Positions 1 through 64,000 of a DNA stretch of 64,000 bases are shown here, in pieces; the first letter of the stretch is position 1; every line of letters starts with the position of its first letter. The stretch is from NCBI RefSeq assembly GCF_000526515.1, contig NZ_JAGF01000001.1, positions 2,046,001 to 2,110,000 on the forward strand. Direction: 5' to 3'. The position numbers were made by a program, and so were the translations under genes. This DNA comes from Cellulomonas sp. KRMCY2 (GTDB taxonomy: Bacteria; Actinomycetota; Actinomycetes; Actinomycetales; Cellulomonadaceae). The notes below the pieces were generated by a model. It had not been told where the DNA came from, made no database searches, and was given only the letters and a program-made list of their open reading frames with translations.

Positions 1-393
1 CGGATGGACGTCCGCGCGCAGACACCAGCGGGTACCGCCGAGGCGTCGACGGGTCGTCAGGTGTTCCAGAGCGCGAGCGAGCCCGATCGCGTGGACTCGC
101 TCGTCCTGGTCGCGGACTCGAACACGACGTACCGCGCATCGTGGTCACCCGGGTACGACGGCGGGACCGCCATCACCGGGTACGAGGTCAGGTACCACGT
201 CAACGGCGAGTGGACCACGACGAAGGTGGTCACGAGCCCGAACGACACCTACGTGCACCCCGACACGGTCGCGCCCGGGCTCGTGACCGTCGAGGTCCGT
301 GCCGTGAACGTCATCGGCGTGAGCAACGAGCGGACCGCGGACACGCCCGCCCCCGACCCACCGCCGGTCCCGACCCCGACCCCGACCCCGTGA
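1..393 (+). CDS. C-terminal end of a fibronectin type III surface protein (5' truncated by window)
   Basis: The frame is open from the first base, so only the last 130 residues of a longer protein are visible. The segment ends in a fibronectin type III fold: a YRASWSP strand, then GGTAITGYEVRY, then a closing VEVRAVNVIG strand, which is the usual Fn3 pattern. It finishes with a short Pro-Thr tail. Fn3 or Ig-like surface proteins commonly sit upstream of the MoxR/DUF58/transglutaminase trio in actinobacterial T7SS loci. That context suggests an envelope-anchored or secreted adhesin-like protein belonging to the same operon. The N-terminus, any signal peptide and the total length are outside the window. 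Confidence 0.75.
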   Translation, partial: RMDVRAQTPAGTAEASTGRQVFQSASEPDRVDSLVLVADSNTTYRASWSPGYDGGTAITGYEVRYHVNGEWTTTKVVTSPNDTYVHPDTVAPGLVTVEVRAVNVIGVSNERTADTPAPDPPPVPTPTPTP

Positions 394-455
394 GGGTTGT
401 GGCCGAGACCCGGCCCCGCCGACCCGCCATGCCCAGCACCCGCAGCACCCACCAC

Positions 456-487
456 AGGAGACAGCAGTGACCAGGAGACAGCAGTGA
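456..487 (+). promoter_or_regulatory. Duplicated Shine-Dalgarno/start region with a six-codon upstream frame
   Basis: A 15-base segment (AGGAGACAGCAGTGA) occurs at 456-470 and again at 473-487. Each copy supplies a ribosome-binding site and a GTG. The first GTG (467) opens a frame of six codons whose TGA overlaps the GTG start of the MoxR gene in a GTGA arrangement. Its codons 3 and 4 are AGG and AGA, which are rare in such GC-rich genomes. It may permit translational coupling or simply be a small tandem duplication. Confidence 0.5.
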
Positions 488-1449
488 CGATGACCCCCGA
501 GCAGAGCGCCTGGTTCGCCGAGACCTTCGACGCGCTCGTCGCCAACGTGGGCGAGGCTCTGCTCGGCAAGGACCACGTCGTGCGCCTGGCCCTGACCTGC
601 ATGCTGGCCGAAGGCCACCTGCTGCTCGAGGACGCCCCCGGCACCGGCAAGACGTCCCTGGCCAAGGCGATCGCCGCCACCGTGCAGGGCACGCACAGCC
701 GCATCCAGTTCACCCCCGACCTGCTGCCGTCCGACGTGACCGGCGTGACGATCTACGACCAGAACACGCGGCAGTTCTCCTTCCACCAGGGCCCTGTGTT
801 CGCCTCGGTCGTGCTCGCGGACGAGATCAACCGGGCCTCGCCGAAGACGCAGTCGGCCCTCCTGGAGGTCATGGAGGAGTCGCGGGTCACCGTCGACAAG
901 GTCTCGCACTCGGTCGGCCGGCCGTTCATGGTGATCGCGACCCAGAACCCGATCGAGCAGGCGGGCACCTACCGCCTGCCCGAGGCGCAGCTCGACCGGT
1001 TCCTGATCAAGACGTCGCTCGGCTACCCCGACCACGACTCGATGATCGAGATCCTCTCCGGCTCGGCCGAGCGTGACCGCACGGCCCACCTGACCCCGAA
1101 GATCACCACCAACGCCGTCGCCGAGATGGCCGAGCTCGCCTCGACGGTGCACGCCGACGCCGCAGTCCTCGACTACGTCGCCCGGCTCGTCGAGTCGACC
1201 CGCACCGACGCGCAGACCGCCCTGGGCGCGAGCGTGCGTGGCGGGTTGGCCCTGGTGCGCTGCGGCAAGGTCTGGGCGGCGTCGCAGGGCCGCACCTACG
1301 TCATCCCGGACGACATCAAGCTCCTGGTCGAGCCGGTGCTCGCGCACCGGATCATCCTCGACACCGAGGCGGAGTTCGCCGGGGTCACCGCCCGGCAGGT
1401 CGTCGGCCGCATCCTCGCCGACACGCAGCCGCCGGCAGCGCGGATCTGA
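484..1449 (+). CDS. MoxR-family AAA+ ATPase
   Basis: This 321-residue protein is a MoxR-type AAA+ ATPase, a family thought to act as chaperones that mature or assemble other proteins. The Walker A motif (APGTGKTS) lies near residues 50-57, Walker B is VVLADEINRASPKTQ, and sensor 1 is IATQNPIEQAGTY, all intact. The GTG start at 484 was chosen because an AGGAGA Shine-Dalgarno sits 6 bases upstream; an in-frame ATG lies at 490. The next gene (DUF58) begins one base after the stop. MoxR plus DUF58 plus a transglutaminase-like membrane protein is a recurrent trio, and here it belongs to the T7SS locus. Its client protein is unknown. Confidence 0.93.
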   Translation: MTMTPEQSAWFAETFDALVANVGEALLGKDHVVRLALTCMLAEGHLLLEDAPGTGKTSLAKAIAATVQGTHSRIQFTPDLLPSDVTGVTIYDQNTRQFSFHQGPVFASVVLADEINRASPKTQSALLEVMEESRVTVDKVSHSVGRPFMVIATQNPIEQAGTYRLPEAQLDRFLIKTSLGYPDHDSMIEILSGSAERDRTAHLTPKITTNAVAEMAELASTVHADAAVLDYVARLVESTRTDAQTALGASVRGGLALVRCGKVWAASQGRTYVIPDDIKLLVEPVLAHRIILDTEAEFAGVTARQVVGRILADTQPPAARI

Positions 1450-1450
1450 C

Positions 1451-2644
1451 GTGCCCGCAGCGCTCCGTCGGGTCGGCCGCGCAGTGGGCCGGTTCCTCCA
1501 TCCGGTCTCCGGCCTGGGCTGGGCCGTGCTCGCTGCCGCCGCCGTGCTCGGTGTCGGCGGCTGGTGGCTGGGCTGGGTCGAGCTGACGGTCGTCGCGTCC
1601 GGCCTGGCTGTCGCCGTGCTCGTCGCTCTCGCCCTGACGATCGGTCGCTCGACCTACGAGGTCGACCTGGACCTGTCGGACCACCGGGTGACTGTCGGCC
1701 AGCGCGCCGTCGGGCGGCTCGAGGTGCGCAACACGTCGCGCCGACGGCTGCTGCCCGCGCAGATCGAGCTGCCGGTCGGCCGCGGCTCGGCGGACTTCCA
1801 CCTGCCGTCGCTCGGGCCGGGGGCGTCGCACGACGACGTCTTCGCCATCCCGACGACCCGGCGCGCCGTCGTCGTCGTCGGCCCCGTGCTCTCGGTGCGC
1901 GGGGACCCGCTGGGCCTGCTGCGCCGCCGGGTCCGGTGGACCGACCCGGTCGACCTGTACGTGCACCCCGAGCTGGTCTCCCTCGCCGGTGCCGCGTCGG
2001 GCGTGCTGCGCGACCTCGAAGGTCAGGCCACCCGGGTGATCTCGGACTCCGACATGTCCTTCCACGCGCTGCGCGACTACGTCGCAGGTGACGACCGCCG
2101 GCACATCCACTGGAAGACGACAGCACGCATCGGCGCGCTCATGGTCCGTCAGTTCGAGGACACCCGGCGCACGCACACGGCCATCGCGCTGTCCACGTCG
2201 ACCGACGACTACGCGAGCGCGGACGAGTTCGAGGTCGCCGTGGCCGCGGCGGCGTCGATCGGTGTCCAGGCTCTGCGGGACGAGCGCGAGCTGACCGTGC
2301 TGGCCGGAGCGGGACCGTTGCGGGTCGACACACCGGCCCGGCTCCTCGACGACTTCTCGACGCTCGAGGCCGGACCCGATGCGCGGGGCAGCGACCAGCT
2401 GGCCTCGTGGGTGGCCAGGCAGGCCGCCGACGCGTCCGTCGCGATCCTGGTCACCGGCTCGGTGCCGACCCGCGGCGAGCTGCGCTCCGGCGCGGTGCGC
2501 ATCCCGGCCGGCGTACGCACCCTGATCCTGACCTGTCGGGTCGGCGCGGCGGTCGAGGTCGCCTCACACGGTTCGCTGTCGGTCGCGCAGGTCGGGTCGC
2601 TCGACGACCTGCCGCGCGTCCTGCGCCGGGTCGTGGGCTCGTGA
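1451..2644 (+). CDS. DUF58 domain membrane protein
   Basis: This 397-residue protein starts at a GTG one base after the MoxR stop. Two hydrophobic helices (about residues 18-62) anchor it in the membrane. The cytoplasmic remainder has the DUF58 signature, FHALRDYVAGDDRRHIHWK, a distant vWA-like fold. DUF58 proteins are almost always encoded with MoxR ATPases and are presumed partners or clients. The gene overlaps the following transglutaminase-like gene by GTGA, so the three are co-translated. The biochemical function of the family is not established; here the context links it to the cell envelope and T7SS. Confidence 0.9.
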   Translation: MPAALRRVGRAVGRFLHPVSGLGWAVLAAAAVLGVGGWWLGWVELTVVASGLAVAVLVALALTIGRSTYEVDLDLSDHRVTVGQRAVGRLEVRNTSRRRLLPAQIELPVGRGSADFHLPSLGPGASHDDVFAIPTTRRAVVVVGPVLSVRGDPLGLLRRRVRWTDPVDLYVHPELVSLAGAASGVLRDLEGQATRVISDSDMSFHALRDYVAGDDRRHIHWKTTARIGALMVRQFEDTRRTHTAIALSTSTDDYASADEFEVAVAAAASIGVQALRDERELTVLAGAGPLRVDTPARLLDDFSTLEAGPDARGSDQLASWVARQAADASVAILVTGSVPTRGELRSGAVRIPAGVRTLILTCRVGAAVEVASHGSLSVAQVGSLDDLPRVLRRVVGS

Positions 2645-5043
2645 GCGGGACGTCTGCGCCGCAGCCGCAGCCGCAGCCGCAGCCGCGACTGCGACCGGTC
2701 CGTCACGCCGGTGACCGTGCGGCCGTCGACGTCGTCGTCCTGGTGGTGGCCCTCGGCCTCGCCCTGCTGCCCCTGCTGCCGGTGTACGGGATCCGGCCTG
2801 TGCTGCCGCCCGTCGTCGGTGGTCTCGTGATCGGCGCGGCGGTCGCGATCGTCGCCGCCCGGCGCCGCTGGGGTGGCCTGGTCGCGACGGCCCTCGCCGT
2901 CGTGGCCTACCTGGTCGCCGGTGCGGCGCTCGCGGTCCCCACCACGACGGTCCTCGGTGTCGTGCCGACCGGACGGTCGCTGACCCTGCTGCTGACCGGC
3001 GCGGTCACCGTCTGGAAGCAGGTCCTGACTCTCGACCCCGCGCTCGGCGGCAGCGGGAACCTGCTGGTCGCGCCGTACCTGCTCGCACTGGCCGGCGCCG
3101 CCGTCTCGGTGAGCATCGCCCTGCGCGCATCGCCCCGGGCGGACGGAGCCTGGGCGGGACTGGTCGCACCGATGGTCCTGGGGCTGTCGGTCCTGCTCGG
3201 CACGAAGGAGAGCGTCCAGCCCGTCGCGGCCGGGGTCCTGCTGGCCCTGCTGCTGGCTACCTGGGTGGCGTGGCGGCGCGGCAGCCTCGCGCCCCGCCGG
3301 GTGGTGTCCCTGCTGGTCATGGGGTCCGTCGTCGCCGCGAGCGGTGCGCTGGTCGGACCGATGGTGGCCCAGGACCGCCCGCGCTTCGTCCTGCGCGACG
3401 AGCTCGTGCCCCCGTTCGACCCGCGTGACCAGGCCAGCCCGCTGTCCGCCTTCCGCAAGTTCATCAAGGACTGGAAGGACACCGACCTGCTCACCGTCAG
3501 TGGGCTCCCGGACGGTGCGGCGGTGCGGCTCGCGACGATGGACGCGTTCGACGGCGTCGTGTGGAACGTGGCCGGCGCGGAGGCTGCTGAGGGCTCGGGT
3601 CGCTTCCGGCGGGTGGGCGACGCGATCGACACCTCGGTCCGCGGCCAGCAGGTGACCGTCGAGCTCGAGGTCCACGAGCTGCCCTTCGTCTGGCTGCCGA
3701 CCGTCGGGTACGCCGAGCGGATCGACTTCCAGGGCCCGGACGCACTCGACCTGGCCGGCGAGCTGCGCTACAACGACGCCACCGGCACCGCTGTCCTCAC
3801 CGGCGGTGTGCCGGCCGGGACCCGGTGGACGACCGACGTCGTGCTGCCCGCGCTGCCGTCCGATGCGGAGATCGGCACCGCAGCCGCGGGGTCGGTCCGC
3901 CTGCCCGAGCCGCAGGGTGTGCCCGACGCCGTGCCGCTGTTCGCCGGTGAGCTCGCCGGCACGGCAAGCTCACCGTTGCTGATCGCCCGCAGCCTGGAGT
4001 CCGGCCTGGCCGAGCGCGGCTGGTTCAGCCACGGGCTGGTCGAGTCCGGCGACTACCCGTCGCTGTCCGGCCACGGGGCGGACCGGCTCACGACCCTGCT
4101 GACCGGTGACCTGATGGTCGGCGACGGCGAGCAGTACGCCTCGGCGATGGCCCTGCTCGCCCGCGAGATGGGCCTGCCGGCCCGGGTCGTGCTCGGCTTC
4201 GTCCCGACCGAGGAGCAGCAGGGTGCCGATGCGATCACCCTGCGCGGTGCGGACATCACCGCCTGGGTGGAGATCAACTTCGCGGGCAACGGCTGGGTCC
4301 CGTTCTACCCGACGCCGGACGAGACCAAGACCCCACGTGAGGACACCCCCGAGGAGCAGTCCGAGCCGCAGCCGCAGGTGATGCAGCCGCCGCCGCCGCC
4401 GCAGGAGCCGGTCACCGCGCCGGACGACGACACCGAGCAGCCGCGCACCGAGGACCAGCCCGAACCCGAGCCGGTCGACGACGGTCTGCGGCAGGTCCTG
4501 CTGGTGGCGGCCGCCGTCGGCATCCCGCTCGTCGTGGTCCTGGGCCCGCTGCTGCTCATCGCGGCAGCCAAGCGACGACGCCGTCGGCGCCGGCGCACCA
4601 CAGGGGACGGGGTGACCCGGGTCGTGGGCGGCTGGGACGAGGTCCTCGACCACGCGCGCGACCTCCGCCAGGCCGCACCCGCGCGCGCGACCCGGCGGGA
4701 GATCGCCGTCGGCCTGACGACCGCCTTCGCGCACGCGGCGTCCCACCGCGACGCACAGGACGCCCGGCGCCGTGCGGCGATGGTCGGCGGACCCATGGCC
4801 GGGCTCGCCGCGGGGGCCGACGCGATCGTCTTCGGCCGGGGCCACCCGACGACCCAGCAGGTCGAGGCCTACTGGGCGCAGGTCGACAGCACAGTGTCCG
4901 CGATGCGGTCCGTGATGCCCCGCCGGCACCGCTGGCGGGCCCGGTGGTCGACGGCGTCGCTGCGCGCCCGCCGGCGGTCCCGGGGCGCGGCGCGGGCCCG
5001 CACGAGCCGACGTCAGGGTGGTCCCGGTATCCACCGGGCCTGA
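2641..5043 (+). CDS. TgpA-like multi-pass membrane protein with a degenerate transglutaminase core
   Basis: This 800-residue protein begins at a GTG that overlaps the DUF58 stop. The order is a Pro-Gln N-terminus, about six membrane helices, a long extracytoplasmic region with a transglutaminase-like core around residues 485-565, a Pro/Glu-rich stretch, another membrane helix and a basic C-terminal domain. In active relatives the core reads GDCEQ and then DAHAW. Here the positions are Gly (about residue 496) and Thr (about residue 540), so the catalytic Cys and His are both missing, while the Asp of PTPD (about residue 560) remains. It is therefore probably a non-catalytic binding or scaffold protein. 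It is the third member of the MoxR/DUF58 trio. Confidence 0.85.
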   Translation: MSGTSAPQPQPQPQPRLRPVRHAGDRAAVDVVVLVVALGLALLPLLPVYGIRPVLPPVVGGLVIGAAVAIVAARRRWGGLVATALAVVAYLVAGAALAVPTTTVLGVVPTGRSLTLLLTGAVTVWKQVLTLDPALGGSGNLLVAPYLLALAGAAVSVSIALRASPRADGAWAGLVAPMVLGLSVLLGTKESVQPVAAGVLLALLLATWVAWRRGSLAPRRVVSLLVMGSVVAASGALVGPMVAQDRPRFVLRDELVPPFDPRDQASPLSAFRKFIKDWKDTDLLTVSGLPDGAAVRLATMDAFDGVVWNVAGAEAAEGSGRFRRVGDAIDTSVRGQQVTVELEVHELPFVWLPTVGYAERIDFQGPDALDLAGELRYNDATGTAVLTGGVPAGTRWTTDVVLPALPSDAEIGTAAAGSVRLPEPQGVPDAVPLFAGELAGTASSPLLIARSLESGLAERGWFSHGLVESGDYPSLSGHGADRLTTLLTGDLMVGDGEQYASAMALLAREMGLPARVVLGFVPTEEQQGADAITLRGADITAWVEINFAGNGWVPFYPTPDETKTPREDTPEEQSEPQPQVMQPPPPPQEPVTAPDDDTEQPRTEDQPEPEPVDDGLRQVLLVAAAVGIPLVVVLGPLLLIAAAKRRRRRRRRTTGDGVTRVVGGWDEVLDHARDLRQAAPARATRREIAVGLTTAFAHAASHRDAQDARRRAAMVGGPMAGLAAGADAIVFGRGHPTTQQVEAYWAQVDSTVSAMRSVMPRRHRWRARWSTASLRARRRSRGAARARTSRRQGGPGIHRA

Positions 5044-5189
5044 GCGGGTCCCGCCGGGCGGGTCGCCGGACGGACCGCACCGGACCTCGACTGGCGGAGG
5101 AGTGAACCCTGCGTGGCGGACGGGTGGACCTCGCCGGGTCGGTCAAGTCCTGGCGCGGGCCGGCGCGCGCCGGGGTTACCGTGGCGGAC

Positions 5190-6002
5190 ATGCCCCCGAA
5201 GGACCTTGCTGCGCGCGCGCCGGCGCTGCGGGGCGCGGCGGGCCAGGACCTCGCGCGTCGGGTCGGCGCAGGACGTCGGGCACCCGGCGGCCGGACGGCG
5301 GGTCGGGGCCATGGGTCCGACCGTCCCGGCGGCCACCGAGCGTCGACCGGTGCGCCGACCGCGCACGGACGTCGCGCCGGCGGCGTCCGTGGGTCTGCTG
5401 CGGCGGCCGCGCGGACGGCGGGCCGGGCGACGTCCTGGTGGCGTCGGCTCTCCCTGCCTGCAGCGACTGTCGTGATGGCTGCCGTGGCGGCGTTGGCACT
5501 CACGGCGGGGATCGGCGCGTCGGCCCTCGTCGCCGCCCCGGCGGCCGGCCCGCGAGCCGGTGCCGGCGATCCTCTGCCGGGTTCCACGGCGCTCGGTCCG
5601 GTGAGCATCGTGCTGCCACGTGAGCTCGGGCCGTGGACGGTGGTGCCGGAGGACACCTTCGCCGAGATCCGCGGGCAGGCGTCGACGTCGGGCTTCACGA
5701 TCGACGCCGTGTGGGGTGCTGTCGCCCCCGGTGACCTGATCGTCACGGTCATGAGGTCGCAGGCCCACTACGGGGTCGAGTCGCTGACCGGTCCCTTCGA
5801 CGACAACGCCGTCGACCTGCCCTGGAATGGCAGCGCCCCGCACGTCGCCGGGAGTGCCGACACCGACGGCCTGCGTGAGCTGTTGCTCGCCGTGGAGCTC
5901 GAGGACGGCGGTCTTGCGGTGCTGTCGATCTCCGGTCCGGTCGCGTCGTTCGCCGGCGGCGAGCTGGAGGAGGCCTTCCGCTCGGTGCGCCTGGTGGACT
6001 GA
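5190..6002 (+). CDS. Hypothetical single-pass membrane or secreted protein of the T7SS locus
   Basis: I do not recognise the family. The 270-residue version starts at the ATG at 5190, with alternatives at GTG 5181 or GTG 5124; none has a strong ribosome-binding site. The N-terminal 80 residues are Arg/Gly/Ala-rich and look disordered. One hydrophobic helix follows (VMAAVAALALTAGIGASALV), and then an extracytoplasmic domain of about 150 residues ending in EEAFRSVRLVD. It lies between the transglutaminase-like gene and eccC, converging on eccC with a 39-base gap. Location suggests a role near the ESX machinery; function is unknown. Confidence 0.7.
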   Translation: MPPKDLAARAPALRGAAGQDLARRVGAGRRAPGGRTAGRGHGSDRPGGHRASTGAPTAHGRRAGGVRGSAAAAARTAGRATSWWRRLSLPAATVVMAAVAALALTAGIGASALVAAPAAGPRAGAGDPLPGSTALGPVSIVLPRELGPWTVVPEDTFAEIRGQASTSGFTIDAVWGAVAPGDLIVTVMRSQAHYGVESLTGPFDDNAVDLPWNGSAPHVAGSADTDGLRELLLAVELEDGGLAVLSISGPVASFAGGELEEAFRSVRLVD

Positions 6003-6041
6003 CGCTCGGCGGGTCCAGGGCGAGCTGGACACCCGGCAGCC

Positions 6042-9000
6042 CTACTGCGTCGGCGGGTCCAGGGCGAGCTGGACCACCCGGCGGCCGTGGTCGCGGGTCA
6101 CCAGCTGACCACGCCCCGGGACGCCGGGGACCGGCTTCGCACCGCCGATGAGCGCTCCCTCGTCCGGGCTGCCGGCGAGCACGATGCCCGGGGCGGCCAG
6201 GTCCTTGAGGGCCTGCAGGACGGGCTCGTACATCGCCCGGCCGGCACCACCGGTACGACGGGCCAGCACCAGGTGCAGGCCGACGTCGCCCGCCTGGGCC
6301 AGCAGCGGGACGAGCGGGGCGACCGGGTTGCCGGTCGACGTCGAGACCAGGTCGTAGTCGTCGACCAGCACGAACACCTCGGCACCGGACCACCACGACC
6401 GGGAACGCAGCTGGTCCGGGGTCACGTCCGGCCCGGGCAGACGGCCGCGCAGGTACTCGGCGATGCCGGCGATCTCGTCGGCGGCCTGGTCCTGGGTGGT
6501 CAGGTAGCCGGCCAGGTACTCCGGCGGGATCTCGCCGAGCAGCGACCGGCGGAGGTCGATCGCGAAGATCTGCGCCTGCGCCGGCGTGTAGAGCCGCTGG
6601 ATCTCGCGGGCCACCCCGCGCAGCAGCGCCGACTTGCCTGAGCCGCCGTCGCCGAAGGCGTACAGGTGCGACTCCTCGGCCGGCTCGATGCCCACCGGCC
6701 GCAGGGCCGACTCGTCGATGCCCAGCAGGATGCGCCGGGTGTCCCCGGGTGCCATCGCGCGCACCTGGTCGAGGCTGATGTGCTCGGGCAGCAGGCGCAG
6801 CTTCGGGCCGGCGGGTCCGTGCCACGCGGCGTTGACGGTCTCGACGAGGTGGTCGACGCCGGTGCCGAGCGAGGCGGCGTCCCCCGAGCCGTCGACCCGT
6901 GGCAGGGCCGTCAGGACGTGGTGCTTGCTGATCGCCAGGCCACGACCTGGGCGGTCCTTCGGCACGTTGACGGCGACCTTGCGGTCGATCTCGGAGTCCA
7001 TCGGGTCGCCGAGGCGGAGCTCGAGCTTGGTGCCGAAGACGTCCTTGACCTGGGTGCGGAAGTCCATCCACCGGCTGGCCGTCGCGATCAGGTGCAGGCC
7101 GAACGTCAGGCCGCGCCCGGCGAGGGTCTGGATCTCACCCTCGAGCTCGTCGAACTCCGCCCGCAGGGTGCTCCAGCCGTCGACGACCAGGAAGATGTCG
7201 CCGTACCCGTCGTCGGCCCGGCCCTGGGCCCGACGCTGGCGGTAGGTCTCGATGGAGTCGATGCCGTTGGTGCGGAAGTACAGCTCGCGCGCGTCGACGA
7301 TGCCGTCGATCTCGGCGACGACCCGGCGCACGACGTCGGGCTCAGCGCGGCTCGCGACGCCGGCGACGTGCGCCAGACGGGTCAGCGGGCTGAACGTGCC
7401 GCCGCCGAAGTCCAGGACGTAGAACTGGACCTCGAGCGGCGTGCGGGTCAGGGCGAGGCCGGCCAGCACGGCGCGCGCCGCCGTGCTCTTGCCGGAGCGC
7501 GGGCCGCCGACGATCGCCATGTGCCCGGCCGCCCCACCCAGGGCGAGCGTGAGGGTCTCGCGGCGCTGCTCGAGCGGGCGGTCGACGATGCCGAGCGGGA
7601 TGACCAGGTCGCCGGCGCCGCGCCAGGCGTGCGAGACCAGCCCGAGCTGCGGGTCCGGTGCGAGGTCCGGCATGAGCTGGTCGACGCTGTTCGGCACGAC
7701 GAGCGGCTCGAGCCACACCTTGTGCGCGGGCGGGCCCTGGCCCTTCATCCGTCGCACGGCGATGTCGAACGTGGCGCCCTCGTCGACCTCGTCGAGCACG
7801 GCGGTGGGCAACGCGGGCACGTCGTCGTCGACGGGTGCGCCGAGCACCGGCGCCGCGGTGAACAGCTCGATCCGCGCCGAGCCGGCCTGCCCGGGCCCGG
7901 CCGCCCGGGCCCGGCGGGCCGGCGGTGGGCCGGACACGTACGAGGCGCGGAACTGGATCATCGTCGTCGTGTCGGGCTTGAGGTAGCCCATGCCCGGGAT
8001 CGGCGGCAGCGTGTACGCGTCCGGGACGCCGAGGACTGTCCGCGACTCGGCGGCGGAGAAGGTCCGCAGGCCGATCCGGTAGGACAGGTGCGACTCGAGC
8101 CCGCGCAGCCGGCCCTCCTCGAGGCGCTGCGAGGACAGCAGCAGGTGCATCTGCAGCGAGCGGCCCAGCCGGCCGATCGCCACGAACAGGTCGACGAACT
8201 CGGGTTTGGCGGAGAGCAGCTCGGAGAACTCGTCGGCGACGATCAGCAGGGCCGGCAGCGGCTCGAGGTCGGTGCGTCCGCCGGTGCGTGCCTTCTCGTA
8301 GTCGGTCACGTTGGCGAAGTTGCCCGCGGCACGCAGCAGCTCCTGGCGGCGGGTCATCTCGCCCTGCAGGGCGTCCTGCATGCGGTCGACGAGCGTGAGC
8401 TCCTCGCCGAGGTTGGTGATGATCGCCGAGACGTGCGGCATGTCGGCCATGCCCGCGAACGTGGCACCACCCTTGAAGTCGATCAGCACGAAGTTGAGCT
8501 GTTCGGACGAGTGCGTCATGGCCAGGGCCAGCACCATGGTGCGCAGCACCTCGGACTTGCCCGAGCCCGTCGCGCCGATGATCAGGCCGTGCGGACCCAT
8601 GCCCTGCTGGGCGGACTCCTTGATGTCCAGGGCGATCGGCTGGCCCTGGGTCGTCAGGCCGATCGGCACCCGCAGCCGGTCGCGTTGCAGGCGGGGTCGC
8701 CAGGCCACGGCCGGGTCGAAGTCGCGGACGTCGCCGAGGCCCAGCAGGTCGACCAGCTCGGCGGAGGCGGTGGGGGAGTCGGCGTGGCTCGGGCCGGACT
8801 CCAGGTACAGGGGGGTCAGGCGGCGGGCGGCGGCCTCGGCGTCCGGCACGGACATCTGGTCGGCGATCACGTGCTGCGGGGGCCAGCCCAGGTGCAGCAC
8901 GTCGACCGGGGTCCGGCCACGGTCCGTGCCGGAGGTGAGCCGGGCGCCGAGGGTCAGGCGCAGCGTCCGCGGGTCGCTCAGCTCGTCCCAGCGCTCGGGC

Positions 9001-10025
9001 AGGGCCAGGACGGTGATGCCCAGGACACCCTCGGAGGTCAGCAGCGCGTTGCCGGCCGGTACCTCGCCGCCGTCGACGACGACCAGGACGTGCGGCAGCA
9101 ACGGCGTCTCGCTGTGCTCGAAGCGGGGCCGGTCGGCGAGGTCCTCGGGGAGCAGGTCCTCGATCTCGTCCAGGGACGTCGCGATCAGTCGGGCCGGCCC
9201 GACGGCGTCGCGGGCGCGCGGGGAGTGCGTGTGCGGGAGCCACTTGGCCCAGTCCCACTCGGCCAGCGCGTCGGGCCCGGCGAGCACGGCGATCTTCAGG
9301 TGCTCGGGGGAGTGGAAGGCGGCGGTCTGGCTGACGATCGCGCGGGCCAGCGCGCGGGCGGCGGTCTCGTCCCCGCCGGTGATCTCGATCCGGGCGGCCG
9401 AGCGCAGGTCGATCGGCAGCGGGATGTCGTGCTGGATCTCGTGGGTGACCATGAACCGGTGGGCGGCCGAGGCGGCGACCGGGTCGAGCTGCGCCAGCGG
9501 CGCGGTCTCCGGCGGGTCGAGGGTCAGGCACAGCGGCTGGTCGCTGTGCCCGATGCGCGCGTACAGGAAGTCGCCGTGGTCGGGCTGGCGCTCCCACACG
9601 CGGGTCCGCTCCTCGGCGACGACGGCCAGCGAACGTGGGTCGGGGTTGTTCCACTCGGCGTTGCGGCGCTGCTGGCGGGCGGCCTGGCGCACCGTGTCGC
9701 GCAGCTCGGCGAGATAGGCGAGGTACTCGCGGCGCGCGCCGATCACGGTCGCCTGGTGCTGCGACTTCTGTCGCCAGCCGTTGACCACGACGAAGCCGAG
9801 CGAGGCGAGGACGAACATTCCGGCCCCGATGAAGCCCTTGATGTTGGGCTGGGCGAGCACGACGAAGACGATGGAGCCCATCGAGCCGAGCATCGGCAGC
9901 ATGGTCGAGAGCATGTTGCTCACGCCCTCCGACTTGGCCAGCTCGGGGGGTGGCTGCACCGCGATCCGGCCGTTCGGCACCGACGGCGGGGCTATCCGCT
10001 GGTTGCGCGACGGGGCTGCGGCCAT
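6042..10025 (-). CDS. eccC: EccC, triple FtsK/SpoIIIE-type ATPase of the type VII secretion system
   Basis: This 1327-residue motor of the ESX (type VII) translocon is an inner-membrane protein that binds WXG100 substrates and drives export. Two membrane helices lie near residues 35-80. Three P-loop ATPase domains follow, with Walker A motifs GATGSGKS (about residue 485), GGPRSGKS (about 842) and GDGGSGKS (about 1128). Walker B motifs are IVADE, LVVDG and VLVDD, so domain 1 is the most canonical. It is a single chain, unlike the split EccCa/EccCb of ESX-1. The ATG at 10025 was chosen because a GAGGGAA ribosome-binding site precedes it. It diverges from the EccD-like gene at 10158. Confidence 0.96.
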   Translation of the reverse strand: MAAAPSRNQRIAPPSVPNGRIAVQPPPELAKSEGVSNMLSTMLPMLGSMGSIVFVVLAQPNIKGFIGAGMFVLASLGFVVVNGWRQKSQHQATVIGARREYLAYLAELRDTVRQAARQQRRNAEWNNPDPRSLAVVAEERTRVWERQPDHGDFLYARIGHSDQPLCLTLDPPETAPLAQLDPVAASAAHRFMVTHEIQHDIPLPIDLRSAARIEITGGDETAARALARAIVSQTAAFHSPEHLKIAVLAGPDALAEWDWAKWLPHTHSPRARDAVGPARLIATSLDEIEDLLPEDLADRPRFEHSETPLLPHVLVVVDGGEVPAGNALLTSEGVLGITVLALPERWDELSDPRTLRLTLGARLTSGTDRGRTPVDVLHLGWPPQHVIADQMSVPDAEAAARRLTPLYLESGPSHADSPTASAELVDLLGLGDVRDFDPAVAWRPRLQRDRLRVPIGLTTQGQPIALDIKESAQQGMGPHGLIIGATGSGKSEVLRTMVLALAMTHSSEQLNFVLIDFKGGATFAGMADMPHVSAIITNLGEELTLVDRMQDALQGEMTRRQELLRAAGNFANVTDYEKARTGGRTDLEPLPALLIVADEFSELLSAKPEFVDLFVAIGRLGRSLQMHLLLSSQRLEEGRLRGLESHLSYRIGLRTFSAAESRTVLGVPDAYTLPPIPGMGYLKPDTTTMIQFRASYVSGPPPARRARAAGPGQAGSARIELFTAAPVLGAPVDDDVPALPTAVLDEVDEGATFDIAVRRMKGQGPPAHKVWLEPLVVPNSVDQLMPDLAPDPQLGLVSHAWRGAGDLVIPLGIVDRPLEQRRETLTLALGGAAGHMAIVGGPRSGKSTAARAVLAGLALTRTPLEVQFYVLDFGGGTFSPLTRLAHVAGVASRAEPDVVRRVVAEIDGIVDARELYFRTNGIDSIETYRQRRAQGRADDGYGDIFLVVDGWSTLRAEFDELEGEIQTLAGRGLTFGLHLIATASRWMDFRTQVKDVFGTKLELRLGDPMDSEIDRKVAVNVPKDRPGRGLAISKHHVLTALPRVDGSGDAASLGTGVDHLVETVNAAWHGPAGPKLRLLPEHISLDQVRAMAPGDTRRILLGIDESALRPVGIEPAEESHLYAFGDGGSGKSALLRGVAREIQRLYTPAQAQIFAIDLRRSLLGEIPPEYLAGYLTTQDQAADEIAGIAEYLRGRLPGPDVTPDQLRSRSWWSGAEVFVLVDDYDLVSTSTGNPVAPLVPLLAQAGDVGLHLVLARRTGGAGRAMYEPVLQALKDLAAPGIVLAGSPDEGALIGGAKPVPGVPGRGQLVTRDHGRRVVQLALDPPTQ

Positions 10026-10111
10026 CTCGGTTCCCTCTCCCCCTCGTGCCACCCGGCTGGTCCGCGGCCTCCGGAGGTGGCCGACGAGATCACAGGTGTC
10101 CGCGCACACCC

Positions 10112-10117
10112 TAATAT
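10112..10117 (+). promoter_or_regulatory. Possible -10 element in the eccC/eccD divergent spacer
   Basis: TAATAT is the only AT-rich hexamer in the 132-base divergent spacer and lies about 40 bases upstream of the EccD-like GTG. No convincing -35 box is visible, so this is a weak candidate. Confidence 0.25.
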
Positions 10118-10157
10118 GAGCGCGTCCAGCCGTGCCCGGGACTCTCATGGAGGCGAC

Positions 10158-11555
10158 GTGGCCGAAACGTCCGCGCGGTCCCGCGTCGGCCTGCGCCTGG
10201 GCGACCGGACCGTCGACGTGGCCATCCCGTACGGGCTGCCGCTGTACGAGGTGCTACGGGCCACGGGCGTCGACCTGGACGACCCGCGGCTGACCATCGT
10301 CGACTCCACGGGTGCTCTGCTCGACCTCTACTCGACGACCGGCGACCAGATTCCCGAGGGTTCGGTCCTGCACGTGCTGACCCGACCGCGGCCGGTCACG
10401 ACCAAGCGAGCTGCCCGGGACGCGGCACCTGTCGACCCGGCCGCCGCGCGTCCGGCGACCTCTCCGTGGTGGCTGGGCGTCGCCGGTGCGGCTGCGGTCG
10501 TGCTGGCCGCGACGATCAGCCTCGACATGCTGGCCGGTGCCGACGGGGTCGGTGCCGACCCGGTGCTGCGCTGGGCGCTCGCCGCAGCGCTGCTGGTGGC
10601 CGGGTTCGCGCTCGCCGCCGTCGGGCCACGACCCGGTGCCTTCGGTACCTCCTGGCCGACGGCGGTCGCCGCACTGGCCGGGTTCGCGGGTGGCGCGGCC
10701 ACTGTCGATCTCGCGGTTGCCGCTGGGGGTCAGCTGATGGTCGTGGCCGGCCTGGTCGCCGCGACATCGACGGCGGCGGTGCGGTGGTCGGTGGCCCGGC
10801 GGACGCGGGACGCCGCCGCGGAGCTCGCCGGGGTGCTCCTGGTCGTGCTGGGGGTCGCCGCGGGGGCGTTCGCGTTCACGCTGCTCATGGGGCTGCCGAG
10901 CGTGTTCGCCGCGGCCGCGCTGCTGGGCGCCGTCCCGCTGGCCCTCCGGGCCCTGCCCAGCCTGTGCGTCGACGTCCCGGACGAGCAGCTCATCGACGTC
11001 GCCCACGTCGGGCGCACCATCGGCGCCGTGCGCGCGCCCGAGCCGCAGCCGCTCGGCCCGGTCAACGAACGTCAGGTCCACCGGGCCGTTGCCGGTGCCG
11101 AGCGACGCCGCGACGCCGGGACGGTCGTGCTCAGCGTCCTCGCCGCGGTCCTCGCCCCGACGCTGATGCTCTCGGCCGAGTCGGGAACAGTGACCGGGTG
11201 GGCGTCGATCGGCGCGACGGTGCTCGTCGCGGTCGCCCTGGGCCTCGGTCCCCGGACGGCGCGGGGGGTGCTCGTGCGGTGGGTGCCGCGGGTCAGCGGT
11301 GCGCTGCTCCTGCTCGAGCTCGCCGTGCTCGCGGGTGCTGCCGGTGGTGGTGCCGGTGTCCTGGTGACCGTCGTCGCGCTGGCCGTCGGGCTGCTGGTCG
11401 TGGCGATCAGCGTCCCGCTGGGTCGCGGCTGGCGGTCGGTGGGCTTCTCCCGCCTGGCCGACACCCTCGAGGGGTTCGCCGCCGTGCTCGCCCTGCCGGC
11501 TGCCCTCGCGGGAGCCGGCGTGATCGACGTCCTGCGCCAGGTCACGTCCGGCTGA
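10158..11555 (+). CDS. eccD: EccD-like multi-pass membrane protein (first of two)
   Basis: This 465-residue protein has an N-terminal ubiquitin-like domain (about residues 8-80, ending PEGSVLHVLTRP) followed by about eleven hydrophobic helices, the architecture of EccD, the membrane-pore component of ESX systems. The C-terminal signature SRLADTLEGF closely resembles MGRLADTLEL in the second EccD-like protein at 17921-19270. A GGAGG ribosome-binding site lies 5 bases before the GTG start. It diverges from eccC. Two distinct EccD-type proteins in one locus suggest either a hetero-oligomeric pore or functional division; the sequence alone cannot decide. Confidence 0.88.
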   Translation: MAETSARSRVGLRLGDRTVDVAIPYGLPLYEVLRATGVDLDDPRLTIVDSTGALLDLYSTTGDQIPEGSVLHVLTRPRPVTTKRAARDAAPVDPAAARPATSPWWLGVAGAAAVVLAATISLDMLAGADGVGADPVLRWALAAALLVAGFALAAVGPRPGAFGTSWPTAVAALAGFAGGAATVDLAVAAGGQLMVVAGLVAATSTAAVRWSVARRTRDAAAELAGVLLVVLGVAAGAFAFTLLMGLPSVFAAAALLGAVPLALRALPSLCVDVPDEQLIDVAHVGRTIGAVRAPEPQPLGPVNERQVHRAVAGAERRRDAGTVVLSVLAAVLAPTLMLSAESGTVTGWASIGATVLVAVALGLGPRTARGVLVRWVPRVSGALLLLELAVLAGAAGGGAGVLVTVVALAVGLLVVAISVPLGRGWRSVGFSRLADTLEGFAAVLALPAALAGAGVIDVLRQVTSG

Positions 11556-11868
11556 CCGGCTGCCACTCGTCGGGACCGGCGTGCGTGTGGAGCGTCCGGC
11601 GTCCGTGTGGAGCATCCGGGGTGCGTGTGGAGCGTTCCGTACCCGACACGCCAGCGTGTTGGGGGTGCAACGCTCCACTCGGGGGTGCAACGCTCCACTC
11701 GGGGGTGCAACGCTCCACTCGGGGGTGCAACGCTCCACTCGGGGGTCGAGCGCTCCACTCGGGGGAGTGGCGGGTGCTCGGGATCTGGTCCTCGGCCGAT
11801 CGTGTCCCGCTAGGCTGGCGCCGACCTGGCCGCCGTGCGGCCGCGCGGCTGAGCAGGAGGGGGAGGGC
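11556..11868. repeat. Intergenic array of facing ~20-bp GTGGAGCG repeat units
   Basis: This 313-base gap between eccD and the RDD-FHA gene has no gene. It contains three units in one orientation (starting GTGTGGAGC at 11585, 11605 and 11625), a dyad near 11651, then four identical 20-base units of opposite orientation (GGGGGTGCAACGCTCCACTC at 11661-11740) and one diverged copy (11741-11760). Related arrays lie at 26346-26465 and 59794-59889. The facing units could fold into long hairpins and act as a terminator or an mRNA-stabilising structure. Confidence 0.9.
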
Positions 11869-13473
11869 GTGAGCGACTCCGCCCCGGGCACCTGCCCGAC
11901 CTGCCACGTCGGCGTCGCGCCCGGCAGCGCCTTCTGCACCCGCTGCGGTGCGGTCCTGCCGGACGTCACGGTCATCGCCGTACCGGTCGCAGATCAGCAG
12001 TGGGGTGGCGCACGACGCCGCGACCGCCGAGGCGGGAGGTCGCCCGCTTCCCGGACGCCCGAGCAGCAGGTGTCCCCGGCGGCCGCCGCTGTCGGGGCCG
12101 CAGGCCCGTACGCCGGGTCGGCGCAGTACGGCAAGGGTCCGATGCCGGACCCGGTCGGTGCGCCGCAGGTCCCGTGGGCCGGTGTGCTCGACGGCGCCGT
12201 CCAGGGCGCGCTCCCGTACGCACCCGGTCAGCACGCACCCGCTCGGTACGCCTCCGCTCAGTACGCGCCGGATCGGTACCTCCCCGCGCCCGGTGCCGAC
12301 GCACCGTACGGCTCGGCGGGCTCGGCTCCTGTCCTTGGCGCGCACGACGTCGCGCTCGGGCCGGCCTTCGACGGCGTCAGCCCGGCCGGTACCGGACGGC
12401 GGCTCGGCGCGTACGCGCTCGACTGGCTGGTCGTGTGGCTCGTCGGCGGCGTGGTCTTCGCGGTCACCCGCAGCCCGGTGTACACAGGCCTCGCGGTCGG
12501 CGAGCTGGCGGTCGGCCTGGTGCTGTGGGAGGCGCGCAGCGGCAAGACGATCGGCAACGCCCTGCTCGGCCTGCGGACCGCCAAGGTCGAGACCCCGTAC
12601 GCCCCGGGTCTCGGGCGGGCTGTCGGACGGGCGGCTGTGCTCGCCGCCGCGCACCTCGGGCTCGGCGTCGGGCAGTGGCTCGTCGTCGCCTCCAGCGCGT
12701 TCGACACCTCCGGGCGACGCCAGGGCTGGCACGACAAGGCCGCTCGCACGGTTGTCGTCGACGTTCGTGCCCTGCGTGGCGACCCACTCGCCGACGAGCT
12801 GCCGGTGTTCCAGGCCCCCGTCGTCACCGCTCCGTCGTCCGTCGCGCCCGTCCTCCCGCCGGCTCCGGTCCGCCCCGGTCCGGTCCCGCAGTCGGCGGTG
12901 CCCGTGCAGCCCGTGCCGCCGGTGCAGCCGGTCCCGCCGATGGCGTCCCTCGTGGCGCCGGTCCAGCAGGTCGCGGCGCCGGTTCACCAGGTCGTGGCGC
13001 CGGTCCAGCAGGTCGTGATCCCGCCGGCACCGGACCTGCCGCCGCCTCGCGTGCCTGCACCGGCGGTGCCCGCCTCGGCCGTGCCCGTGCCTGCGTCGCC
13101 TCTGCCGATCGACCCTGCGCCGATCCGCCCGGCGGTCGCGTCGTCGTATGTGATCACGCTGGACACGGGGGTGGCGATGACGGTCTCCGGGCCGGGCTAC
13201 GTCGGCCGTCGTCCGACCCCGCCGGACGGCGCGCCCTGCGACCACGTGATCGCGATCGAGGACCCGGGTCGGTCGCTCTCCCGTACCCACGCCGTCTTCG
13301 GCATCGACGGCGATGGCTTCTGGGTCGAGGACAACCACTCCGCGAACGGCACGTTCGTGCTCAGCGCGGACGGGTCGTCGGTGCAGGGGGTTGCCGGGGA
13401 GCGGCTGGTGGTCCCTGCGGGTGGGACCGTCCGTCTTGGTCAGCGGACCTTCACCGTCCGGCCTCGTCGGTAG
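11869..13473 (+). CDS. Zinc ribbon - RDD membrane domain - FHA fusion protein
   Basis: This 534-residue protein has a GTG start 3 bases after a long GGAGGGGGAGGG purine tract. Residues about 9-27 form a zinc ribbon (CPTCHVGVAPGSAFCTRC). A low-complexity linker follows, then an RDD membrane domain (about 180-300, with RRLGAYALDWLVVW and GRRQGWHDKAA), a Pro/Val/Gln-rich linker and a C-terminal FHA domain (about 425-534, with GRRP, SLSRTHA and NHSANGTFV). FHA domains bind phosphothreonine peptides, so this probably couples Ser/Thr kinase signalling to the ESX machine. A paralogue without the zinc ribbon lies at 22146-23792. Confidence 0.9.
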   Translation: MSDSAPGTCPTCHVGVAPGSAFCTRCGAVLPDVTVIAVPVADQQWGGARRRDRRGGRSPASRTPEQQVSPAAAAVGAAGPYAGSAQYGKGPMPDPVGAPQVPWAGVLDGAVQGALPYAPGQHAPARYASAQYAPDRYLPAPGADAPYGSAGSAPVLGAHDVALGPAFDGVSPAGTGRRLGAYALDWLVVWLVGGVVFAVTRSPVYTGLAVGELAVGLVLWEARSGKTIGNALLGLRTAKVETPYAPGLGRAVGRAAVLAAAHLGLGVGQWLVVASSAFDTSGRRQGWHDKAARTVVVDVRALRGDPLADELPVFQAPVVTAPSSVAPVLPPAPVRPGPVPQSAVPVQPVPPVQPVPPMASLVAPVQQVAAPVHQVVAPVQQVVIPPAPDLPPPRVPAPAVPASAVPVPASPLPIDPAPIRPAVASSYVITLDTGVAMTVSGPGYVGRRPTPPDGAPCDHVIAIEDPGRSLSRTHAVFGIDGDGFWVEDNHSANGTFVLSADGSSVQGVAGERLVVPAGGTVRLGQRTFTVRPRR

Positions 13474-13581
13474 GGTCCGCGCGCTGTCAGCGACGCCGTG
13501 GTCGCCGAGGTGCCCTCACCTCAGGGACGTCGGCGACGGGCCCTGTGGCACCGCCGAGGCTCGGGCGGTCCCCGCAAGGTG

Positions 13582-15087
<1,506 letters not shown>

Positions 15088-16437
15088 TCAGGCGGTCGGT
15101 GGGTTGGGTGTCGTCGGCGGGCTTGCGGGCCGGCGGGCGCGCAGGACGGCGGTGGCCAGGCCGGCGACCAGCAGCAGTGCGCCGACGCCCAGGGCTACGG
15201 GCAGCACCGGGAACGTCGAGGCCGTGCCCGGGTCCGGGGCCGGGGTCGTGGGTTCGGCGGTCGGCTCGACCGTGGGCTCGCCGGTGGGCTCGGGGGTCTC
15301 GGTGGGTTCGGGGCCGTGGCCGAGGATCAGCTCGGTGGACGGGATGGCGTGCTCGTCGGTGAAGGGGCGGAGCAGCGGGTTGACGTCGGGGTAGCCGGTG
15401 GGGTCGATCGTGAGGAGGTTCTTCGTCGAGATGGTCCCGTAACCCCAGGTGTCGTCGTGGACCGGTTCGTGGTCGGGGGTGTCGCCGGTGTTGCGGATCA
15501 GGGACTGGATCATCTGGTTGGCCGTGGCCTGCGGGTGCACCGACCAGGCCAGGGCCAGGGCCCCGGCCACGAACGGGGTCGCGAAGGAGGATCCCTGGGC
15601 GATCTCGTAGGTGTCCCAGGCCCCACCATTGGCGGCGAGGACCCGGATCTGCGCGCCGGGGGCCAGGATGGTCAGGTACTCGTTGACCATGGTCGGATCG
15701 ATCAGCTCCGCGTTGGGGCCGACCATCTCCACGGCGATCGCGCCGTTGGCGTCGGCGGGAAAGCCCAGGCCCTCGCCCTCGACGTTGTTGACCCCGGCCA
15801 CCAGGATCACCCCGGCCTGGTAGGCGCGGGCGAGCGCGTCGCCGAACCTGACATCGGATGCGCCGGTGGACGAGATGCTGATGATGTCGGCGCCCTCGGC
15901 CACGGCCAGGTCGATCGCCGCGGCCTGGGCCACCACGTCGCCGAGCGGCAGGCCGTCGATGTAGCAGGTCGGGTTCTGGTTCGCCGGGATGCCCTCGACC
16001 CAACCCGCGGGGACCATGTTGTAGTGCAGGACCCGGGCCTCGGGAGCCACCCCGAGCACCCCGCGCCGGCCACCGACACCGGTGCCGGTGCCGATCAGCA
16101 ATGAGACCACGGCCGTGGCGTGCTCGGCGGCATCCTCGGTGCTGGTGCCCGGGGTGATCGACCCGTCGGCGTTGGCGCACAGGCCGTCATGGGTGACCAG
16201 GTCGGTACCGACCAGGTCGGGGGCGTCGGGGTTGATCGGCCCGTCGATCACCGCGATCGTCATGCCCGCACCGCGGGTGACCTCGTGGACCGTCGGGATG
16301 CTGGTCTGCGTCGCGTACCACAGACCCTCATCGCTCGGGTCGGCGACCCCCGCCGCCGGACCAGCCAGCACGCCCAGCGCGAGCACGGCGGCGAGGAGGG
16401 TGGCCGCGCGCGCCGACCAGGACCGGAGAGCGGGCAC
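15088..16437 (-). CDS. mycP: Mycosin-type subtilase (first of two)
   Basis: This 449-residue S8 protease starts at a GTG that shares one base with the stop of the preceding gene (TAGTG). It has a signal peptide (about 8-32), a subtilase domain with Asp65 (AVIDGP), His106 (EHATAV), an Asn pair in AGVNN (about 217-218) and Ser284 (GSSFATP), a Pro/Glu/Thr linker and a C-terminal membrane helix (about 400-430). This is the mycosin layout: an extracytoplasmic membrane-anchored protease required for ESX function. The His and Ser motifs deviate from the usual HGT and GTSFAAP. It groups with the ESX substrates, while the other mycosin (20684-21961) groups with eccB/eccD. Confidence 0.9.
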   Translation of the reverse strand: MPALRSWSARAATLLAAVLALGVLAGPAAGVADPSDEGLWYATQTSIPTVHEVTRGAGMTIAVIDGPINPDAPDLVGTDLVTHDGLCANADGSITPGTSTEDAAEHATAVVSLLIGTGTGVGGRRGVLGVAPEARVLHYNMVPAGWVEGIPANQNPTCYIDGLPLGDVVAQAAAIDLAVAEGADIISISSTGASDVRFGDALARAYQAGVILVAGVNNVEGEGLGFPADANGAIAVEMVGPNAELIDPTMVNEYLTILAPGAQIRVLAANGGAWDTYEIAQGSSFATPFVAGALALAWSVHPQATANQMIQSLIRNTGDTPDHEPVHDDTWGYGTISTKNLLTIDPTGYPDVNPLLRPFTDEHAIPSTELILGHGPEPTETPEPTGEPTVEPTAEPTTPAPDPGTASTFPVLPVALGVGALLLVAGLATAVLRARRPASPPTTPNPPTA

Positions 16438-16862
16438 TACATGTGTCCCGACGGCGTGTTCGCTGGCGGCGCGTCCACGACCACGCCCGCCGGCCGGGCC
16501 GGGGACTGGGCGGGGCGATCCTCGTCGAGCCGAGCCACCAGGTCGACGAGGTCCTGACGCGTGGTCTCGTCGATGTCCGTCAAGGCGTCGGCACTGGCCT
16601 TGAGCCCGACGGCCAGGGCCTCGATCTCGGTCCGGATCGTGCGCAGGTTCTGCTGGGTCGTCCAGAGAGCATCCTGGTAGTTCGCCACGAACGCCGCGCA
16701 CGACGGGATGTCCGTCCACATGGACGCCGACTGCCGCTCCTCCACGTGGGCCAGCGAGGGCTGCGCGGTGTCGAGGTCGTCCAGCAGCTGGTTCAGCAGC
16801 GAGACCCTGCTGGCGACGACCGAGGCGGTCATCTCGACGGACTGTGCCACTGCGTCCTCCAT
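16437..16862 (-). CDS. Small helical ESX-associated protein
   Basis: This 141-residue protein, largely predicted helical, has no signal peptide or membrane helix. A Trp in SMWTDIP near residue 49 sits between two long helical stretches, recalling WXG proteins, but the W-x-G is not conserved. The C-terminus is Pro/Ala-rich. The ATG follows a GGGGGAA ribosome-binding site, and the stop shares a base with the mycosin start. Its place between the WXG100 genes and the mycosin suggests a secreted partner or dedicated chaperone. I cannot assign a named family. Confidence 0.75.
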   Translation of the reverse strand: MEDAVAQSVEMTASVVASRVSLLNQLLDDLDTAQPSLAHVEERQSASMWTDIPSCAAFVANYQDALWTTQQNLRTIRTEIEALAVGLKASADALTDIDETTRQDLVDLVARLDEDRPAQSPARPAGVVVDAPPANTPSGHM

Positions 16863-17009
16863 GGTTTCCCCCTACCCGGTGGCGGCGGCGGCGCGCCCCC
16901 AACCCGGATCGGGTTGGGGGCGACCGTCACTGTCACCAGCGGTGCCGGTGCGGCTGATCGCGCGCGCCGGGGCGTTGCTCGATGTGGTGCTGGACGTGCT
17001 GTTCCGCTG

Positions 17010-17294
17010 CTACCAGCGAGCCGCGTTGTTGGTCTCGGTGGACTTGTAGTCCTGGCCGGAGGTGTCCACCGCACGGCCGATGTCGGCCAGCAGGGCCTTC
17101 ATGTCGGTGATCGCGGCGGTCCACTTGGCCTTGGAGCCCTCGTAGGAGGCCGAGGCCTCGCCGGACCAGTTGGCCCGCAGCGGCTGCAGGGACTTGTCCA
17201 TGCTGGCAAGGGTCTGCTCGAGCTTGTTCGCGCCCGAGCCGATGTCGGCTGCCGCAGTGGACAGCGCAGAGAAGTTGACCTTCAGGTCGCTCAT
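17010..17294 (-). CDS. WXG100-family ESX protein (EsxB/CFP-10-like)
   Basis: This 94-residue protein has the WXG100 layout: two helices joined by a Trp-Ser-Gly turn (RANWSGEAS, about residue 43), no signal peptide, and a C-terminal DYKSTE. The latter fits the YxxxD/E export signal read by EccC. The other WXG100 gene lies 30 bases upstream, so the two are likely co-translated and form a heterodimer. The export signal here and the similar SYTAADD in the partner mean both members carry a candidate signal. This is a core substrate of the adjacent ESX machine. Confidence 0.93.
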   Translation of the reverse strand: MSDLKVNFSALSTAAADIGSGANKLEQTLASMDKSLQPLRANWSGEASASYEGSKAKWTAAITDMKALLADIGRAVDTSGQDYKSTETNNAARW

Positions 17295-17324
17295 CAGGTG
17301 TGGCCTTTCGTGCCGGGTCGGGGG

Positions 17325-17636
17325 TCAGCCGAGCCGGCTGGTGAGCCGGCTCATGGCCGAGGACTGTGCGTCGTCGGCTGCGGTGTAGGACGACTGCGAG
17401 GACTGGAGGTTCGCCTCGAACTCGTTCAGCGCGTTGATGATCTTCGTGGCGTCGTCGCGCCACCGGTTCATCAACGTGGTGAACGCCACCGCGCCCTGAC
17501 CCTTCCACGCGCTGCCGATACCGGCCAGCTTCCCCTCGAGTGAGCTCAGCTCTTGCTTGAGCTCGGCACGGGACTGTGCGACAGCAGCCGCACCAGCCTT
17601 GAGCGCACCATCGGCTGCAGAAACTTCGCCCGCCAT
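17325..17636 (-). CDS. WXG100-family ESX protein (EsxA-like)
   Basis: This 103-residue protein has a central Trp-Lys-Gly turn (GSAWKGQG, about residue 43) between two helices, no signal peptide, and a C-terminal SYTAADDAQ that matches YxxxD. The ATG at 17636 follows GGGGGAGG at good spacing. It is the first gene of the minus-strand substrate operon (17636 down to 13582), so its upstream region should hold the operon promoter. An array of 11-base-spaced CCGGCA motifs lies at 17685-17732. Confidence 0.93.
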   Translation of the reverse strand: MAGEVSAADGALKAGAAAVAQSRAELKQELSSLEGKLAGIGSAWKGQGAVAFTTLMNRWRDDATKIINALNEFEANLQSSQSSYTAADDAQSSAMSRLTSRLG

Positions 17637-17684
17637 AGCCACCTCCCCCTCATATGGCCCCAGCAGGGCCAGACCAGCGCACGA

Positions 17685-17732
17685 CCGGCACAACCGGCAT
17701 ACAGCCGGCACATAACCGGCACATGACCGGCA
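17685..17732 (-). promoter_or_regulatory. Periodic CCGGCA direct repeats upstream of the WXG100 operon
   Basis: CCGGCA occurs at 17685, 17694, 17705, 17716 and 17727, with spacings of 9, 11, 11 and 11 bases. It lies about 50-96 bases upstream of the first WXG100 start. One helical turn of spacing fits a direct-repeat operator bound by several copies of a regulator. The regulator is unknown. Confidence 0.45.
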
Positions 17733-17920
17733 CGGCCGCACGGGCACCCGAGACCGGACACCGTGCCCCACCGTAGACGACTCAGGACCGGCCCGGAGGG
17801 TGAATCCGGAGAATCTGATCAATAGGGTCGCAACCGGGACAGGCCACCCCGCCCGACGCCGGGGCTCACTATGCTGACGGCCGACGTGCTCCAGCCAGGC
17901 GAACCGACCGAAGGACCCGG

Positions 17921-19270
17921 ATGACCGCTGCGACCTCGACCCCTGGAGCGCTGGGGACGCTCGTCCGGGTCTCGGTGACCGCGGGCGATCGTTCCGTCGA
18001 CCTCGGGGCCCCGGGCAACGTGCCCGTCGCCGAGCTGGTGCCGGGCCTGGCCCGCACCCTCGGTCTGCTCGACCCCGCGACGGTCTACGGCGGCTTCCGG
18101 CTGGTCCGGTCCGACGGTGCCACACTGGACTCCGACCGCAGCCTGCAGGCCCAAGGTGTCGAGGACGGGGCCGTGCTCGCGCTCGAGTCCGGAGCGCAGG
18201 TCGTCCAGGTGCGCGTCTACGACGACGTCGTGGAGGCCGTCGCCGACGCCGTCGAGGGCCAGTACGCACCGTGGACACCTCAGGACTCCGCCCTCACCGC
18301 GGTCTTCGCCGCTGCCGCCTTCCTGCTCGCCGGCGCCGTCCTGCTGCTCGGCGCGGAACCGTCGTCGCTGTTCCCGCCGGTGATCGCGGTCGCCGGCGCG
18401 CTGCTCGTGCTCGGCGCGGCGGCCGTCGTCGCGCGGGTCGGCGCGCACGACGTCGGGGCGCGCACGCTCGTCCTGACGGCCACCGCCTTCGGGCTCGTCG
18501 CAGGGCTCACGGTCGGCAGCGAGCCGGCCTCGTGGGGCCCGCCGACGGCGTACGCGGGGATCGGCATGCTCGTCGTCGCCCTGCTCGGCATCCCGGCACT
18601 CACCACCGGGCGCGAGATCTGTGTCGCACCGGCGGTGCTCGGGCTGACCCTCGCCGTCGTCGGCGGCACGGTGGCCGCGGCCGACGTCGTGCCGGGGACG
18701 GTGCTCGCGCTGGTCGTGGCGATCGTCGTCACCGCCGGCAACGGCATCCCGTGGCTGGCCCTGGCGAGCACGCCGCTGCGGGTCGTCTCGCCGCGCAGCG
18801 ACACCGAGATCCTGCTCGACCCGGCCGGCGTCGATCCCGTCGCCGTGCGCGAGCAGTACGGCAGTGGTCACCGGCTGCAGGTCTCCCTGCGGCTGGCCGT
18901 CGCAGCGCTCGCGCTGGTCGCGGCGCCCGCCGTCGTGACCACCGGGTTCGCCGGGACGCTGCTGGTCACTGTCGCCTTCGTCGGGATGCTGCTCAGCGTC
19001 CGGCAGACCTACTCCCGGCAGGACGTCATGGTGGTGATGGGCGCCGGGATCATCGGCCTGACGATGACCGGGGTGCTCGCTGCCGCCGCCCACCCGTCCT
19101 GGCGCCCCGTGCTGGCGGTCATCGCCGGAACCGCCGCGGCCCTCGTGATCGCGCTGAGCCTGGTCGCCCCGCGCCGACGGGTGGCGATGGGCCGGCTGGC
19201 CGACACCCTCGAGCTGCTCTGCCTGGTGCTCCTGCTGCCGCTCGGTGCTGCTGCCTCCGGGCTGGTCTGA
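17921..19270 (+). CDS. eccD: EccD-like multi-pass membrane protein (second of two)
   Basis: This 449-residue protein has an N-terminal ubiquitin-like domain (about 12-95, RVSVTAGDRSVDLGAP to VLALES) and about eleven membrane helices, matching EccD of the ESX core complex. The C-terminal GRLADTLELL parallels GFSRLADTLEGF in the other EccD-like protein. The gene diverges from the WXG100 operon and is followed 7 bases later by eccB, so eccD-eccB-mycP form one operon. I take this as the canonical EccD because of that linkage. No eccE or eccA gene is visible in the window. Confidence 0.92.
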   Translation: MTAATSTPGALGTLVRVSVTAGDRSVDLGAPGNVPVAELVPGLARTLGLLDPATVYGGFRLVRSDGATLDSDRSLQAQGVEDGAVLALESGAQVVQVRVYDDVVEAVADAVEGQYAPWTPQDSALTAVFAAAAFLLAGAVLLLGAEPSSLFPPVIAVAGALLVLGAAAVVARVGAHDVGARTLVLTATAFGLVAGLTVGSEPASWGPPTAYAGIGMLVVALLGIPALTTGREICVAPAVLGLTLAVVGGTVAAADVVPGTVLALVVAIVVTAGNGIPWLALASTPLRVVSPRSDTEILLDPAGVDPVAVREQYGSGHRLQVSLRLAVAALALVAAPAVVTTGFAGTLLVTVAFVGMLLSVRQTYSRQDVMVVMGAGIIGLTMTGVLAAAAHPSWRPVLAVIAGTAAALVIALSLVAPRRRVAMGRLADTLELLCLVLLLPLGAAASGLV

Positions 19271-19277
19271 CCCGACG

Positions 19278-20687
19278 ATGGCGACCAAGAAGGAGCTCAT
19301 CGAGGCCCAGACGTACAGCCGACGGCGGCTGCTCACCGCGTTCGTCTCCGGCGCGCCCGGCGGGCGCGAGCTCGAGGCGACCAAGCCGATGCGGGGTCTG
19401 GTCGCCGGGATCGCCCTGACCGTGCTGCTGATCCTCGGCGGGCTCGCGTCCGGGTACCTCAAGCCGGCGCTCAAGGACGGCTGGGACAACAACACGCTCG
19501 TCACCACGGACACCGGCTCCCGCTACGTCGCCGTCGAGGGGATCCTGTACCCCGTCCTGAACGTGACCAGCGCGCGGCTGATGATCCCGGCCGGTTCGTT
19601 CGCGGTGCTGCAGGTCGGCGAGGACAAGATCGCCGATGCGCCCCGCGGCGTGACGCGCGGCATCCCCGGTGCCCCCGACGCGCTGCCCCGGGACGACCGC
19701 CTGATCAACACCGGCTGGATCTCGTGCACCGCGCCGACCGGCCTGCTGGCCACCGTGCTGTCCGACGGTCCGGAGGTGGCGGCGATCGTCGCGGAGGTCG
19801 ACGCAGCCGTCGTGGCGGCCGCCGCCGACCCGACGCTGCCACGCCTCGGAGTCCTGGTGGAGACCGCGGGGGAGCAGTACGTGGTGACCGACGGGCGCCG
19901 CCACCGGGTGCCCAGCGAGTACGGCACCGCCGTGCTGCGCGCGATGGGTCTCGACACGCAGACCCCGTGGGCGGTCGGTGCACTGTGGCTCAACCTCTTC
20001 CCGCCCGGCGCCGACCTCGCCCCGCTCGTCGTCGACGGTGTCGGCTCGCCCGTACCGCCGGGCGTCGTGGCGCCGCCCGGCGCGCTGGTGGGCTCGGTGC
20101 TCACGGTCACCGACGACGGTCGGCGCTACGTCGTGAACCCGGACGGTGAGCTCGCGCCGCTCTCGGACGTGGCCGACAGCCTCTACCGGCTCGGGTCCGG
20201 ACAGGCCGCCGGCCCGGACATCGGGGTCACGGGCCTGCAGATCGCCGGTATGGACACCGCCGCGCAACCGACAGTCCCGGCCGACTGGCCGCTGGTGGCA
20301 CCGCAGGTGCTGCCGGCCGGTGACTCCGCGTGCGCGCTGCTGGACACCGACGTCGGGCCGGGTACGGCACCGACGGTGCACCTGGCCGCCAGCGCCGAGA
20401 TCCTGTTCGCCGCCGACGGCAGCCCGACCCGGATCGGGGTCGAGTCGGCGGGTGGCGCGCTGGTGCAGTCGACGGCCGGCCCCGGCCTCGGTGGGCCGAT
20501 CCTGCTGATCGACCAGACCGGCACCGCCTTCCCGGTCTCGGCCACCGACGAGATCCTCGCGCGCCTCGGCTACACGGCCGCGGACGTCACGCCTGTGCCG
20601 CAGGAGTGGATCGCCCTGTTCGCGTCAGGTCCCGCGCTCAACGACACGGCCGCGGCCCAGCCCTACCAGGGCGCCACCGGATCATGA
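19278..20687 (+). CDS. eccB: EccB, periplasm-facing subunit of the type VII translocon
   Basis: This 469-residue protein matches EccB. The N-terminus carries the family signature TKKELIEAQTYSRRRLLTAFVSG, followed by one membrane helix (about 40-62) and a large extracytoplasmic domain with repeated beta segments. EccB binds EccC and EccD in the ESX core complex and, in mycobacteria, shows weak ATPase activity; nothing in this sequence tests that. The ATG lies 7 bases after the eccD stop, and the 3' end overlaps the mycosin start by ATGA. Confidence 0.93.
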   Translation: MATKKELIEAQTYSRRRLLTAFVSGAPGGRELEATKPMRGLVAGIALTVLLILGGLASGYLKPALKDGWDNNTLVTTDTGSRYVAVEGILYPVLNVTSARLMIPAGSFAVLQVGEDKIADAPRGVTRGIPGAPDALPRDDRLINTGWISCTAPTGLLATVLSDGPEVAAIVAEVDAAVVAAAADPTLPRLGVLVETAGEQYVVTDGRRHRVPSEYGTAVLRAMGLDTQTPWAVGALWLNLFPPGADLAPLVVDGVGSPVPPGVVAPPGALVGSVLTVTDDGRRYVVNPDGELAPLSDVADSLYRLGSGQAAGPDIGVTGLQIAGMDTAAQPTVPADWPLVAPQVLPAGDSACALLDTDVGPGTAPTVHLAASAEILFAADGSPTRIGVESAGGALVQSTAGPGLGGPILLIDQTGTAFPVSATDEILARLGYTAADVTPVPQEWIALFASGPALNDTAAAQPYQGATGS

Positions 20688-21961
20688 CCGCCGGTGCGCG
20701 CGGGGCGCCCGGGGCAGCACCGGGGCCGATCGTCCCGGTCCTGGTCGCGTGCGCCGTCCTGGCTGCGGGCTCGGTGCTGGGCATCGCGGCGTCGGTCGCC
20801 TCGGCTCCCGCCGCGCGGGCGACGACGCAGGAGTGCAGCCCGGACGTCACTGTGCTCCGGCCGGAGGCGCCACCCGCCCTGGCCCGGCTCGGGGCGGACG
20901 CCGCGTGGCGGCTCGCCTCGGGGGCCGGGGTCGTGGTGGCCGTCGTCGACTCCGGGGTGGACCCCGCCAACGCCCACCTCGCCGGCGCCGTGCTGCCGGG
21001 CGTCGACCTGGTCGGGCTCGAGGGCGACCCGACGGGGCTCACCGACGTCGCCGGCCACGGCACCGCGATCGCCGGGCAGATCGCCGCGCGGCCCGTGGTG
21101 GGCTCGGGAGTGGTCGGCCTGGCGCCGGCCGCGACGATCCTGCCCGTCCGGGTCTACTACGTCGACGACGAGCAGTCCGGCACCGCACCGCGCAACGACC
21201 TGGTCGCCGCCGGCATCCGGTACGCGGCCGAGCACGGCGCAGCGATCATCAACGTCTCGATCAGCTCGCCGATCGACGACGCGGTGCTGCGGGACGCCGT
21301 GCGGGTCGCCACCGAGGCCGGTTCGCTGATCGTCGCCAGCGCAGGGAACCGCAACACGACCACCCAGACCGAGGACTCCCCGCGCTATCCGGCGGCCTAC
21401 CCCGAGGTGCTCGCGGTCACCGCCGTCGACGACCAGGACCAGGCCACCGACGACTCCATCCACGGCCCGCACGTGGATGTCGCAGCACCTGGCACGAACG
21501 TGCTCACCACCTACTTCGCCGCCGGGGACTGCTTGCTCGCCGCCGACCAGGCCTCGGCCAGCTTCGCGACCGCCTACGTGAGCGCCGCGGCGGCCCTGGT
21601 CGCGCAGCGCTTCCCGGACGAGAGCCCGGCGCAGTGGGCGCACCGGCTGGAGGTCACCGCGGCCCGGGTGAGCCTCGACGCCCGCGACGACATGGTCGGC
21701 TGGGGCGTCGTCCGTCCGTCGGCCGCGCTCGCCTTCGTCGACGACGGCTCGGCGCCCGGTCCGGCGAGCCCCGTGCACCCTGCGCCGCCCGCCGCCGGGC
21801 CGGTCGCTGCGGCCCTCGAGGTGCACGCGGACGAGGACCTGCTCGCCCCGGCGCAGGCGATCTCCGCATGGTGGCTGCTGGCCGGCGTCGTCGTGTGCAC
21901 GGCCGCTGTGCTCGTCTCCCAGCTGCGGGCACGACGGCCCCGCCCGCGCTCCCCGGGGTGA
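20684..21961 (+). CDS. mycP: Mycosin-type subtilase (second of two)
   Basis: This 425-residue S8 protease starts at an ATG overlapping the eccB stop. A signal sequence (about 16-46) precedes the subtilase domain with Asp89 (VVDSGV), His125 (GHGTAIAG), Asn222 (ASAGN) and Ser293 (SASFATAY). A Pro/Ala linker and one C-terminal membrane helix (about 392-414) end in a basic tail. All catalytic residues are present, although GTS is replaced by SAS. Its operon position after eccB is where the mycosin lies in mycobacterial ESX loci, so I regard it as the main ESX-complex mycosin. Confidence 0.93.
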   Translation: MTAGARGAPGAAPGPIVPVLVACAVLAAGSVLGIAASVASAPAARATTQECSPDVTVLRPEAPPALARLGADAAWRLASGAGVVVAVVDSGVDPANAHLAGAVLPGVDLVGLEGDPTGLTDVAGHGTAIAGQIAARPVVGSGVVGLAPAATILPVRVYYVDDEQSGTAPRNDLVAAGIRYAAEHGAAIINVSISSPIDDAVLRDAVRVATEAGSLIVASAGNRNTTTQTEDSPRYPAAYPEVLAVTAVDDQDQATDDSIHGPHVDVAAPGTNVLTTYFAAGDCLLAADQASASFATAYVSAAAALVAQRFPDESPAQWAHRLEVTAARVSLDARDDMVGWGVVRPSAALAFVDDGSAPGPASPVHPAPPAAGPVAAALEVHADEDLLAPAQAISAWWLLAGVVVCTAAVLVSQLRARRPRPRSPG

Positions 21962-22145
21962 GGTGCGCTGCGGACCGCACGCGATCGGGTGACCGGGCTC
22001 AGGTCAGGGCCCCGCGATGCCGATGTGCCCTGTGGTGCCCCCCGCGCCAGCCGGCAGCCGTGCCCTGAACGGGCACGGCGCGCACCGCAACCGCACGCCC
22101 ATCGACCAGCGCACTCCCATCGACCAGGAAAGGTGACGAGACCGC

Positions 22146-23792
22146 ATGCCGACGCCCGGAGCCGTTCCCGCCACGATGGGCAAGCGTCTGCTGGCCTACG
22201 TCATCGACATGGTCGCCTTCGTGATCCTCGGTGGTGGCTTCGTCGTCGCGGGGATGCTCCCGCTGATCCGGTCGATGCAGGACCCGTCGGGCGTGCCCGT
22301 GGTCAGCGTCTCGCCGATCCTCGGCGTCGGCTACGTGATCCTGCTCGGCTTCGGGGTCTTCCAGTGGTGGTTCCTGGGCACCCGCGGCTTCACCGTCGGG
22401 AAGAAGCTCGTCGGGCTGCGAGCGTTGTGCGCGCGGACCGGGCAGCCGGTCGGCATGGGCCGGGCGTTCCTGCGGCTGCTCGTCCCGGCCGCCGGGTCGC
22501 TGGTCGTCGTCGGGCAGGCGCTGGTGTACGTCTCGCCGTTCTTCGACTCCAGCGGTCGGCGGCAGGGGTGGCACGACAAGGTCGCCGGCACCATGGTGTT
22601 CGACACGACCGTCGGCCGGGACCCGGCGACGGCCGGCCCCGGCGTGGGCGCACCCGAGGCCGTCCGGCGTCTGGACGGCCTGCTGCAGAGCCCGTCCGAC
22701 AGCGGGCCGCCGGCCCCGCCTGCGCCGCCGGCCCCGCCTGCACCGCCGGTGCCGGCGCCCCTGCTGGTCCTCGGGCCGACGTTCCCGCCCGTTCCCCCGG
22801 CCGCACCAGCGCCGTGGATGGACCGGCCGGCCGTGCCGGCACAGCCGGTCCCTCGGGTCGGCCCCGTGGGTTCCGACCTCGGCCTGCCACCGGTCCCGGC
22901 TCCGCCGGCCCCGCCTGCACCGCCGGTGCCGGCGCCCCTGCTGGTCCTCGGGCCGACGTTCCCGCCCGTTCCCCCGGCCGCACCAGCGCCGTGGATGGAC
23001 CGGCCGGCCGTGCCGGCACAGCCGGTCCCTCGGGTCGGCCCCGTGGGTTCCGACCTCGGCCTGCCACCGGTCCCGGCTCCGCCGGCCCCCGAGCCCGTCG
23101 TGAGCCGGGAGGCTCCGCGGGTATCGGAGTCCGTGCCGGACAGCGAGCACGCCCAGGCGTCGGACACCGCGCCGACACCTGGGTCCGCCTCGGCACCCGA
23201 GCGCGCCCTGCCCGCGGATGCCGCCCTGGCGAGCGCCCCGACGCGCGGCGCCCGGCACGCAGCCGGGGGCGGCATCATCTCCTCGGTCCCGCGACCACTG
23301 CTCGCGAGCGGCCTCGACGAGCCCGTCGTACCGAGGGCCGCGCCCGCGCCGGCGCCCGCACCCGCGTTCAAGGAGCTCGACGACGACGTCGAGATGACCC
23401 GGATGTCGTCGGCCTCGCGGCGCGCTGTCGAGGAGATCCCGCACGGTGCCCGAGCGGTGCCGTGCGCGACGCTGCTGCTCTGGGACGACCGCAGGGTGTT
23501 CCTCGAGGGCACCGCCCTGATCGGCCGCAACCCCACGCCCCGGCCGGGTGAGCGCACCCCGGACCAGGTCATCGTCGTCGCAGACCGGGCCAAGTCCGTC
23601 TCCAAGACGCACCTGGCGATCGGGGTGGACGCCGACGGCGTCTGGCTGCACGACCGCAACTCCACCAACGGCACGATCGTGACCCTGGCCGACGGGCAGC
23701 AGATCCTGTGCGCGCCCGAGCAGCAGGTGCGCGTGCCGGCCGGTGCTGCCGTGGCCTTCGGGGACTACTGGCTGACGGTGCTCGAGGCCTGA
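22146..23792 (+). CDS. RDD membrane domain - FHA fusion protein with an internal 59-residue duplication
   Basis: This 548-residue protein begins with an RDD domain (about 10-160, MGKRLLAYVIDMVAF, RRQGWHDKVAG). A Pro/Ala-rich linker contains two exact copies of a 59-residue segment, and a C-terminal FHA domain follows (about 435-548, IGRNPTPRPGE, SVSKTHLAIG, NSTNGTIV). It is a paralogue of 11869-13473 but lacks the zinc ribbon. FHA domains read phosphothreonine, suggesting kinase-dependent control of the ESX machine. The 3' end overlaps the convergent rarD gene by 28 bases. ATG 22146 is used; an in-frame ATG at 22176 is possible. Confidence 0.9.
   Translation: MPTPGAVPATMGKRLLAYVIDMVAFVILGGGFVVAGMLPLIRSMQDPSGVPVVSVSPILGVGYVILLGFGVFQWWFLGTRGFTVGKKLVGLRALCARTGQPVGMGRAFLRLLVPAAGSLVVVGQALVYVSPFFDSSGRRQGWHDKVAGTMVFDTTVGRDPATAGPGVGAPEAVRRLDGLLQSPSDSGPPAPPAPPAPPAPPVPAPLLVLGPTFPPVPPAAPAPWMDRPAVPAQPVPRVGPVGSDLGLPPVPAPPAPPAPPVPAPLLVLGPTFPPVPPAAPAPWMDRPAVPAQPVPRVGPVGSDLGLPPVPAPPAPEPVVSREAPRVSESVPDSEHAQASDTAPTPGSASAPERALPADAALASAPTRGARHAAGGGIISSVPRPLLASGLDEPVVPRAAPAPAPAPAFKELDDDVEMTRMSSASRRAVEEIPHGARAVPCATLLLWDDRRVFLEGTALIGRNPTPRPGERTPDQVIVVADRAKSVSKTHLAIGVDADGVWLHDRNSTNGTIVTLADGQQILCAPEQQVRVPAGAAVAFGDYWLTVLEA
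22724..23078 (+). repeat. Perfect tandem duplication, 177-bp unit
   Basis: Two head-to-tail copies of a 177-bp segment lie in frame in the linker of the RDD-FHA gene. They are offset by exactly 177 bases, and I see no differences between the copies (for example GCCGGCGCCC at 22751 and 22928). The absence of synonymous change indicates a recent duplication. Confidence 0.92.
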
Positions 23793-24799
23793 GCCGCGAG
23801 GCGCGCGCGGCGTGCGAGCCGATCGACCCGGGAGGTCCGCAGGCCGTCGGTGGTCAGGACTGCGAGCGCGACCCACACCAGGGCGAAGCCCCACCACCGG
23901 GCCACCGGCATCTCCTCGCCGAACACCACCACCCCGACGACGAACTGCAGCGTCGGCGCGAGGTACTGCAGCATGCCCACGACGCTCAGCGGCAGCCGGC
24001 GGGCCGCACCGCCGAACAGCAGCAGCGGCACTGCGGTGACCACCCCGGACGCCGCGAGGATCAGTGCGTGCCCGGCGCCGTTGGTCGCGAAGGCCCCGGC
24101 GCCGGTCGCGGCGAGCCAGAGCAGGTAGCCGAGGGCCAGCGGCGCGACGACGGCGGTCTCCACGGCGAGGCCGGCCACCGCCGTGACCGTGCGCCCGACC
24201 CGGTTCTTGATCAGTCCGTAGGTGCCGAAGGTCGCCGCCAGGGCCAGGGCGATCCACGGCAGCCGCCCCACCCCCGCGGTGATCACCACGACCGCCGTCC
24301 CGCCGATGCCCAGGGCCACCCACTGCGCGGTGCGCAGCCGCTCGCCGAGCGCGACGACCGCCAGGACGACAGTCACCAGCGGGTTGATGTAGTAGCCGAG
24401 CGCGGTGTCGACGGTGTGACCGCTCAGCACGCCGTGCACGAAGATCAGCCAGTTGGTCGCGACCAGCACGCCGGCCAGGGCGAGCGTCGCCAGGGTCCGC
24501 CGGTTGCGCACCGCGGCGACGAAGGTGTCCCAGGTCCGCGTGACGAGCAGGATGAGCAGGCAGAAGAGCAACGACCAGACCACCCGGTGCGCGATGATCT
24601 CGACCGGTCCGGCCGGCTCGAGCAACGGGAAGTACAGCGGCAGGAAGCCCCACAGCAGATAGGCGCCGAAGCCGAGAGCGAGCCCCGTCCGGTCCAGGTC
24701 CGACGGCGCGCCGGCCGGGTTGTGCGCGGTGCGCCCGGCCTCGTGCGGGGGCCCGGGTGCGGCCGCCGGGTCGGTGGCCGGTCCGGGGGCGGGCTGCAT
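23765..24799 (-). CDS. rarD: RarD-type EamA-family transporter
   Basis: This 344-residue protein has ten hydrophobic helices and RarD signatures such as YLLWGFLPLYF near residue 45 and IFVHGVLSGHTVDTALGYYINPL centrally (quoted only as landmarks of helices 4-5). RarD/EamA proteins belong to the drug/metabolite transporter superfamily; the substrate of RarD is not firmly known. A GTG at 24802 directly precedes the ATG used. The 3' end overlaps the RDD-FHA gene on the other strand by 28 bases. It diverges from the ferredoxin-NADP reductase gene. Confidence 0.9.
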   Translation of the reverse strand: MQPAPGPATDPAAAPGPPHEAGRTAHNPAGAPSDLDRTGLALGFGAYLLWGFLPLYFPLLEPAGPVEIIAHRVVWSLLFCLLILLVTRTWDTFVAAVRNRRTLATLALAGVLVATNWLIFVHGVLSGHTVDTALGYYINPLVTVVLAVVALGERLRTAQWVALGIGGTAVVVITAGVGRLPWIALALAATFGTYGLIKNRVGRTVTAVAGLAVETAVVAPLALGYLLWLAATGAGAFATNGAGHALILAASGVVTAVPLLLFGGAARRLPLSVVGMLQYLAPTLQFVVGVVVFGEEMPVARWWGFALVWVALAVLTTDGLRTSRVDRLARRARLAAQASSTVSQ

Positions 24800-24874
24800 C
24801 ACGCGAACCTACGCCCTGGACGCGCCGTCGTCGGCCTTCGCCAGGCGGGTCGTCCCACGTGGTGCACACTCCGG

Positions 24875-24901
24875 TTGCGGACCTGGCGACCCGCCTACAC
24901 T
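24875..24901 (+). promoter_or_regulatory. Possible promoter for the ferredoxin-NADP reductase gene
   Basis: TTGCGG (24875-24880) and TACACT (24896-24901) lie in the divergent spacer. The -10 box is good, but the 15-base spacing is short, so confidence is low. Confidence 0.3.
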
Positions 24902-24972
24902 TGAGCCGTGTCCTGGCGTGGCGCGCCCGCCCGGCGCCCGAGCCGTCCCCTCCCGGAAGGTGTCCTTCTCCC

Positions 24973-26334
24973 GTGAGCACAACCCGCCCCTTGCGCGTCG
25001 CCATCGTCGGCGCGGGGCCGGCCGGCGTCTACGCCGCCGACATCCTGTCCAAGTCCGGGCTCGAGGTCGGCATCGACCTCTTCGAGCGGCTGCCGGCGCC
25101 GTTCGGCCTGGTGCGGTACGGCGTCGCGCCCGACCACCCACGGATCAAGCAGATCATCGTCGCGCTGCACAAGATCCTCGAGCGCGGGGACATCCGACTG
25201 CTCAGCAACGTCGACTACGGCACCGACGTGACGTTGACGGACCTGCGGCGCTTCTACGACGCGGTGATCTTCTCCACCGGGGCGATCCGGGACGCCGATC
25301 TGCCGATCCCCGGCATCGACCTGCCGGGCTCCTACGGCGCAGCGGACTTCGTCTCCTGGTACGACGGCCACCCGGACGTCCCGCGCACCTGGCCGCTCGA
25401 GGCCAAGCACGTCGCCGTCCTGGGCGCGGGCAACGTCGCGCTCGACGTCGCACGGATGCTCAGCAAGCACCCGGAGAACCTGCTGCCCACCGAGATCCCG
25501 GACAACGTGCACCAGGGCCTGCTGGCGAACCCCGTGACCGACGTCCACCTCTTCGCCCGGCGTGGGCCGGCGCAGGTCAAGTTCAGCCCGCTCGAGCTGC
25601 GCGAGATGGGCCACGTACCCGACGTCGACGTGATCGTCTACCCGGAGGACTTCGACTTCGACGAGGGTTCGATGGCCGCCATCCACTCCTCGAACCAGAC
25701 CAAGCAGGTCGTCAAGACCCTCACCGACTGGACTCTCAAGGAGCCCGAGGACCTGACCGCGAGCCGGCGGATCCACCTGCACTTCCTGCACCGGCCGGTC
25801 GCCGTCCTCGGGCCGGACCACGTCACCGGCCTGCGCACCGAGCGCACCGTGCTCACCGGTGACGGTTCGGTGACAGGGACCGGTCAGCTCCATGACTGGC
25901 CCGTCGAAGCCGTCTACCGCGCGGTCGGCTACTTCGGCTCACCGTTGGCCGACCTGCCGTTCGACGAGATCGCCGGCGTGATCCCCAACCGCGAGGGCCG
26001 CGTGGTCGAGGCCGACGGCACCCCGGTGCCCGGGGTCTACACGACCGGGTGGATCAAGCGCGGACCGGTCGGACTGATCGGGCACACGAAGTCGGACGCC
26101 GCCGAGACGATCAAGCACCTGGTCTCCGACGTGGATGCGCTGGAGCGTGCCACCGAGCCGGACCCGGCCGCCGTCATCGCGCACCTTGCCGCCCGCGGGG
26201 TCGAGCCGGTCGAGTGGTCCGGCTGGATGGTGCTCGACACCTACGAGCAGGCCCTCGGCGCCCCGCACGGGCGCGAGCGGATCAAGGTGGTCCCGCGCGA
26301 GGAGATGCTCGCGGTCATCCGCCGCGAGACCTGA
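24973..26334 (+). CDS. fprA: Ferredoxin/adrenodoxin-type NADP+ reductase (FprA family)
   Basis: This 453-residue flavoprotein belongs to the FprA/adrenodoxin reductase family, which passes electrons between NADPH and ferredoxin. The FAD-binding motif VAIVGAGPAGVYAAD lies at about residues 9-23, the NADP-binding motif GAGNVALDVARML at about 154-166, and the C-terminal family motif GWIKRGPVGLIG near residue 360. GTG 24973 places the FAD motif at the expected distance from the N-terminus, although the GGAAGGTG ribosome-binding site is rather far upstream. The gene ends in the palindromic repeat region that separates it from the convergent ABC importer operon. Confidence 0.93.
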   Translation: MSTTRPLRVAIVGAGPAGVYAADILSKSGLEVGIDLFERLPAPFGLVRYGVAPDHPRIKQIIVALHKILERGDIRLLSNVDYGTDVTLTDLRRFYDAVIFSTGAIRDADLPIPGIDLPGSYGAADFVSWYDGHPDVPRTWPLEAKHVAVLGAGNVALDVARMLSKHPENLLPTEIPDNVHQGLLANPVTDVHLFARRGPAQVKFSPLELREMGHVPDVDVIVYPEDFDFDEGSMAAIHSSNQTKQVVKTLTDWTLKEPEDLTASRRIHLHFLHRPVAVLGPDHVTGLRTERTVLTGDGSVTGTGQLHDWPVEAVYRAVGYFGSPLADLPFDEIAGVIPNREGRVVEADGTPVPGVYTTGWIKRGPVGLIGHTKSDAAETIKHLVSDVDALERATEPDPAAVIAHLAARGVEPVEWSGWMVLDTYEQALGAPHGRERIKVVPREEMLAVIRRET

Positions 26335-26345
26335 CCCACCCGTTC

Positions 26346-26465
26346 GTGTCGAGCGTCCCACCGCTTCGTGTGGAGCGCTCGACCCCCGAGTGGAGCGCTC
26401 CGCCCCCGAGTGGAGCGTTCGGTACCCGACACACCGGTGTGTCGGGTACCGAACGCTCCACACGC
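26346..26465. repeat. Facing repeat array with a 52-bp perfect palindrome
   Basis: In the spacer between convergent fprA and the ABC ATPase gene, units of about 20 bases start at 26346, 26368, 26388 and 26408 (GTGTGGAGC or GAGTGGAGC starts). The last unit runs into a perfect inverted repeat: the left arm 26410-26435 and right arm 26436-26461 match over all 26 bases with no loop. It belongs to the same family as 11585-11760 and 59794-59889. Its place between converging genes fits a bidirectional terminator. Confidence 0.95.
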
Positions 26466-26512
26466 GGGAGCGGCGACCACGCGGGAGCGGCGACGGAACC
26501 GTGGGGAGCCGC

Positions 26513-27244
26513 TCAGCGCAGCCGACGCAGGAAGTCGCGGGTCCGCTGCTCCTGTGGGTCGTCGAGCACCTGGTCGGGGGTGCCGCGCTCGTGCACCCGC
26601 CCGGCGTGCAGGAAGCAGACCTCGTCCGCCACCCGGCGGGCGAAGCCCATCTCGTGCGTCGCGACAACCATGGTCATGCCCTCGAGCTTGAGGTCGGTCA
26701 GCAGGTCGAGCACCTCACCGACCAGCTCAGGGTCCAGGGCGCTGGTGACCTCGTCGAGCAGCATCAGTCGCGGCGAGTTGACCAGCGACCGCGCGATCGC
26801 GACGCGTTGCTGCTGGCCGCCGGACAGCTCGTCGGGGAACGCCCGCGCCTTGTCGGCGAGCCCCACCCGCTCGAGCATCGCCAGGGCGCGCTCCTCGGCG
26901 TCGGCCCGTCGCGCCCTGTGCACCAGGCGCGAGGCGAGGGTCACGTTGTCCAGCACCCGCATGTGCGGGAAGAGGTTGAAGGCCTGGAACACCATGCCCA
27001 TCCGGGCGCGGACGGCGTCGGCGTCCATGCGCGGGTCCGTGATGTCCTCGCCCTCGAGCAGGATCACGCCGTCGTCGACCTCCTCGAGCAGGTTCACGGT
27101 GCGCAGCAGGGTGGACTTGCCCGAGCCGGACGCCCCGATCAGGACGACGCAGCGGTGCGCATCGACGTCGAGGTCGATCGAGTCGAGCACCAGGTTGGGG
27201 CCGAAGGCCTTGCGGACCCCCTCGACGTGCAGCAGAGCCGTCAT
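26513..27244 (-). CDS. Polar amino acid ABC transporter ATP-binding protein
   Basis: This 243-residue ATPase has Walker A GASGSGKST (about 37-45), Q-loop MVFQAFNLFPHM, ABC signature LSGGQQQR, Walker B LMLLDEVTSALD and the switch His in VVATHEMGF. These are the hallmarks of the GlnQ/HisP amino acid importer subfamily. It is the last gene of the substrate-binding/permease/ATPase operon read on the minus strand, and its ATG overlaps the permease stop by ATGA. The transported amino acid cannot be read from the sequence. Confidence 0.95.
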   Translation of the reverse strand: MTALLHVEGVRKAFGPNLVLDSIDLDVDAHRCVVLIGASGSGKSTLLRTVNLLEEVDDGVILLEGEDITDPRMDADAVRARMGMVFQAFNLFPHMRVLDNVTLASRLVHRARRADAEERALAMLERVGLADKARAFPDELSGGQQQRVAIARSLVNSPRLMLLDEVTSALDPELVGEVLDLLTDLKLEGMTMVVATHEMGFARRVADEVCFLHAGRVHERGTPDQVLDDPQEQRTRDFLRRLR

Positions 27245-28110
27245 CGCAGCGCACCCCCGCCCGCCAGGCCGCTCGTGGCGCCGGCCCAGCCGCCGCGCCT
27301 CGACAGGGCGTCGGTGAGCCGGGTCAACGGGATGGTCAGCGCGACGAAGAGCACCCCGGCCACCACGTAGGGCGTGAAGTTGGCGTACTGGGCCGTGGAG
27401 ATCTGCGCGGCGCGCACGGCGTCGATCGCGCCGAGGATCGAGATCAGCCCGGAGTCCTTCTGCAGCGCGACGAGGTCGTTGAGCAGCGGTGGGACCACCC
27501 GGCGCACGGCCTGCGGCAGGACGACGGTGCGCATGGTCTGTGCGCGGCTCAGGCCGAGCGAGCGGGCCGACGCGACCTGGGACGGGTGCACCGACTCGAT
27601 CCCGGCCCGGAACACCTCGGCGACGTACGCGGAGTAGGTGAGCACCAGCGCCAGGCCGCCGAGCAGCACGGCCGAGCTCGGGATGCCCTGCAGTCGCAGC
27701 CCCGGGAGCCCGAAGCCCACCAGGAGCAGCACCAGGATCAGCGGCAGCCCGCGGAAGATGTCCACGTAGGCTGTGGCCGCAGCCCGCAGCGGGAAGAACA
27801 CCGGGCCGCGCAGCGTCCTGGCGATGGCAAGGCCGAGCGCCACGACCACGATGAGCACGGCGCTGACCGCCATCACGCGCACGTTGAGCCACAGCCCCTC
27901 GGCCACCCGGGGGAGCGCGGCGATCGCGGCGTCGGGGTCGAAGAAGGACTGTCGCACGCGCGGCCAGCCCGGCGAGCTGGTCAGCGCCCCCACGGCGACG
28001 GCGGTGACCGCGACGGTGCTGGCGACTGCGACCGCCGTCGACCGCCTCGCCTGGCCCTGCCGGTAGGCCAGCCGGGCACGCTGACGCTCGGACGGCGTCC
28101 AGACGGTCAC
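27241..28110 (-). CDS. Polar amino acid ABC transporter permease
   Basis: This 289-residue permease has five or six membrane helices and the EAA loop ([19 protein letters not shown]) through which it contacts the ATPase. [10 protein letters not shown] is typical of the His/Glu/Gln importer permeases. An extra N-terminal hydrophobic helix (about 25-43) precedes the usual core. GTG 28110 is used, with no strong ribosome-binding site. It lies 64 bases after the substrate-binding protein gene and overlaps the ATPase gene. Only one permease gene is present, so a homodimer is likely. Confidence 0.93.
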
Positions 28111-28174
28111 GTCGGGCGTCGCTTCACGGGATGGTCAGCAGTCGTCGATGGTCGTCAGCGGCAGGTGGTGGCAG

Positions 28175-29011
28175 TCAGTCGAGGACCGGTGCGCCGGCGG
28201 CGTCGGTCAACCACTCGGCCTCGAGGTCGGCGAGCGTGCCGTCGGCGCGCAGGGCGTCGACAGCGGCGGTCACGGCATCGGTCAGCGGGCTGCCCTTGTC
28301 GAGCACGAGCCCGAACTGGTCCGGTGCGTCACCGGTCGGCAGCTGTCCGGCGAGGATTCCGCCGTCCAGCTCGGCCGCGGTGATGTACAGCGCGGTGGGC
28401 AGGTCGACGACGATCGCGTCGACCAGGCCGGAGGTCAGCGCCTGCTTGACCTGGTCGTTGTCGTTGAACAGCTGGACGTCGGTGCTCGGCGCGATCGAGT
28501 CCTGCGCGACCTGTGCGCTCGTCGTGCCGACCATCGCGCCGATCCGCAGGTCGGCGAGCTCGGCGAGGGTCGTGGCATCGGCGGCGGCGGAGCCCTCGAC
28601 CGTCACCACGGCCTGTGCCGTGTCGTAGTAGCTCGACGAGAAGTCGAGGTTGGCGCGGCGCTCGTCGCTGATCGACACCTGGTTGATCGCGATGTCGAAG
28701 GACTTGGCGCCGGGCGCGATGATCTGGTCGAAGGTCACCGGGACCCACTCGACGTGCGCGGCGTCGAAGCCGAGCTGTGCGGCGACGGCGTAGGCCACGG
28801 CGGACTCGAAGCCCTCGCCGTTGGTCGGGTCGTTGTCCACGACCCACGGCTCGTAGCTCGGGTCGGAGGTGCCGATGGTCAGGGTGCCGTCGGTCAGGGT
28901 GGCCAGGCCGGCGTCGTCGTCGGCGGGCGCCTCGGCGTCGTCGGCCGGGGAGCATGCGGCCAGGGTCAGCGCGGTCGCAGCGGCCAGGGCGAGGATGCGG
29001 GTGGTGCGCAT
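28175..29011 (-). CDS. Polar amino acid ABC transporter substrate-binding lipoprotein
   Basis: This 278-residue lipoprotein has a signal peptide with the lipobox LAAC at about residues 17-20, a short acidic linker, and a family 3 solute-binding domain ([46 protein letters not shown]). It is the first gene of the minus-strand importer operon. The ATG follows GGAG. It most likely binds a polar or charged amino acid. The gene diverges from htpX. Confidence 0.93.
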
Positions 29012-29161
29012 GGATGCTCCAGGGGAGTCGCGGGACGCAGGGCCGCCGCAGGACGGCGCGCACAGCCTACGGGAACGTGCCGGCCGGCCGCCGCGTTGTC
29101 CTGGCAGATGCGCCGGCGGTCTCAGGGCTCGGCGGCGTCGCGCGACGAGAGGGGAACGCGG

Positions 29162-30034
29162 GTGGATCGGCGGCACTACAACGGGCTCAAGACGGCGGCG
29201 CTCTTCGGGGTGCTCTGGGTCGTCGTGCTCGGTCTGGGCGCGGTGATCGGCGAAGGCCGGTACGTCTGGCTGTTCGCCGGTCTCGGCCTGCTCGGGACCG
29301 CCTACGGCTACTGGAACTCGGACAGGATCGCGATCCGGGCGATGCACGCGCACCCGGTCAGTGAGATCGAGCAGCCGGCGATGTACCGGATCGTCCGTGA
29401 GCTCTCGACCTCCGCACGTCAGCCGATGCCGCGTCTGTACGTCTCCCCGACGATGGCGCCGAACGCCTTCGCGACGGGTCGCAACCCGCGCCACGCCGCC
29501 GTCTGCTGCACCGAGGGGATCCTCACGCTGCTCGACGAGCGTGAGCTTCGCGGCGTGCTCGGCCACGAGCTCATGCACGTGTACAACCGCGACATCCTGA
29601 CGTCGTCCGTGGCCGCGGCCCTCGCCGGGATGATCACGGCGGTGGCGCAGCTCCTGATGTTCTTCGGCGGTGGCGGCCGGGAGCGCGGCGGCAACCCGCT
29701 GGCGATGCTCGCGATGGTCTTCCTGGCGCCGATCGCGGCGATGGTCATCCAGCTCGCGATCAGCCGGACCCGGGAGTACGACGCCGACGAGGACGGTGCG
29801 CGGCTGACCGGCGACCCGATGGCCCTGGCCTCCGCGCTGGCCAAGCTCGAGCGCGGGACGAAGCGCGCTCCGCTGCCGGCCAACCGCGACCTGGTCGACG
29901 TGTCGCACCTGATGATCGCGAACCCGTTCCGCGGCGCCGGGATGGCCAAGCTGTTCGCGACCCACCCGCCGATGGCCGAGCGGATCGCCCGCCTCGAGCA
30001 GATGGCCGGCCCCGGCCCCATCACCCGCTACTGA
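29162..30034 (+). CDS. htpX: HtpX membrane metalloprotease
   Basis: This 290-residue M48-family zinc protease is of normal length for HtpX. Two N-terminal membrane helices are followed by the HELMH zinc motif beginning at His135, two further hydrophobic segments, and the third zinc ligand in [10 protein letters not shown]. HtpX degrades misfolded membrane proteins. The GTG follows GAGAGGGGAA. It converges on yajQ with a 6-base gap. Confidence 0.96.
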
Positions 30035-30040
30035 GCGGGG

Positions 30041-30532
30041 TCAGCGGTAGTTGACGAACTGGAGTGCGGCGTCGACGTCGGCGTCCTTGAGCAGGGCGAT
30101 CGCGGCCTGCAGGTCGTCGCGGCTCTTGGCCGAGACGCGCAGCTCGTCTCCGGTGATCTGCGTCTTGATCCCCTTCGGCCCCTCGTCGCGGATGATCTTG
30201 GCGAGCTTCTTCGCGTTCTCGCTGCTCAGGCCCTCCTTGATCGACGCCTCGAGGCGGTACTCCTTGCCCGACTGCTTGGGGTCGCCGGTCTCGAGCGCCT
30301 TGAGCGAGATGCCGCGGCGGATGAGCTTGGTCTCGAGCACGTCCAGGATCGCCTTGACCCGCTCCTCGGAGTTCGCGGTCATCACGATCGTCTCGCCGCT
30401 CCAGGCGATCGAGGCGCCGATGTTCTTGAAGTCGTACCGCTGGGCGACCTCCTTGGCCGCCTGGTTCAGCGCGTTGTCGACCTCCTGGCGATCGACCTTG
30501 CTCACGACGTCGAACGAGGACTCGGCTGCCAT
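30041..30532 (-). CDS. yajQ: YajQ-family nucleotide-binding protein
   Basis: This 163-residue protein starts [19 protein letters not shown] and has the YajQ pattern throughout, including RYDFKN and [16 protein letters not shown]. YajQ proteins have two tandem ferredoxin-like domains; some relatives bind cyclic di-GMP or nucleic acid, but this is not established for actinobacterial members. A strong AGGAGGAGAC ribosome-binding site precedes the ATG. Confidence 0.95.
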
Positions 30533-30620
30533 GTCTCCTCCTGGGTCGGTGTGGTCGCCGTCGGGGGCGACCGAGGCTCCGGTGGGCCGGCCCGTGTGCT
30601 CAAGGGCCGCGCGGACTTGC

Positions 30621-30626
30621 TATCCT
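30621..30626 (+). promoter_or_regulatory. Candidate -10 box for tRNA-Tyr
   Basis: TATCCT lies 49 bases upstream of the tRNA-Tyr gene. No clear -35 box is seen at the expected distance. Confidence 0.35.
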
Positions 30627-30675
30627 TCCATCCGCACCTGTGCCGCACGAGCAGTTCGTCGGCGGGGGTGCACGT

Positions 30676-30760
30676 GGCAGGTTGCCCGAGCGGCCAAAGG
30701 GAGCTGACTGTAAATCAGCCGGCGTAGCCTACGGGGGTTCGAATCCCTCACCTGCCACCA
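30676..30760 (+). tRNA. tRNA-Tyr (anticodon GTA)
   Basis: This 85-base class II tRNA has acceptor arms GGCAGGT and ACCTGCC. The anticodon loop CTGTAAA gives anticodon GTA. A long variable arm and T-loop GGTTCGAATCC are present, and CCA is encoded at the 3' end. Confidence 0.97.
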
Positions 30761-30954
30761 AGGAGCGCCTCGCTCCGGCCACGCGCCGGACCGGGGCGCT
30801 TCGGCGTTCGGGCTGGACCGCACCCACCGGGACGTTCGCCTCTACTGGTGCCGGTGCACGCTGCCTAGCGTGAGGAGCACGACGCCGCGGTCCGACACCT
30901 CAGGTTCTCGCGGCCCAGCAACCGGCTGAGTGCCGGTCGGAGACGGAGCACACG

Positions 30955-31698
30955 ATGGCGCGTCTGGACGGCAAGGTCGCGATAGTCACTGGTGGCGCAC
31001 GCGGGATGGGCGCCGAGGACACCCGGCGGCTGGTGGCCGAGGGCGCCAGGGTCGTCATCGCGGACGTGCTCGACGCGGACGGTCAGGCGCTCGCGGCCGA
31101 GCTGCCCGACTCGACGATCTTCGTCCACCTCGACGTCTCGTCCGCCGCGTCGTGGGCAGCAGCCATCGAGGCGACCCATGCGGCATTCGGCCCGGTCACG
31201 ACGTTGGTCAACAACGCCGGCATCCTGTCCTACGCGAGCGTCGACACCGCCGAGGAGGAGGACTTCCGCCGTGTCCTGTCGGTGAACCTCGTCGGACCGT
31301 TCCTCGGCATCAAGGCCGTCGTGCCGGACATGAAGTCCGCGGGCGGTGGCTCGATCGTCAACATCTCGTCCGCTGCCGGCCTCGTCGGTCTGCCGAGCCT
31401 CGCCGCGTACACCTCGAGCAAGTGGGGCCTGCGGGGCCTGACGAAGGAGGCCGCGCTGGACCTCGGGCGCTTCGGCATCCGGGTCAACTCGATCCACCCA
31501 GGCGGGATCCGCACCCCGATGGCTGCCGGCGCGGACGACTCGATGTTCGCGACCCAGGCGATGCCGCGCATCGGCGAGGTCCGTGAGATCGCCGCGGCGG
31601 TGGCCTTCCTGGCCAGCGACGACGCGTCCTACATCACCGGTGCCGAGCTCGCCGTCGACGGCGGCATGGTCCTCGGCGCACTGCCGCCCGCCGGCTGA
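30955..31698 (+). CDS. Short-chain dehydrogenase/reductase (SDR)
   Basis: This 247-residue classical SDR has the cofactor motif TGGARGMG (about 12-19), NNAG (about 87-90), the catalytic Ser in NISSAAG and the YxxxK motif in YTSSK. Asp-containing IADVLDADG after beta strand 2 favours NAD(H) over NADP(H). It resembles 3-alpha/20-beta-hydroxysteroid dehydrogenase-type enzymes, but many SDRs share these features and the substrate is unknown. GGAG precedes the ATG. It is a single gene between tRNA-Tyr and tRNA-Thr and ends at a hairpin (31731-31768). Confidence 0.93.
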   Translation: MARLDGKVAIVTGGARGMGAEDTRRLVAEGARVVIADVLDADGQALAAELPDSTIFVHLDVSSAASWAAAIEATHAAFGPVTTLVNNAGILSYASVDTAEEEDFRRVLSVNLVGPFLGIKAVVPDMKSAGGGSIVNISSAAGLVGLPSLAAYTSSKWGLRGLTKEAALDLGRFGIRVNSIHPGGIRTPMAAGADDSMFATQAMPRIGEVREIAAAVAFLASDDASYITGAELAVDGGMVLGALPPAG

Positions 31699-31730
31699 GC
31701 GAGCACGGGCCGACGAGGCCCTCGAGACGA

Positions 31731-31768
31731 CGGCGCCGCCCGCTGGTCATGTCACCCGGGCGGCGCCG
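31731..31768 (+). terminator. Hairpin terminator candidate after the SDR gene
   Basis: A perfect 12-bp stem (31731-31742 with 31757-31768) encloses a 14-base loop. No U-tract follows, as is common in high-GC actinobacteria. Confidence 0.6.
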
Positions 31769-31775
31769 GTCACGA

Positions 31776-31806
31776 TTTCGCCCGCGTGCCTGAGCCCGTG
31801 TACCCT
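31776..31806 (+). promoter_or_regulatory. Candidate promoter for tRNA-Thr/tRNA-Met
   Basis: TACCCT (31801-31806) lies 10 bases before the tRNA-Thr gene, a typical -10 position. TTTCGC at 31776-31781 is a weak -35 with 19-base spacing. Confidence 0.4.
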
Positions 31807-31816
31807 GGCACGCGCT

Positions 31817-31889
31817 GCCCCGATAGCTCAGTCGGTAGAGCGTCTCCATGGTAAGGAGAAGGTCAAGGGTTCGATTCCCTTTCGGGGCT
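31817..31889 (+). tRNA. tRNA-Thr (anticodon GGT)
   Basis: The 73-base cloverleaf has acceptor GCCCCGA/TCGGGGC, anticodon loop ATGGTAA giving GGT, and T-loop GGTTCGATTCC. No CCA is encoded. It is followed 62 bases later by tRNA-Met, the usual actinobacterial order before rpmG. Confidence 0.97.
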
Positions 31890-31951
31890 CTGTTGGTGCT
31901 TGGATGTCGTCACGACGGTTTGCCGTCGGACGGTCGTCACGGTACCGATGC

Positions 31952-32028
31952 GGCGGGGTAGCTCAGGTGGTTAGAGCACACGGCTCATAATCGTGGTGTC
32001 GCGGGTTCGAGTCCCGCTCCCGCTACCA
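31952..32028 (+). tRNA. tRNA-Met (anticodon CAT)
   Basis: The 77-base cloverleaf has acceptor GGCGGGG/TCCCGCT with G-U end pairs, anticodon loop CTCATAA giving CAT, and T-arm GCGGGTTCGAGTCCCGC. CCA is encoded. The paired acceptor end suggests an elongator rather than an initiator tRNA. Confidence 0.95.
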
Positions 32029-32121
32029 CAGTGGACAGCATGTACCGGCCGGCGGTGCGTGCGCATGACAGACGCATGACAGACCAGGCGCTGCGTAGGC
32101 GGCGCGAGAGGTGGCAAGACC

Positions 32122-32292
32122 GTGGCCAGCAAGTCCCAGGACGTCCGCCCGAAGATCACGCTCGCATGCGTGGACTGCAAGGAGCGGAACTACATCACCA
32201 AGAAGAACCGCCGCAACGACCCCGACCGGCTCGAGCTGGCGAAGTTCTGCCCGCGCTGCGGCAAGCACACCGCGCACCGCGAGACCCGCTGA
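32122..32292 (+). CDS. rpmG: 50S ribosomal protein L33
   Basis: This 56-residue protein has the L33 sequence [19 protein letters not shown] and two Cys pairs (CVDC and CPRC), so it is the zinc-binding form. The GTG start follows GAGAGG. The gene lies after tRNA-Thr and tRNA-Met and before the MaoC pair, the conserved actinobacterial position. It is a structural protein of the large ribosomal subunit. Confidence 0.96.
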
Positions 32293-32330
32293 CCGGTCGA
32301 GCCGCACCGTCCGCACGGACGAACGCGCCG

Positions 32331-32771
32331 ATGGCCATCGACCCAGCAGTCGCCGGACGGGTGTACCCGCCGACGGCGGCCTACGCCGTCGGCCGTGAGC
32401 ACCTGCGCGACTTCGCGCGGGCTGTCGGGGCGACCCATCCGGCGCACCACGACGTCGACGCCGCGCGGGCCCTCGGGTACCCCGACGTCGTGGCAGCGCC
32501 GACCTTCGCGGTCGTGATCGCCCAGCGCGCCGAGGCCCAGCTGATCGACGACCCTGACGCGGGCATCGACTTCAGCCGCGTCGTGCACGCCGACGAGCGC
32601 TTCACGCACCACCGCCCGATCCACGCCGGGGACGAGCTGGTCACCGTCCTGCACGTGGACCAGCTCGTCGAGCGGGCCGGTCTCGCGATGGTGACCACCC
32701 GCTGCGAGATCGCCGACTCCGACGGCACGCCGGTCGCGACGGTCGTCTCGACCTTGGCGGTGCGCGCGTGA
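32331..32771 (+). CDS. MaoC N-terminal (HadA/FAS1-like) dehydratase subunit
   Basis: This 146-residue hot-dog-fold protein matches the N-terminal dehydratase half of the MaoC family (HadA/HadC-like). It has HPAHHDVDAARALG and ERFTHHRPIHAGDEL, but it lacks the catalytic D-x-N-x-x-H found in its partner. By homology to the mycobacterial Had pair it should be the substrate-binding subunit of a heterodimeric (3R)-hydroxyacyl-ACP dehydratase. It overlaps the next gene by GTGA. The position after rpmG is conserved with mycobacteria. Confidence 0.88.
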   Translation: MAIDPAVAGRVYPPTAAYAVGREHLRDFARAVGATHPAHHDVDAARALGYPDVVAAPTFAVVIAQRAEAQLIDDPDAGIDFSRVVHADERFTHHRPIHAGDELVTVLHVDQLVERAGLAMVTTRCEIADSDGTPVATVVSTLAVRA

Positions 32772-33202
32772 ACGGCACGCCCGGCCGCCCGCAGCTCGCC
32801 GACCTCGAGGTCGGACAGACCGTCGGCACCCGGAACGTCACGCTCGAGCGACGGGACCTGGTCCGCTACGCCGGTGCGAGCGGCGACCTCAACCCGATCC
32901 ACTGGAACGAACGCTTCGCCACCGAGGTGGGCCTGCCGGGCGTCATCGCCCACGGGATGCTCACCATGGCGGCCGCGGTCAACCTCGTCGTGGACTGGGC
33001 GGGCGACCCGGGTGCGGTGGTCGACTACGGCGTCCGGTTCACCAGGCCGGTGCCGGTCCCGGACCCGGGCGTCGCGACGATCGAGGTCACCGCGGTGATC
33101 GGGGTGGTCGACGTCGAGGCCCGCACCGTGCGCGTCGATCTGACGGTGACCGTCGACGGGGCCCGCGTGCTGGGCAAGGCCCAGGCGCTCGTCCGGCTCT
33201 GA
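32768..33202 (+). CDS. MaoC-family dehydratase, catalytic (HadB-like) subunit
   Basis: This 144-residue protein has the hydratase-2 motif YAGASGDLNPIHWNERFA (Asp and His catalytic, about residues 37-45), followed by the conserved GLPGVIAHGML. It is expected to dehydrate 3-hydroxyacyl-ACP as a heterodimer with the preceding gene product, with which it is translationally coupled. In mycobacteria the pair serves mycolate synthesis. This organism's relatives lack mycolates, so a general fatty acid role is more likely; this is inference. Confidence 0.9.
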   Translation: MNGTPGRPQLADLEVGQTVGTRNVTLERRDLVRYAGASGDLNPIHWNERFATEVGLPGVIAHGMLTMAAAVNLVVDWAGDPGAVVDYGVRFTRPVPVPDPGVATIEVTAVIGVVDVEARTVRVDLTVTVDGARVLGKAQALVRL

Positions 33203-33209
33203 GCGGCCG

Positions 33210-33253
33210 GCTCCCGAGCTTCCTGATCGACGCTCCCGACCTTCCTGATCGAC
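33210..33253. repeat. Tandem 22-bp intergenic repeat
   Basis: Two copies of a 22-base unit (33210-33231 and 33232-33253) differ at one position. Each ends CTTCCTGATCGAC. They lie in the gap between the converging MaoC and LacI genes. Confidence 0.85.
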
Positions 33254-33275
33254 GCGGCCCGCTCCCGAGCCGCGC

Positions 33276-34340
33276 TCAGCCTCGCGGAGGCGCTGTCGTC
33301 GTGCCGATCCGGAGCTCGACGTCGAGCCGCACCGGCGGCGGGACCTGGCCCGCGAGCAGCTTGGCGACCGCGCGCCCCAGGGCCTCGCCCTTGGCCTCGA
33401 GCGGCTGGCTGACTGTCGTCAGCACGTCCGGGGCCATCCACGGCAGGTCCAGGCCGTCGAAGCCGGCGATCGAGACGTCCTGCGGGACGCGCAGGCCGAG
33501 GTCGCGCGCCGCGATCAGGACGCCGGCGGCGAGCAGGTCGGACTGCGCGACCACGGCGGTCGGCGGCTCGTCGACGTCGAGCAGGAGCCGACCGGCCGCC
33601 TGGCCCTCCTCGACGAGCGAGGCCTTGGCCTCGACCACGGCCGTCGGGTCCACGCCGGCGTCGGCGAGACCCTCGAGACGGTGCCGGGTGGGCGTCCAGT
33701 CGAGCTGCTCCATCCGCGCCGCGTCGACGAAGCCGTTGCGCCGCGGGCCGCCGAAGGGCAGGGTCACGACGCCGATCCGCCGGTGGCCGAGGCCGGTCAG
33801 GTACCGCGCAAGGTCTGCGGTCCCCTGCCGGTCGGCGATGCCGACCAGCGGCACACCGTCGACCGCGGGGCCCTCGCCGATGACGACCGGCACGCCGCGC
33901 CGCTGGAGGGCCGCGAGGACGGGGTCGGCGCGCCGGGAGCCCCAGACCAGGACGGCGACGTCCATCGGGGCGCTGGCGAGGAGCGGGTCGAGGTCGGCGG
34001 TGCCGTTCGTGGCGGGCATGCCCGGGACGAGCAGGACGCCGAGGCCCATCGTGCCGAGGGTCCCGACCAGACCGTCGAGCACCTTGATCGCGACCGGGTC
34101 CCGGAAGCTCCGGCTGAGCTGGTCCCCGATCACCACGGCGACGATGCCGGACCGGCCGCTGCGCAACGACCGACCCAGCGGGTTGGGGCCGGTGTAGCCG
34201 AGCGCGAGTGCCGCGGCCCGGACCCTGTCCCGGGTCCCGGCGGCGATCGGACCGGCACCCGAGAACGCGAGCGAGGCGGTCGAGACCGATACCTGCGCGG
34301 CGCTCGCGACATCGGCCAGCGTGGGTCTCGTGTGTGCCAT
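33276..34340 (-). CDS. LacI-family transcriptional regulator
   Basis: This 354-residue protein has an N-terminal helix-turn-helix of LacI type (TLADVASAAQVSVSTASLAFSG), a hinge near residue 50-60 and a periplasmic-binding-protein-like effector domain (VSIAGFDGLDLPWMAPDVLTT near the C-terminus, given as two adjoining landmarks). ATG 34340 is used; ATG 34361, seven codons upstream, is possible. It diverges from the two MFS genes, and a near-perfect LacI-type operator lies between them at 34410-34423. It probably represses the transporters and itself. The effector is unknown. Confidence 0.92.
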   Translation of the reverse strand: MAHTRPTLADVASAAQVSVSTASLAFSGAGPIAAGTRDRVRAAALALGYTGPNPLGRSLRSGRSGIVAVVIGDQLSRSFRDPVAIKVLDGLVGTLGTMGLGVLLVPGMPATNGTADLDPLLASAPMDVAVLVWGSRRADPVLAALQRRGVPVVIGEGPAVDGVPLVGIADRQGTADLARYLTGLGHRRIGVVTLPFGGPRRNGFVDAARMEQLDWTPTRHRLEGLADAGVDPTAVVEAKASLVEEGQAAGRLLLDVDEPPTAVVAQSDLLAAGVLIAARDLGLRVPQDVSIAGFDGLDLPWMAPDVLTTVSQPLEAKGEALGRAVAKLLAGQVPPPVRLDVELRIGTTTAPPRG

Positions 34341-34409
34341 CTCACCCGCCCGGATCGGCATTCTCGGTTGACGGTGCGCCAGCCTATCGGCAGACTGGTG
34401 GGCGAGGTC

Positions 34410-34423
34410 TCGAATCGTTTCGA
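34410..34423. promoter_or_regulatory. Candidate LacI-family operator
   Basis: TCGAATCGTTTCGA is a 14-base palindrome with one mismatch pair and a central CG, the hallmark of LacI/GalR operators. It lies 70 bases from the lacI-type start and 129 from the first MFS start. Confidence 0.65.
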
Positions 34424-34551
34424 CATCGGCATCGCCGACGAGCCACCGGACGCGACGACCCCTCCCCGGCTCGACGTCGCGCCACCCTGCCCGCCTGTTC
34501 CTTCCCTGCCACCCGTCCACCTGCGTCACCCCGGATCGAGTCCCACCCGCA

Positions 34552-35997
34552 ATGTTCGAGCCCCGCGCCGACCGCGCAGCCCAGCACCCCACGCCTCGCC
34601 GACCCTCCCGGCACCCCTCCGACATCGACCTCGCCCCCGAGGTCCGCACGGCCCGCCACCAGCTGCTGGGCCTGTACCTCCTGCTCGGCCTGACGGTCTC
34701 GAGCTGGCTCGCGCGGCTCCCCTCGGTGCGCGCGTCGCTCGACCTGTCGACAGCAGAGCTCGGCACGATCCTGCTCGTCGGCGCTGTCGGCTCCTTGAGC
34801 ACGGTCCTGATCGCCGGCGCCTTCGTCGCGCGATGGGGCAGCAGGACGACGCTCCTGACCGCAGCCGTCATCTTCTCCGCCGCCAACGTGCTGCTCGGGC
34901 TCGGCCCGACGGTCGGGAGCGTCGGTGTCCTGGTGCTCGGCGTCCTGCTGATGAGCATGTCCTTCGCGCTCGGCAACGTCCCGATGAACGTCGAGACGGT
35001 GGTCATCGAACGCCGGATGGGGCGCACGGTCGTCCCGCAGTTCCACGCCGCCTTCTCGGTCGGCGCGGTGCTGGGCTCGCTCGTCGGTGCGCTCGCCTCC
35101 TGGGGTCACATGCCGCTGCTCGTGCACTTCGGCGCGGTGAGCCTGCTCACGCTGGTCTGGCGGCTGCTCGCCGTACCGGGTGCGGTGCTGCCCGTCGTGC
35201 CGGCCCCGGTGGCCGCGGCCCCGCTGCAGGACGGACCACCACCCCGACGCGGCGCGGGCCTCCGCACCGCGCTGAGTGCATGGCGCGAGCCGAGGACCTT
35301 GCTCGTCGGGGTCATCGTGATGTCGGCGGCCCTCTCCGAGGGGTCGGCCAACAACTGGCTCGCGATCGCCGTCGTCGACGGCTTCGCGGAGCCCGAGGCG
35401 GTGGCGGCTGTCGTGTTCGGTGTCTTCGTCGCGTCGATGACCGCGGCCCGCCTCGCCGGGACCAGGCTGATCGACCGGTTCGGCCGGGCGGTCGTCCTGA
35501 CCGGCTCGGGCATCGTCTCGCTCGCCGGGCTCGCCCTGTTCGGGTTGGCGCCGAACCTTCTGCTCGCCGCCGTCGGCGTGGTCGGGTGGGGCCTCGGCGC
35601 CGGGCTCGTGGTGCCGATCGGCATGGCCGCGGTCTCGACCGACCCGCTGCGCGCCGCCGGGCGGGTGGCGGTCGTGTCCGCCTTCGCGTCGGTGGCCTCG
35701 ATCGCCGCGCCACCGCTGATCGGCGTCGTCGCCGAGCAGATCGGCACGCGGCATGCGCTGCTCCTGATCGCCGTCGCCCTCGTGGCCGGTACCGCGCTGT
35801 CGGGCCGGATCGATGCCGCGGACACGGTCGGTGCGACGGCCACGGTCCGTTCGCCGGCCACGGTCCGGGTGCCGGACCGGGCCGCCATGCGGCAGGATGC
35901 CTCCGAGCACGTCCTGCCGGGTGAGCCCGTCCGCCGGCCGGTGACCCTCGAGCAGATCGTCCAGGAGCATCAGTTGAGCAGCCAGGGGCAGCGGTGA
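34552..35997 (+). CDS. MFS transporter (first of a tandem paralogous pair)
   Basis: This 481-residue protein has twelve predicted membrane helices with central loop after helix 6. Landmarks are PQFHAAFSVGA, WREPRTLLVG and LSEGSANNWLAIAVVDGF. The same three motifs recur in the downstream protein, showing a tandem duplication. They resemble the YbjJ-like MFS branch, whose substrates are mostly unknown (sugars are plausible given the LacI regulator). The C-terminal tail of about 60 residues is hydrophilic. The stop overlaps the next start by GTGA. Confidence 0.9.
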   Translation: MFEPRADRAAQHPTPRRPSRHPSDIDLAPEVRTARHQLLGLYLLLGLTVSSWLARLPSVRASLDLSTAELGTILLVGAVGSLSTVLIAGAFVARWGSRTTLLTAAVIFSAANVLLGLGPTVGSVGVLVLGVLLMSMSFALGNVPMNVETVVIERRMGRTVVPQFHAAFSVGAVLGSLVGALASWGHMPLLVHFGAVSLLTLVWRLLAVPGAVLPVVPAPVAAAPLQDGPPPRRGAGLRTALSAWREPRTLLVGVIVMSAALSEGSANNWLAIAVVDGFAEPEAVAAVVFGVFVASMTAARLAGTRLIDRFGRAVVLTGSGIVSLAGLALFGLAPNLLLAAVGVVGWGLGAGLVVPIGMAAVSTDPLRAAGRVAVVSAFASVASIAAPPLIGVVAEQIGTRHALLLIAVALVAGTALSGRIDAADTVGATATVRSPATVRVPDRAAMRQDASEHVLPGEPVRRPVTLEQIVQEHQLSSQGQR

Positions 35998-37334
35998 GCA
36001 CACCGGTCGGTACCGGGAGCGACCGCAGCCTCCGGGCCGCGTCGACGGCAGTCTTCATCACCTTCGCCCTGAACGGGTTCAACTTCGCCAGCTGGGCCGC
36101 CCGGCTGCCCGCGGTCCGCGACGAGCTCGGGATGCGCCCCGAGCAGCTCGGGCTCCTGCTGCTCGTCGGCTCGATCGGCTCGATCGCTGCCCTGCCGTTG
36201 TCCGGCCTCGTCGTCCAGCGGCTGGGTGCGCGGCGCACCATCCTGGGCTTCGCCGTGGTCAACGTCGCCGGTCTGCTGCTCGCCGCGACCGGGGTCGCCC
36301 TGGGCTCGGTCTGGTGGGTCGTCCCGTCACTGGTGATCTTCGGCATAGGTACCGGCGTGTGGGACGCCGCGATGAACCTCGAGGGCGCCGCTGTCGAGCA
36401 GCGGCTCGGCAAGGCGATCATGCCCCGCTTCCACGCCGGCTTCTCGTTCGGCACGATGGCCGGCGCCGGTCTCGGCGCGGTCGCCGCATGGCTGGCCGCA
36501 CCCGTCATCGCGCACCTCGCCGTCGTCCTCGGCCTGAGCCTGGTCGGCGTGGTCCTGTGCGCCCGCTCCTTCCTGCCGGAGGGCACCCACGACGCGCACC
36601 CGCACGAGCACGTCGACGAGGCCGGCGTGGTTGCCGCAGGCACAGTCCCCCGCACCGCGTGGCTCGAGCCCCGCACGCTCCTGATCGGCCTCGTCGTGCT
36701 CGGTGCCGCCCTGACCGAGGGCGCCGCGAACGACTGGGTCGGCGTGGCGGTCGTCGACGGCTTCGGTGCGAAGCATGAGGTCGGGGCCCTCACCTTCGGT
36801 GTGTTCGTCACCGCGATGACCGCGATGCGGCTGCTCGGCACCGGCCTGCTGGACCGGTGGGGCAGGGTCGCGGTGCTGCGGCTGTCGGCCGGCCTGTCCC
36901 TCGTCGGCCTGGCCATGTTCGCCCTGGTGCCGAGCCTGGGTCTCGCCCTGGTCGGGGTGGTGCTCTGGGGCATGGGTGCCGCGCTCGGCTTCCCGGTCGG
37001 CATGAGCGCCGCGTCGGACGACCCGCGCCGGGCGGCCCCGCGGATCGCCGTCGTCGCGACCATCGGCTACAGCGCGTTCTTCGTCGGCCCACCGCTGATC
37101 GGCCTGCTCGCCGAGCACGTCGGCTACCGACAGGCTCTGCTGGCGGTCGCCGCCCCGGTGCTGATCGGCCTCCTGGTGCTCAAGGCGCTGCACCCGCTGC
37201 CGACCGCCGCGGGCGCAGCCGGAGCCCAGGGCGCGGCGGGACCCGAGGGCGCAGCGGGACCCGAGGGCGCAGCGGGACCCCAGGGCGCAGCGGGCACCGC
37301 CGACGTCGAAGCCGTCCGGGGTGCCGAGCGGTGA
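35994..37334 (+). CDS. MFS transporter (second of pair) with collagen-like tail
   Basis: This 446-residue transporter has twelve predicted helices. It shares PRFHAGFSFG, WLEPRTLLIG and LTEGAANDWVGVAVVDGF with the upstream paralogue and starts at the GTG overlapping its stop. After the last helix comes an unusual tail (about 402-430) of Gly-X-Y triplets such as GAQGAAGPEGAAGPEG, encoded by 18-base repeats (about 37210-37300). The two MFS proteins are likely co-regulated by the divergent LacI protein. Confidence 0.9.
   Translation: MSTPVGTGSDRSLRAASTAVFITFALNGFNFASWAARLPAVRDELGMRPEQLGLLLLVGSIGSIAALPLSGLVVQRLGARRTILGFAVVNVAGLLLAATGVALGSVWWVVPSLVIFGIGTGVWDAAMNLEGAAVEQRLGKAIMPRFHAGFSFGTMAGAGLGAVAAWLAAPVIAHLAVVLGLSLVGVVLCARSFLPEGTHDAHPHEHVDEAGVVAAGTVPRTAWLEPRTLLIGLVVLGAALTEGAANDWVGVAVVDGFGAKHEVGALTFGVFVTAMTAMRLLGTGLLDRWGRVAVLRLSAGLSLVGLAMFALVPSLGLALVGVVLWGMGAALGFPVGMSAASDDPRRAAPRIAVVATIGYSAFFVGPPLIGLLAEHVGYRQALLAVAAPVLIGLLVLKALHPLPTAAGAAGAQGAAGPEGAAGPEGAAGPQGAAGTADVEAVRGAER
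37210..37300 (+). repeat. 18-base repeats encoding Gly-X-Y triplets
   Basis: About four and a half units of the type GGCGCAGCGGGACCCGAG run in frame near the 3' end of the second MFS gene and encode GAAGPE/GAAGPQ hexapeptides. Confidence 0.85.
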
Positions 37335-37564
37335 ACGACGACCGGGCGGCGCACCGGCCGGCTGCGTGGTGCCGTCCTCCGACGCCGTGAGCGGGCCGGG
37401 CAGCCGGGGCCGCCCGGCGCGCACGACCGACCCGGTCGATCGGGCTGCGTCCTTCGCCGTCCTGGCCACCGCCCTGAGCCCGAACCGGATTCGCCGAGCC
37501 CCTGCCCGGGTCGGTCGGCAGCCGCACCGCGTCCTGATCCGCCCGCGGCCCTAGCCTGGAGCCC

Positions 37565-38728
37565 GTGACGACCTCCGATCCCGACCTCCACAGCCCCGAC
37601 CTCCACAGCAGTGCGCCGACGCTTGCGGACCTGACCACGCTGCGACTCGGCGGTCCCGTCGGGCGCTACCTGGAGACGACGTCGGCGGACGACCTCGCGG
37701 CCGCGGTACGCGAGGCGGACGCCTCCGGTGAACCCGTGCTGGTCCTCGGCGGCGGGTCGAACGTCGTGGTGCACGACGACGGGTTCCCCGGACTCGTGGT
37801 CCGTGACGTCCGCAGCGGCATCACCGTCGAGGCTGCCGACACGTGCGGGGGAGCGAGCATCCTGGTGCCCGCCGGGACGCCGTGGGTCGACGTCGTCGAC
37901 CGTGCCGTGTCCGAGGGCTGGGTGGGGATCGAGGCGCTCGCCGGCATCCCCGGCTCGGCCGGTGCGACACCCGTGCAGAATGTCGGCGCCTACGGCCAGG
38001 AGGTCGCCGGCGTCGTGTCGACGGTCCGGGTCTGGGACCGCGGGGAGCTGCGCATCCGGACGTTCTCGGTGGTCGACCTCGACTTCGGCTATCGCAGCTC
38101 GGTGCTCAAGCGCTCGCTGCGCGGCCCGGACGGCACGCCGTCGTCCTTCGCACCGACTCCCCGGCACGTCGTGCTCGACGTCGGCTTCCAGCTGCGGCTC
38201 GGCACCCTCTCGGCGCCCGTCGGGTACACGGAGCTGGCCAGGCGGCTCGGCGTCGAGGTCGGCGGGCGGGCCCCGCTCGACGAGGTGCGCGCCACGGTCC
38301 TGGGGCTGCGGGCAGGCAAGGGCATGGTCCTGGACCCTGCCGACCACGACACCTGGAGTGCCGGCTCCTTCTTCACCAACCCGGTCGTCGAGGCCTCGCT
38401 GGCCGATGCGTTGCCCGACGGCGCGCCGCGGTTCGAGGTGCGCTCGGCGCGCCCCGAGCGCACGACCGGGCCGAGCCTGGGCGCCGTCGACCCGACCCTG
38501 GTCAAGACCAGCGCCGCATGGCTGATCGAGCACGCCGGCTTCGGCAAGGGCTTCGGCCTGCCGGGCACCGTCGGCCTCTCGACGAAGCACTCGCTGGCCC
38601 TGACCCACCGCGGCGGCGGCACGACGGCCGAGCTCCTCGCCCTGGCGCGCACCGTGCGCGACGGCGTCCGCGACACGTTCGGCATCGACCTCGAGCCCGA
38701 ACCGGTGCTCGTCGGCTGCAGCCTCTGA
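37565..38728 (+). CDS. murB: UDP-N-acetylenolpyruvoylglucosamine reductase
   Basis: This 387-residue flavoenzyme reduces UDP-GlcNAc-enolpyruvate to UDP-MurNAc in peptidoglycan synthesis. The FAD-binding landmarks are LGGGSNVVVHDDGF (about 60-73) and ALAGIPGSAGATPVQNVGAYGQEV, with YRSSVLK (Tyr/Arg) and the catalytic Ser in SAGSFFTNPV. GTG 37565 follows GGAG. A short duplication (DLHSPDLHS) lies in the N-terminus. The gene stands alone after the MFS operon and converges on add. Confidence 0.96.
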   Translation: MTTSDPDLHSPDLHSSAPTLADLTTLRLGGPVGRYLETTSADDLAAAVREADASGEPVLVLGGGSNVVVHDDGFPGLVVRDVRSGITVEAADTCGGASILVPAGTPWVDVVDRAVSEGWVGIEALAGIPGSAGATPVQNVGAYGQEVAGVVSTVRVWDRGELRIRTFSVVDLDFGYRSSVLKRSLRGPDGTPSSFAPTPRHVVLDVGFQLRLGTLSAPVGYTELARRLGVEVGGRAPLDEVRATVLGLRAGKGMVLDPADHDTWSAGSFFTNPVVEASLADALPDGAPRFEVRSARPERTTGPSLGAVDPTLVKTSAAWLIEHAGFGKGFGLPGTVGLSTKHSLALTHRGGGTTAELLALARTVRDGVRDTFGIDLEPEPVLVGCSL

Positions 38729-38748
38729 CCTCGATCCGCCTCGAGCGG

Positions 38749-39846
38749 TCAGCCCGCGGTACCGGCGGCTGCGGTACCGGCGGCGGCGGTGCCGACTGCT
38801 GCGGTGCGGTCGCCCGTGGCGGGGCGGTCGGGCTCGGCCAGCCATGCGTCGATCCCCGCGAGCAGCCGCGTGCGGGTCGCTGGCGTCGCCCGCGAGGCCC
38901 GGACCGAGCCCCTGGCCAGCTCGGCGAGCTCGGCGTCGTCGAGGCCGTGCACGCGTCGTGCGACCTCGTACTGCGCGACGAGCCGTGACCCGAACAGCAG
39001 CGGGTCGTCCGCACCGAGGGCCAGCGTCGCCCCGGCGGCGACGAGCGCCCGCAGCGGTACGTGGTGGTCCTCTGCGTACACCCCGAGGGACACGTTGGAT
39101 GCCGGGCACAGCTCGAGCGCGACCCCACGCTCGATGACGTCGGCCAGCACACCAGGGTCCTCGGCCGACCGGACGCCGTGGCCCAACCGATCCGGCGCGA
39201 GGTGTTCGAGCACCTCGCGGATGTGCTCCGCGCCCAACAGCTCGCCGCCGTGCGGCACCGACGCGAGCCCGGCCCGGCGGGCGATCGCGAAGGCTGGTGC
39301 GAACTCCGCCGTCACGCCACGGCGCTCGTCGTTGCTCAGGCCGAAGCCCACGACCTGTCCCGGGCCGTGCCCCGCATACCGGGCCGCCAGGCGCGCGAGG
39401 GTCCTGGCATCGAGCGGGTGCCGGACCCGCGACGAGGCGACGATCACGCCCACCTCGACGCCGGTCGCAGCGCTCGCCGAGCGCGCCTCGTCCAGGATGA
39501 TCTCGAGCGCCGCCGTGATGCCGCCGACGAACGGCGCGTACGACGTCGGGTCGACCTGCAGCTCGAGCCGTCCCGACCCCTCGACCGCGTCGTCGGCCGC
39601 GGCCTCGGCGACGATCCGGCGCATGTCCGCCTCGGTGCGGACGCAGGCGCGCGCGGCGTCGTACAGGCGCTGGAAGCGGAACCAGCCGCGTTCGTCGACC
39701 GGCGGCCGCACGGGGTCGCCGTCGAGCAGCGCACGCGGCAGGCGAGCGCCACGCGCCGCGGCCATGTCGGCGAGGGTCGCGCTGCGCATCGACCCGGTGA
39801 AGTGCAGGTGCAGGTGCGCCTTCGGCAGAGTCACCAGGTCGCGCAT
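38749..39846 (-). CDS. add: Adenosine deaminase
   Basis: This 365-residue metal-dependent hydrolase converts adenosine to inosine in purine salvage. The N-terminal HxH zinc ligands (His11, His13) are in KAHLHLHFTGSMR, and further active-site motifs are VPHGGELLG, RLGHGVR, ELCPASNVSLG and ALGADDPLLF. The last motif differs slightly from the usual NTDDP, so a related purine or adenine substrate is possible. The C-terminus carries a low-complexity tail of GTAAAG-type repeats. It diverges from the small secreted protein at 39967. Confidence 0.9.
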   Translation of the reverse strand: MRDLVTLPKAHLHLHFTGSMRSATLADMAAARGARLPRALLDGDPVRPPVDERGWFRFQRLYDAARACVRTEADMRRIVAEAAADDAVEGSGRLELQVDPTSYAPFVGGITAALEIILDEARSASAATGVEVGVIVASSRVRHPLDARTLARLAARYAGHGPGQVVGFGLSNDERRGVTAEFAPAFAIARRAGLASVPHGGELLGAEHIREVLEHLAPDRLGHGVRSAEDPGVLADVIERGVALELCPASNVSLGVYAEDHHVPLRALVAAGATLALGADDPLLFGSRLVAQYEVARRVHGLDDAELAELARGSVRASRATPATRTRLLAGIDAWLAEPDRPATGDRTAAVGTAAAGTAAAGTAG

Positions 39847-39865
39847 CGGGTCAGTGTGCCAGCCA

Positions 39866-39926
39866 CGATGAGAGAACCCTCATCGCGCTCACCTGGCGCT
39901 CTCACGCGGGTGCCGCAGGATGAGAG
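39866..39926. promoter_or_regulatory. GATGAG/CTCATC elements between add and the small secreted protein gene
   Basis: A 7-bp inverted repeat (CGATGAG at 39866-39872, CTCATCG at 39879-39885) is followed by GCTCTCAC (39898) and another GATGAGAG (39919-39926). These could be regulator sites for either divergent gene. Confidence 0.4.
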
Positions 39927-39966
39927 CTCGATCGGGCGCCAGATCGGCGCCTCGAGAGGGGGAACG

Positions 39967-40479
39967 ATGAAGAACCGCAGAATCGTGACGGCCGTGAGTG
40001 CTCTGACCGGCTTGGCCCTGCTCAGCGGCTCGGCCGCCTTCGGCACCGGTGGGACGACGGAGACCACCACCACCACCGAGTCGTCGACCGTCCAGTCGAT
40101 CGAGGCGCGCAACGCCGCTGTCGCCCTGCACGCCCAGCTGGTGGCCCGGCTCCAGGCGCTGACCGAGCAGGCGGCCGCCAAGGCCGCAGCCGCGCAGGCC
40201 GCCGCCGAGGCGGCAGCAGTCGCCGCCGCCGACGCTGCTGCTGCTCAGGCCGCTGCCGACCAGGCCGCTGCCGAGTCCGCCGCCGCCGAGCAGGCCGTGC
40301 GTGACGCCGCTGCGGCCCTCGAGGCTCAGGCCGTTGCCGACCCGGCGCCGGTCGACCCGGCCGTCGACGGCAAGGACGGCGAGTGTGACGGTGACGGCGA
40401 CCGTGACGGCGAGCACGACGGTGACCGCGACGGCTTCGGCGGCGGGCACCACCGCGGTGGCCACGACGGCGGTCGTTGA
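39967..40479 (+). CDS. Small secreted Ala-rich coiled-coil protein with Asp/Gly/His-rich tail
   Basis: I recognise no family. This 170-residue protein has a signal peptide (about 1-26), a Thr-rich stretch, an Ala/Glu/Gln-rich helix (about 45-120) likely to be a coiled coil, and a C-terminal tail of DGDGDRDG, EHDGDRDG and GGGHHRGGHDGG. The tail could bind divalent metal ions (inference). The ATG follows GAGAGGGGGAA. It converges on the histidine kinase gene of an OmpR-type two-component cluster, which also encodes a protein with an Asp/Gly-rich tail, suggesting a functional link. Confidence 0.75.
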   Translation: MKNRRIVTAVSALTGLALLSGSAAFGTGGTTETTTTTESSTVQSIEARNAAVALHAQLVARLQALTEQAAAKAAAAQAAAEAAAVAAADAAAAQAAADQAAAESAAAEQAVRDAAAALEAQAVADPAPVDPAVDGKDGECDGDGDRDGEHDGDRDGFGGGHHRGGHDGGR

Positions 40480-40549
40480 CCGAGCCGGCACCCCAGGGGC
40501 CTGACTGCCCCGATCCACTGACCCACCGGCTGCGCACAGCGCCGGTGGG

Positions 40550-42106
40550 TCAGTCGTCGGTGGGCCGGTGCCGGGCAGGTCCGGTAGTGCTGTCCCGGCC
40601 GGGCGTCCCGGACGAGAGCTCGATCACGAACCGGGCACCGGGGCCGTCCGGCTGCTCCCACCGAGCCGTTCCCTGGTGCGCAGCGGCGATCGCCGCGACG
40701 ATCGCCAGCCCGATCCCGGCACCGTCCGTCGTCCGCCGCGCGTCACTACGCCGTGCGTCCCGCCGTCGTTCGTCGCGGCCCTGGGGCGGCTCCAGGGCGC
40801 CATCGGCGGCGACCCCCTGGTGTCCACGGTCGTAGCGTTCGAACACCCGCGCGGCCTCGGCGGCGGCCAGGCCGATCCCCTCGTCGCGGACCCACAGCCG
40901 CAGGACGCCGTCGTCGGCCTCGCTGCCGATCGTGATCGCTGTGCCCAGGCCCGAGAAGCGCACCGCGTTCGCGGCCAGCTGGAGCCAGGCCTGGGTCAGG
41001 CGCTGACCGTCGACGTCGGCCACGACCTCCGCCCGGCAGGCGACCGACCACCGGCGGTCGCCCAGCGTCCGTGCCTTGTCCAGCACGTCGTCCGTGAGCC
41101 GGCCCAGGTCGACCGGCGCGCGGCGCACGAAGTCGGGCCGCTCGGCCCTGGCCAGGACCATGAGGTCCTCGACCAGCCGGTGCATCCGGTCGAGCTCGTC
41201 CAGTGCGATGCCGTGGGCGGTGCGCACGTCGTCGGGATCGGTCGGGTCGGCGAGCTCGAGGTGGCCCTGGATGATGGTCAGCGGCGTGCGCAGCTCGTGG
41301 CCCACGTCGTCGAGCAGCCGGCGCTGGGCGTCGAACGCCGACTCCAGCCGGTCGAGCATGCCGTTGACGGCGACCGCGACGGCGGCGACGTCGTCGCTGC
41401 CGGTGACCGGGATGCGTCCGGACAGGTCGGACCGGGTGATCCGTTCGGTGCTGCTGCGCACCCGCCGCAGCGGCGCGAGCAGCCGCCCGACGACGGACCA
41501 GCCGACGACAGCGATCACCAGGAGCGAGGCGAGCGCGACCAGCACGTAGGTGCGGAACGTCGCCAGCAGGCTCGCGTGCTCGGCCCCCCTGTCGTGTGCG
41601 ACGACGAACAGTCCCTGCTCGCCGCCTACGGGCATGGTCACCGGAACGGCCACGTACCGGTACTGCGTGATCGGCGTGCTGGTTGTCCGCAGGGTCACGT
41701 CACCGTCGGTCGGCAGGGCGGCGAGCTCGGCGATCAGCTCCTCGTCGTCCTCGAGCCGCAGTGGCGTGCTGCGGGGGGCGAGCCACCGGGGACGTCCGTC
41801 GACCAGGGCGATCACGCCCTCCTCCAGCGCCGGGGCACGGCGCTGGACCGTCCGGTAGAGCAGGTCCGAGACGTTGGTGAACGTCTCGGCCGTCTCCGGG
41901 TCGACGCCCGTGTCGGCAGCCTCGCGGATCTCCGTGACGGCCCGCGCGAGCGACGCGTCGATGCGCAGGTCGGTGCGTCGGACCTGCAGCACGTAGGCGG
42001 TGGAGCCGGCGATCGTCAGCGCCAGCGCGGCGAGGAGCAGGACGGCTGCCATGACCCGTACCCGGACGGTCGCCGGGGGCCGGGCGAAGCGTCCGGGAGC
42101 ACTCAC
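40550..42106 (-). CDS. Sensor histidine kinase (OmpR-type system)
   Basis: This 518-residue kinase has two membrane helices (about 20-40 and 170-195) flanking an extracytoplasmic sensor, then a HAMP domain, an H-box (DDVGHELRTPLTII) and a HATPase domain with N-box (AANAVRFSG) and G-box (RDEGIGLA and GAGIGLAIV). An unusual Arg/Asp-rich insert of about 35 residues (GRDERRRDARRSDARRT) sits in the ATP lid between the two G-motifs. The GTG start overlaps the previous gene by GTGA. It pairs with the response regulator at 42695. Confidence 0.92.
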   Translation of the reverse strand: MSAPGRFARPPATVRVRVMAAVLLLAALALTIAGSTAYVLQVRRTDLRIDASLARAVTEIREAADTGVDPETAETFTNVSDLLYRTVQRRAPALEEGVIALVDGRPRWLAPRSTPLRLEDDEELIAELAALPTDGDVTLRTTSTPITQYRYVAVPVTMPVGGEQGLFVVAHDRGAEHASLLATFRTYVLVALASLLVIAVVGWSVVGRLLAPLRRVRSSTERITRSDLSGRIPVTGSDDVAAVAVAVNGMLDRLESAFDAQRRLLDDVGHELRTPLTIIQGHLELADPTDPDDVRTAHGIALDELDRMHRLVEDLMVLARAERPDFVRRAPVDLGRLTDDVLDKARTLGDRRWSVACRAEVVADVDGQRLTQAWLQLAANAVRFSGLGTAITIGSEADDGVLRLWVRDEGIGLAAAEAARVFERYDRGHQGVAADGALEPPQGRDERRRDARRSDARRTTDGAGIGLAIVAAIAAAHQGTARWEQPDGPGARFVIELSSGTPGRDSTTGPARHRPTDD

Positions 42107-42621
42107 CGTCCGCCGCGGCCGTCGTCCCGGCCGTCGCCGTCGCCGGACAGGTCGCGGCCGGCCGGAAGCATCCCGTCGCCGGTGGGCTCCCAGGTGCCGG
42201 CGCCGTCGTGGTACGCCGTGCCATCGGCCGTGCGCTCGCGGTAGCCGTCGCCGTCCCGCGTCGTGTCGCCCTGGCCCCACGTGGTCGGGGCCGTGCGGTC
42301 CGGGTCGCGCGCGGTCCGGTCGTCCAGGGCGGGTGCAGGTCCGGCGTGGTCGGTAGCCGGGAGCGCGGGAGCTGCCGCGACGGCCGCGCCCTGGTCGGAC
42401 GGCAGGGCGTCGGCGTCCGAGGCCGCCGGCACCTGCGCGGCCGGCAGCACGTCCTGGATCCCGCCCGCCGGCGCAGGCGTCGGGACCTGGTCGACGAACG
42501 AGGTCGTCACCGGGCCGCCGAGCTCAGGGTGCGGTGCGGTCGGGAAGGCGATCACGCACGCGACCACGCCCAGCGCGACCATCGCGGCGCCGCCGTTCAC
42601 CAGAGTCGCGCCGCGGGCCAT
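42103..42621 (-). CDS. Hypothetical membrane-anchored protein between response regulator and kinase
   Basis: No family recognised. This 172-residue protein has an N-terminal hydrophobic helix (about 5-28), a Pro/Ala-rich middle and a Gly/Asp/Arg-rich C-terminus ending DGDGRDDGRGGR. It is encoded between the response regulator and the kinase, overlapping the latter, so it is likely an accessory sensor or membrane partner. The Asp/Gly-rich C-terminus resembles the tail of the secreted protein at 39967-40479. Confidence 0.7.
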   Translation of the reverse strand: MARGATLVNGGAAMVALGVVACVIAFPTAPHPELGGPVTTSFVDQVPTPAPAGGIQDVLPAAQVPAASDADALPSDQGAAVAAAPALPATDHAGPAPALDDRTARDPDRTAPTTWGQGDTTRDGDGYRERTADGTAYHDGAGTWEPTGDGMLPAGRDLSGDGDGRDDGRGGR

Positions 42622-42694
42622 GCTCCGAGGGTACGTGCCGGTCGCCAGGGTCACCACGCGAGGCCGGGACCCCGGCGGTGGCGTCCGCCCCGGT

Positions 42695-43387
42695 TCAGCC
42701 GCGCGTGACCGCCGAGGGCCCGTCCGCCAACCGGTACCCCATGCCGCGCACCGTCTCGATGACATCCGTGCCGAGCTTCTTGCGCAGGTAGCGGACATAC
42801 ACGTCGACCACGTTGGAGCCGGGGTCGAAGTCGTAGCCCCACACCCGGGACAGCAGCTGCTCGCGGCTGAGGACCTGGCCGGGGTTGCGGAGGAAGGCCT
42901 CGGTCAGGGCGAACTCCCGTGCGGACAGGTCGACCTCGCGGCCGTCGACATCGGCCTTGCGGGTGCGCAGGTCCAGGCCGAGGGTGCCGTGGCGCAGCGT
43001 GGTCGTGTCGCTGCTGCTCCCCTCGCTGCGTGGACGCAGCCGCAGCCGGACCCGCGCGAGGAGCTCCTCGAACCGGAAGGGTTTGGCCATGTAGTCGTCG
43101 GCACCGGCCTCGAGCACGGCCACGGTGTCCGTGACCGAGGTCCGCGCCGTCAGGATGATCACGGGTACGGCGTTGCCCGCCTCGCGCAGCCGGCGCAGCA
43201 CGGTGAAGCCGTCCCCGTCGGGCAGCCCGAGGTCGAGGATCAGCAGGTCGACGCTGCCGGCCGCGGCGAGGTCGTACGCCTCACGGCCGGTGCCGACCAC
43301 CAGGGGCGCGTGCCCGGCGGCGCGCAGGCCCTTGGCGACGAACGAGGCGATGCGCTCCTCGTCCTCGGCGATGAGGATCTGGCTCAT
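42695..43387 (-). CDS. OmpR-family response regulator
   Basis: This 230-residue regulator has a receiver domain (IAEDEERI acidic pair, phospho-acceptor Asp in LLILDLGLPDGDG near residue 51, Thr in LTARTS and Lys in AKPFRFEEL) and a winged-helix DNA-binding domain ending VRGMGYRL. GGAGGGCGG precedes the ATG. It is the first gene of the operon with the 172-residue protein and the kinase. Confidence 0.95.
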   Translation of the reverse strand: MSQILIAEDEERIASFVAKGLRAAGHAPLVVGTGREAYDLAAAGSVDLLILDLGLPDGDGFTVLRRLREAGNAVPVIILTARTSVTDTVAVLEAGADDYMAKPFRFEELLARVRLRLRPRSEGSSSDTTTLRHGTLGLDLRTRKADVDGREVDLSAREFALTEAFLRNPGQVLSREQLLSRVWGYDFDPGSNVVDVYVRYLRKKLGTDVIETVRGMGYRLADGPSAVTRG

Positions 43388-43485
43388 GAGCCGCCCTCCC
43401 TGTCCTCGGTGTGGGTACGAGTCTGGCCGCCGACGGGTCGCGGCGCCTGCCGAGGACTCGCGGGACATCCGGACGCAGGCACCGT

Positions 43486-44115
43486 TCAGGGCGACCGCAG
43501 GATGCCGCGCTCCAGGGCGACCGTCACGGCCCGGGTCCGGTCGTCGACACCGAGCTTGGTGAAGATGCGCAGCAGGTGGGTCTTGACCGTCGCCTCGCCG
43601 ATGAACAGCTCGCGCCCGATCTGCGCGTTGCTGCCACCCCGGGCGACCCCGGCGAGCACCTCGAGCTCACGCGCCGTCAACCGTTCCTGCTGACCGCTGC
43701 GGACCTGGGACATCAGCCGACGCGCGACCGACGCCGCCAGCACCGTCTCGCCGCGTGCCGCGGCCCGCACACCTTCCACGAGGTCCTCACGGGGCGTGTC
43801 CTTGAGCAGGTAGCCGGTCGCGCCGGCCTCGACCGCACGCAGGATGTCCGCGTCGGTCTCGTAGGTGGTCAGCACCACCACCCGGACCTGGGGCGCGATC
43901 GCCAGGATGCGCCCGGTCGCCTCGACACCGTCCATCACCGGCATCCGCAGGTCCATCAGGACGACGTCGGGCCGCAGGGACTCGACGAGCCCGATCGCCT
44001 CGACGCCGTCGGCGGCCGCGCCGACGACCTCGAGGTCCGGTTCGCCGCCGAGCAGACCGACGATCCCGGCCCGGACCACCGGGTGGTCGTCCACGACGAC
44101 GAGGCGGATCGTCAT
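43486..44115 (-). CDS. NarL/FixJ-family response regulator
   Basis: This 209-residue regulator has a receiver domain (VVVDDHPVVRAG; phospho-acceptor Asp in VVLMDLRMPVMDG) and a LuxR-type helix-turn-helix (LTARELEVLAGVARGGSN, EATVKTHLLRI). The ATG overlaps the stop of the kinase gene by ATGA. Together with the ABC exporter it forms one minus-strand operon: ATPase, permease, kinase, regulator. Confidence 0.95.
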   Translation of the reverse strand: MTIRLVVVDDHPVVRAGIVGLLGGEPDLEVVGAAADGVEAIGLVESLRPDVVLMDLRMPVMDGVEATGRILAIAPQVRVVVLTTYETDADILRAVEAGATGYLLKDTPREDLVEGVRAAARGETVLAASVARRLMSQVRSGQQERLTARELEVLAGVARGGSNAQIGRELFIGEATVKTHLLRIFTKLGVDDRTRAVTVALERGILRSP

Positions 44116-45458
44116 GGTGCGGTCTCCTGATCGGTCGTGCCGTCATCGGGTGGGTCACTGTCGGTCGTGGCACTGTCGGTCGTGTCGCCGTCCGGCATCG
44201 GGAGGGTGACCACCACCCGGGTACCACCCTCGGCTACCCCGCCGACCGCGACCTCCCCGCCGCCGGAGCGTACGCGCGCGCGCATCCCGCGCAGGCCGAT
44301 GCCCTCCTGCGCCGACGGGGCGATCCCGCTGCCGTCGTCGACGACCTCGAGGCGGACCCCTGCGGTGCCGTCGGCAGGGTCGCCGCCGGCCGAGAGCATG
44401 AGCCGGACGTGCTGGGCGGCGGCGTGGCGCCGCACGTTGGACAGGGCCTCCTGCGCGGCGCGCAGCAGGACGACCTCGGTGTCCCGCGTGAGCACCGGCA
44501 CCCCCGGCCCGGTGGTCGGCACGATCAGCTCGACGCGCACGCCGGTCTCCTGCTCGAAGCGCCCGGCGAGGCGTTCGAGCGCCTCGCCGAGGGTCGAGCC
44601 CTGCAGCCCCGCCGGGACGAAGGCGGCCACCAGCGCGCGGGCCTCGGCGAGGTTGTCCCGGGCAGTCTGCTCGACGAGTGCCATCCGCTCCGCGGCGCGC
44701 TCGGCCTCGCCCCGGTGCAGGTCGGCGCTCGCGGTCTGCGCGAGCATCACGATGCTGGTGAAGCCCTGCGCGAGGGTGTCGTGGATCTCCTGGGCCATCC
44801 GCTCGCGCTCGGCGGCGACGCCGGCTGCGTGGTGCGACAGCCCGAGCTCCTCCTGAGCTGCCTCGAGTCGGGCGATCAGGTCGGCCCGGTCCTCGCTCTG
44901 CTCGGCGACCTGGGTCACCCACAGACCGAGCAGGACGGCGAAGGCCAGCGCCAGTGCGCCCTGGGCGACGATGTTCGCCACACCCTCCTCCGGGCTGGTG
45001 ACCACGAGCGCACCGAACACACCGATGGTCAGCACGGTGCAGATCGCGACGCCGATCCGCCGACTCGGCGAGAAGAACCAGATCTGGGAGTAGGCGATGA
45101 ACAGGATGATCGTGGAGACAGGGTCGATCCACACCAGGGCCACCGTCGCGACCACCAGGACGGCCAGGTAGGCCAGGGCCAGCGGCTCGCTGCCGGAGAC
45201 GGCCGCGCGTCGTCCGATCGTCAGGTACGTCACGACCAGCAGGACGAGGATGCCGATGCTCAGCGCGACCGCCGCGACCAGGCCGCCGGTCACGAGCATG
45301 GCGCAGGCCGCGATCGCACAGCCGAGGTAGAACGCCAGGTCCCAGCCGCGCAGGGACCTGGCCCAGAAGTCGGCCCGCTCCGACAGCACGGTCCGGGCAG
45401 ACCGGTGACGGTCGGCGGCAGGAGGTCCCGCCGCCGACCGGGTGCTCTTCGTCGTCAT
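44112..45458 (-). CDS. NarL-type sensor histidine kinase (HisKA_3)
   Basis: This 448-residue kinase has about six membrane helices (residues 40-185), a HisKA_3 dimerisation domain with the phospho-acceptor His in ERMAQEIHDTLAQGF, and a HATPase domain (ALSNVRRHA, DDGSGIAP, GLRGMRAR). The tail is Asp/Thr-rich. The many N-terminal helices without a large external loop resemble the DesK/LiaS class that sense membrane state. It lies 24 bases from the ABC-2 permease gene and overlaps its response regulator. Confidence 0.93.
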   Translation of the reverse strand: MTTKSTRSAAGPPAADRHRSARTVLSERADFWARSLRGWDLAFYLGCAIAACAMLVTGGLVAAVALSIGILVLLVVTYLTIGRRAAVSGSEPLALAYLAVLVVATVALVWIDPVSTIILFIAYSQIWFFSPSRRIGVAICTVLTIGVFGALVVTSPEEGVANIVAQGALALAFAVLLGLWVTQVAEQSEDRADLIARLEAAQEELGLSHHAAGVAAERERMAQEIHDTLAQGFTSIVMLAQTASADLHRGEAERAAERMALVEQTARDNLAEARALVAAFVPAGLQGSTLGEALERLAGRFEQETGVRVELIVPTTGPGVPVLTRDTEVVLLRAAQEALSNVRRHAAAQHVRLMLSAGGDPADGTAGVRLEVVDDGSGIAPSAQEGIGLRGMRARVRSGGGEVAVGGVAEGGTRVVVTLPMPDGDTTDSATTDSDPPDDGTTDQETAP

Positions 45459-45482
45459 CGCCCGACCGACGGTACGCCGTCG

Positions 45483-46340
45483 TCAGCCGTCATCGCGCCG
45501 CCGCCACCGGAAGGTCCTGATCCCGAGGACCAGGCCGACGACGAGCCAGGCCGCGAGCACCAGGGCGATGGTCGGGTGCTGCCACGACCCCGAGACCTCG
45601 AACGCCTCGGCCTGGTCGGGCAGGAAGACCGACCGCATGCCCTGGGCCATCCACTTGAGCGGGAACACCTCGGCCACCTGCTGCATCCACCGGGGCAGGT
45701 CGTTGAAGACGAAGAAGACCCCGGACACGAACTGCAGGACCAGGACGATCGGCGTCACGACGGCCGATGCGCTCCGGCCGGAGCGGGGCACCGAGGAGAA
45801 ACCGACGCCGCAGACCGCTCCCGTCGCCGTGCCGAGGGCGAAGACCCAGGCGAAGGTCAGCCAGCGGTCGACCGTCGTGGGCAGGTCGATGTCGAACATC
45901 AGACCGGCGACAGCCAGCAGCAGCGCCATCTGGACCAGCGAGGTGACCAGCACCGAGCCGATCTTGCCGAGGAAGTACGCAGACGCCGGCATCGGCGTCG
46001 CGCGCAGGCGCTTGAGCCCGCCCTCGTCCCGCTCGACGGCGATCGAGATCGCCAGGTTCTGGAAGCTCGAGAGCATGACCCCGGTGGCGACCATGCCGGG
46101 CAGGAAGTACTGCCCGAACGGGATCCCGGGCTCCGGACCGACGGTCGCGCCGTCCTGGCCGAACACCGTCGCGAAGATCGCGAGCATGATCACCGGGTAG
46201 GCGAAGATGAACACGACGGCGTCGCGCTCCCGGAAGAACGTCGTGAGCTCGAGCCTCGTCCGGGCGACCGACAGGCTGAGCAGCGACGGCAGGGCCAGGG
46301 TTCCGGCTGCCGTCGGGGCGGTGGTGGTCGCGGCGCTCAT
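45483..46340 (-). CDS. ABC-2 type exporter permease
   Basis: This 285-residue permease has six membrane helices and the ABC-2 pattern (FIFAYPVIMLAIF, FLPGMVATGVMLSS, LKRLRATPMPASAYFLGK). It overlaps the ATPase gene by ATGA and precedes the kinase. Exporters encoded with a LiaS/DesK-like kinase often expel membrane-active compounds or lipids; the substrate here is unknown. Confidence 0.93.
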   Translation of the reverse strand: MSAATTTAPTAAGTLALPSLLSLSVARTRLELTTFFRERDAVVFIFAYPVIMLAIFATVFGQDGATVGPEPGIPFGQYFLPGMVATGVMLSSFQNLAISIAVERDEGGLKRLRATPMPASAYFLGKIGSVLVTSLVQMALLLAVAGLMFDIDLPTTVDRWLTFAWVFALGTATGAVCGVGFSSVPRSGRSASAVVTPIVLVLQFVSGVFFVFNDLPRWMQQVAEVFPLKWMAQGMRSVFLPDQAEAFEVSGSWQHPTIALVLAAWLVVGLVLGIRTFRWRRRDDG

Positions 46341-47257
46341 CGAACGGTCTCCGTCTGGTCGTCGTGGGTGGGGATGAGGGCCTCGAGGGCGACCGTGTGC
46401 ACGGGTACGGCACCGGTGAGGCTGAGGTAGACGTCCTCGAGCGTGGGCCGGACGATCTCGAGGCCGGGCACCTCCCCCGGAGCGTGCCGGGCTGCCAGGT
46501 CGGCCACGACGGCGGTCGGCGTCGGCGTGGTCCGTTCCCGCGGCACGCCGTCCTCGATCCAGCGCACGACGGCCTGCCGGGCAGCACGGTCGCCGAGGGC
46601 TGCGGGGGAGTCGAGCGCCACAACCCGGCCGTCACGCACGATGGCGCAGCGGTCGGCCAGGTGCTCGGCCTCCTCCATGTAGTGCGTGGTCAGCAGGATC
46701 GTCGTGCCGTCGTCGCGCAGGCCCTCGATGAGGCCCCAGAACGACCGGCGCGCCTCGGGGTCGAAGCCGGTGGTCGGCTCGTCCAGGAAGAGGAGCTCGG
46801 GCCGGCCGACGATGCCGAGCGCGACGTCGAGTCGGCGGCGCTGACCGCCGGAGAGCTGCCGTGTGCGGGTGGCTGCCTTGTCGGTGAGCCCGACGGCTGC
46901 GATCACCTCGTCGGCGTCCCGCGAACCCGGGTAGTACCGGCAGAAGTGGTGCACCAGCTCGGCGACGGTCAGCTCGGCCTGGTCGTCGGCGCTCTGCAGG
47001 ACGACGCCGATCCGGCTGCGCCAGAGACGGGCGGCCTGCTGCGGGTCGACACCGAGCACCGACACCTCACCGCTGTCCCGCTCGCGGAAGCCCTCGAGGA
47101 TCTCGATCGTCGTGGTCTTGCCGGCGCCGTTCGGCCCGAGGACGGCGAACACCTCGCCGCGCTCGACCGTCAGGTCCAGACCGTCGACGGCACGTTTGGT
47201 GCCGTAGTGCTTGTGCAGGTCGCGGACGTGCACCGCGACGTCATGGGGCTGTGTCAT
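46337..47257 (-). CDS. ABC exporter ATP-binding protein
   Basis: This 306-residue ATPase has Walker A GPNGAGKTT (about 42-50), signature LSGGQRRR, Walker B LLFLDEPTTGFD and switch His in LLTTHYMEEAEHL. The length and C-terminal extension fit the DrrA/CcmA group partnered with ABC-2 permeases. It is the first gene of the exporter/two-component operon. A 22-bp perfect palindrome lies 57 bases upstream of the ATG. Confidence 0.94.
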   Translation of the reverse strand: MTQPHDVAVHVRDLHKHYGTKRAVDGLDLTVERGEVFAVLGPNGAGKTTTIEILEGFRERDSGEVSVLGVDPQQAARLWRSRIGVVLQSADDQAELTVAELVHHFCRYYPGSRDADEVIAAVGLTDKAATRTRQLSGGQRRRLDVALGIVGRPELLFLDEPTTGFDPEARRSFWGLIEGLRDDGTTILLTTHYMEEAEHLADRCAIVRDGRVVALDSPAALGDRAARQAVVRWIEDGVPRERTTPTPTAVVADLAARHAPGEVPGLEIVRPTLEDVYLSLTGAVPVHTVALEALIPTHDDQTETVR

Positions 47258-47313
47258 GGCTCAACCCTGGCTCACGACGACCACCGACCGGCAGCACCGA
47301 CGGATGGGATCTG

Positions 47314-47335
47314 GCGTCCACCGATCGGTGGACGC
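47314..47335. promoter_or_regulatory. 22-bp perfect palindrome upstream of the exporter operon
   Basis: GCGTCCACCGA is followed directly by its reverse complement. It lies 57 bases upstream of the ATPase start and 36 bases after the aminotransferase stop. It could be a dimeric regulator site or a GATC-loop terminator hairpin. Confidence 0.6.
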
Positions 47336-47370
47336 GGCCCTCGGTGGGCACGCGGTGCCGACGCGTCCGG

Positions 47371-48612
47371 CTACTGCGCCTCGGCGAGCAGGCGCTGGAT
47401 CCGGCCGACGCCCTCGACCAGGTCGTCGTCGCTCAGCGCGTAGGACAGACGCAGGAACCCGCTCGGTCCGAAGGCCTCACCGGGAACGACGGCGACCTCG
47501 ACCTGCTCGAGGATCAGGGCAGCGAGCTCGGCCGACGTCGTCGGGGTGACGCCTCGGATCGTCCTGCCGAGCACGCCCTCGACGCTCGGGTAGGCGTAGA
47601 ACGCACCCTTCGGGGTCGGGCAGACCACGCCGTCGATCTCCGAGAGCATCTCGACCATGGTGCGACGCCGGCGGTCGAAGGCGGTGCGCATCTCGTGCGC
47701 GGCCGACAGGTCGCCGGTCACCGCGGCGATCGCAGCCCGCTGCGAGACGTTCGCGACGTTCGACGTCAGGTGCGACTGGAGGTTGGTCGCGGCCTTGGTG
47801 ACATCGCTCGGCGCGATCATCCAGCCCACCCGCCAGCCGGTCATCGCGTAGGTCTTCGCGACGCCGTTGAGCACGATGGCGGTCTCGGCGAGCTCCGGCA
47901 CGACGCGGACGATCGGGGTGAAGGCGGCGTCGTCGTAGGTCAGGTGCTCGTAGATCTCGTCGGTGATCACCCAGATCCCGTGCTCGAGGGCCCAGCGGCC
48001 GATCTCGGCCGTCTGCTCGGCGGAGTAGACGGCACCGGTCGGGTTGGACGGCGAGCAGAACAGCAGGGCCTTGGTCCGCTCGGTGCGGGCTGCCTCGAGC
48101 TGCTCGACCGTGACGAGGTAGCCCTGGTCGACACCGGCGAACACCTCGACCGGGACGCCGCCGGCCAGCCGGATCGCCTCCGGGTAGGTCGTCCAGTACG
48201 GCGCCGGCAGCAGGACCTCGTCGCCGACGTCGACGACCGTCGTGAAGGCCTGGTAGACGGCCTGCTTTCCACCGTTGGTGACCAGGACCTGGCTCGCGTC
48301 GACCGGGTAGCCCGAGTCGCGCAGCGTCTTGGCTGCGATCGCCGCACGCAGGTCCGGAAGCCCGGCCGCCGGGGTGTACCGGTGGTTGGCCGGCACCGAG
48401 CAGGCGGCGATCGCCGCCTCGACGATGTACTGCGGCGTGGGGAAGTCCGGCTCGCCCGCGCCGAAACCGATCACCGGGCGCCCGGCCGCCTTGAGCGCCT
48501 TGGCCTTGGCGTCGACCGCGAGGGTCGCGGACTCGGCGATCGCGCCGATCCGCGTGGAGATCCGCGTGTGCGACGCGACGGACGGGGCTCGGTGCGCAGG
48601 TGTCTGGCTCAC
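47371..48612 (-). CDS. aspC: Aspartate aminotransferase-like class I/II aminotransferase
   Basis: This 413-residue PLP enzyme has the class I aminotransferase pattern: [33 protein letters not shown] and the PLP lysine in [16 protein letters not shown], with the C-terminal Arg in GFLRLSYA. It most likely interconverts aspartate and 2-oxoglutarate with oxaloacetate and glutamate. The GTG at 48612 is used. The gene diverges from tRNA-Trp/secE, a position conserved in related actinobacteria as far as I know. Confidence 0.9.
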
Positions 48613-48680
48613 CGGTCCATAGTGGCAGAGGGTCGCCGCCGTCGGGGCGGCGGGTCGTCCGGCGTCCACCGGACTGCGCG

Positions 48681-48710
48681 TTCGACCCACGCCGTCGGAG
48701 CACGTACACT
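48681..48710 (+). promoter_or_regulatory. Candidate promoter for tRNA-Trp and secE
   Basis: TTCGAC (48681-48686) and TACACT (48705-48710) are separated by 18 bases, about 113 bases upstream of tRNA-Trp. Confidence 0.5.
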
Positions 48711-48823
48711 CGACCGCTGGTGGTTGACGTCCGCCATGATGCGCCATGCCCTCGAGCAGGTCCGGCGCATCACGAGGACGCCGCCGCCGCACGTGGGCTG
48801 ACGACCTCCTGGCCGCGGCTCGA

Positions 48824-48896
48824 AGGGCAGTGGCGCAATTGGTAGCGCACCGGTCTCCAAAACCGGCGGTTGTGGGTTCGAGTCCCTCCTGCCCTG
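48824..48896 (+). tRNA. tRNA-Trp (anticodon CCA)
   Basis: The 73-base cloverleaf has acceptor AGGGCAG/CTGCCCT, anticodon loop CTCCAAA giving CCA, and T-loop GGTTCGAGTCC. CCA is not encoded. It immediately precedes secE, as in most actinobacteria. Confidence 0.97.
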
Positions 48897-48987
48897 CGTG
48901 AACGGTCGGCCGCACGGTCGACGCGTCGGGTCAGCACCCCTGGGTGCGCCGGGCGCACCACACACGGACGAGACGTAGGGACCAACT

Positions 48988-49272
48988 GTGAGCGAATCCG
49001 CACGGGCGGCAGCCTCCGGTGCCGAGGGCACGGGGCGCGGCGGCTCGCGACCGGCGCGTGGCGGCCAGAAGGCCCGTCTCGGCCTGTTCGCACGCATCGC
49101 CCGGTTCATCCGCCAGATCGTCGCGGAGCTCAAGAAGGTGGTCCGTCCCACGCGGGCCGAGCTGCTGCGCTACACGTCGGTCGTCATGGTGTTCGTCGGT
49201 GTCGTGATGGCCTTCGTCACCGTGCTCGACCTCGGCATCGGATCGCTGGTCGCCTGGGTCTTCGGCGGCTAG
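48988..49272 (+). CDS. secE: Preprotein translocase subunit SecE
   Basis: This 94-residue protein has the SecE motif IVAELKKVVRPTRAELLRYT followed by one membrane helix. It stabilises SecY in the general secretion channel. The Gly/Ala-rich N-terminal extension is usual for actinobacteria. GTG start; it is located between tRNA-Trp and nusG. Confidence 0.96.
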   Translation: MSESARAAASGAEGTGRGGSRPARGGQKARLGLFARIARFIRQIVAELKKVVRPTRAELLRYTSVVMVFVGVVMAFVTVLDLGIGSLVAWVFGG

Positions 49273-49359
49273 CCGAGTCCCGGCCGCCAGACGCCGCAGC
49301 GTCCGGAGCACCAACCCGTCAAGCCAGAGCACGCAGTCAGCAGAAAGCAGGTTCACCCC

Positions 49360-50163
49360 GTGTCGCAGAAGTCGCTGGAGCCGACCGAGCAGGACGAGAC
49401 GCCGGTCGCCGAGAGTGTCGTGGCCGACGTCGCCACCGACGGTGACGACGCGGCCGTTGTCGACCCGGCGGACGCCGGGACCGAGGTCGACGCCGCGGAC
49501 GGCGATGCCGAAGCCGTCGAGGACCAGCCGGAGCCCGAGCCGGAGACCCCTGCTGAGCCGGAAGAGGTCGACCCGGTCGAGGAGTTCCGGAACCAGCTGC
49601 GCATCCAGCCCGGCGAGTGGTACGTCATCCACTCGTACGCCGGCTACGAGAACCGCGTGAAGGCCAATCTCGAGAACCGCATCCAGAGCCTCAACATGGA
49701 GGAGTACATCCACCAGGTCGAGGTGCCGATGGAAGAGGTCACCGAGATCAAGAACGCCCAGCGCAAGGTCGTGCGCCGGGTGCGGATCCCCGGGTACGTC
49801 CTGGTGCGGATGGACCTGACCGACCAGTCATGGGGCGCCGTGCGGCACACGCCGGGCGTCACCGGCTTCGTCGGTCACACGCACCAGCCGGTCCCGCTGA
49901 CCCTCGACGAGGTCTTCTCGATGCTCGCGCCGATGCTGGCGCCGGTCACCGAGCGGGCCAAGGCGGCCGCTGCCGCTGCTCCGAAGATCGCCGTCGACTT
50001 CATCGTCGGCGAGTCGGTCACCGTCACCGACGGGCCGTTCGACACGCTCCCGGCGACGATCTCGGAGATCAACGCCGAGGGCCAGAAGCTCAAGGTGCTC
50101 GTCTCGATCTTCGGCCGGGAGACCCCGGTCGAGCTGTCGTTCAACCAGGTCGCCAAGATCTGA
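49360..50163 (+). CDS. nusG: Transcription termination/antitermination protein NusG
   Basis: This 267-residue protein has a long acidic N-terminal extension (about 1-78), the NGN domain ([36 protein letters not shown]) and a C-terminal KOW domain ([14 protein letters not shown]). It travels with RNA polymerase. The acidic extension is typical of actinobacterial NusG. GTG 49360 is used. Confidence 0.97.
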
Positions 50164-50229
50164 GGAACACACCCGGTGGCGTCGCGCGACGTCGCCGGAC
50201 ACCCGGTAGTCACCACGTAAGGACCCGAC

Positions 50230-50661
50230 ATGCCTCCCAAGAAGAAGGTCAGCGGCCTCATCAAGCTGCAGATCAAGGCCGGCGCTGCCACGCCGGCGCC
50301 GCCGATCGGCCCTGCCCTGGGCCAGCACGGCGTCAACATCATGGAGTTCTGCAAGGCGTACAACGCCGCGACCGAGTCGCAGCGCGGGGACGTCATCCCG
50401 GTGGAGATCACGGTCTACGAGGACCGTTCCTTCACCTTCATCACCAAGACCCCGCCGGCAGCCGAGCTGATCAAGAAGGCCGCCGGCGTCGCCAAGGGCT
50501 CGCCGACCCCGCACACCGTCAAGGTCGCGACCCTGACGGCCGCGCAGGTCCGCGAGATCGCCCAGGTGAAGCTCGAGGACCTCAACGCCAACGACCTCGA
50601 CGCCGCGTCGAAGATCGTCGCCGGCACCGCCCGGTCGATGGGCATCACGGTCAAGGGCTGA
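50230..50661 (+). CDS. rplK: 50S ribosomal protein L11
   Basis: This 143-residue protein has the L11 signature [19 protein letters not shown] and a Pro-rich linker. It forms the GTPase-associated centre with 23S rRNA and is the site of thiostrepton action. AAGGACC precedes the ATG. Confidence 0.98.
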
Positions 50662-50728
50662 GCACGACCCAGCAGCACCCGTACGCCCAGCACGACCCAG
50701 CACGACCCAGCACGACCCAGCAGCACCC
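50661..50728. repeat. 10-base repeats between rplK and rplA
   Basis: AGCACGACCC occurs at 50661, 50689, 50699 and 50709, with variants AGCAGCACCC at 50671 and 50719. This is unusual in a ribosomal operon spacer. Confidence 0.85.
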
Positions 50729-50785
50729 AGTGGCAGGGCCATGTGCGGCCCGACGACCACGACTGCCGACCAAGGAGAAGAGCAG

Positions 50786-51508
50786 ATGGCACAGCACAGC
50801 AAGGCGTATCGCGCCGCGAACGAGAAGATCGACCGGGAGCGTCTCTACGCGCCCCTCGAGGCCGTCCGACTGGCCCAGGCCACGTCGTCGACCACGTACG
50901 ACGCGACGGTCGAGGTGGCCTTCCGCCTCGGGGTCGACCCCCGCAAGGCGGACCAGATGGTCCGGGGCACCGTCAACCTGCCGCACGGCACCGGCAAGAC
51001 CGCACGGGTCCTGGTCTTCGCCACCGGTGAGCGCGCCGAGCAGGCTCGCGCCGCGGGTGCCGACGAGGTCGGTGGCGACGAGCTGATCGAGAAGGTGGCC
51101 GCCGGGTACACCGACTTCGACTCGGCCGTCGCCACGCCGGACATGATGGGCAAGGTCGGTCGCCTCGGAAAGGTGTTGGGTCCGCGCGGGCTCATGCCGA
51201 ACCCGAAGACCGGCACGGTCACGATGGACGTCGCCAAGGCCGTCGCCGAGATCAAGGGCGGCAAGATCGAGTTCCGGGTCGACAAGCACTCGAACCTGCA
51301 CTTCATCATCGGCAAGACGACCTTCACCGACATCCAGCTGGTCGAGAACTACGCCGCGGCGCTCGACGAGGTCCTGCGCCTCAAGCCCGCGTCGTCCAAG
51401 GGCCGCTACATCACCAAGGCCTTCGTCGCCACGACGATGGGCCCGAGCATCCCGGTCGACCAGAACAAGACGCGCAACCTGACCGAGGACGAGACCGACG
51501 CCGGCTGA
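50786..51508 (+). CDS. rplA: 50S ribosomal protein L1
   Basis: This 240-residue protein has the L1 pattern, including [15 protein letters not shown] and [11 protein letters not shown]. It forms the L1 stalk and usually autoregulates the L11 operon. AAGGAG precedes the ATG. A strong hairpin follows (51525-51557), ending the operon before the sigma/CHAT insertion. Confidence 0.98.
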
Positions 51509-51524
51509 CGTCCCTCTGTCGCAC

Positions 51525-51557
51525 CAGGCCCGGTCCCCCGTGCGGGGGCCGGGCCTG
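51525..51557 (+). terminator. Terminator after rplA
   Basis: CAGGCCCGG-CCCCCG pairs with CGGGGG-CCGGGCCTG around a TG loop, with one bulged T. It is a very stable hairpin 17 bases after the rplA stop. Confidence 0.85.
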
Positions 51558-51628
51558 CGGCATTCCCCGGCACGATCGTCGATCGAGCTCCCCGTCCCCG
51601 GACGGTCACAGATCGGTGCCACCGCGCT

Positions 51629-51656
51629 CCTGAGGTCCTGAGGTCGACATCTCAGG
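51629..51656. promoter_or_regulatory. Repeated CCTGAGGT elements upstream of the sigma factor gene
   Basis: CCTGAGGT occurs twice in tandem (51629-51636, 51637-51644) and CTCAGG in inverted form at 51651-51656, about 140 bases before the sigma factor ATG. It may be an operator or an autoregulated promoter region. Confidence 0.4.
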
Positions 51657-51793
51657 TGCGGCGCCCGGACGGCAGCGCTCCGGGTTGCGTCGCTCAGCCG
51701 GACGAGGAGGGGCGCGATGGCGAGGGTGGTTGTGGGCCGGCGACACGCGGCCGTACGCTCGGATCTCCCCAGGACCGGGAAGGGCTCCGATCG

Positions 51794-52429
51794 ATGAACC
51801 GGACTGCGGACGGGACGACCGGCGACATCGACGTCGCCCCTGCGACGCTCAGTGGTCGCGCCTCGGTGGCCCTGGCGGCCTACCGCGCCGGGCGGACCGA
51901 CCTGCTCGCCGACCTCGTGCGCGAGGCGACGCCTCTGCTGTGGCACATCGTCCGGTCCCAGGGCGTCGAACGCGACGAGGCCGAGGACGTCGTCCAGGGG
52001 ATCTGGCTCGCGCTCGTCCGGAACGCCGAGTCGATCCGGGACCCCGACGCCGTCCTGAAGTGGCTCGTGGTCAGCGCGCGGCGGGCAGCCTGGCAGGCGA
52101 CGCGACATCGCCGGGAGCACGACCGACGGACGACCGAGCTGCCCGATGCGGAGCTGTCGCCGGCCAGGGAGCTTCGGTCGACGGACCCGCCGCCGGACGA
52201 GCCGGTGCTCCGTGACGAGCGGGACCGGGTGCTCTGGCGCCGGTTCCGCGACCTCCCGGAACGGTGTCAGCAGATCCTGCGCTTCGTCGCGATCGCCGAC
52301 CGTCCCGACTACAAGGCCATCGCGGAGGCCACCGGGGTCCGGGTCACGGCCGTGGGCGTCACCCGCGGCCGGTGCCTCGCGAAGCTGCGCACCTTGCTCG
52401 ACCGCGACGAAGGGTGGGCCGACGCATGA
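51794..52429 (+). CDS. ECF-type sigma-70 family factor
   Basis: This 211-residue sigma factor has region 2 (about 48-105, DEAEDVVQGIWLALVRNAESI, WLVVSARRAAWQ) and region 4 (about 150-205, LPERCQQILRF, KAIAEATGVRVTAVGVTRGR). Region 3 is absent, as in ECF factors. A linker of 40 residues, rich in Arg/Glu/Asp, joins the two. The ATG follows GAAGGG. It overlaps the next gene by ATGA, the usual pattern for a sigma/anti-sigma pair. It begins a five-gene module inserted between rplA and rplJ and is likely the transcriptional output of that module (inference). Confidence 0.92.
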   Translation: MNRTADGTTGDIDVAPATLSGRASVALAAYRAGRTDLLADLVREATPLLWHIVRSQGVERDEAEDVVQGIWLALVRNAESIRDPDAVLKWLVVSARRAAWQATRHRREHDRRTTELPDAELSPARELRSTDPPPDEPVLRDERDRVLWRRFRDLPERCQQILRFVAIADRPDYKAIAEATGVRVTAVGVTRGRCLAKLRTLLDRDEGWADA

Positions 52430-52929
52430 CCGAGTACCCCGAGAACGAGCCCATGACGTCGTCGGACCACGCCGTGCTGGCCGACCTCGCCCGCCTCGTC
52501 AGCGCAGCGGACCCGGTGCCGGACGGCCTCGTCGAGCGCAGCCTCTTCGCGCTGACGCTCGAGGGTCTGCACGCCGAGCTCATGGAGCTGCGCCGGGTCG
52601 AGACGCCCGCTCTGGCACTGCGCGGGGAGAGCGACTGGACGGGGACGGCGTCGGTCGAGACCCGGACGATCACCTTCAGCACCGACTCGGTGACCGTGCT
52701 CATCTCGCTCTCGGCGGGGCCGGGCGGCGGTGTCCGCATCGACGGCTGGAGCGCACCGGCCACGACCTTCGTGGTCGAGCTCTACCGGCCGGACGGCTGC
52801 GTCGGCACCCGGTCGGACGCCGACGGACGGTTCTCGCTGCCCGACGTCGCACCCGGGCCGGCGAGTCTGGTCCTGCGGCGTCTGGACGGCGAGGGACACG
52901 CCGTGAGCACGCCCGTCATCGACCTGTGA
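52426..52929 (+). CDS. Small cytoplasmic protein coupled to the sigma factor; possible anti-sigma or regulatory partner
   Basis: This 167-residue protein has no membrane helix or signal peptide. The N-terminus (about 15-60, LADLARLVSAADPVPDGLVERSLFAL) is helical, and the C-terminal half is beta-rich and ends in a carboxypeptidase-regulatory-like segment (VVELYRPDG, SDADGRFSLPDV, PASLVLRRLDG). Its ATG overlaps the sigma factor stop, suggesting equimolar production as with anti-sigma factors. There is no zinc-binding HxxxCxxC motif. It could be the proteolytic target of the downstream CHAT or S8 protease; this is inference. Confidence 0.7.
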   Translation: MTEYPENEPMTSSDHAVLADLARLVSAADPVPDGLVERSLFALTLEGLHAELMELRRVETPALALRGESDWTGTASVETRTITFSTDSVTVLISLSAGPGGGVRIDGWSAPATTFVVELYRPDGCVGTRSDADGRFSLPDVAPGPASLVLRRLDGEGHAVSTPVIDL

Positions 52930-52967
52930 CCACCGTTGTCCGCAGCCTTGCCTGAGAAGAGGAGCCG

Positions 52968-54803
52968 ATGAGTCAGGACGCAGAGCAGGTGCCGGACCGG
53001 GGCGCGGAGCAGAAGCCCGGAGCGCTCCGGGACGAAGGGCCGGCGGCTCTCGCCTGGCGCGTCCGCACCCTGAACCCGCTGACCGCGGTCCGGCGTGCCG
53101 GCGTGCGGCCCCCAGAACCGACGACGTACGTCGGTGACCGCATCCTGGTCCGCGGCATCACGGCCGACCGTGCGCCGGAGATGTCCGACGTGGCTCAGGC
53201 GGCGGCCGCGCGCGGCTGGTCCGTCACGGTTGAGCCTGGTGACCTGGCCGACCTCGCCCTGCTGCGTCGGGCCGACCTCGGGGACCGCGTCCAGACGGTG
53301 CTCGAGGACATGTCAGGGTTCGGCCTGCGCATCGAGCCGGCCGTGGGATCCGTGACGCCGCCTCCCGATGCATGGGAGCTGGTCGAGGCGCTCGGCGGCC
53401 GCTCGGCGGTTGCCGGGGCGGTGCTGAGCCTCGACCACGTCCTGGTCGCCACCGGTGGACCCGCGATCGGCGGTGCGCCCTACACCGAGTCGCACCCGTA
53501 CACCGAGTCGCACCCGTACACCGAGTCGCACCCGTACACCGAGTCGCACCCGTACACCGAGTCGCACCCGTACACCGAGTCGCACCCGTACACCGAGTCG
53601 CACCCGTACACCGAGTCGCACCCGTACACCGAGTCGCACCCGTACACCGAGTCGCACCCGGCTGCTCCGCTGTCGGAGTACGCCTCGCCCGGACGGGGCG
53701 GCCGGGCCCCGGTGACCTGGGTCGGACCGGCGCCCGCCAGGAGGTATGAGCGGGGCGCGTCGATCGATCGGACCGCGAAAGGGCTCCGGCGCCCGGTGGT
53801 TGCGGTGCTGGACACCGGCACCGGCAAGCACCCGTGGCTCGGGGCCGCCGTGGTCGAGCGTGACCCGCGGGTGCTCGGGGAGCCGATCGGCCTGTACCCG
53901 CCGGCCGAGCCGGCCGTCCGGGACGCGGAGGTCGGTGGCATGTCGCTGGCGCCACTGACGGGTGGTCTCGACCCGGCTGCCGGCCATGGGACCTTCATCG
54001 CGGGCCTCGTGCACCAGGGCTGCCCGGACGCCGTCGTCCTGTCCTGCCGACTGTACGGCGGCGAAGGCATCGTCCCGGAGTGGGACCTGCTGCGGTCCCT
54101 TCGCCGTCTGCTGCTCTTCCACATCCTCGGGCTGCTGGGTCGTGCCGACCACCACCCCGTCGACATCCTCAACCTCTCCCTCGGCTACTACCACGAGCGC
54201 CCCGAGGATGTGGCCTTCGACGAGCCTCTGGCGCACTGCCTCGCCGCCCTGCGCCGGCACGGGGTGGCGGTCGTCGCGGCGGCCGGCAACCACGCCGTCG
54301 AGCGCCCGATGTTCCCGGCCGCGTTCGCGCCCGCGCTCGACCGGACCGTCGAGCCGCCGAAGCCCCTTGACCCCGGGGCGCTGAGCCTCGAGGAGCCACC
54401 GGTCCTCACGGTCGGTGCCCTCAACCCGGACGGCACGACGGCCCTGTTCAGCAACGACGGAGCGTGGGTCACGTGCCGGCGTCCCGGTGCCGCGCTGGTG
54501 AGCACCTTCCCGACGACCTTCGGCGGCGCGCAGACCTCCTCGCGGGCTCTGCCGGGCAGCGCGACGGGGGAGGACCGGGCGACGATCGACCCCGACTCCT
54601 TCGGCGGGGGCTTCGGGGTGTGGAGCGGAACGTCCTTCGCCGCGCCGGTGTTCGCCGGTGAGCTCGCCGCCACCCTGCTCGCGCAGCGGGAGACAGGTGC
54701 AGACTCGGGCGAGGGCGCCTCGTGGGAGGACACGCTGACGTCGCGGTGCAAGCGCACCTGGGAGGCCATCACGACGACGACGGGTCTCAGGCCCGGCTCG
54801 TGA
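52968..54803 (+). CDS. Cytoplasmic-type subtilisin-like protease with ten YTESHP repeats
   Basis: This 611-residue S8 protease has no signal peptide. The N-terminal domain (about 1-170) is of unknown type. Residues 172-231 are ten perfect copies of YTESHP. The subtilase domain carries Asp282 (VAVLDTG), His340 (AGHGTFIAG), Asn441 (AAAGN) and Ser556 (SGTSFAAPVF), so it should be active. Most bacterial subtilases are exported; lack of a signal sequence suggests an intracellular role in this module. The repeat sits between the N-terminal domain and the protease, a likely processing linker. Confidence 0.9.
   Translation: MSQDAEQVPDRGAEQKPGALRDEGPAALAWRVRTLNPLTAVRRAGVRPPEPTTYVGDRILVRGITADRAPEMSDVAQAAAARGWSVTVEPGDLADLALLRRADLGDRVQTVLEDMSGFGLRIEPAVGSVTPPPDAWELVEALGGRSAVAGAVLSLDHVLVATGGPAIGGAPYTESHPYTESHPYTESHPYTESHPYTESHPYTESHPYTESHPYTESHPYTESHPYTESHPAAPLSEYASPGRGGRAPVTWVGPAPARRYERGASIDRTAKGLRRPVVAVLDTGTGKHPWLGAAVVERDPRVLGEPIGLYPPAEPAVRDAEVGGMSLAPLTGGLDPAAGHGTFIAGLVHQGCPDAVVLSCRLYGGEGIVPEWDLLRSLRRLLLFHILGLLGRADHHPVDILNLSLGYYHERPEDVAFDEPLAHCLAALRRHGVAVVAAAGNHAVERPMFPAAFAPALDRTVEPPKPLDPGALSLEEPPVLTVGALNPDGTTALFSNDGAWVTCRRPGAALVSTFPTTFGGAQTSSRALPGSATGEDRATIDPDSFGGGFGVWSGTSFAAPVFAGELAATLLAQRETGADSGEGASWEDTLTSRCKRTWEAITTTTGLRPGS
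53481..53660 (+). repeat. Ten perfect tandem copies of an 18-bp unit
   Basis: TACACCGAGTCGCACCCG is repeated ten times without a single base difference over 180 bp and encodes (YTESHP)10. The lack of synonymous variation indicates recent expansion or active homogenisation. Copy number can change in frame by slippage. Confidence 0.99.
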
Positions 54804-54852
54804 CCGGCGCGCCGGCGCCGTGGTTCGCGGGCGGGCCCGACGGAGTCGGCCG

Positions 54853-57489
54853 ATGATCGCCGTGGGCGGGCTCGAGGCCGCCCGCCAGGAGCTCGACGCC
54901 GGGCTCGTGCACAACGCGCGCGGCTACCCTGGCCGGGCGGCCTCGAGCTTCCGTGCAGCGCTGCGCCGCCTCGGTCCCGAGCCGGGCTCCGGCGACCCGG
55001 CCGACCCTGAGACGGCGTACGTGCGCGCCCGCGCCCTGCTCGGACTGGTCACCAGCAGCTTCGAGCTGCGCGGGGATGTCGAGGCCAGCAACGCGATCCT
55101 CGACACCGCCGACCGGTGGGCCCGAGCGGCGGGGGCCCGTGCTGTCGAGGTCGCGATCCTCGGGCAGCGGGGACTGCTCCGGATGCGCGCCGGGCAGCCA
55201 GAGGCCGCTCTGCGTGAGCTCGACCGTGCGGCCGCACGTCTCGACGACGCCGAGCCGGTCGACGCGTGCCGCATCCTGTTGAACCGCGGGACCCTGCACC
55301 TCGAGCACGGTCGGCGCCTCAAGGCGCGGGCGGACCTCGAGGCGTGCGCCAGGCGGGCGGAGTCGATCGGCAACCACCTGCTGCTGCACAAGGCCCGCCA
55401 CAACCTCGGGTACCTCGAGTTCCTCTCGGGGGACCTGCCTGCAGCGCTGTCTGCGATGGCGGAGGCCGCGCGGATCGAGCACGGGGCCTCGCCGGCGATG
55501 ACCCTCCTGGACCGGGCCCGGGTGCTGGTCGAGGCCGGTCTGACGACCGAGGCGGACATCAGCCTCGGCAGGGCAGGGGAGCTGTTCGCCGCCAACCGGC
55601 TCCCGCACGACCTCGCCGAGGTCCTGCTCGCCAGGGCGCACTGCGCGCTCCTCGCGCGACGCCCGAAGGACGCCCTGCGCTGGGCGCGCTCGGCCCGCAG
55701 TACCTTCCTGCGGCGGCGCAACCAGCCGTGGCTGGCGCGGGCCGACCTCACGGTCGTCCGCGCGCAGCTCGCTGTGCTCCTGGCGGCCGAGGCGCCATCG
55801 ACCGCGACACTCCGCAGGGTCGCGGCGCAGGCGACCGCGCTGAGCGCGCGCGCGCGGACCAGCGGGGGCGCAGCCGGCCGCGAGCTCGCGCGGCTCGCGC
55901 TGGTCACGGCCGCGGAGGCCGCGGCAGCCGGCGGCCTCCGTCGGCAGGCGCACGCAGCGCTCGGTTCGGCCGGGAGGCTGACCGGGCGGGAGCCGTTGGC
56001 TCTCGCCGTCCAGGTGCGCCTCGTCAAGGCCCAGCTGGCTTTCGCCGAGCACGACACGCTGCGGGCACGGCGGTACGTCCGGGCCGGCCAGGCCGTCCTG
56101 GCCGAGCACCGGCGGCAGCTCGGCTCGGTGGAGGCCGTGGCGGCGGCCGCCGTGCACGGTGACCACCTCACCGAGGCCGATGTCGGGGCCGCGCTCGCCG
56201 ATGCCGACCCGGCAGCGGTCCTCGATGCCGTCGAGCGGGGTCGCGCGACCTTCGCCGGGCCGGCGCGCGTGCGGCCTCCGGACGACCCGGTCCTCGCCGA
56301 GGTGCTTGCCGAGCTCCGGCAGTGCGTCGAGCGGGTTCGGCTCCTCCCGCCAGATGCCGACCCGACCGCGACCGCGAAGCGCGAGAGTCTGCGACGTGAC
56401 GCCGCCCGCCTGCGCGCCGCCGCGCGCGAGCGGTCGTGGCAGCTCGGTGACGGCGTCGGTGCGCCGAGGGCGATGAGCGCCCACGACCTGGTGGCGACCG
56501 TGCGGAGCGGTGCCGCCGAGGGCGACCCGGCCACCGTCGTCGACTACGTCGTGCACCGGGGTCGCGTGCACGCCGTCGTCGCCGACCCATCGGGGCTGCG
56601 CCTGCTGAACCTCGCGGACGCTGCCGAGGTCGACGAGCTCGCCCGGCGGCTGCGGGCCGACCTTCAGGTGCTGGCGAACCCGATCCTCGCGCCGGCCCTG
56701 CGCGACGTGGCGTCCCGGACCTTGGCTCGCGGGCTGGCGCACCTGGACAACCTTCTCCTGGCCCCCGTCGGCTGCGCGGGGTGCCTGCACGTGGTCGCGG
56801 GTGGTGGGATGGTCACGCTGCCGTGGGGGATGGCCCCCTCGCGGAAGGGCCTCGCCACCAGCGTCGGGACCCGGCTCGGGTCCGGGTCCGGTCACGAACG
56901 GCGGGCCGGCGTGGGTGTCGTCGCCGTCGCCGGACCGGGCCTGACCCACTCGCAGGACGAGGTGGCTGCCGTCGCCGGTGTCTGGTCGCGGGCCGCGAGC
57001 CTCGTGGGGGACGACGCCGTGTGCGCGGCAGCCGCCGACGCCCTGCGGACGGCCGGCGTCGTGCACCTCGCGGTGCACGGGCACCACGAGGCCGAGAACC
57101 CGTTGTTCTCGTGGGTCCGGCTCGCCGACGGACCCCTGTTCGCGCACGAGCTCGAGGGGTCGTCGCTCCCGGGCTCGCTGGTCGTCCTGTCCGCCTGCGA
57201 GGTGGGGCGCGCGACCGTCCGACCCGGCGGCGAGGTCCTCGGGCTCGCGAGCGTCCTGCTCCGCCTCGGCGCCGGAGCCGTGGTCGCCGCGCTCGCGCCG
57301 CTGCGCGACGACGTCGCTGAGGCCGTCATGCCGACGATGCACCGGAGCCTCCGGGACGGCCTACCGCCGCCGGCGGCGCTCGCCGCGGCCTGCTCGAGCA
57401 TCGACGAACCTGTCCCGCTCTCCTGCTTCGCCTCGGCGCCGGGTGTCATCCTGGACGGGGCCCTGTTCGGCGGCGACCCGCCTCGCTAG
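54853..57489 (+). CDS. Helical-repeat CHAT-domain (caspase-like) protease
   Basis: This 878-residue protein has a long N-terminal region of Ala/Leu/Arg-rich helical repeats (about 1-450, TPR-like), a linker, and a C-terminal CHAT domain (about 560-878). The catalytic pair is intact: His742 in LAVHGHH and Cys782 in VLSACEVGRA. CHAT proteases are related to caspases and separases; in type III-E CRISPR systems a TPR-CHAT protease cleaves a sigma-factor inhibitor. Here it follows a sigma factor, a small partner and an S8 protease. ATG 54853 is used, with GGAG upstream. It converges on a second subtilase gene with a 15-base gap. Confidence 0.9.
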   Translation: MIAVGGLEAARQELDAGLVHNARGYPGRAASSFRAALRRLGPEPGSGDPADPETAYVRARALLGLVTSSFELRGDVEASNAILDTADRWARAAGARAVEVAILGQRGLLRMRAGQPEAALRELDRAAARLDDAEPVDACRILLNRGTLHLEHGRRLKARADLEACARRAESIGNHLLLHKARHNLGYLEFLSGDLPAALSAMAEAARIEHGASPAMTLLDRARVLVEAGLTTEADISLGRAGELFAANRLPHDLAEVLLARAHCALLARRPKDALRWARSARSTFLRRRNQPWLARADLTVVRAQLAVLLAAEAPSTATLRRVAAQATALSARARTSGGAAGRELARLALVTAAEAAAAGGLRRQAHAALGSAGRLTGREPLALAVQVRLVKAQLAFAEHDTLRARRYVRAGQAVLAEHRRQLGSVEAVAAAAVHGDHLTEADVGAALADADPAAVLDAVERGRATFAGPARVRPPDDPVLAEVLAELRQCVERVRLLPPDADPTATAKRESLRRDAARLRAAARERSWQLGDGVGAPRAMSAHDLVATVRSGAAEGDPATVVDYVVHRGRVHAVVADPSGLRLLNLADAAEVDELARRLRADLQVLANPILAPALRDVASRTLARGLAHLDNLLLAPVGCAGCLHVVAGGGMVTLPWGMAPSRKGLATSVGTRLGSGSGHERRAGVGVVAVAGPGLTHSQDEVAAVAGVWSRAASLVGDDAVCAAAADALRTAGVVHLAVHGHHEAENPLFSWVRLADGPLFAHELEGSSLPGSLVVLSACEVGRATVRPGGEVLGLASVLLRLGAGAVVAALAPLRDDVAEAVMPTMHRSLRDGLPPPAALAAACSSIDEPVPLSCFASAPGVILDGALFGGDPPR

Positions 57490-57504
57490 TCTCGCGAGCC
57501 CCGG

Positions 57505-58275
57505 TCAGCCACGCCGTCGCAGGCCGGCCGACTGTGCCGCCCACGCGCCGGCGGCGAGAACGGCCGCAGGCGCGGAGCCCCGCAGTCGGACGGCTCGATC
57601 CGGTCCGGCGGCCGGGACGTCACGGCCAGGTGCGGCAAGGTCCGCCAGGGCGCTGGACTCCGGGAGCAGCCCGCTGTCGTCGTAGCCGGCCACGGCCAGC
57701 ACACCGGTCACGGACGCCGGGAAGGTGAGCACCTCCGGCCCCAGGTCGCCTGCGGAGACGAGCACGTGCACACCCCGGTCCACCGCGGTCCGCAGCGCGG
57801 TCGCGACGCCCCGAGCCAGACGCCGACGGCCGAACGGCAGGACCAGGATCTGAGCCCGTTCGGCGAGGGCCCAGCGGACCGCCCGCACGATCAGCTCGTC
57901 GGATGTCCGGCCGTCGGCGCCCAGCACCGGCGCCACGAGCAGCTCGGCCTCCGGGACGAGTCCCAGCACATGTGCCTTGCCCTGGCCGACGAGGAGCGAG
58001 GCGTGCGCAGTGGCCTGCCCGGCGGGAGAGGCCGGCCCTATCGGGCGGGCGCCCGGCTTGACCTGCAGGTGGGCGCCCCGAAGGTCGGGATGGGTGCCGT
58101 CGACCTCCCCGTCGAGCAGGGCGATCCGAACGCCCCGGCCCGTCGTCGGCGTCCTGGGTAGCTGCGCCACGGGCACCGGAAGATCGGGTACGGGCCTGGC
58201 CTGGAACCAGCGCTGGCAGGCCACGGCGACGTCGGGTGCTGCCGTGATCGTCTCGGTTCCCGTCGCTGCCACCAT
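57505..58275 (-). CDS. Short degenerate subtilase
   Basis: This 256-residue S8-like protein has no signal peptide. Asp55 is in ALLDGEVDGTHPDL, His91 in TAHASLLVG (the usual GHGT is lost), and Ser234 in RGSAPAAVLAAG (usual GTSFAAP). The oxyanion-hole Asn is replaced by Asp177 in SAGD. The triad is nominally present, but activity is doubtful; it may act as an inhibitor or binding decoy. It is transcribed toward the CHAT gene and diverges from the rplJ leader. Such small subtilase-like proteins near CHAT genes support a module, although I cannot name a family. Confidence 0.8.
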   Translation of the reverse strand: MVAATGTETITAAPDVAVACQRWFQARPVPDLPVPVAQLPRTPTTGRGVRIALLDGEVDGTHPDLRGAHLQVKPGARPIGPASPAGQATAHASLLVGQGKAHVLGLVPEAELLVAPVLGADGRTSDELIVRAVRWALAERAQILVLPFGRRRLARGVATALRTAVDRGVHVLVSAGDLGPEVLTFPASVTGVLAVAGYDDSGLLPESSALADLAAPGRDVPAAGPDRAVRLRGSAPAAVLAAGAWAAQSAGLRRRG

Positions 58276-58367
58276 GGCCCGTCTCCGACCGTGGACCCGC
58301 CGATCGGGTCCGTCGGTGAATCAGGAGCGTGGCCGGCGCTGTCTGTGACCGGCGAAGGGTCGGCGAT

Positions 58368-58396
58368 TTGGCTCCGGTCCCGGCCTCCCGTAGTCT
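58368..58396 (+). promoter_or_regulatory. Promoter for rplJ-rplL
   Basis: TTGGCT (58368-58373) and TAGTCT (58391-58396) are separated by exactly 17 bases, upstream of the L10 leader. Confidence 0.65.
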
Positions 58397-58401
58397 GTCC
58401 G

Positions 58402-58627
58402 TTGCCCAAGACCGCAGGTCGTCGGCTGCCTCGAAACCCCCGGGTGACGAGGTGGTGGACCGAAGTTCCGCAACGAGCGGGGACCAGCGCAGGTGAGTGA
58501 CTCAGAAGGATCGGCGCGCACGCGTGCGCATGGTCCGGCCAAGAGCCCCGCGCCTGCGCGGGGCTCTTCTCATTGTGTGGCCCTCGGTGCGTCCGACGAC
58601 AGCGGTACGACCACCGGAAGGATTGCC
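58402..58627 (+). ncRNA. Ribosomal protein L10 leader with attenuator
   Basis: The transcribed leader has the conserved AAGACCGCAGGT (58408-58419) found in L10(L12) leader elements, followed by paired segments and the hairpin at 58541-58568. L10 complexed with L7/L12 binds such leaders to repress its own operon. It occupies most of the 352-base gap between the subtilase gene and rplJ. Confidence 0.75.
58541..58568 (+). terminator. Attenuator hairpin in the L10 leader
   Basis: AAGAGCCCCGCGC pairs perfectly with GCGCGGGGCTCTT around a CT loop (13 bp), followed by a short T-containing tail. It lies within the leader, 59 bases before rplJ, so it is likely an attenuator and not an end-of-operon terminator. 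Confidence 0.8.
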
Positions 58628-59158
58628 ATGGCGAGGCCGGACAAGGCAGCCGCAGTCGCAGAGCTCACGGAGAACTTCCGCGAGTCGAGCGCTGTCGTGC
58701 TGACCGAGTACCGCGGGCTCACCGTCGCCCAGCTCAAGCAGCTGCGGCGCGCGCTCAGCGGCGACGCTACCTACGCCGTGGTGAAGAACACGCTCTCGGC
58801 CATCGCGGCCAAGCAGGCGGGTGTCGAGGGAATCGACGCCCATCTCGCCGGTCCCTCGGCCATCGCCTTCGTGACCGGTGACCCGGTCCAGGCAGCCAAG
58901 GGCCTGCGTGACTTCGCCAAGGCTCACCCGCAGCTCGTCATCAAGGGTGGTGTCCTCGACGGACGCGCCCTGACCGCTGCGGAGATCAACAAGCTCGCGG
59001 ACCTCGAGTCCCGCGAGGTCCTGCTGGCCAAGCTGGCCGGCGCAATGAAGGCGTCGCTCTTCGGGGCTGCGTACCTGTTCACCGCGCCCACGGCCAAGGC
59101 CGTGCGCACCATCGATGCCCTGCGCGAGAAGCGGGCGACCGAGGAGCAGGCGGCCTAG
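58628..59158 (+). CDS. rplJ: 50S ribosomal protein L10
   Basis: This 176-residue protein begins [17 protein letters not shown] and has [16 protein letters not shown], the L10 signature. It anchors L7/L12 dimers on the ribosome stalk. GGAAGGA precedes the ATG at 58628. It is cotranscribed with rplL and controlled by the leader upstream. Confidence 0.98.
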
Positions 59159-59246
59159 TCAGCAGCACTGACGGCTCCGCAGCCTCTTCTCGACACACCA
59201 CCCCTCCTGCTCTCACGAGCGGGGCAACAAGGAAGGACACGCCACC

Positions 59247-59630
59247 ATGGCGAAGCTCACCACCGACGAGCTGCTCGACGCTTTCAAGGAGCTCACCCTC
59301 ATCGAGCTCTCCGACTTCGTGAAGAAGTTCGAGGAGACCTTCGAGGTCACCGCTGCCGCTCCGGTCGCCGTCGCGGCCGTCGGCGGCGCCGCGGCCGAGG
59401 TCGAGGCCGAAGAGGAGCAGACGGAGTTCGACGTCGTCCTCGAGGCAGCCGGCGAGAAGAAGATCCAGGTCATCAAGGAGGTGCGCGCGCTGACGAGCCT
59501 GGGCCTCAAGGAGGCCAAGGACCTCGTCGACGAGGCACCCAAGCCCGTTCTCGAGGGCGTCACCAAGGAGGCTGCCGAGAAGGCCAAGGCAGCCCTCGAG
59601 GGTGCCGGCGCGACCGTCACCGTCAAGTGA
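59247..59630 (+). CDS. rplL: 50S ribosomal protein L7/L12
   Basis: This 127-residue protein has the N-terminal dimerisation domain, an Ala/Val/Glu hinge ([17 protein letters not shown]) and the C-terminal domain with [20 protein letters not shown]. It recruits translation GTPases. AAGGAAGGA precedes the ATG. A strong terminator follows at 59678. Confidence 0.98.
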
Positions 59631-59677
59631 GCTCGTCCCTCTGAGTCACCCGGCGCAGCAGCGCCGACCAGCATGAC

Positions 59678-59711
59678 GCGAGGCCCGCACCTTCCGAGGT
59701 GCGGGCCTCGC
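59678..59711 (+). terminator. Terminator after rplL
   Basis: A perfect 15-bp stem (59678-59692 with 59697-59711) closes a TCCG tetraloop. It ends the rplJL operon 47 bases after the stop. Confidence 0.9.
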
Positions 59712-59770
59712 GCACACCCGGCTCGCGCACACCCGGCTCGCGCACACCCGGCTCGCGCACACCCGGCTCG
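59711..59770. repeat. Four perfect 15-bp tandem repeats
   Basis: CGCACACCCGGCTCG is repeated four times directly against the rplL terminator. Confidence 0.97.
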
Positions 59771-59793
59771 CCGCAGCGCCACCCTGCTCCGAG

Positions 59794-59889
59794 GTGTGGA
59801 GCGTCCGGTCAGCGAGTGGAGCGATCGGTCTGCGGCGCGCCGGGCGAGCCGGGTCGGAACGCTCCACATGGGGTTCGGACGCTCCACAC
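59794..59889. repeat. Third copy of the GTGGAGCG facing-repeat family
   Basis: Units GTGTGGAGCG (59794) and GAGTGGAGCG (59814) face inverted units ending ACGCTCCACA (about 59859-59868) and ACGCTCCACAC (about 59879-59889). The array is shorter than those at 11.6 and 26.4 kb. The remaining gap to the rpoB promoter (59890-60093) shows no gene I can support. Confidence 0.85.
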
Positions 59890-60093
59890 GTCGGCGGTGG
59901 GGCTCTCTGCCGCGGGCGGGCGGTGGCTGCGGGTCGGCGCGCGGTGGCACGTGCCGACCCGCGCGGCTGCGGGCGCGGCACGCACCGACCCGCGCGGCGA
60001 CGCGCGGGTCCGGGCGCGGATGTCGTGCGGCTCCGGGCAGGTGTGTGCGAGAGTGGAGCCTGAGCGCGGCCCGGGAGTCGTCGGATGACCGAC

Positions 60094-60122
60094 TGGACAC
60101 CCCAAGGACGAGCGGGTACGCT
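60094..60122 (+). promoter_or_regulatory. rpoBC promoter
   Basis: TGGACA (60094-60099) and TACGCT (60117-60122) are spaced by exactly 17 bases, giving a leader of about 145 bases before rpoB. Confidence 0.7.
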
Positions 60123-60273
60123 AGCGCTTTGCGCTGGCTTGTGCCTGCACCCCTCAACCCGCCACTCGGTCCCGAGCCCTGCCCGGCTGCCGAACTGATC
60201 GTCATGGGCTGGTTGAGCAGGTAGGCCTCTCCGGCTGGCGCGCGTGCACTCGATCCGCAGGGAAGGACCCCTC

Positions 60274-63780
<3,507 letters not shown>

Positions 63781-63877
63781 TCCCGTCGGAGGTCGGGGGG
63801 CCCAGCGCCCCCCGGCCCCCCGGCCACCGGCTCTCACCGGCCTTGTCACGGTGAACACAGACAGACGAAGGAAGTAG

Positions 63878-64000
<123 letters not shown>

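Follow-up and report, generated by a model that had tools for sequence, protein, structure and literature searches.

Control of a sigma factor by a TPR-CHAT protease is already known from the CRISPR-bound Craspase. In this type III-E system (Craspase/CASP, with Csx29, Csx30 and CASP-sigma) the TPR-CHAT protein Csx29 cleaves Csx30, which inhibits an ECF-like sigma factor, and this cleavage of the inhibitor by the CHAT protease is proposed to relieve the sigma (PMC10028731). The same paper mentions RseA/DegS-type anti-sigma systems, in which a sigma factor is freed by proteolysis. For EACC2-caspase conflict neighbourhoods containing an ECF sigma factor, autopeptidase activation and a possible sigma-mediated output have been proposed (PMC8195603). 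Multi-peptidase NTP-dependent conflict systems have also been described, and the term 'sigma factor' is absent from the main text of that paper (PMC7159879).

We have analysed a stretch of 64,000 nucleotides from Cellulomonas sp. KRMCY2 (the window), in which five genes lie between rplA and rplJ. A first-pass annotation had described a sigma factor, a small partner, a subtilase and a CHAT protease on one strand, with a degraded subtilase converging on them. This observation is confirmed, with open reading frames and Pfam and NCBIfam matches concurring (Table 1). The sigma factor (SIG) and its partner (PART) overlap by 4 bp, and gaps of 38 bp and 49 bp separate PART from the subtilase S8a and S8a from the TPR-CHAT gene. 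No signal peptide was seen in the five proteins, as judged by eye. The flanks had been said to include a terminator after rplKA and an L10 leader with its own promoter, and these were not recovered; there was no Rfam match at the gathering score for the leader, and neither a sigma-70 promoter nor an intrinsic terminator was found by a consensus scan of 51400-58700. Two features had not been remarked upon, an array of ten 18-bp repeats in S8a and a promoter-like motif common to SIG and S8b. The same block is found again in other genomes, and most relatives lacking a CHAT match have a short rplA-rplJ gap (about 0.34-0.39 kb in seven of 11, about 0.8 and 1.3 kb in two, with rplA outside the fetched stretch in the other two), which argues for a cassette rather than a chance assembly.

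Table 1. Features of the cassette, with positions counted from the first nucleotide of the window.
Feature	Position	Strand	Evidence or remark
Promoter-like two-block site GTCACA..CTCC (GTCAC-N17-CTCC)	51605..51630	+	189 bp upstream of SIG
SIG, ECF-type sigma factor	51794..52429	+	TIGR02937 68.8 bits (cut-off 42.9); Sigma70_r2 31.4 bits (cut-off 24)
PART, partner, proposed anti-sigma	52426..52929	+	167 aa
S8a, subtilase, proposed zymogen	52968..54803	+	Peptidase_S8 PF00082 59.6 bits (cut-off 21.8), E = 4e-16
S8N, prodomain-like region of S8a	53094..53447	+	about residues 43-160
Tandem hexapeptide array, 10 x PYTESH	53478..53660	+	TRF 53481-53660, period 18, 10 copies, 100%
TPR-CHAT protease	54853..57489	+	PF12770 78.5 bits (cut-off 24), E = 8e-22; CHAT match about 56935-57396
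S8b, mostly triad-less subtilase, convergent with the operon	57505..58275	-	Peptidase_S8 PF00082 57.6 bits, E = 2e-15
Promoter-like two-block site	58324..58349	-	upstream of S8b, beginning 74 bp before the start codon

As in Craspase, the TPR-CHAT gene adjoins an ECF-like sigma factor and a candidate inhibitor. In contrast to Craspase, PART matches no NCBIfam family, and the module adds a serine protease with a peptide array. Cas7-11, a crRNA and Csx30 were not found among the five genes with Pfam and NCBIfam. The CHAT profile, searched against the PDB, gave as its CHAT-domain matches 'CHAT domain protein' chains (8d9f, 8d9g, 7x8a, 7y83 and 8d9h; E = 4e-5 to 9e-4, among the 60 of 97 matches listed), which we take to be the Craspase TPR-CHAT; a PDB search with the single CHAT sequence gave nothing informative. 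The Csx29 family itself (NF041237) was matched weakly by nine of 16 CHAT proteins, and the window CHAT scored 22.1 bits against a cut-off of 300. Our best reading, by analogy, is that the switch would work like the Csx29-Csx30-sigma arm of Craspase, in a cassette without CRISPR genes. The EACC2 neighbourhoods likewise combine a caspase-type protease with an ECF sigma and a TPR gene, but the window proteins have no EACC2 or TRADD-N Pfam match and comprise CHAT, subtilase and PART. As in the multi-peptidase systems, peptidases of different folds can replace one another in a single type of system, but there is no NTPase among the five genes. Release of sigma by proteolysis would be shared with the RseA/DegS type, but no recognised anti-sigma domain was matched in PART and no second protease of that type is present among the five. 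No description of the module was found in the literature searched. We put the probability that the cassette represents one example of a protease-gated, self-regulating sigma switch widespread in actinobacteria, with the mechanism proposed below, at about 0.45. If true, this chromosomal version would point to a wide non-CRISPR counterpart of the Craspase output arm, with cultivable organisms in which to examine it.

Four of the five genes, SIG, PART, S8a and TPR-CHAT, are a co-conserved actinobacterial module. Its CHAT was matched in 99 of the 296 genomes that were sampled from the class, a count that includes the window's own. We examined 60 CHAT-anchored stretches, hand-picked from match lists with high scores favoured (53 from the 296-genome search and seven from genomes of CHAT-less PART loci), scoring a gene as present if a profile match above 30 bits lay at any point of the 5-19.5 kb retrieved. 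By this measure a subtilase was present in 55 and a trypsin-like protease in one, SIG with PART in 41, and all four genes in 37. When stretches were anchored on PART instead (n = 32), SIG was present in 28, CHAT in 21 and S8 or trypsin in 20. Ten of the 11 genomes whose PART stretch lacks CHAT were searched for it elsewhere, with strong matches (E <1e-70) in seven and only weak ones in three; the CHAT-less PART loci have ordinary-looking neighbours, and four of these were compared with Pfam. The first-pass annotation had proposed such a co-occurrence check, with a lack of co-conservation counting against its reading. Since SIG, PART, subtilase and CHAT remain neighbours whether they lie in the rplA-rplJ gap or elsewhere, that objection falls away. 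The association is not obligate. A subtilase without SIG or PART is found in 17 of the 60 CHAT stretches, some near contig ends, and SIG and PART without a recognised serine protease in four; in one relative (L057) SIG, PART and CHAT occupy the rplA-rplJ gap, where there is no S8 match and where no space could be seen for a protease gene. Thus the parts can work apart.

SIG is an ECF sigma factor, with superfamily profiles exceeding their cut-offs, and was aligned with 12 relatives. The sole Pfam or NCBIfam match of PART is CarboxypepD_reg, below its cut-off, and no anti-sigma domain was matched in Pfam, NCBIfam or PDB sequences. Its AlphaFold model (pLDDT 78) has helices at 12-28 and 35-63 and strands over 80-152, giving a predicted layout of N-terminal helices, a weakly predicted linker at about residues 59-79 and a C-terminal beta-sandwich. 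The best E value in a Foldseek search was 0.023; VIA gave Z ≤8.2 to CBM56, fibronectin-type and other sandwiches, which is a common arrangement, and barely probed the helical part. From its 4-bp overlap and co-conservation with SIG, we propose PART as a candidate anti-sigma factor that would bind and inhibit its neighbour.

Both proteases that had been described as intact are so in their motifs. In S8a, D282, H340, N441 and S556 are invariant in eight sequences, as expected for a subtilase. Its model, weak overall (pLDDT 55), aligns from residue 43-58 with PCSK9, pro-subtilisins, a lanthipeptide-toxin protease entry and site-one protease (Z 15.9-20.0, rmsd 4.1-5.6 over 259-295 residues for the first 17 matches listed). 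This low-confidence model places a predicted prodomain ahead of the catalytic domain, as in a pro-subtilisin zymogen. A profile of the prodomain-like region S8N, built from module genes, matched in 15 of 296 genomes, with a CHAT match within 6 kb in all 15 and an array in 14. Other identities were considered for the subtilases, and neither a T7SS mycosin (TIGR03921 58.3 and 57.0 bits, cut-off 278.75) nor PatA or QhpE (scores far under cut-off) was accepted. In the TPR-CHAT protein His742 and Cys782 are invariant in 16 aligned sequences, the window included.

The serine protease can be exchanged. In six loci (L049, L050, L037, L116, L133 and L188) a putative NAL1-like trypsin with similar arrays takes the subtilase's place; its matches to Nal1_C, NAL1_N, Trypsin_2 or Trypsin fell short of the curated cut-offs in every case, and GGDSG and NFH/NWH motifs are visible. 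In these proteins the array follows the catalytic region or is embedded in it.

S8b is the degraded subtilase, keeping the Asp and His of the triad with the catalytic Ser position changed. At least one triad residue is lost in seven of nine aligned copies, and L044 and L060 keep all. It had been counted within a five-gene module, from which we remove it, as it occurs only in the window's genus among the loci examined; it looks like a regulon member outside the core.

The promoter-like motif before SIG and S8b was first read from sigma upstream regions, and the S8b sites were found afterwards. In ten related loci totalling 211 kb, of which nine belong to the window's genus (counting the window itself) and one, L074, to a sister genus, the pattern GTCACA-N16/17-CTC[CT] has 14 matches, all upstream of SIG (five) or S8b (nine), and a reversed-pattern control gave none. 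Other measures are less discriminating. The first k-mer search found GTCAC/CTCCT in six of 20 upstream regions, and shuffles reached 4-6; over all 2.28 Mb of loci a spacing of 17 gave 11 matches and a spacing of 19 gave 14; and 12 of 32 matches to the looser GTCAC-N17-CTCC lie upstream of SIG or S8b. With a model built without the window's sites, the site at 51605 is the top-ranking place in the 4.5-Mb genome, but its E value of 0.315 is weak. The S8b site is absent from the listing of that held-out model and, at 11.8 bits, would rank below about nine other places; with the full model other places in the genome reach at most 14.3 bits, several being as high as the held-out score of the S8b site. 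The two-block motif is therefore weak by itself. SIG may act at the GTCAC-N17-CTCC site. Upstream regions in a sister clade have a GTATC-type motif.

The array lies in the linker between the subtilisin-type prodomain and the catalytic domain of S8a, in a predicted order of prodomain, array and catalytic domain taken from the same weak model. A degenerate PYTESH pattern has ten matches in the genome, all in S8a, and the copies are nearly identical in DNA, with one synonymous difference. Relatives carry other units. A list compiled by hand, which omits arrays of period 4, 7, 10, 11 and 13, holds 29 distinct hexapeptides, roughly P-[FYLM]-[TY]-x-[GPST]-[HN], with P at position 1 in 28 and F in 12, Y in seven, L in three and M in three at position 2. 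Across 38 arrays (at least three copies; the DPDR repeat of L185, an upstream repeat in L041 and DNA-identical duplicates dropped) there are 275 inter-copy differences, of which 235 are synonymous and 40 non-synonymous against a null of 61.5:213.5, the synonymous count being biased upward because array detection needs similar residues between copies. Non-synonymous differences are absent from 29 of the 38 arrays, and the long-period arrays L039, L133 and L188 contribute 29 of the 40. Thus the units are shown to be under strong constraint within each array and to differ between lineages. The array is missing from eight of 39 S8N subtilases, and is therefore not essential; it is found in only five of 70 other subtilase matches, one of them (L046) cut off by a contig end. 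Control subtilases outside the module (30 loci minus two module genes, using the longest ORF where there was no profile match) have repeats of other kinds in three of 28. PART and CHAT were rejected as further carriers of the unit (0 of 22 and 0 of 24), SIG having it in one of 22. Two loci, L117 and L119, each encode two paralogous subtilases with different units; PFTSGG is common to both loci and the second unit differs at a single position (HPMYDG, HPLYDG). Other, unrelated ORFs in the fetched stretches contain repeats as well.

The constraint on the units poses a biochemical question, namely what reads a unit that is kept within a genome, differs between lineages and sits on two protease folds, and why there are many copies. 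One possibility is that the serine protease bearing the array cuts it at a series of sites, so that the zymogen would cleave its own linker. Subtilisin and chymotrypsin cut Suc-AAPF, which has Pro at P2 and Phe at P1, and the units, roughly [HN]-P-[FYLM]-[TY] with the residues tallied above at positions 1 and 2, would resemble this substrate, though some, such as PAYQGN and GYGDGV, are a poorer fit. Self-cleavage would suit the position of the S8a array and would explain similar arrays on a subtilase and a trypsin-fold protease, but the trypsin-type arrays are not in such a linker, and simple autoprocessing would need just one site. We entertain it tentatively. The array could instead be a multivalent docking tag read by the TPR of the co-encoded CHAT, bringing the protease to its activator, with unit and reader co-evolving. 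Mostly silent divergence within arrays and different units between lineages are expected of a matched reader, and the two units of the L117 and L119 paralogues are consistent with this. The S8N type was never found without CHAT, albeit with a profile derived from module genes, but many subtilases adjoining these CHAT proteins have no array, and we consider a docking tag somewhat unlikely.

Tandem, homogeneous and lineage-specific units would also be consistent with a precursor of released short signalling peptides, pheromone- or RiPP-like, whose lineage sequence gives specificity. With no signal peptide seen by eye, none of the five genes encoding an exporter or modifying enzyme, and the S8a array at a zymogen junction, we think this very improbable. 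The near identity of the window array in DNA is what recent slippage would give, and repeats occur in other ORFs nearby, as if the array were a passive flexible linker and the genes merely neighbours. The excess of synonymous differences, even with the detection bias noted, leads us to reject slippage as the whole story, and together with the many arrays free of non-synonymous differences and the co-conservation of the genes across the phylum it makes a passive linker highly unlikely.

In the sigma switch that we propose, the N-terminal helices of PART would bind the ECF sigma and hold it inactive. A trigger sensed by the TPR part would activate the TPR-CHAT protease. S8a would be produced as a zymogen, and through its array the protease would be matched and activated within its own system, the repeats acting either as a series of cleavage sites or as a multivalent docking tag. 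One or more of the activated proteases would then cleave PART, and the freed sigma would transcribe its own operon and S8b, which might damp the protease as a decoy or inhibitor. The anti-sigma role of PART, the order of cleavage, the role of the array, the action of SIG at the motif and S8b as a damper are what we infer. The first-pass annotation had suggested a proteolytic cascade with a transcriptional output, possibly for defence or cell death. The first part we keep as the natural reading of the co-conserved module, its transcriptional side supported by the promoter-like motif common to the sigma operon and S8b. The second gains no support from a PADLOC search, in which the window CHAT matched no family at E ≤ 0.001 and 15 relatives gave a few weak matches. 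The window subtilases match generic subtilase and IetS models weakly in PADLOC, another weak generic match being BovA.

A bolder extension, which we judge distinctly unlikely, is that the array serves as a code of self-identity. In it a lineage-specific peptide, nearly letter-perfect within each array, would be read by the system's own proteins and would select which protease joins the cascade. The sigma would mainly transcribe its own cassette, and the module would be a bistable proteolytic switch, self-contained and braked by a pseudo-protease. Such a code would sit on unrelated protease folds.

The layout of five genes between rplA and rplJ put forward in the first-pass annotation is borne out by open reading frames and family matches (see table). 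The spacing claimed there holds: the ECF sigma gene (SIG) and that of its partner (PART) overlap by 4 bp, followed by gaps of 38 and 49 bp leading to the subtilase S8a and the TPR-CHAT protease (CHAT). The residue number Cys782 is consistent with the ATG at which we start CHAT. The rplA-rplJ gap of the window is ~7.1 kb. Among 11 relatives lacking a CHAT match it is ~0.34-0.39 kb in seven and ~0.8 and ~1.3 kb in two others, with rplA lying outside the fetched stretch in the remaining two. These short gaps indicate that relatives differ in having or lacking the cassette at a single site.

Positions of the cassette genes and other features (window coordinates unless a fetched stretch from another genome, L-number, is named)
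Feature	Position	Strand	Description
SIG	51794-52429	+	ECF sigma gene
PART	52426-52929	+	167-aa partner, proposed anti-sigma
S8a	52968-54803	+	Subtilase with PYTESH array
CHAT	54853-57489	+	TPR-CHAT protease
S8b	57505-58275	-	Convergent, mostly triad-less subtilase
rplL-rpoB intergenic repeat	59707-59771		15-bp repeat, 4.3 perfect copies
rplK-rplA intergenic repeat	50661-50730		Imperfect 10/20-bp repeat
Long repeat	22725-23089		177-bp unit, 2.1 perfect copies
L057 gap	L057:7463-11710		rplA-rplJ gap with SIG, PART and CHAT
L185 subtilase	L185:6539-8179		Module subtilase with DPDR x 8.8, unlike other arrays

The module is real and widespread. Co-occurrence had been proposed as the check, and sigma, PART, subtilase and CHAT proved to be co-conserved, including outside rplA-rplJ. 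A first search found CHAT in 28 of 59 genomes, and at E<=1e-30 its profile matched 99 of 296 genomes in the class; phylum-wide, 33 of 396 genomes had a PART match (the window's genome is counted each time). Sixty CHAT-anchored stretches were fetched, 53 from the class-wide list and seven from a CHAT search of the PART genomes, and contained a subtilase in 55, a trypsin-type protease in one, sigma with PART in 41 and all four parts in 37. The 32 stretches around other PART matches contained sigma in 28, CHAT in 21 and a subtilase or trypsin in 20. Eleven PART stretches were without CHAT; ten of these genomes were searched, giving a strong CHAT elsewhere in seven and weak matches only in three. 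Many family members carry the block in the rplA-rplJ interval, and four stretches (L056, L061, L062, L039) have all four genes grouped but contain neither of the two ribosomal protein genes. No S8 match was found within the L057 gap, a protease-less version of the cassette. L055 and L059 have a tandem pair of CHAT genes in the rplA-rplJ gap, and L117 and L119 each combine one sigma with two CHATs, 2-3 PART copies and a pair of subtilases whose arrays differ.

S8a contains ten copies of PYTESH, and its orthologues have other short repeats at the same position, between an LDHV-like motif and EYxxPGxGGR. A recognised prodomain (S8N) is present in 39 module subtilases, of which 31 carry an array, as do five of the 70 other subtilase matches of the fetched stretches (S8b copies counted in). 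Among 28 control subtilases from outside the module, three contain repeats that differ in kind. Some unrelated open reading frames of the same stretches also have repeats. The array peptide is striking, being constrained yet variable. The 33 hexameric arrays comprise 29 distinct units: 28 begin with P, 25 have F/Y/L/M at position 2 and 23 have H/N at position 6. Periods of 4, 7, 10 or 11 are seen in a few arrays. Differences between copies in 38 arrays of at least three copies each were synonymous in 235 cases and not in 40, where a simple null predicts 61.5 and 213.5; the excess is somewhat inflated because array detection favours similar residues. An S8N profile built from module genes matched in 15 of 296 genomes, with CHAT no more than 6 kb away in all 15; 14 of these genes have an array, two of them newly found (PLTRGN, NPFTRT). 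The predicted S8a structure is weak overall (pLDDT 55), with the array region at ~24-33. The alignments in the first 17 matches listed by VIA, which include PCSK9 and pro-subtilisins, start at residue 43-58 and run through to the end (Z 15.9-20.0), which places the array in the zymogen linker.

In L049, L050 and L037, where the analysis detected no S8a, a NAL1-like protease of trypsin fold is encoded upstream of sigma; L116 has both protease types. All Pfam matches of these proteins fall below curated cut-offs, so the name rests on such matches together with visible motifs. Five of six carry arrays, the sixth being truncated by a contig end: PFTE or QPFT repeats in the complete genes of L049 and L050, and PHYQ and PYYQ within the catalytic region in L133 and L188. 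At the few loci concerned, the units resemble those found in subtilases from related lineages, with P[FY]T in the family of the window and Y-Q in two further families of the phylum.

The nearest described logic is that of Craspase, in which a TPR-CHAT protease cleaves Csx30, which inhibits an ECF-like sigma (PMC10028731). The CHAT of the window is distinct from Csx29 (22 bits vs 300), and the five genes include neither Csx30 nor Cas7-11, so the module would work as the Craspase output arm does, whether or not it belongs to that group. PMC8195603 describes neighbourhoods that combine a caspase with an ECF sigma and a TPR protein. Among the open-licence papers listed by literature searches, none describes the module in its title or the start of its abstract, which does not by itself prove novelty. 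S8b has lost triad residues in seven of nine copies and retains other fold motifs; on this basis, the mechanism we infer would employ it as a pseudo-protease brake. Defence may be the role of the module. In the predicted structure of PART, a pair of long helices is followed by a low-confidence segment (59-76) and then by a beta-sandwich modelled with confidence.

Among the upstream regions of 20 sigma genes, a k-mer search picked out GTCAC/CTCCT, along with other motifs, in six, by count alone no better than shuffles (4-6). Scanning this motif at a spacing of 17 brought out sites upstream of S8b. GTCACA-N16/17-CTC[CT] has 14 matches in 211,154 bp from ten loci, five upstream of the sigma gene and nine upstream of S8b, so that each of the nine S8b copies examined is preceded by a match. 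The reversed pattern gave none in the same sequence. A one-base variant is present at three more sigma genes, and the shorter GTCAC-N17-CTCC matched 32 times in all 2.28 Mb of loci, 12 of these upstream of SIG or S8b. When the sites of the window are left out in building a model, those of SIG and S8b are still its two best matches in the window, in that order (14.5 and 11.8 bits). Genome-wide the sigma site ranks first, weakly (E 0.315), and the S8b site is absent from the list. We read the motif as probably the sigma factor's own promoter; a regulator other than this sigma may act there. A different two-block motif, GTATC..CCCTC, is seen in L049, L053, L054, L055, L059, L152 and L035, either ahead of the sigma reading frame or at its beginning, and is perhaps a promoter that diverged along with its sigma.
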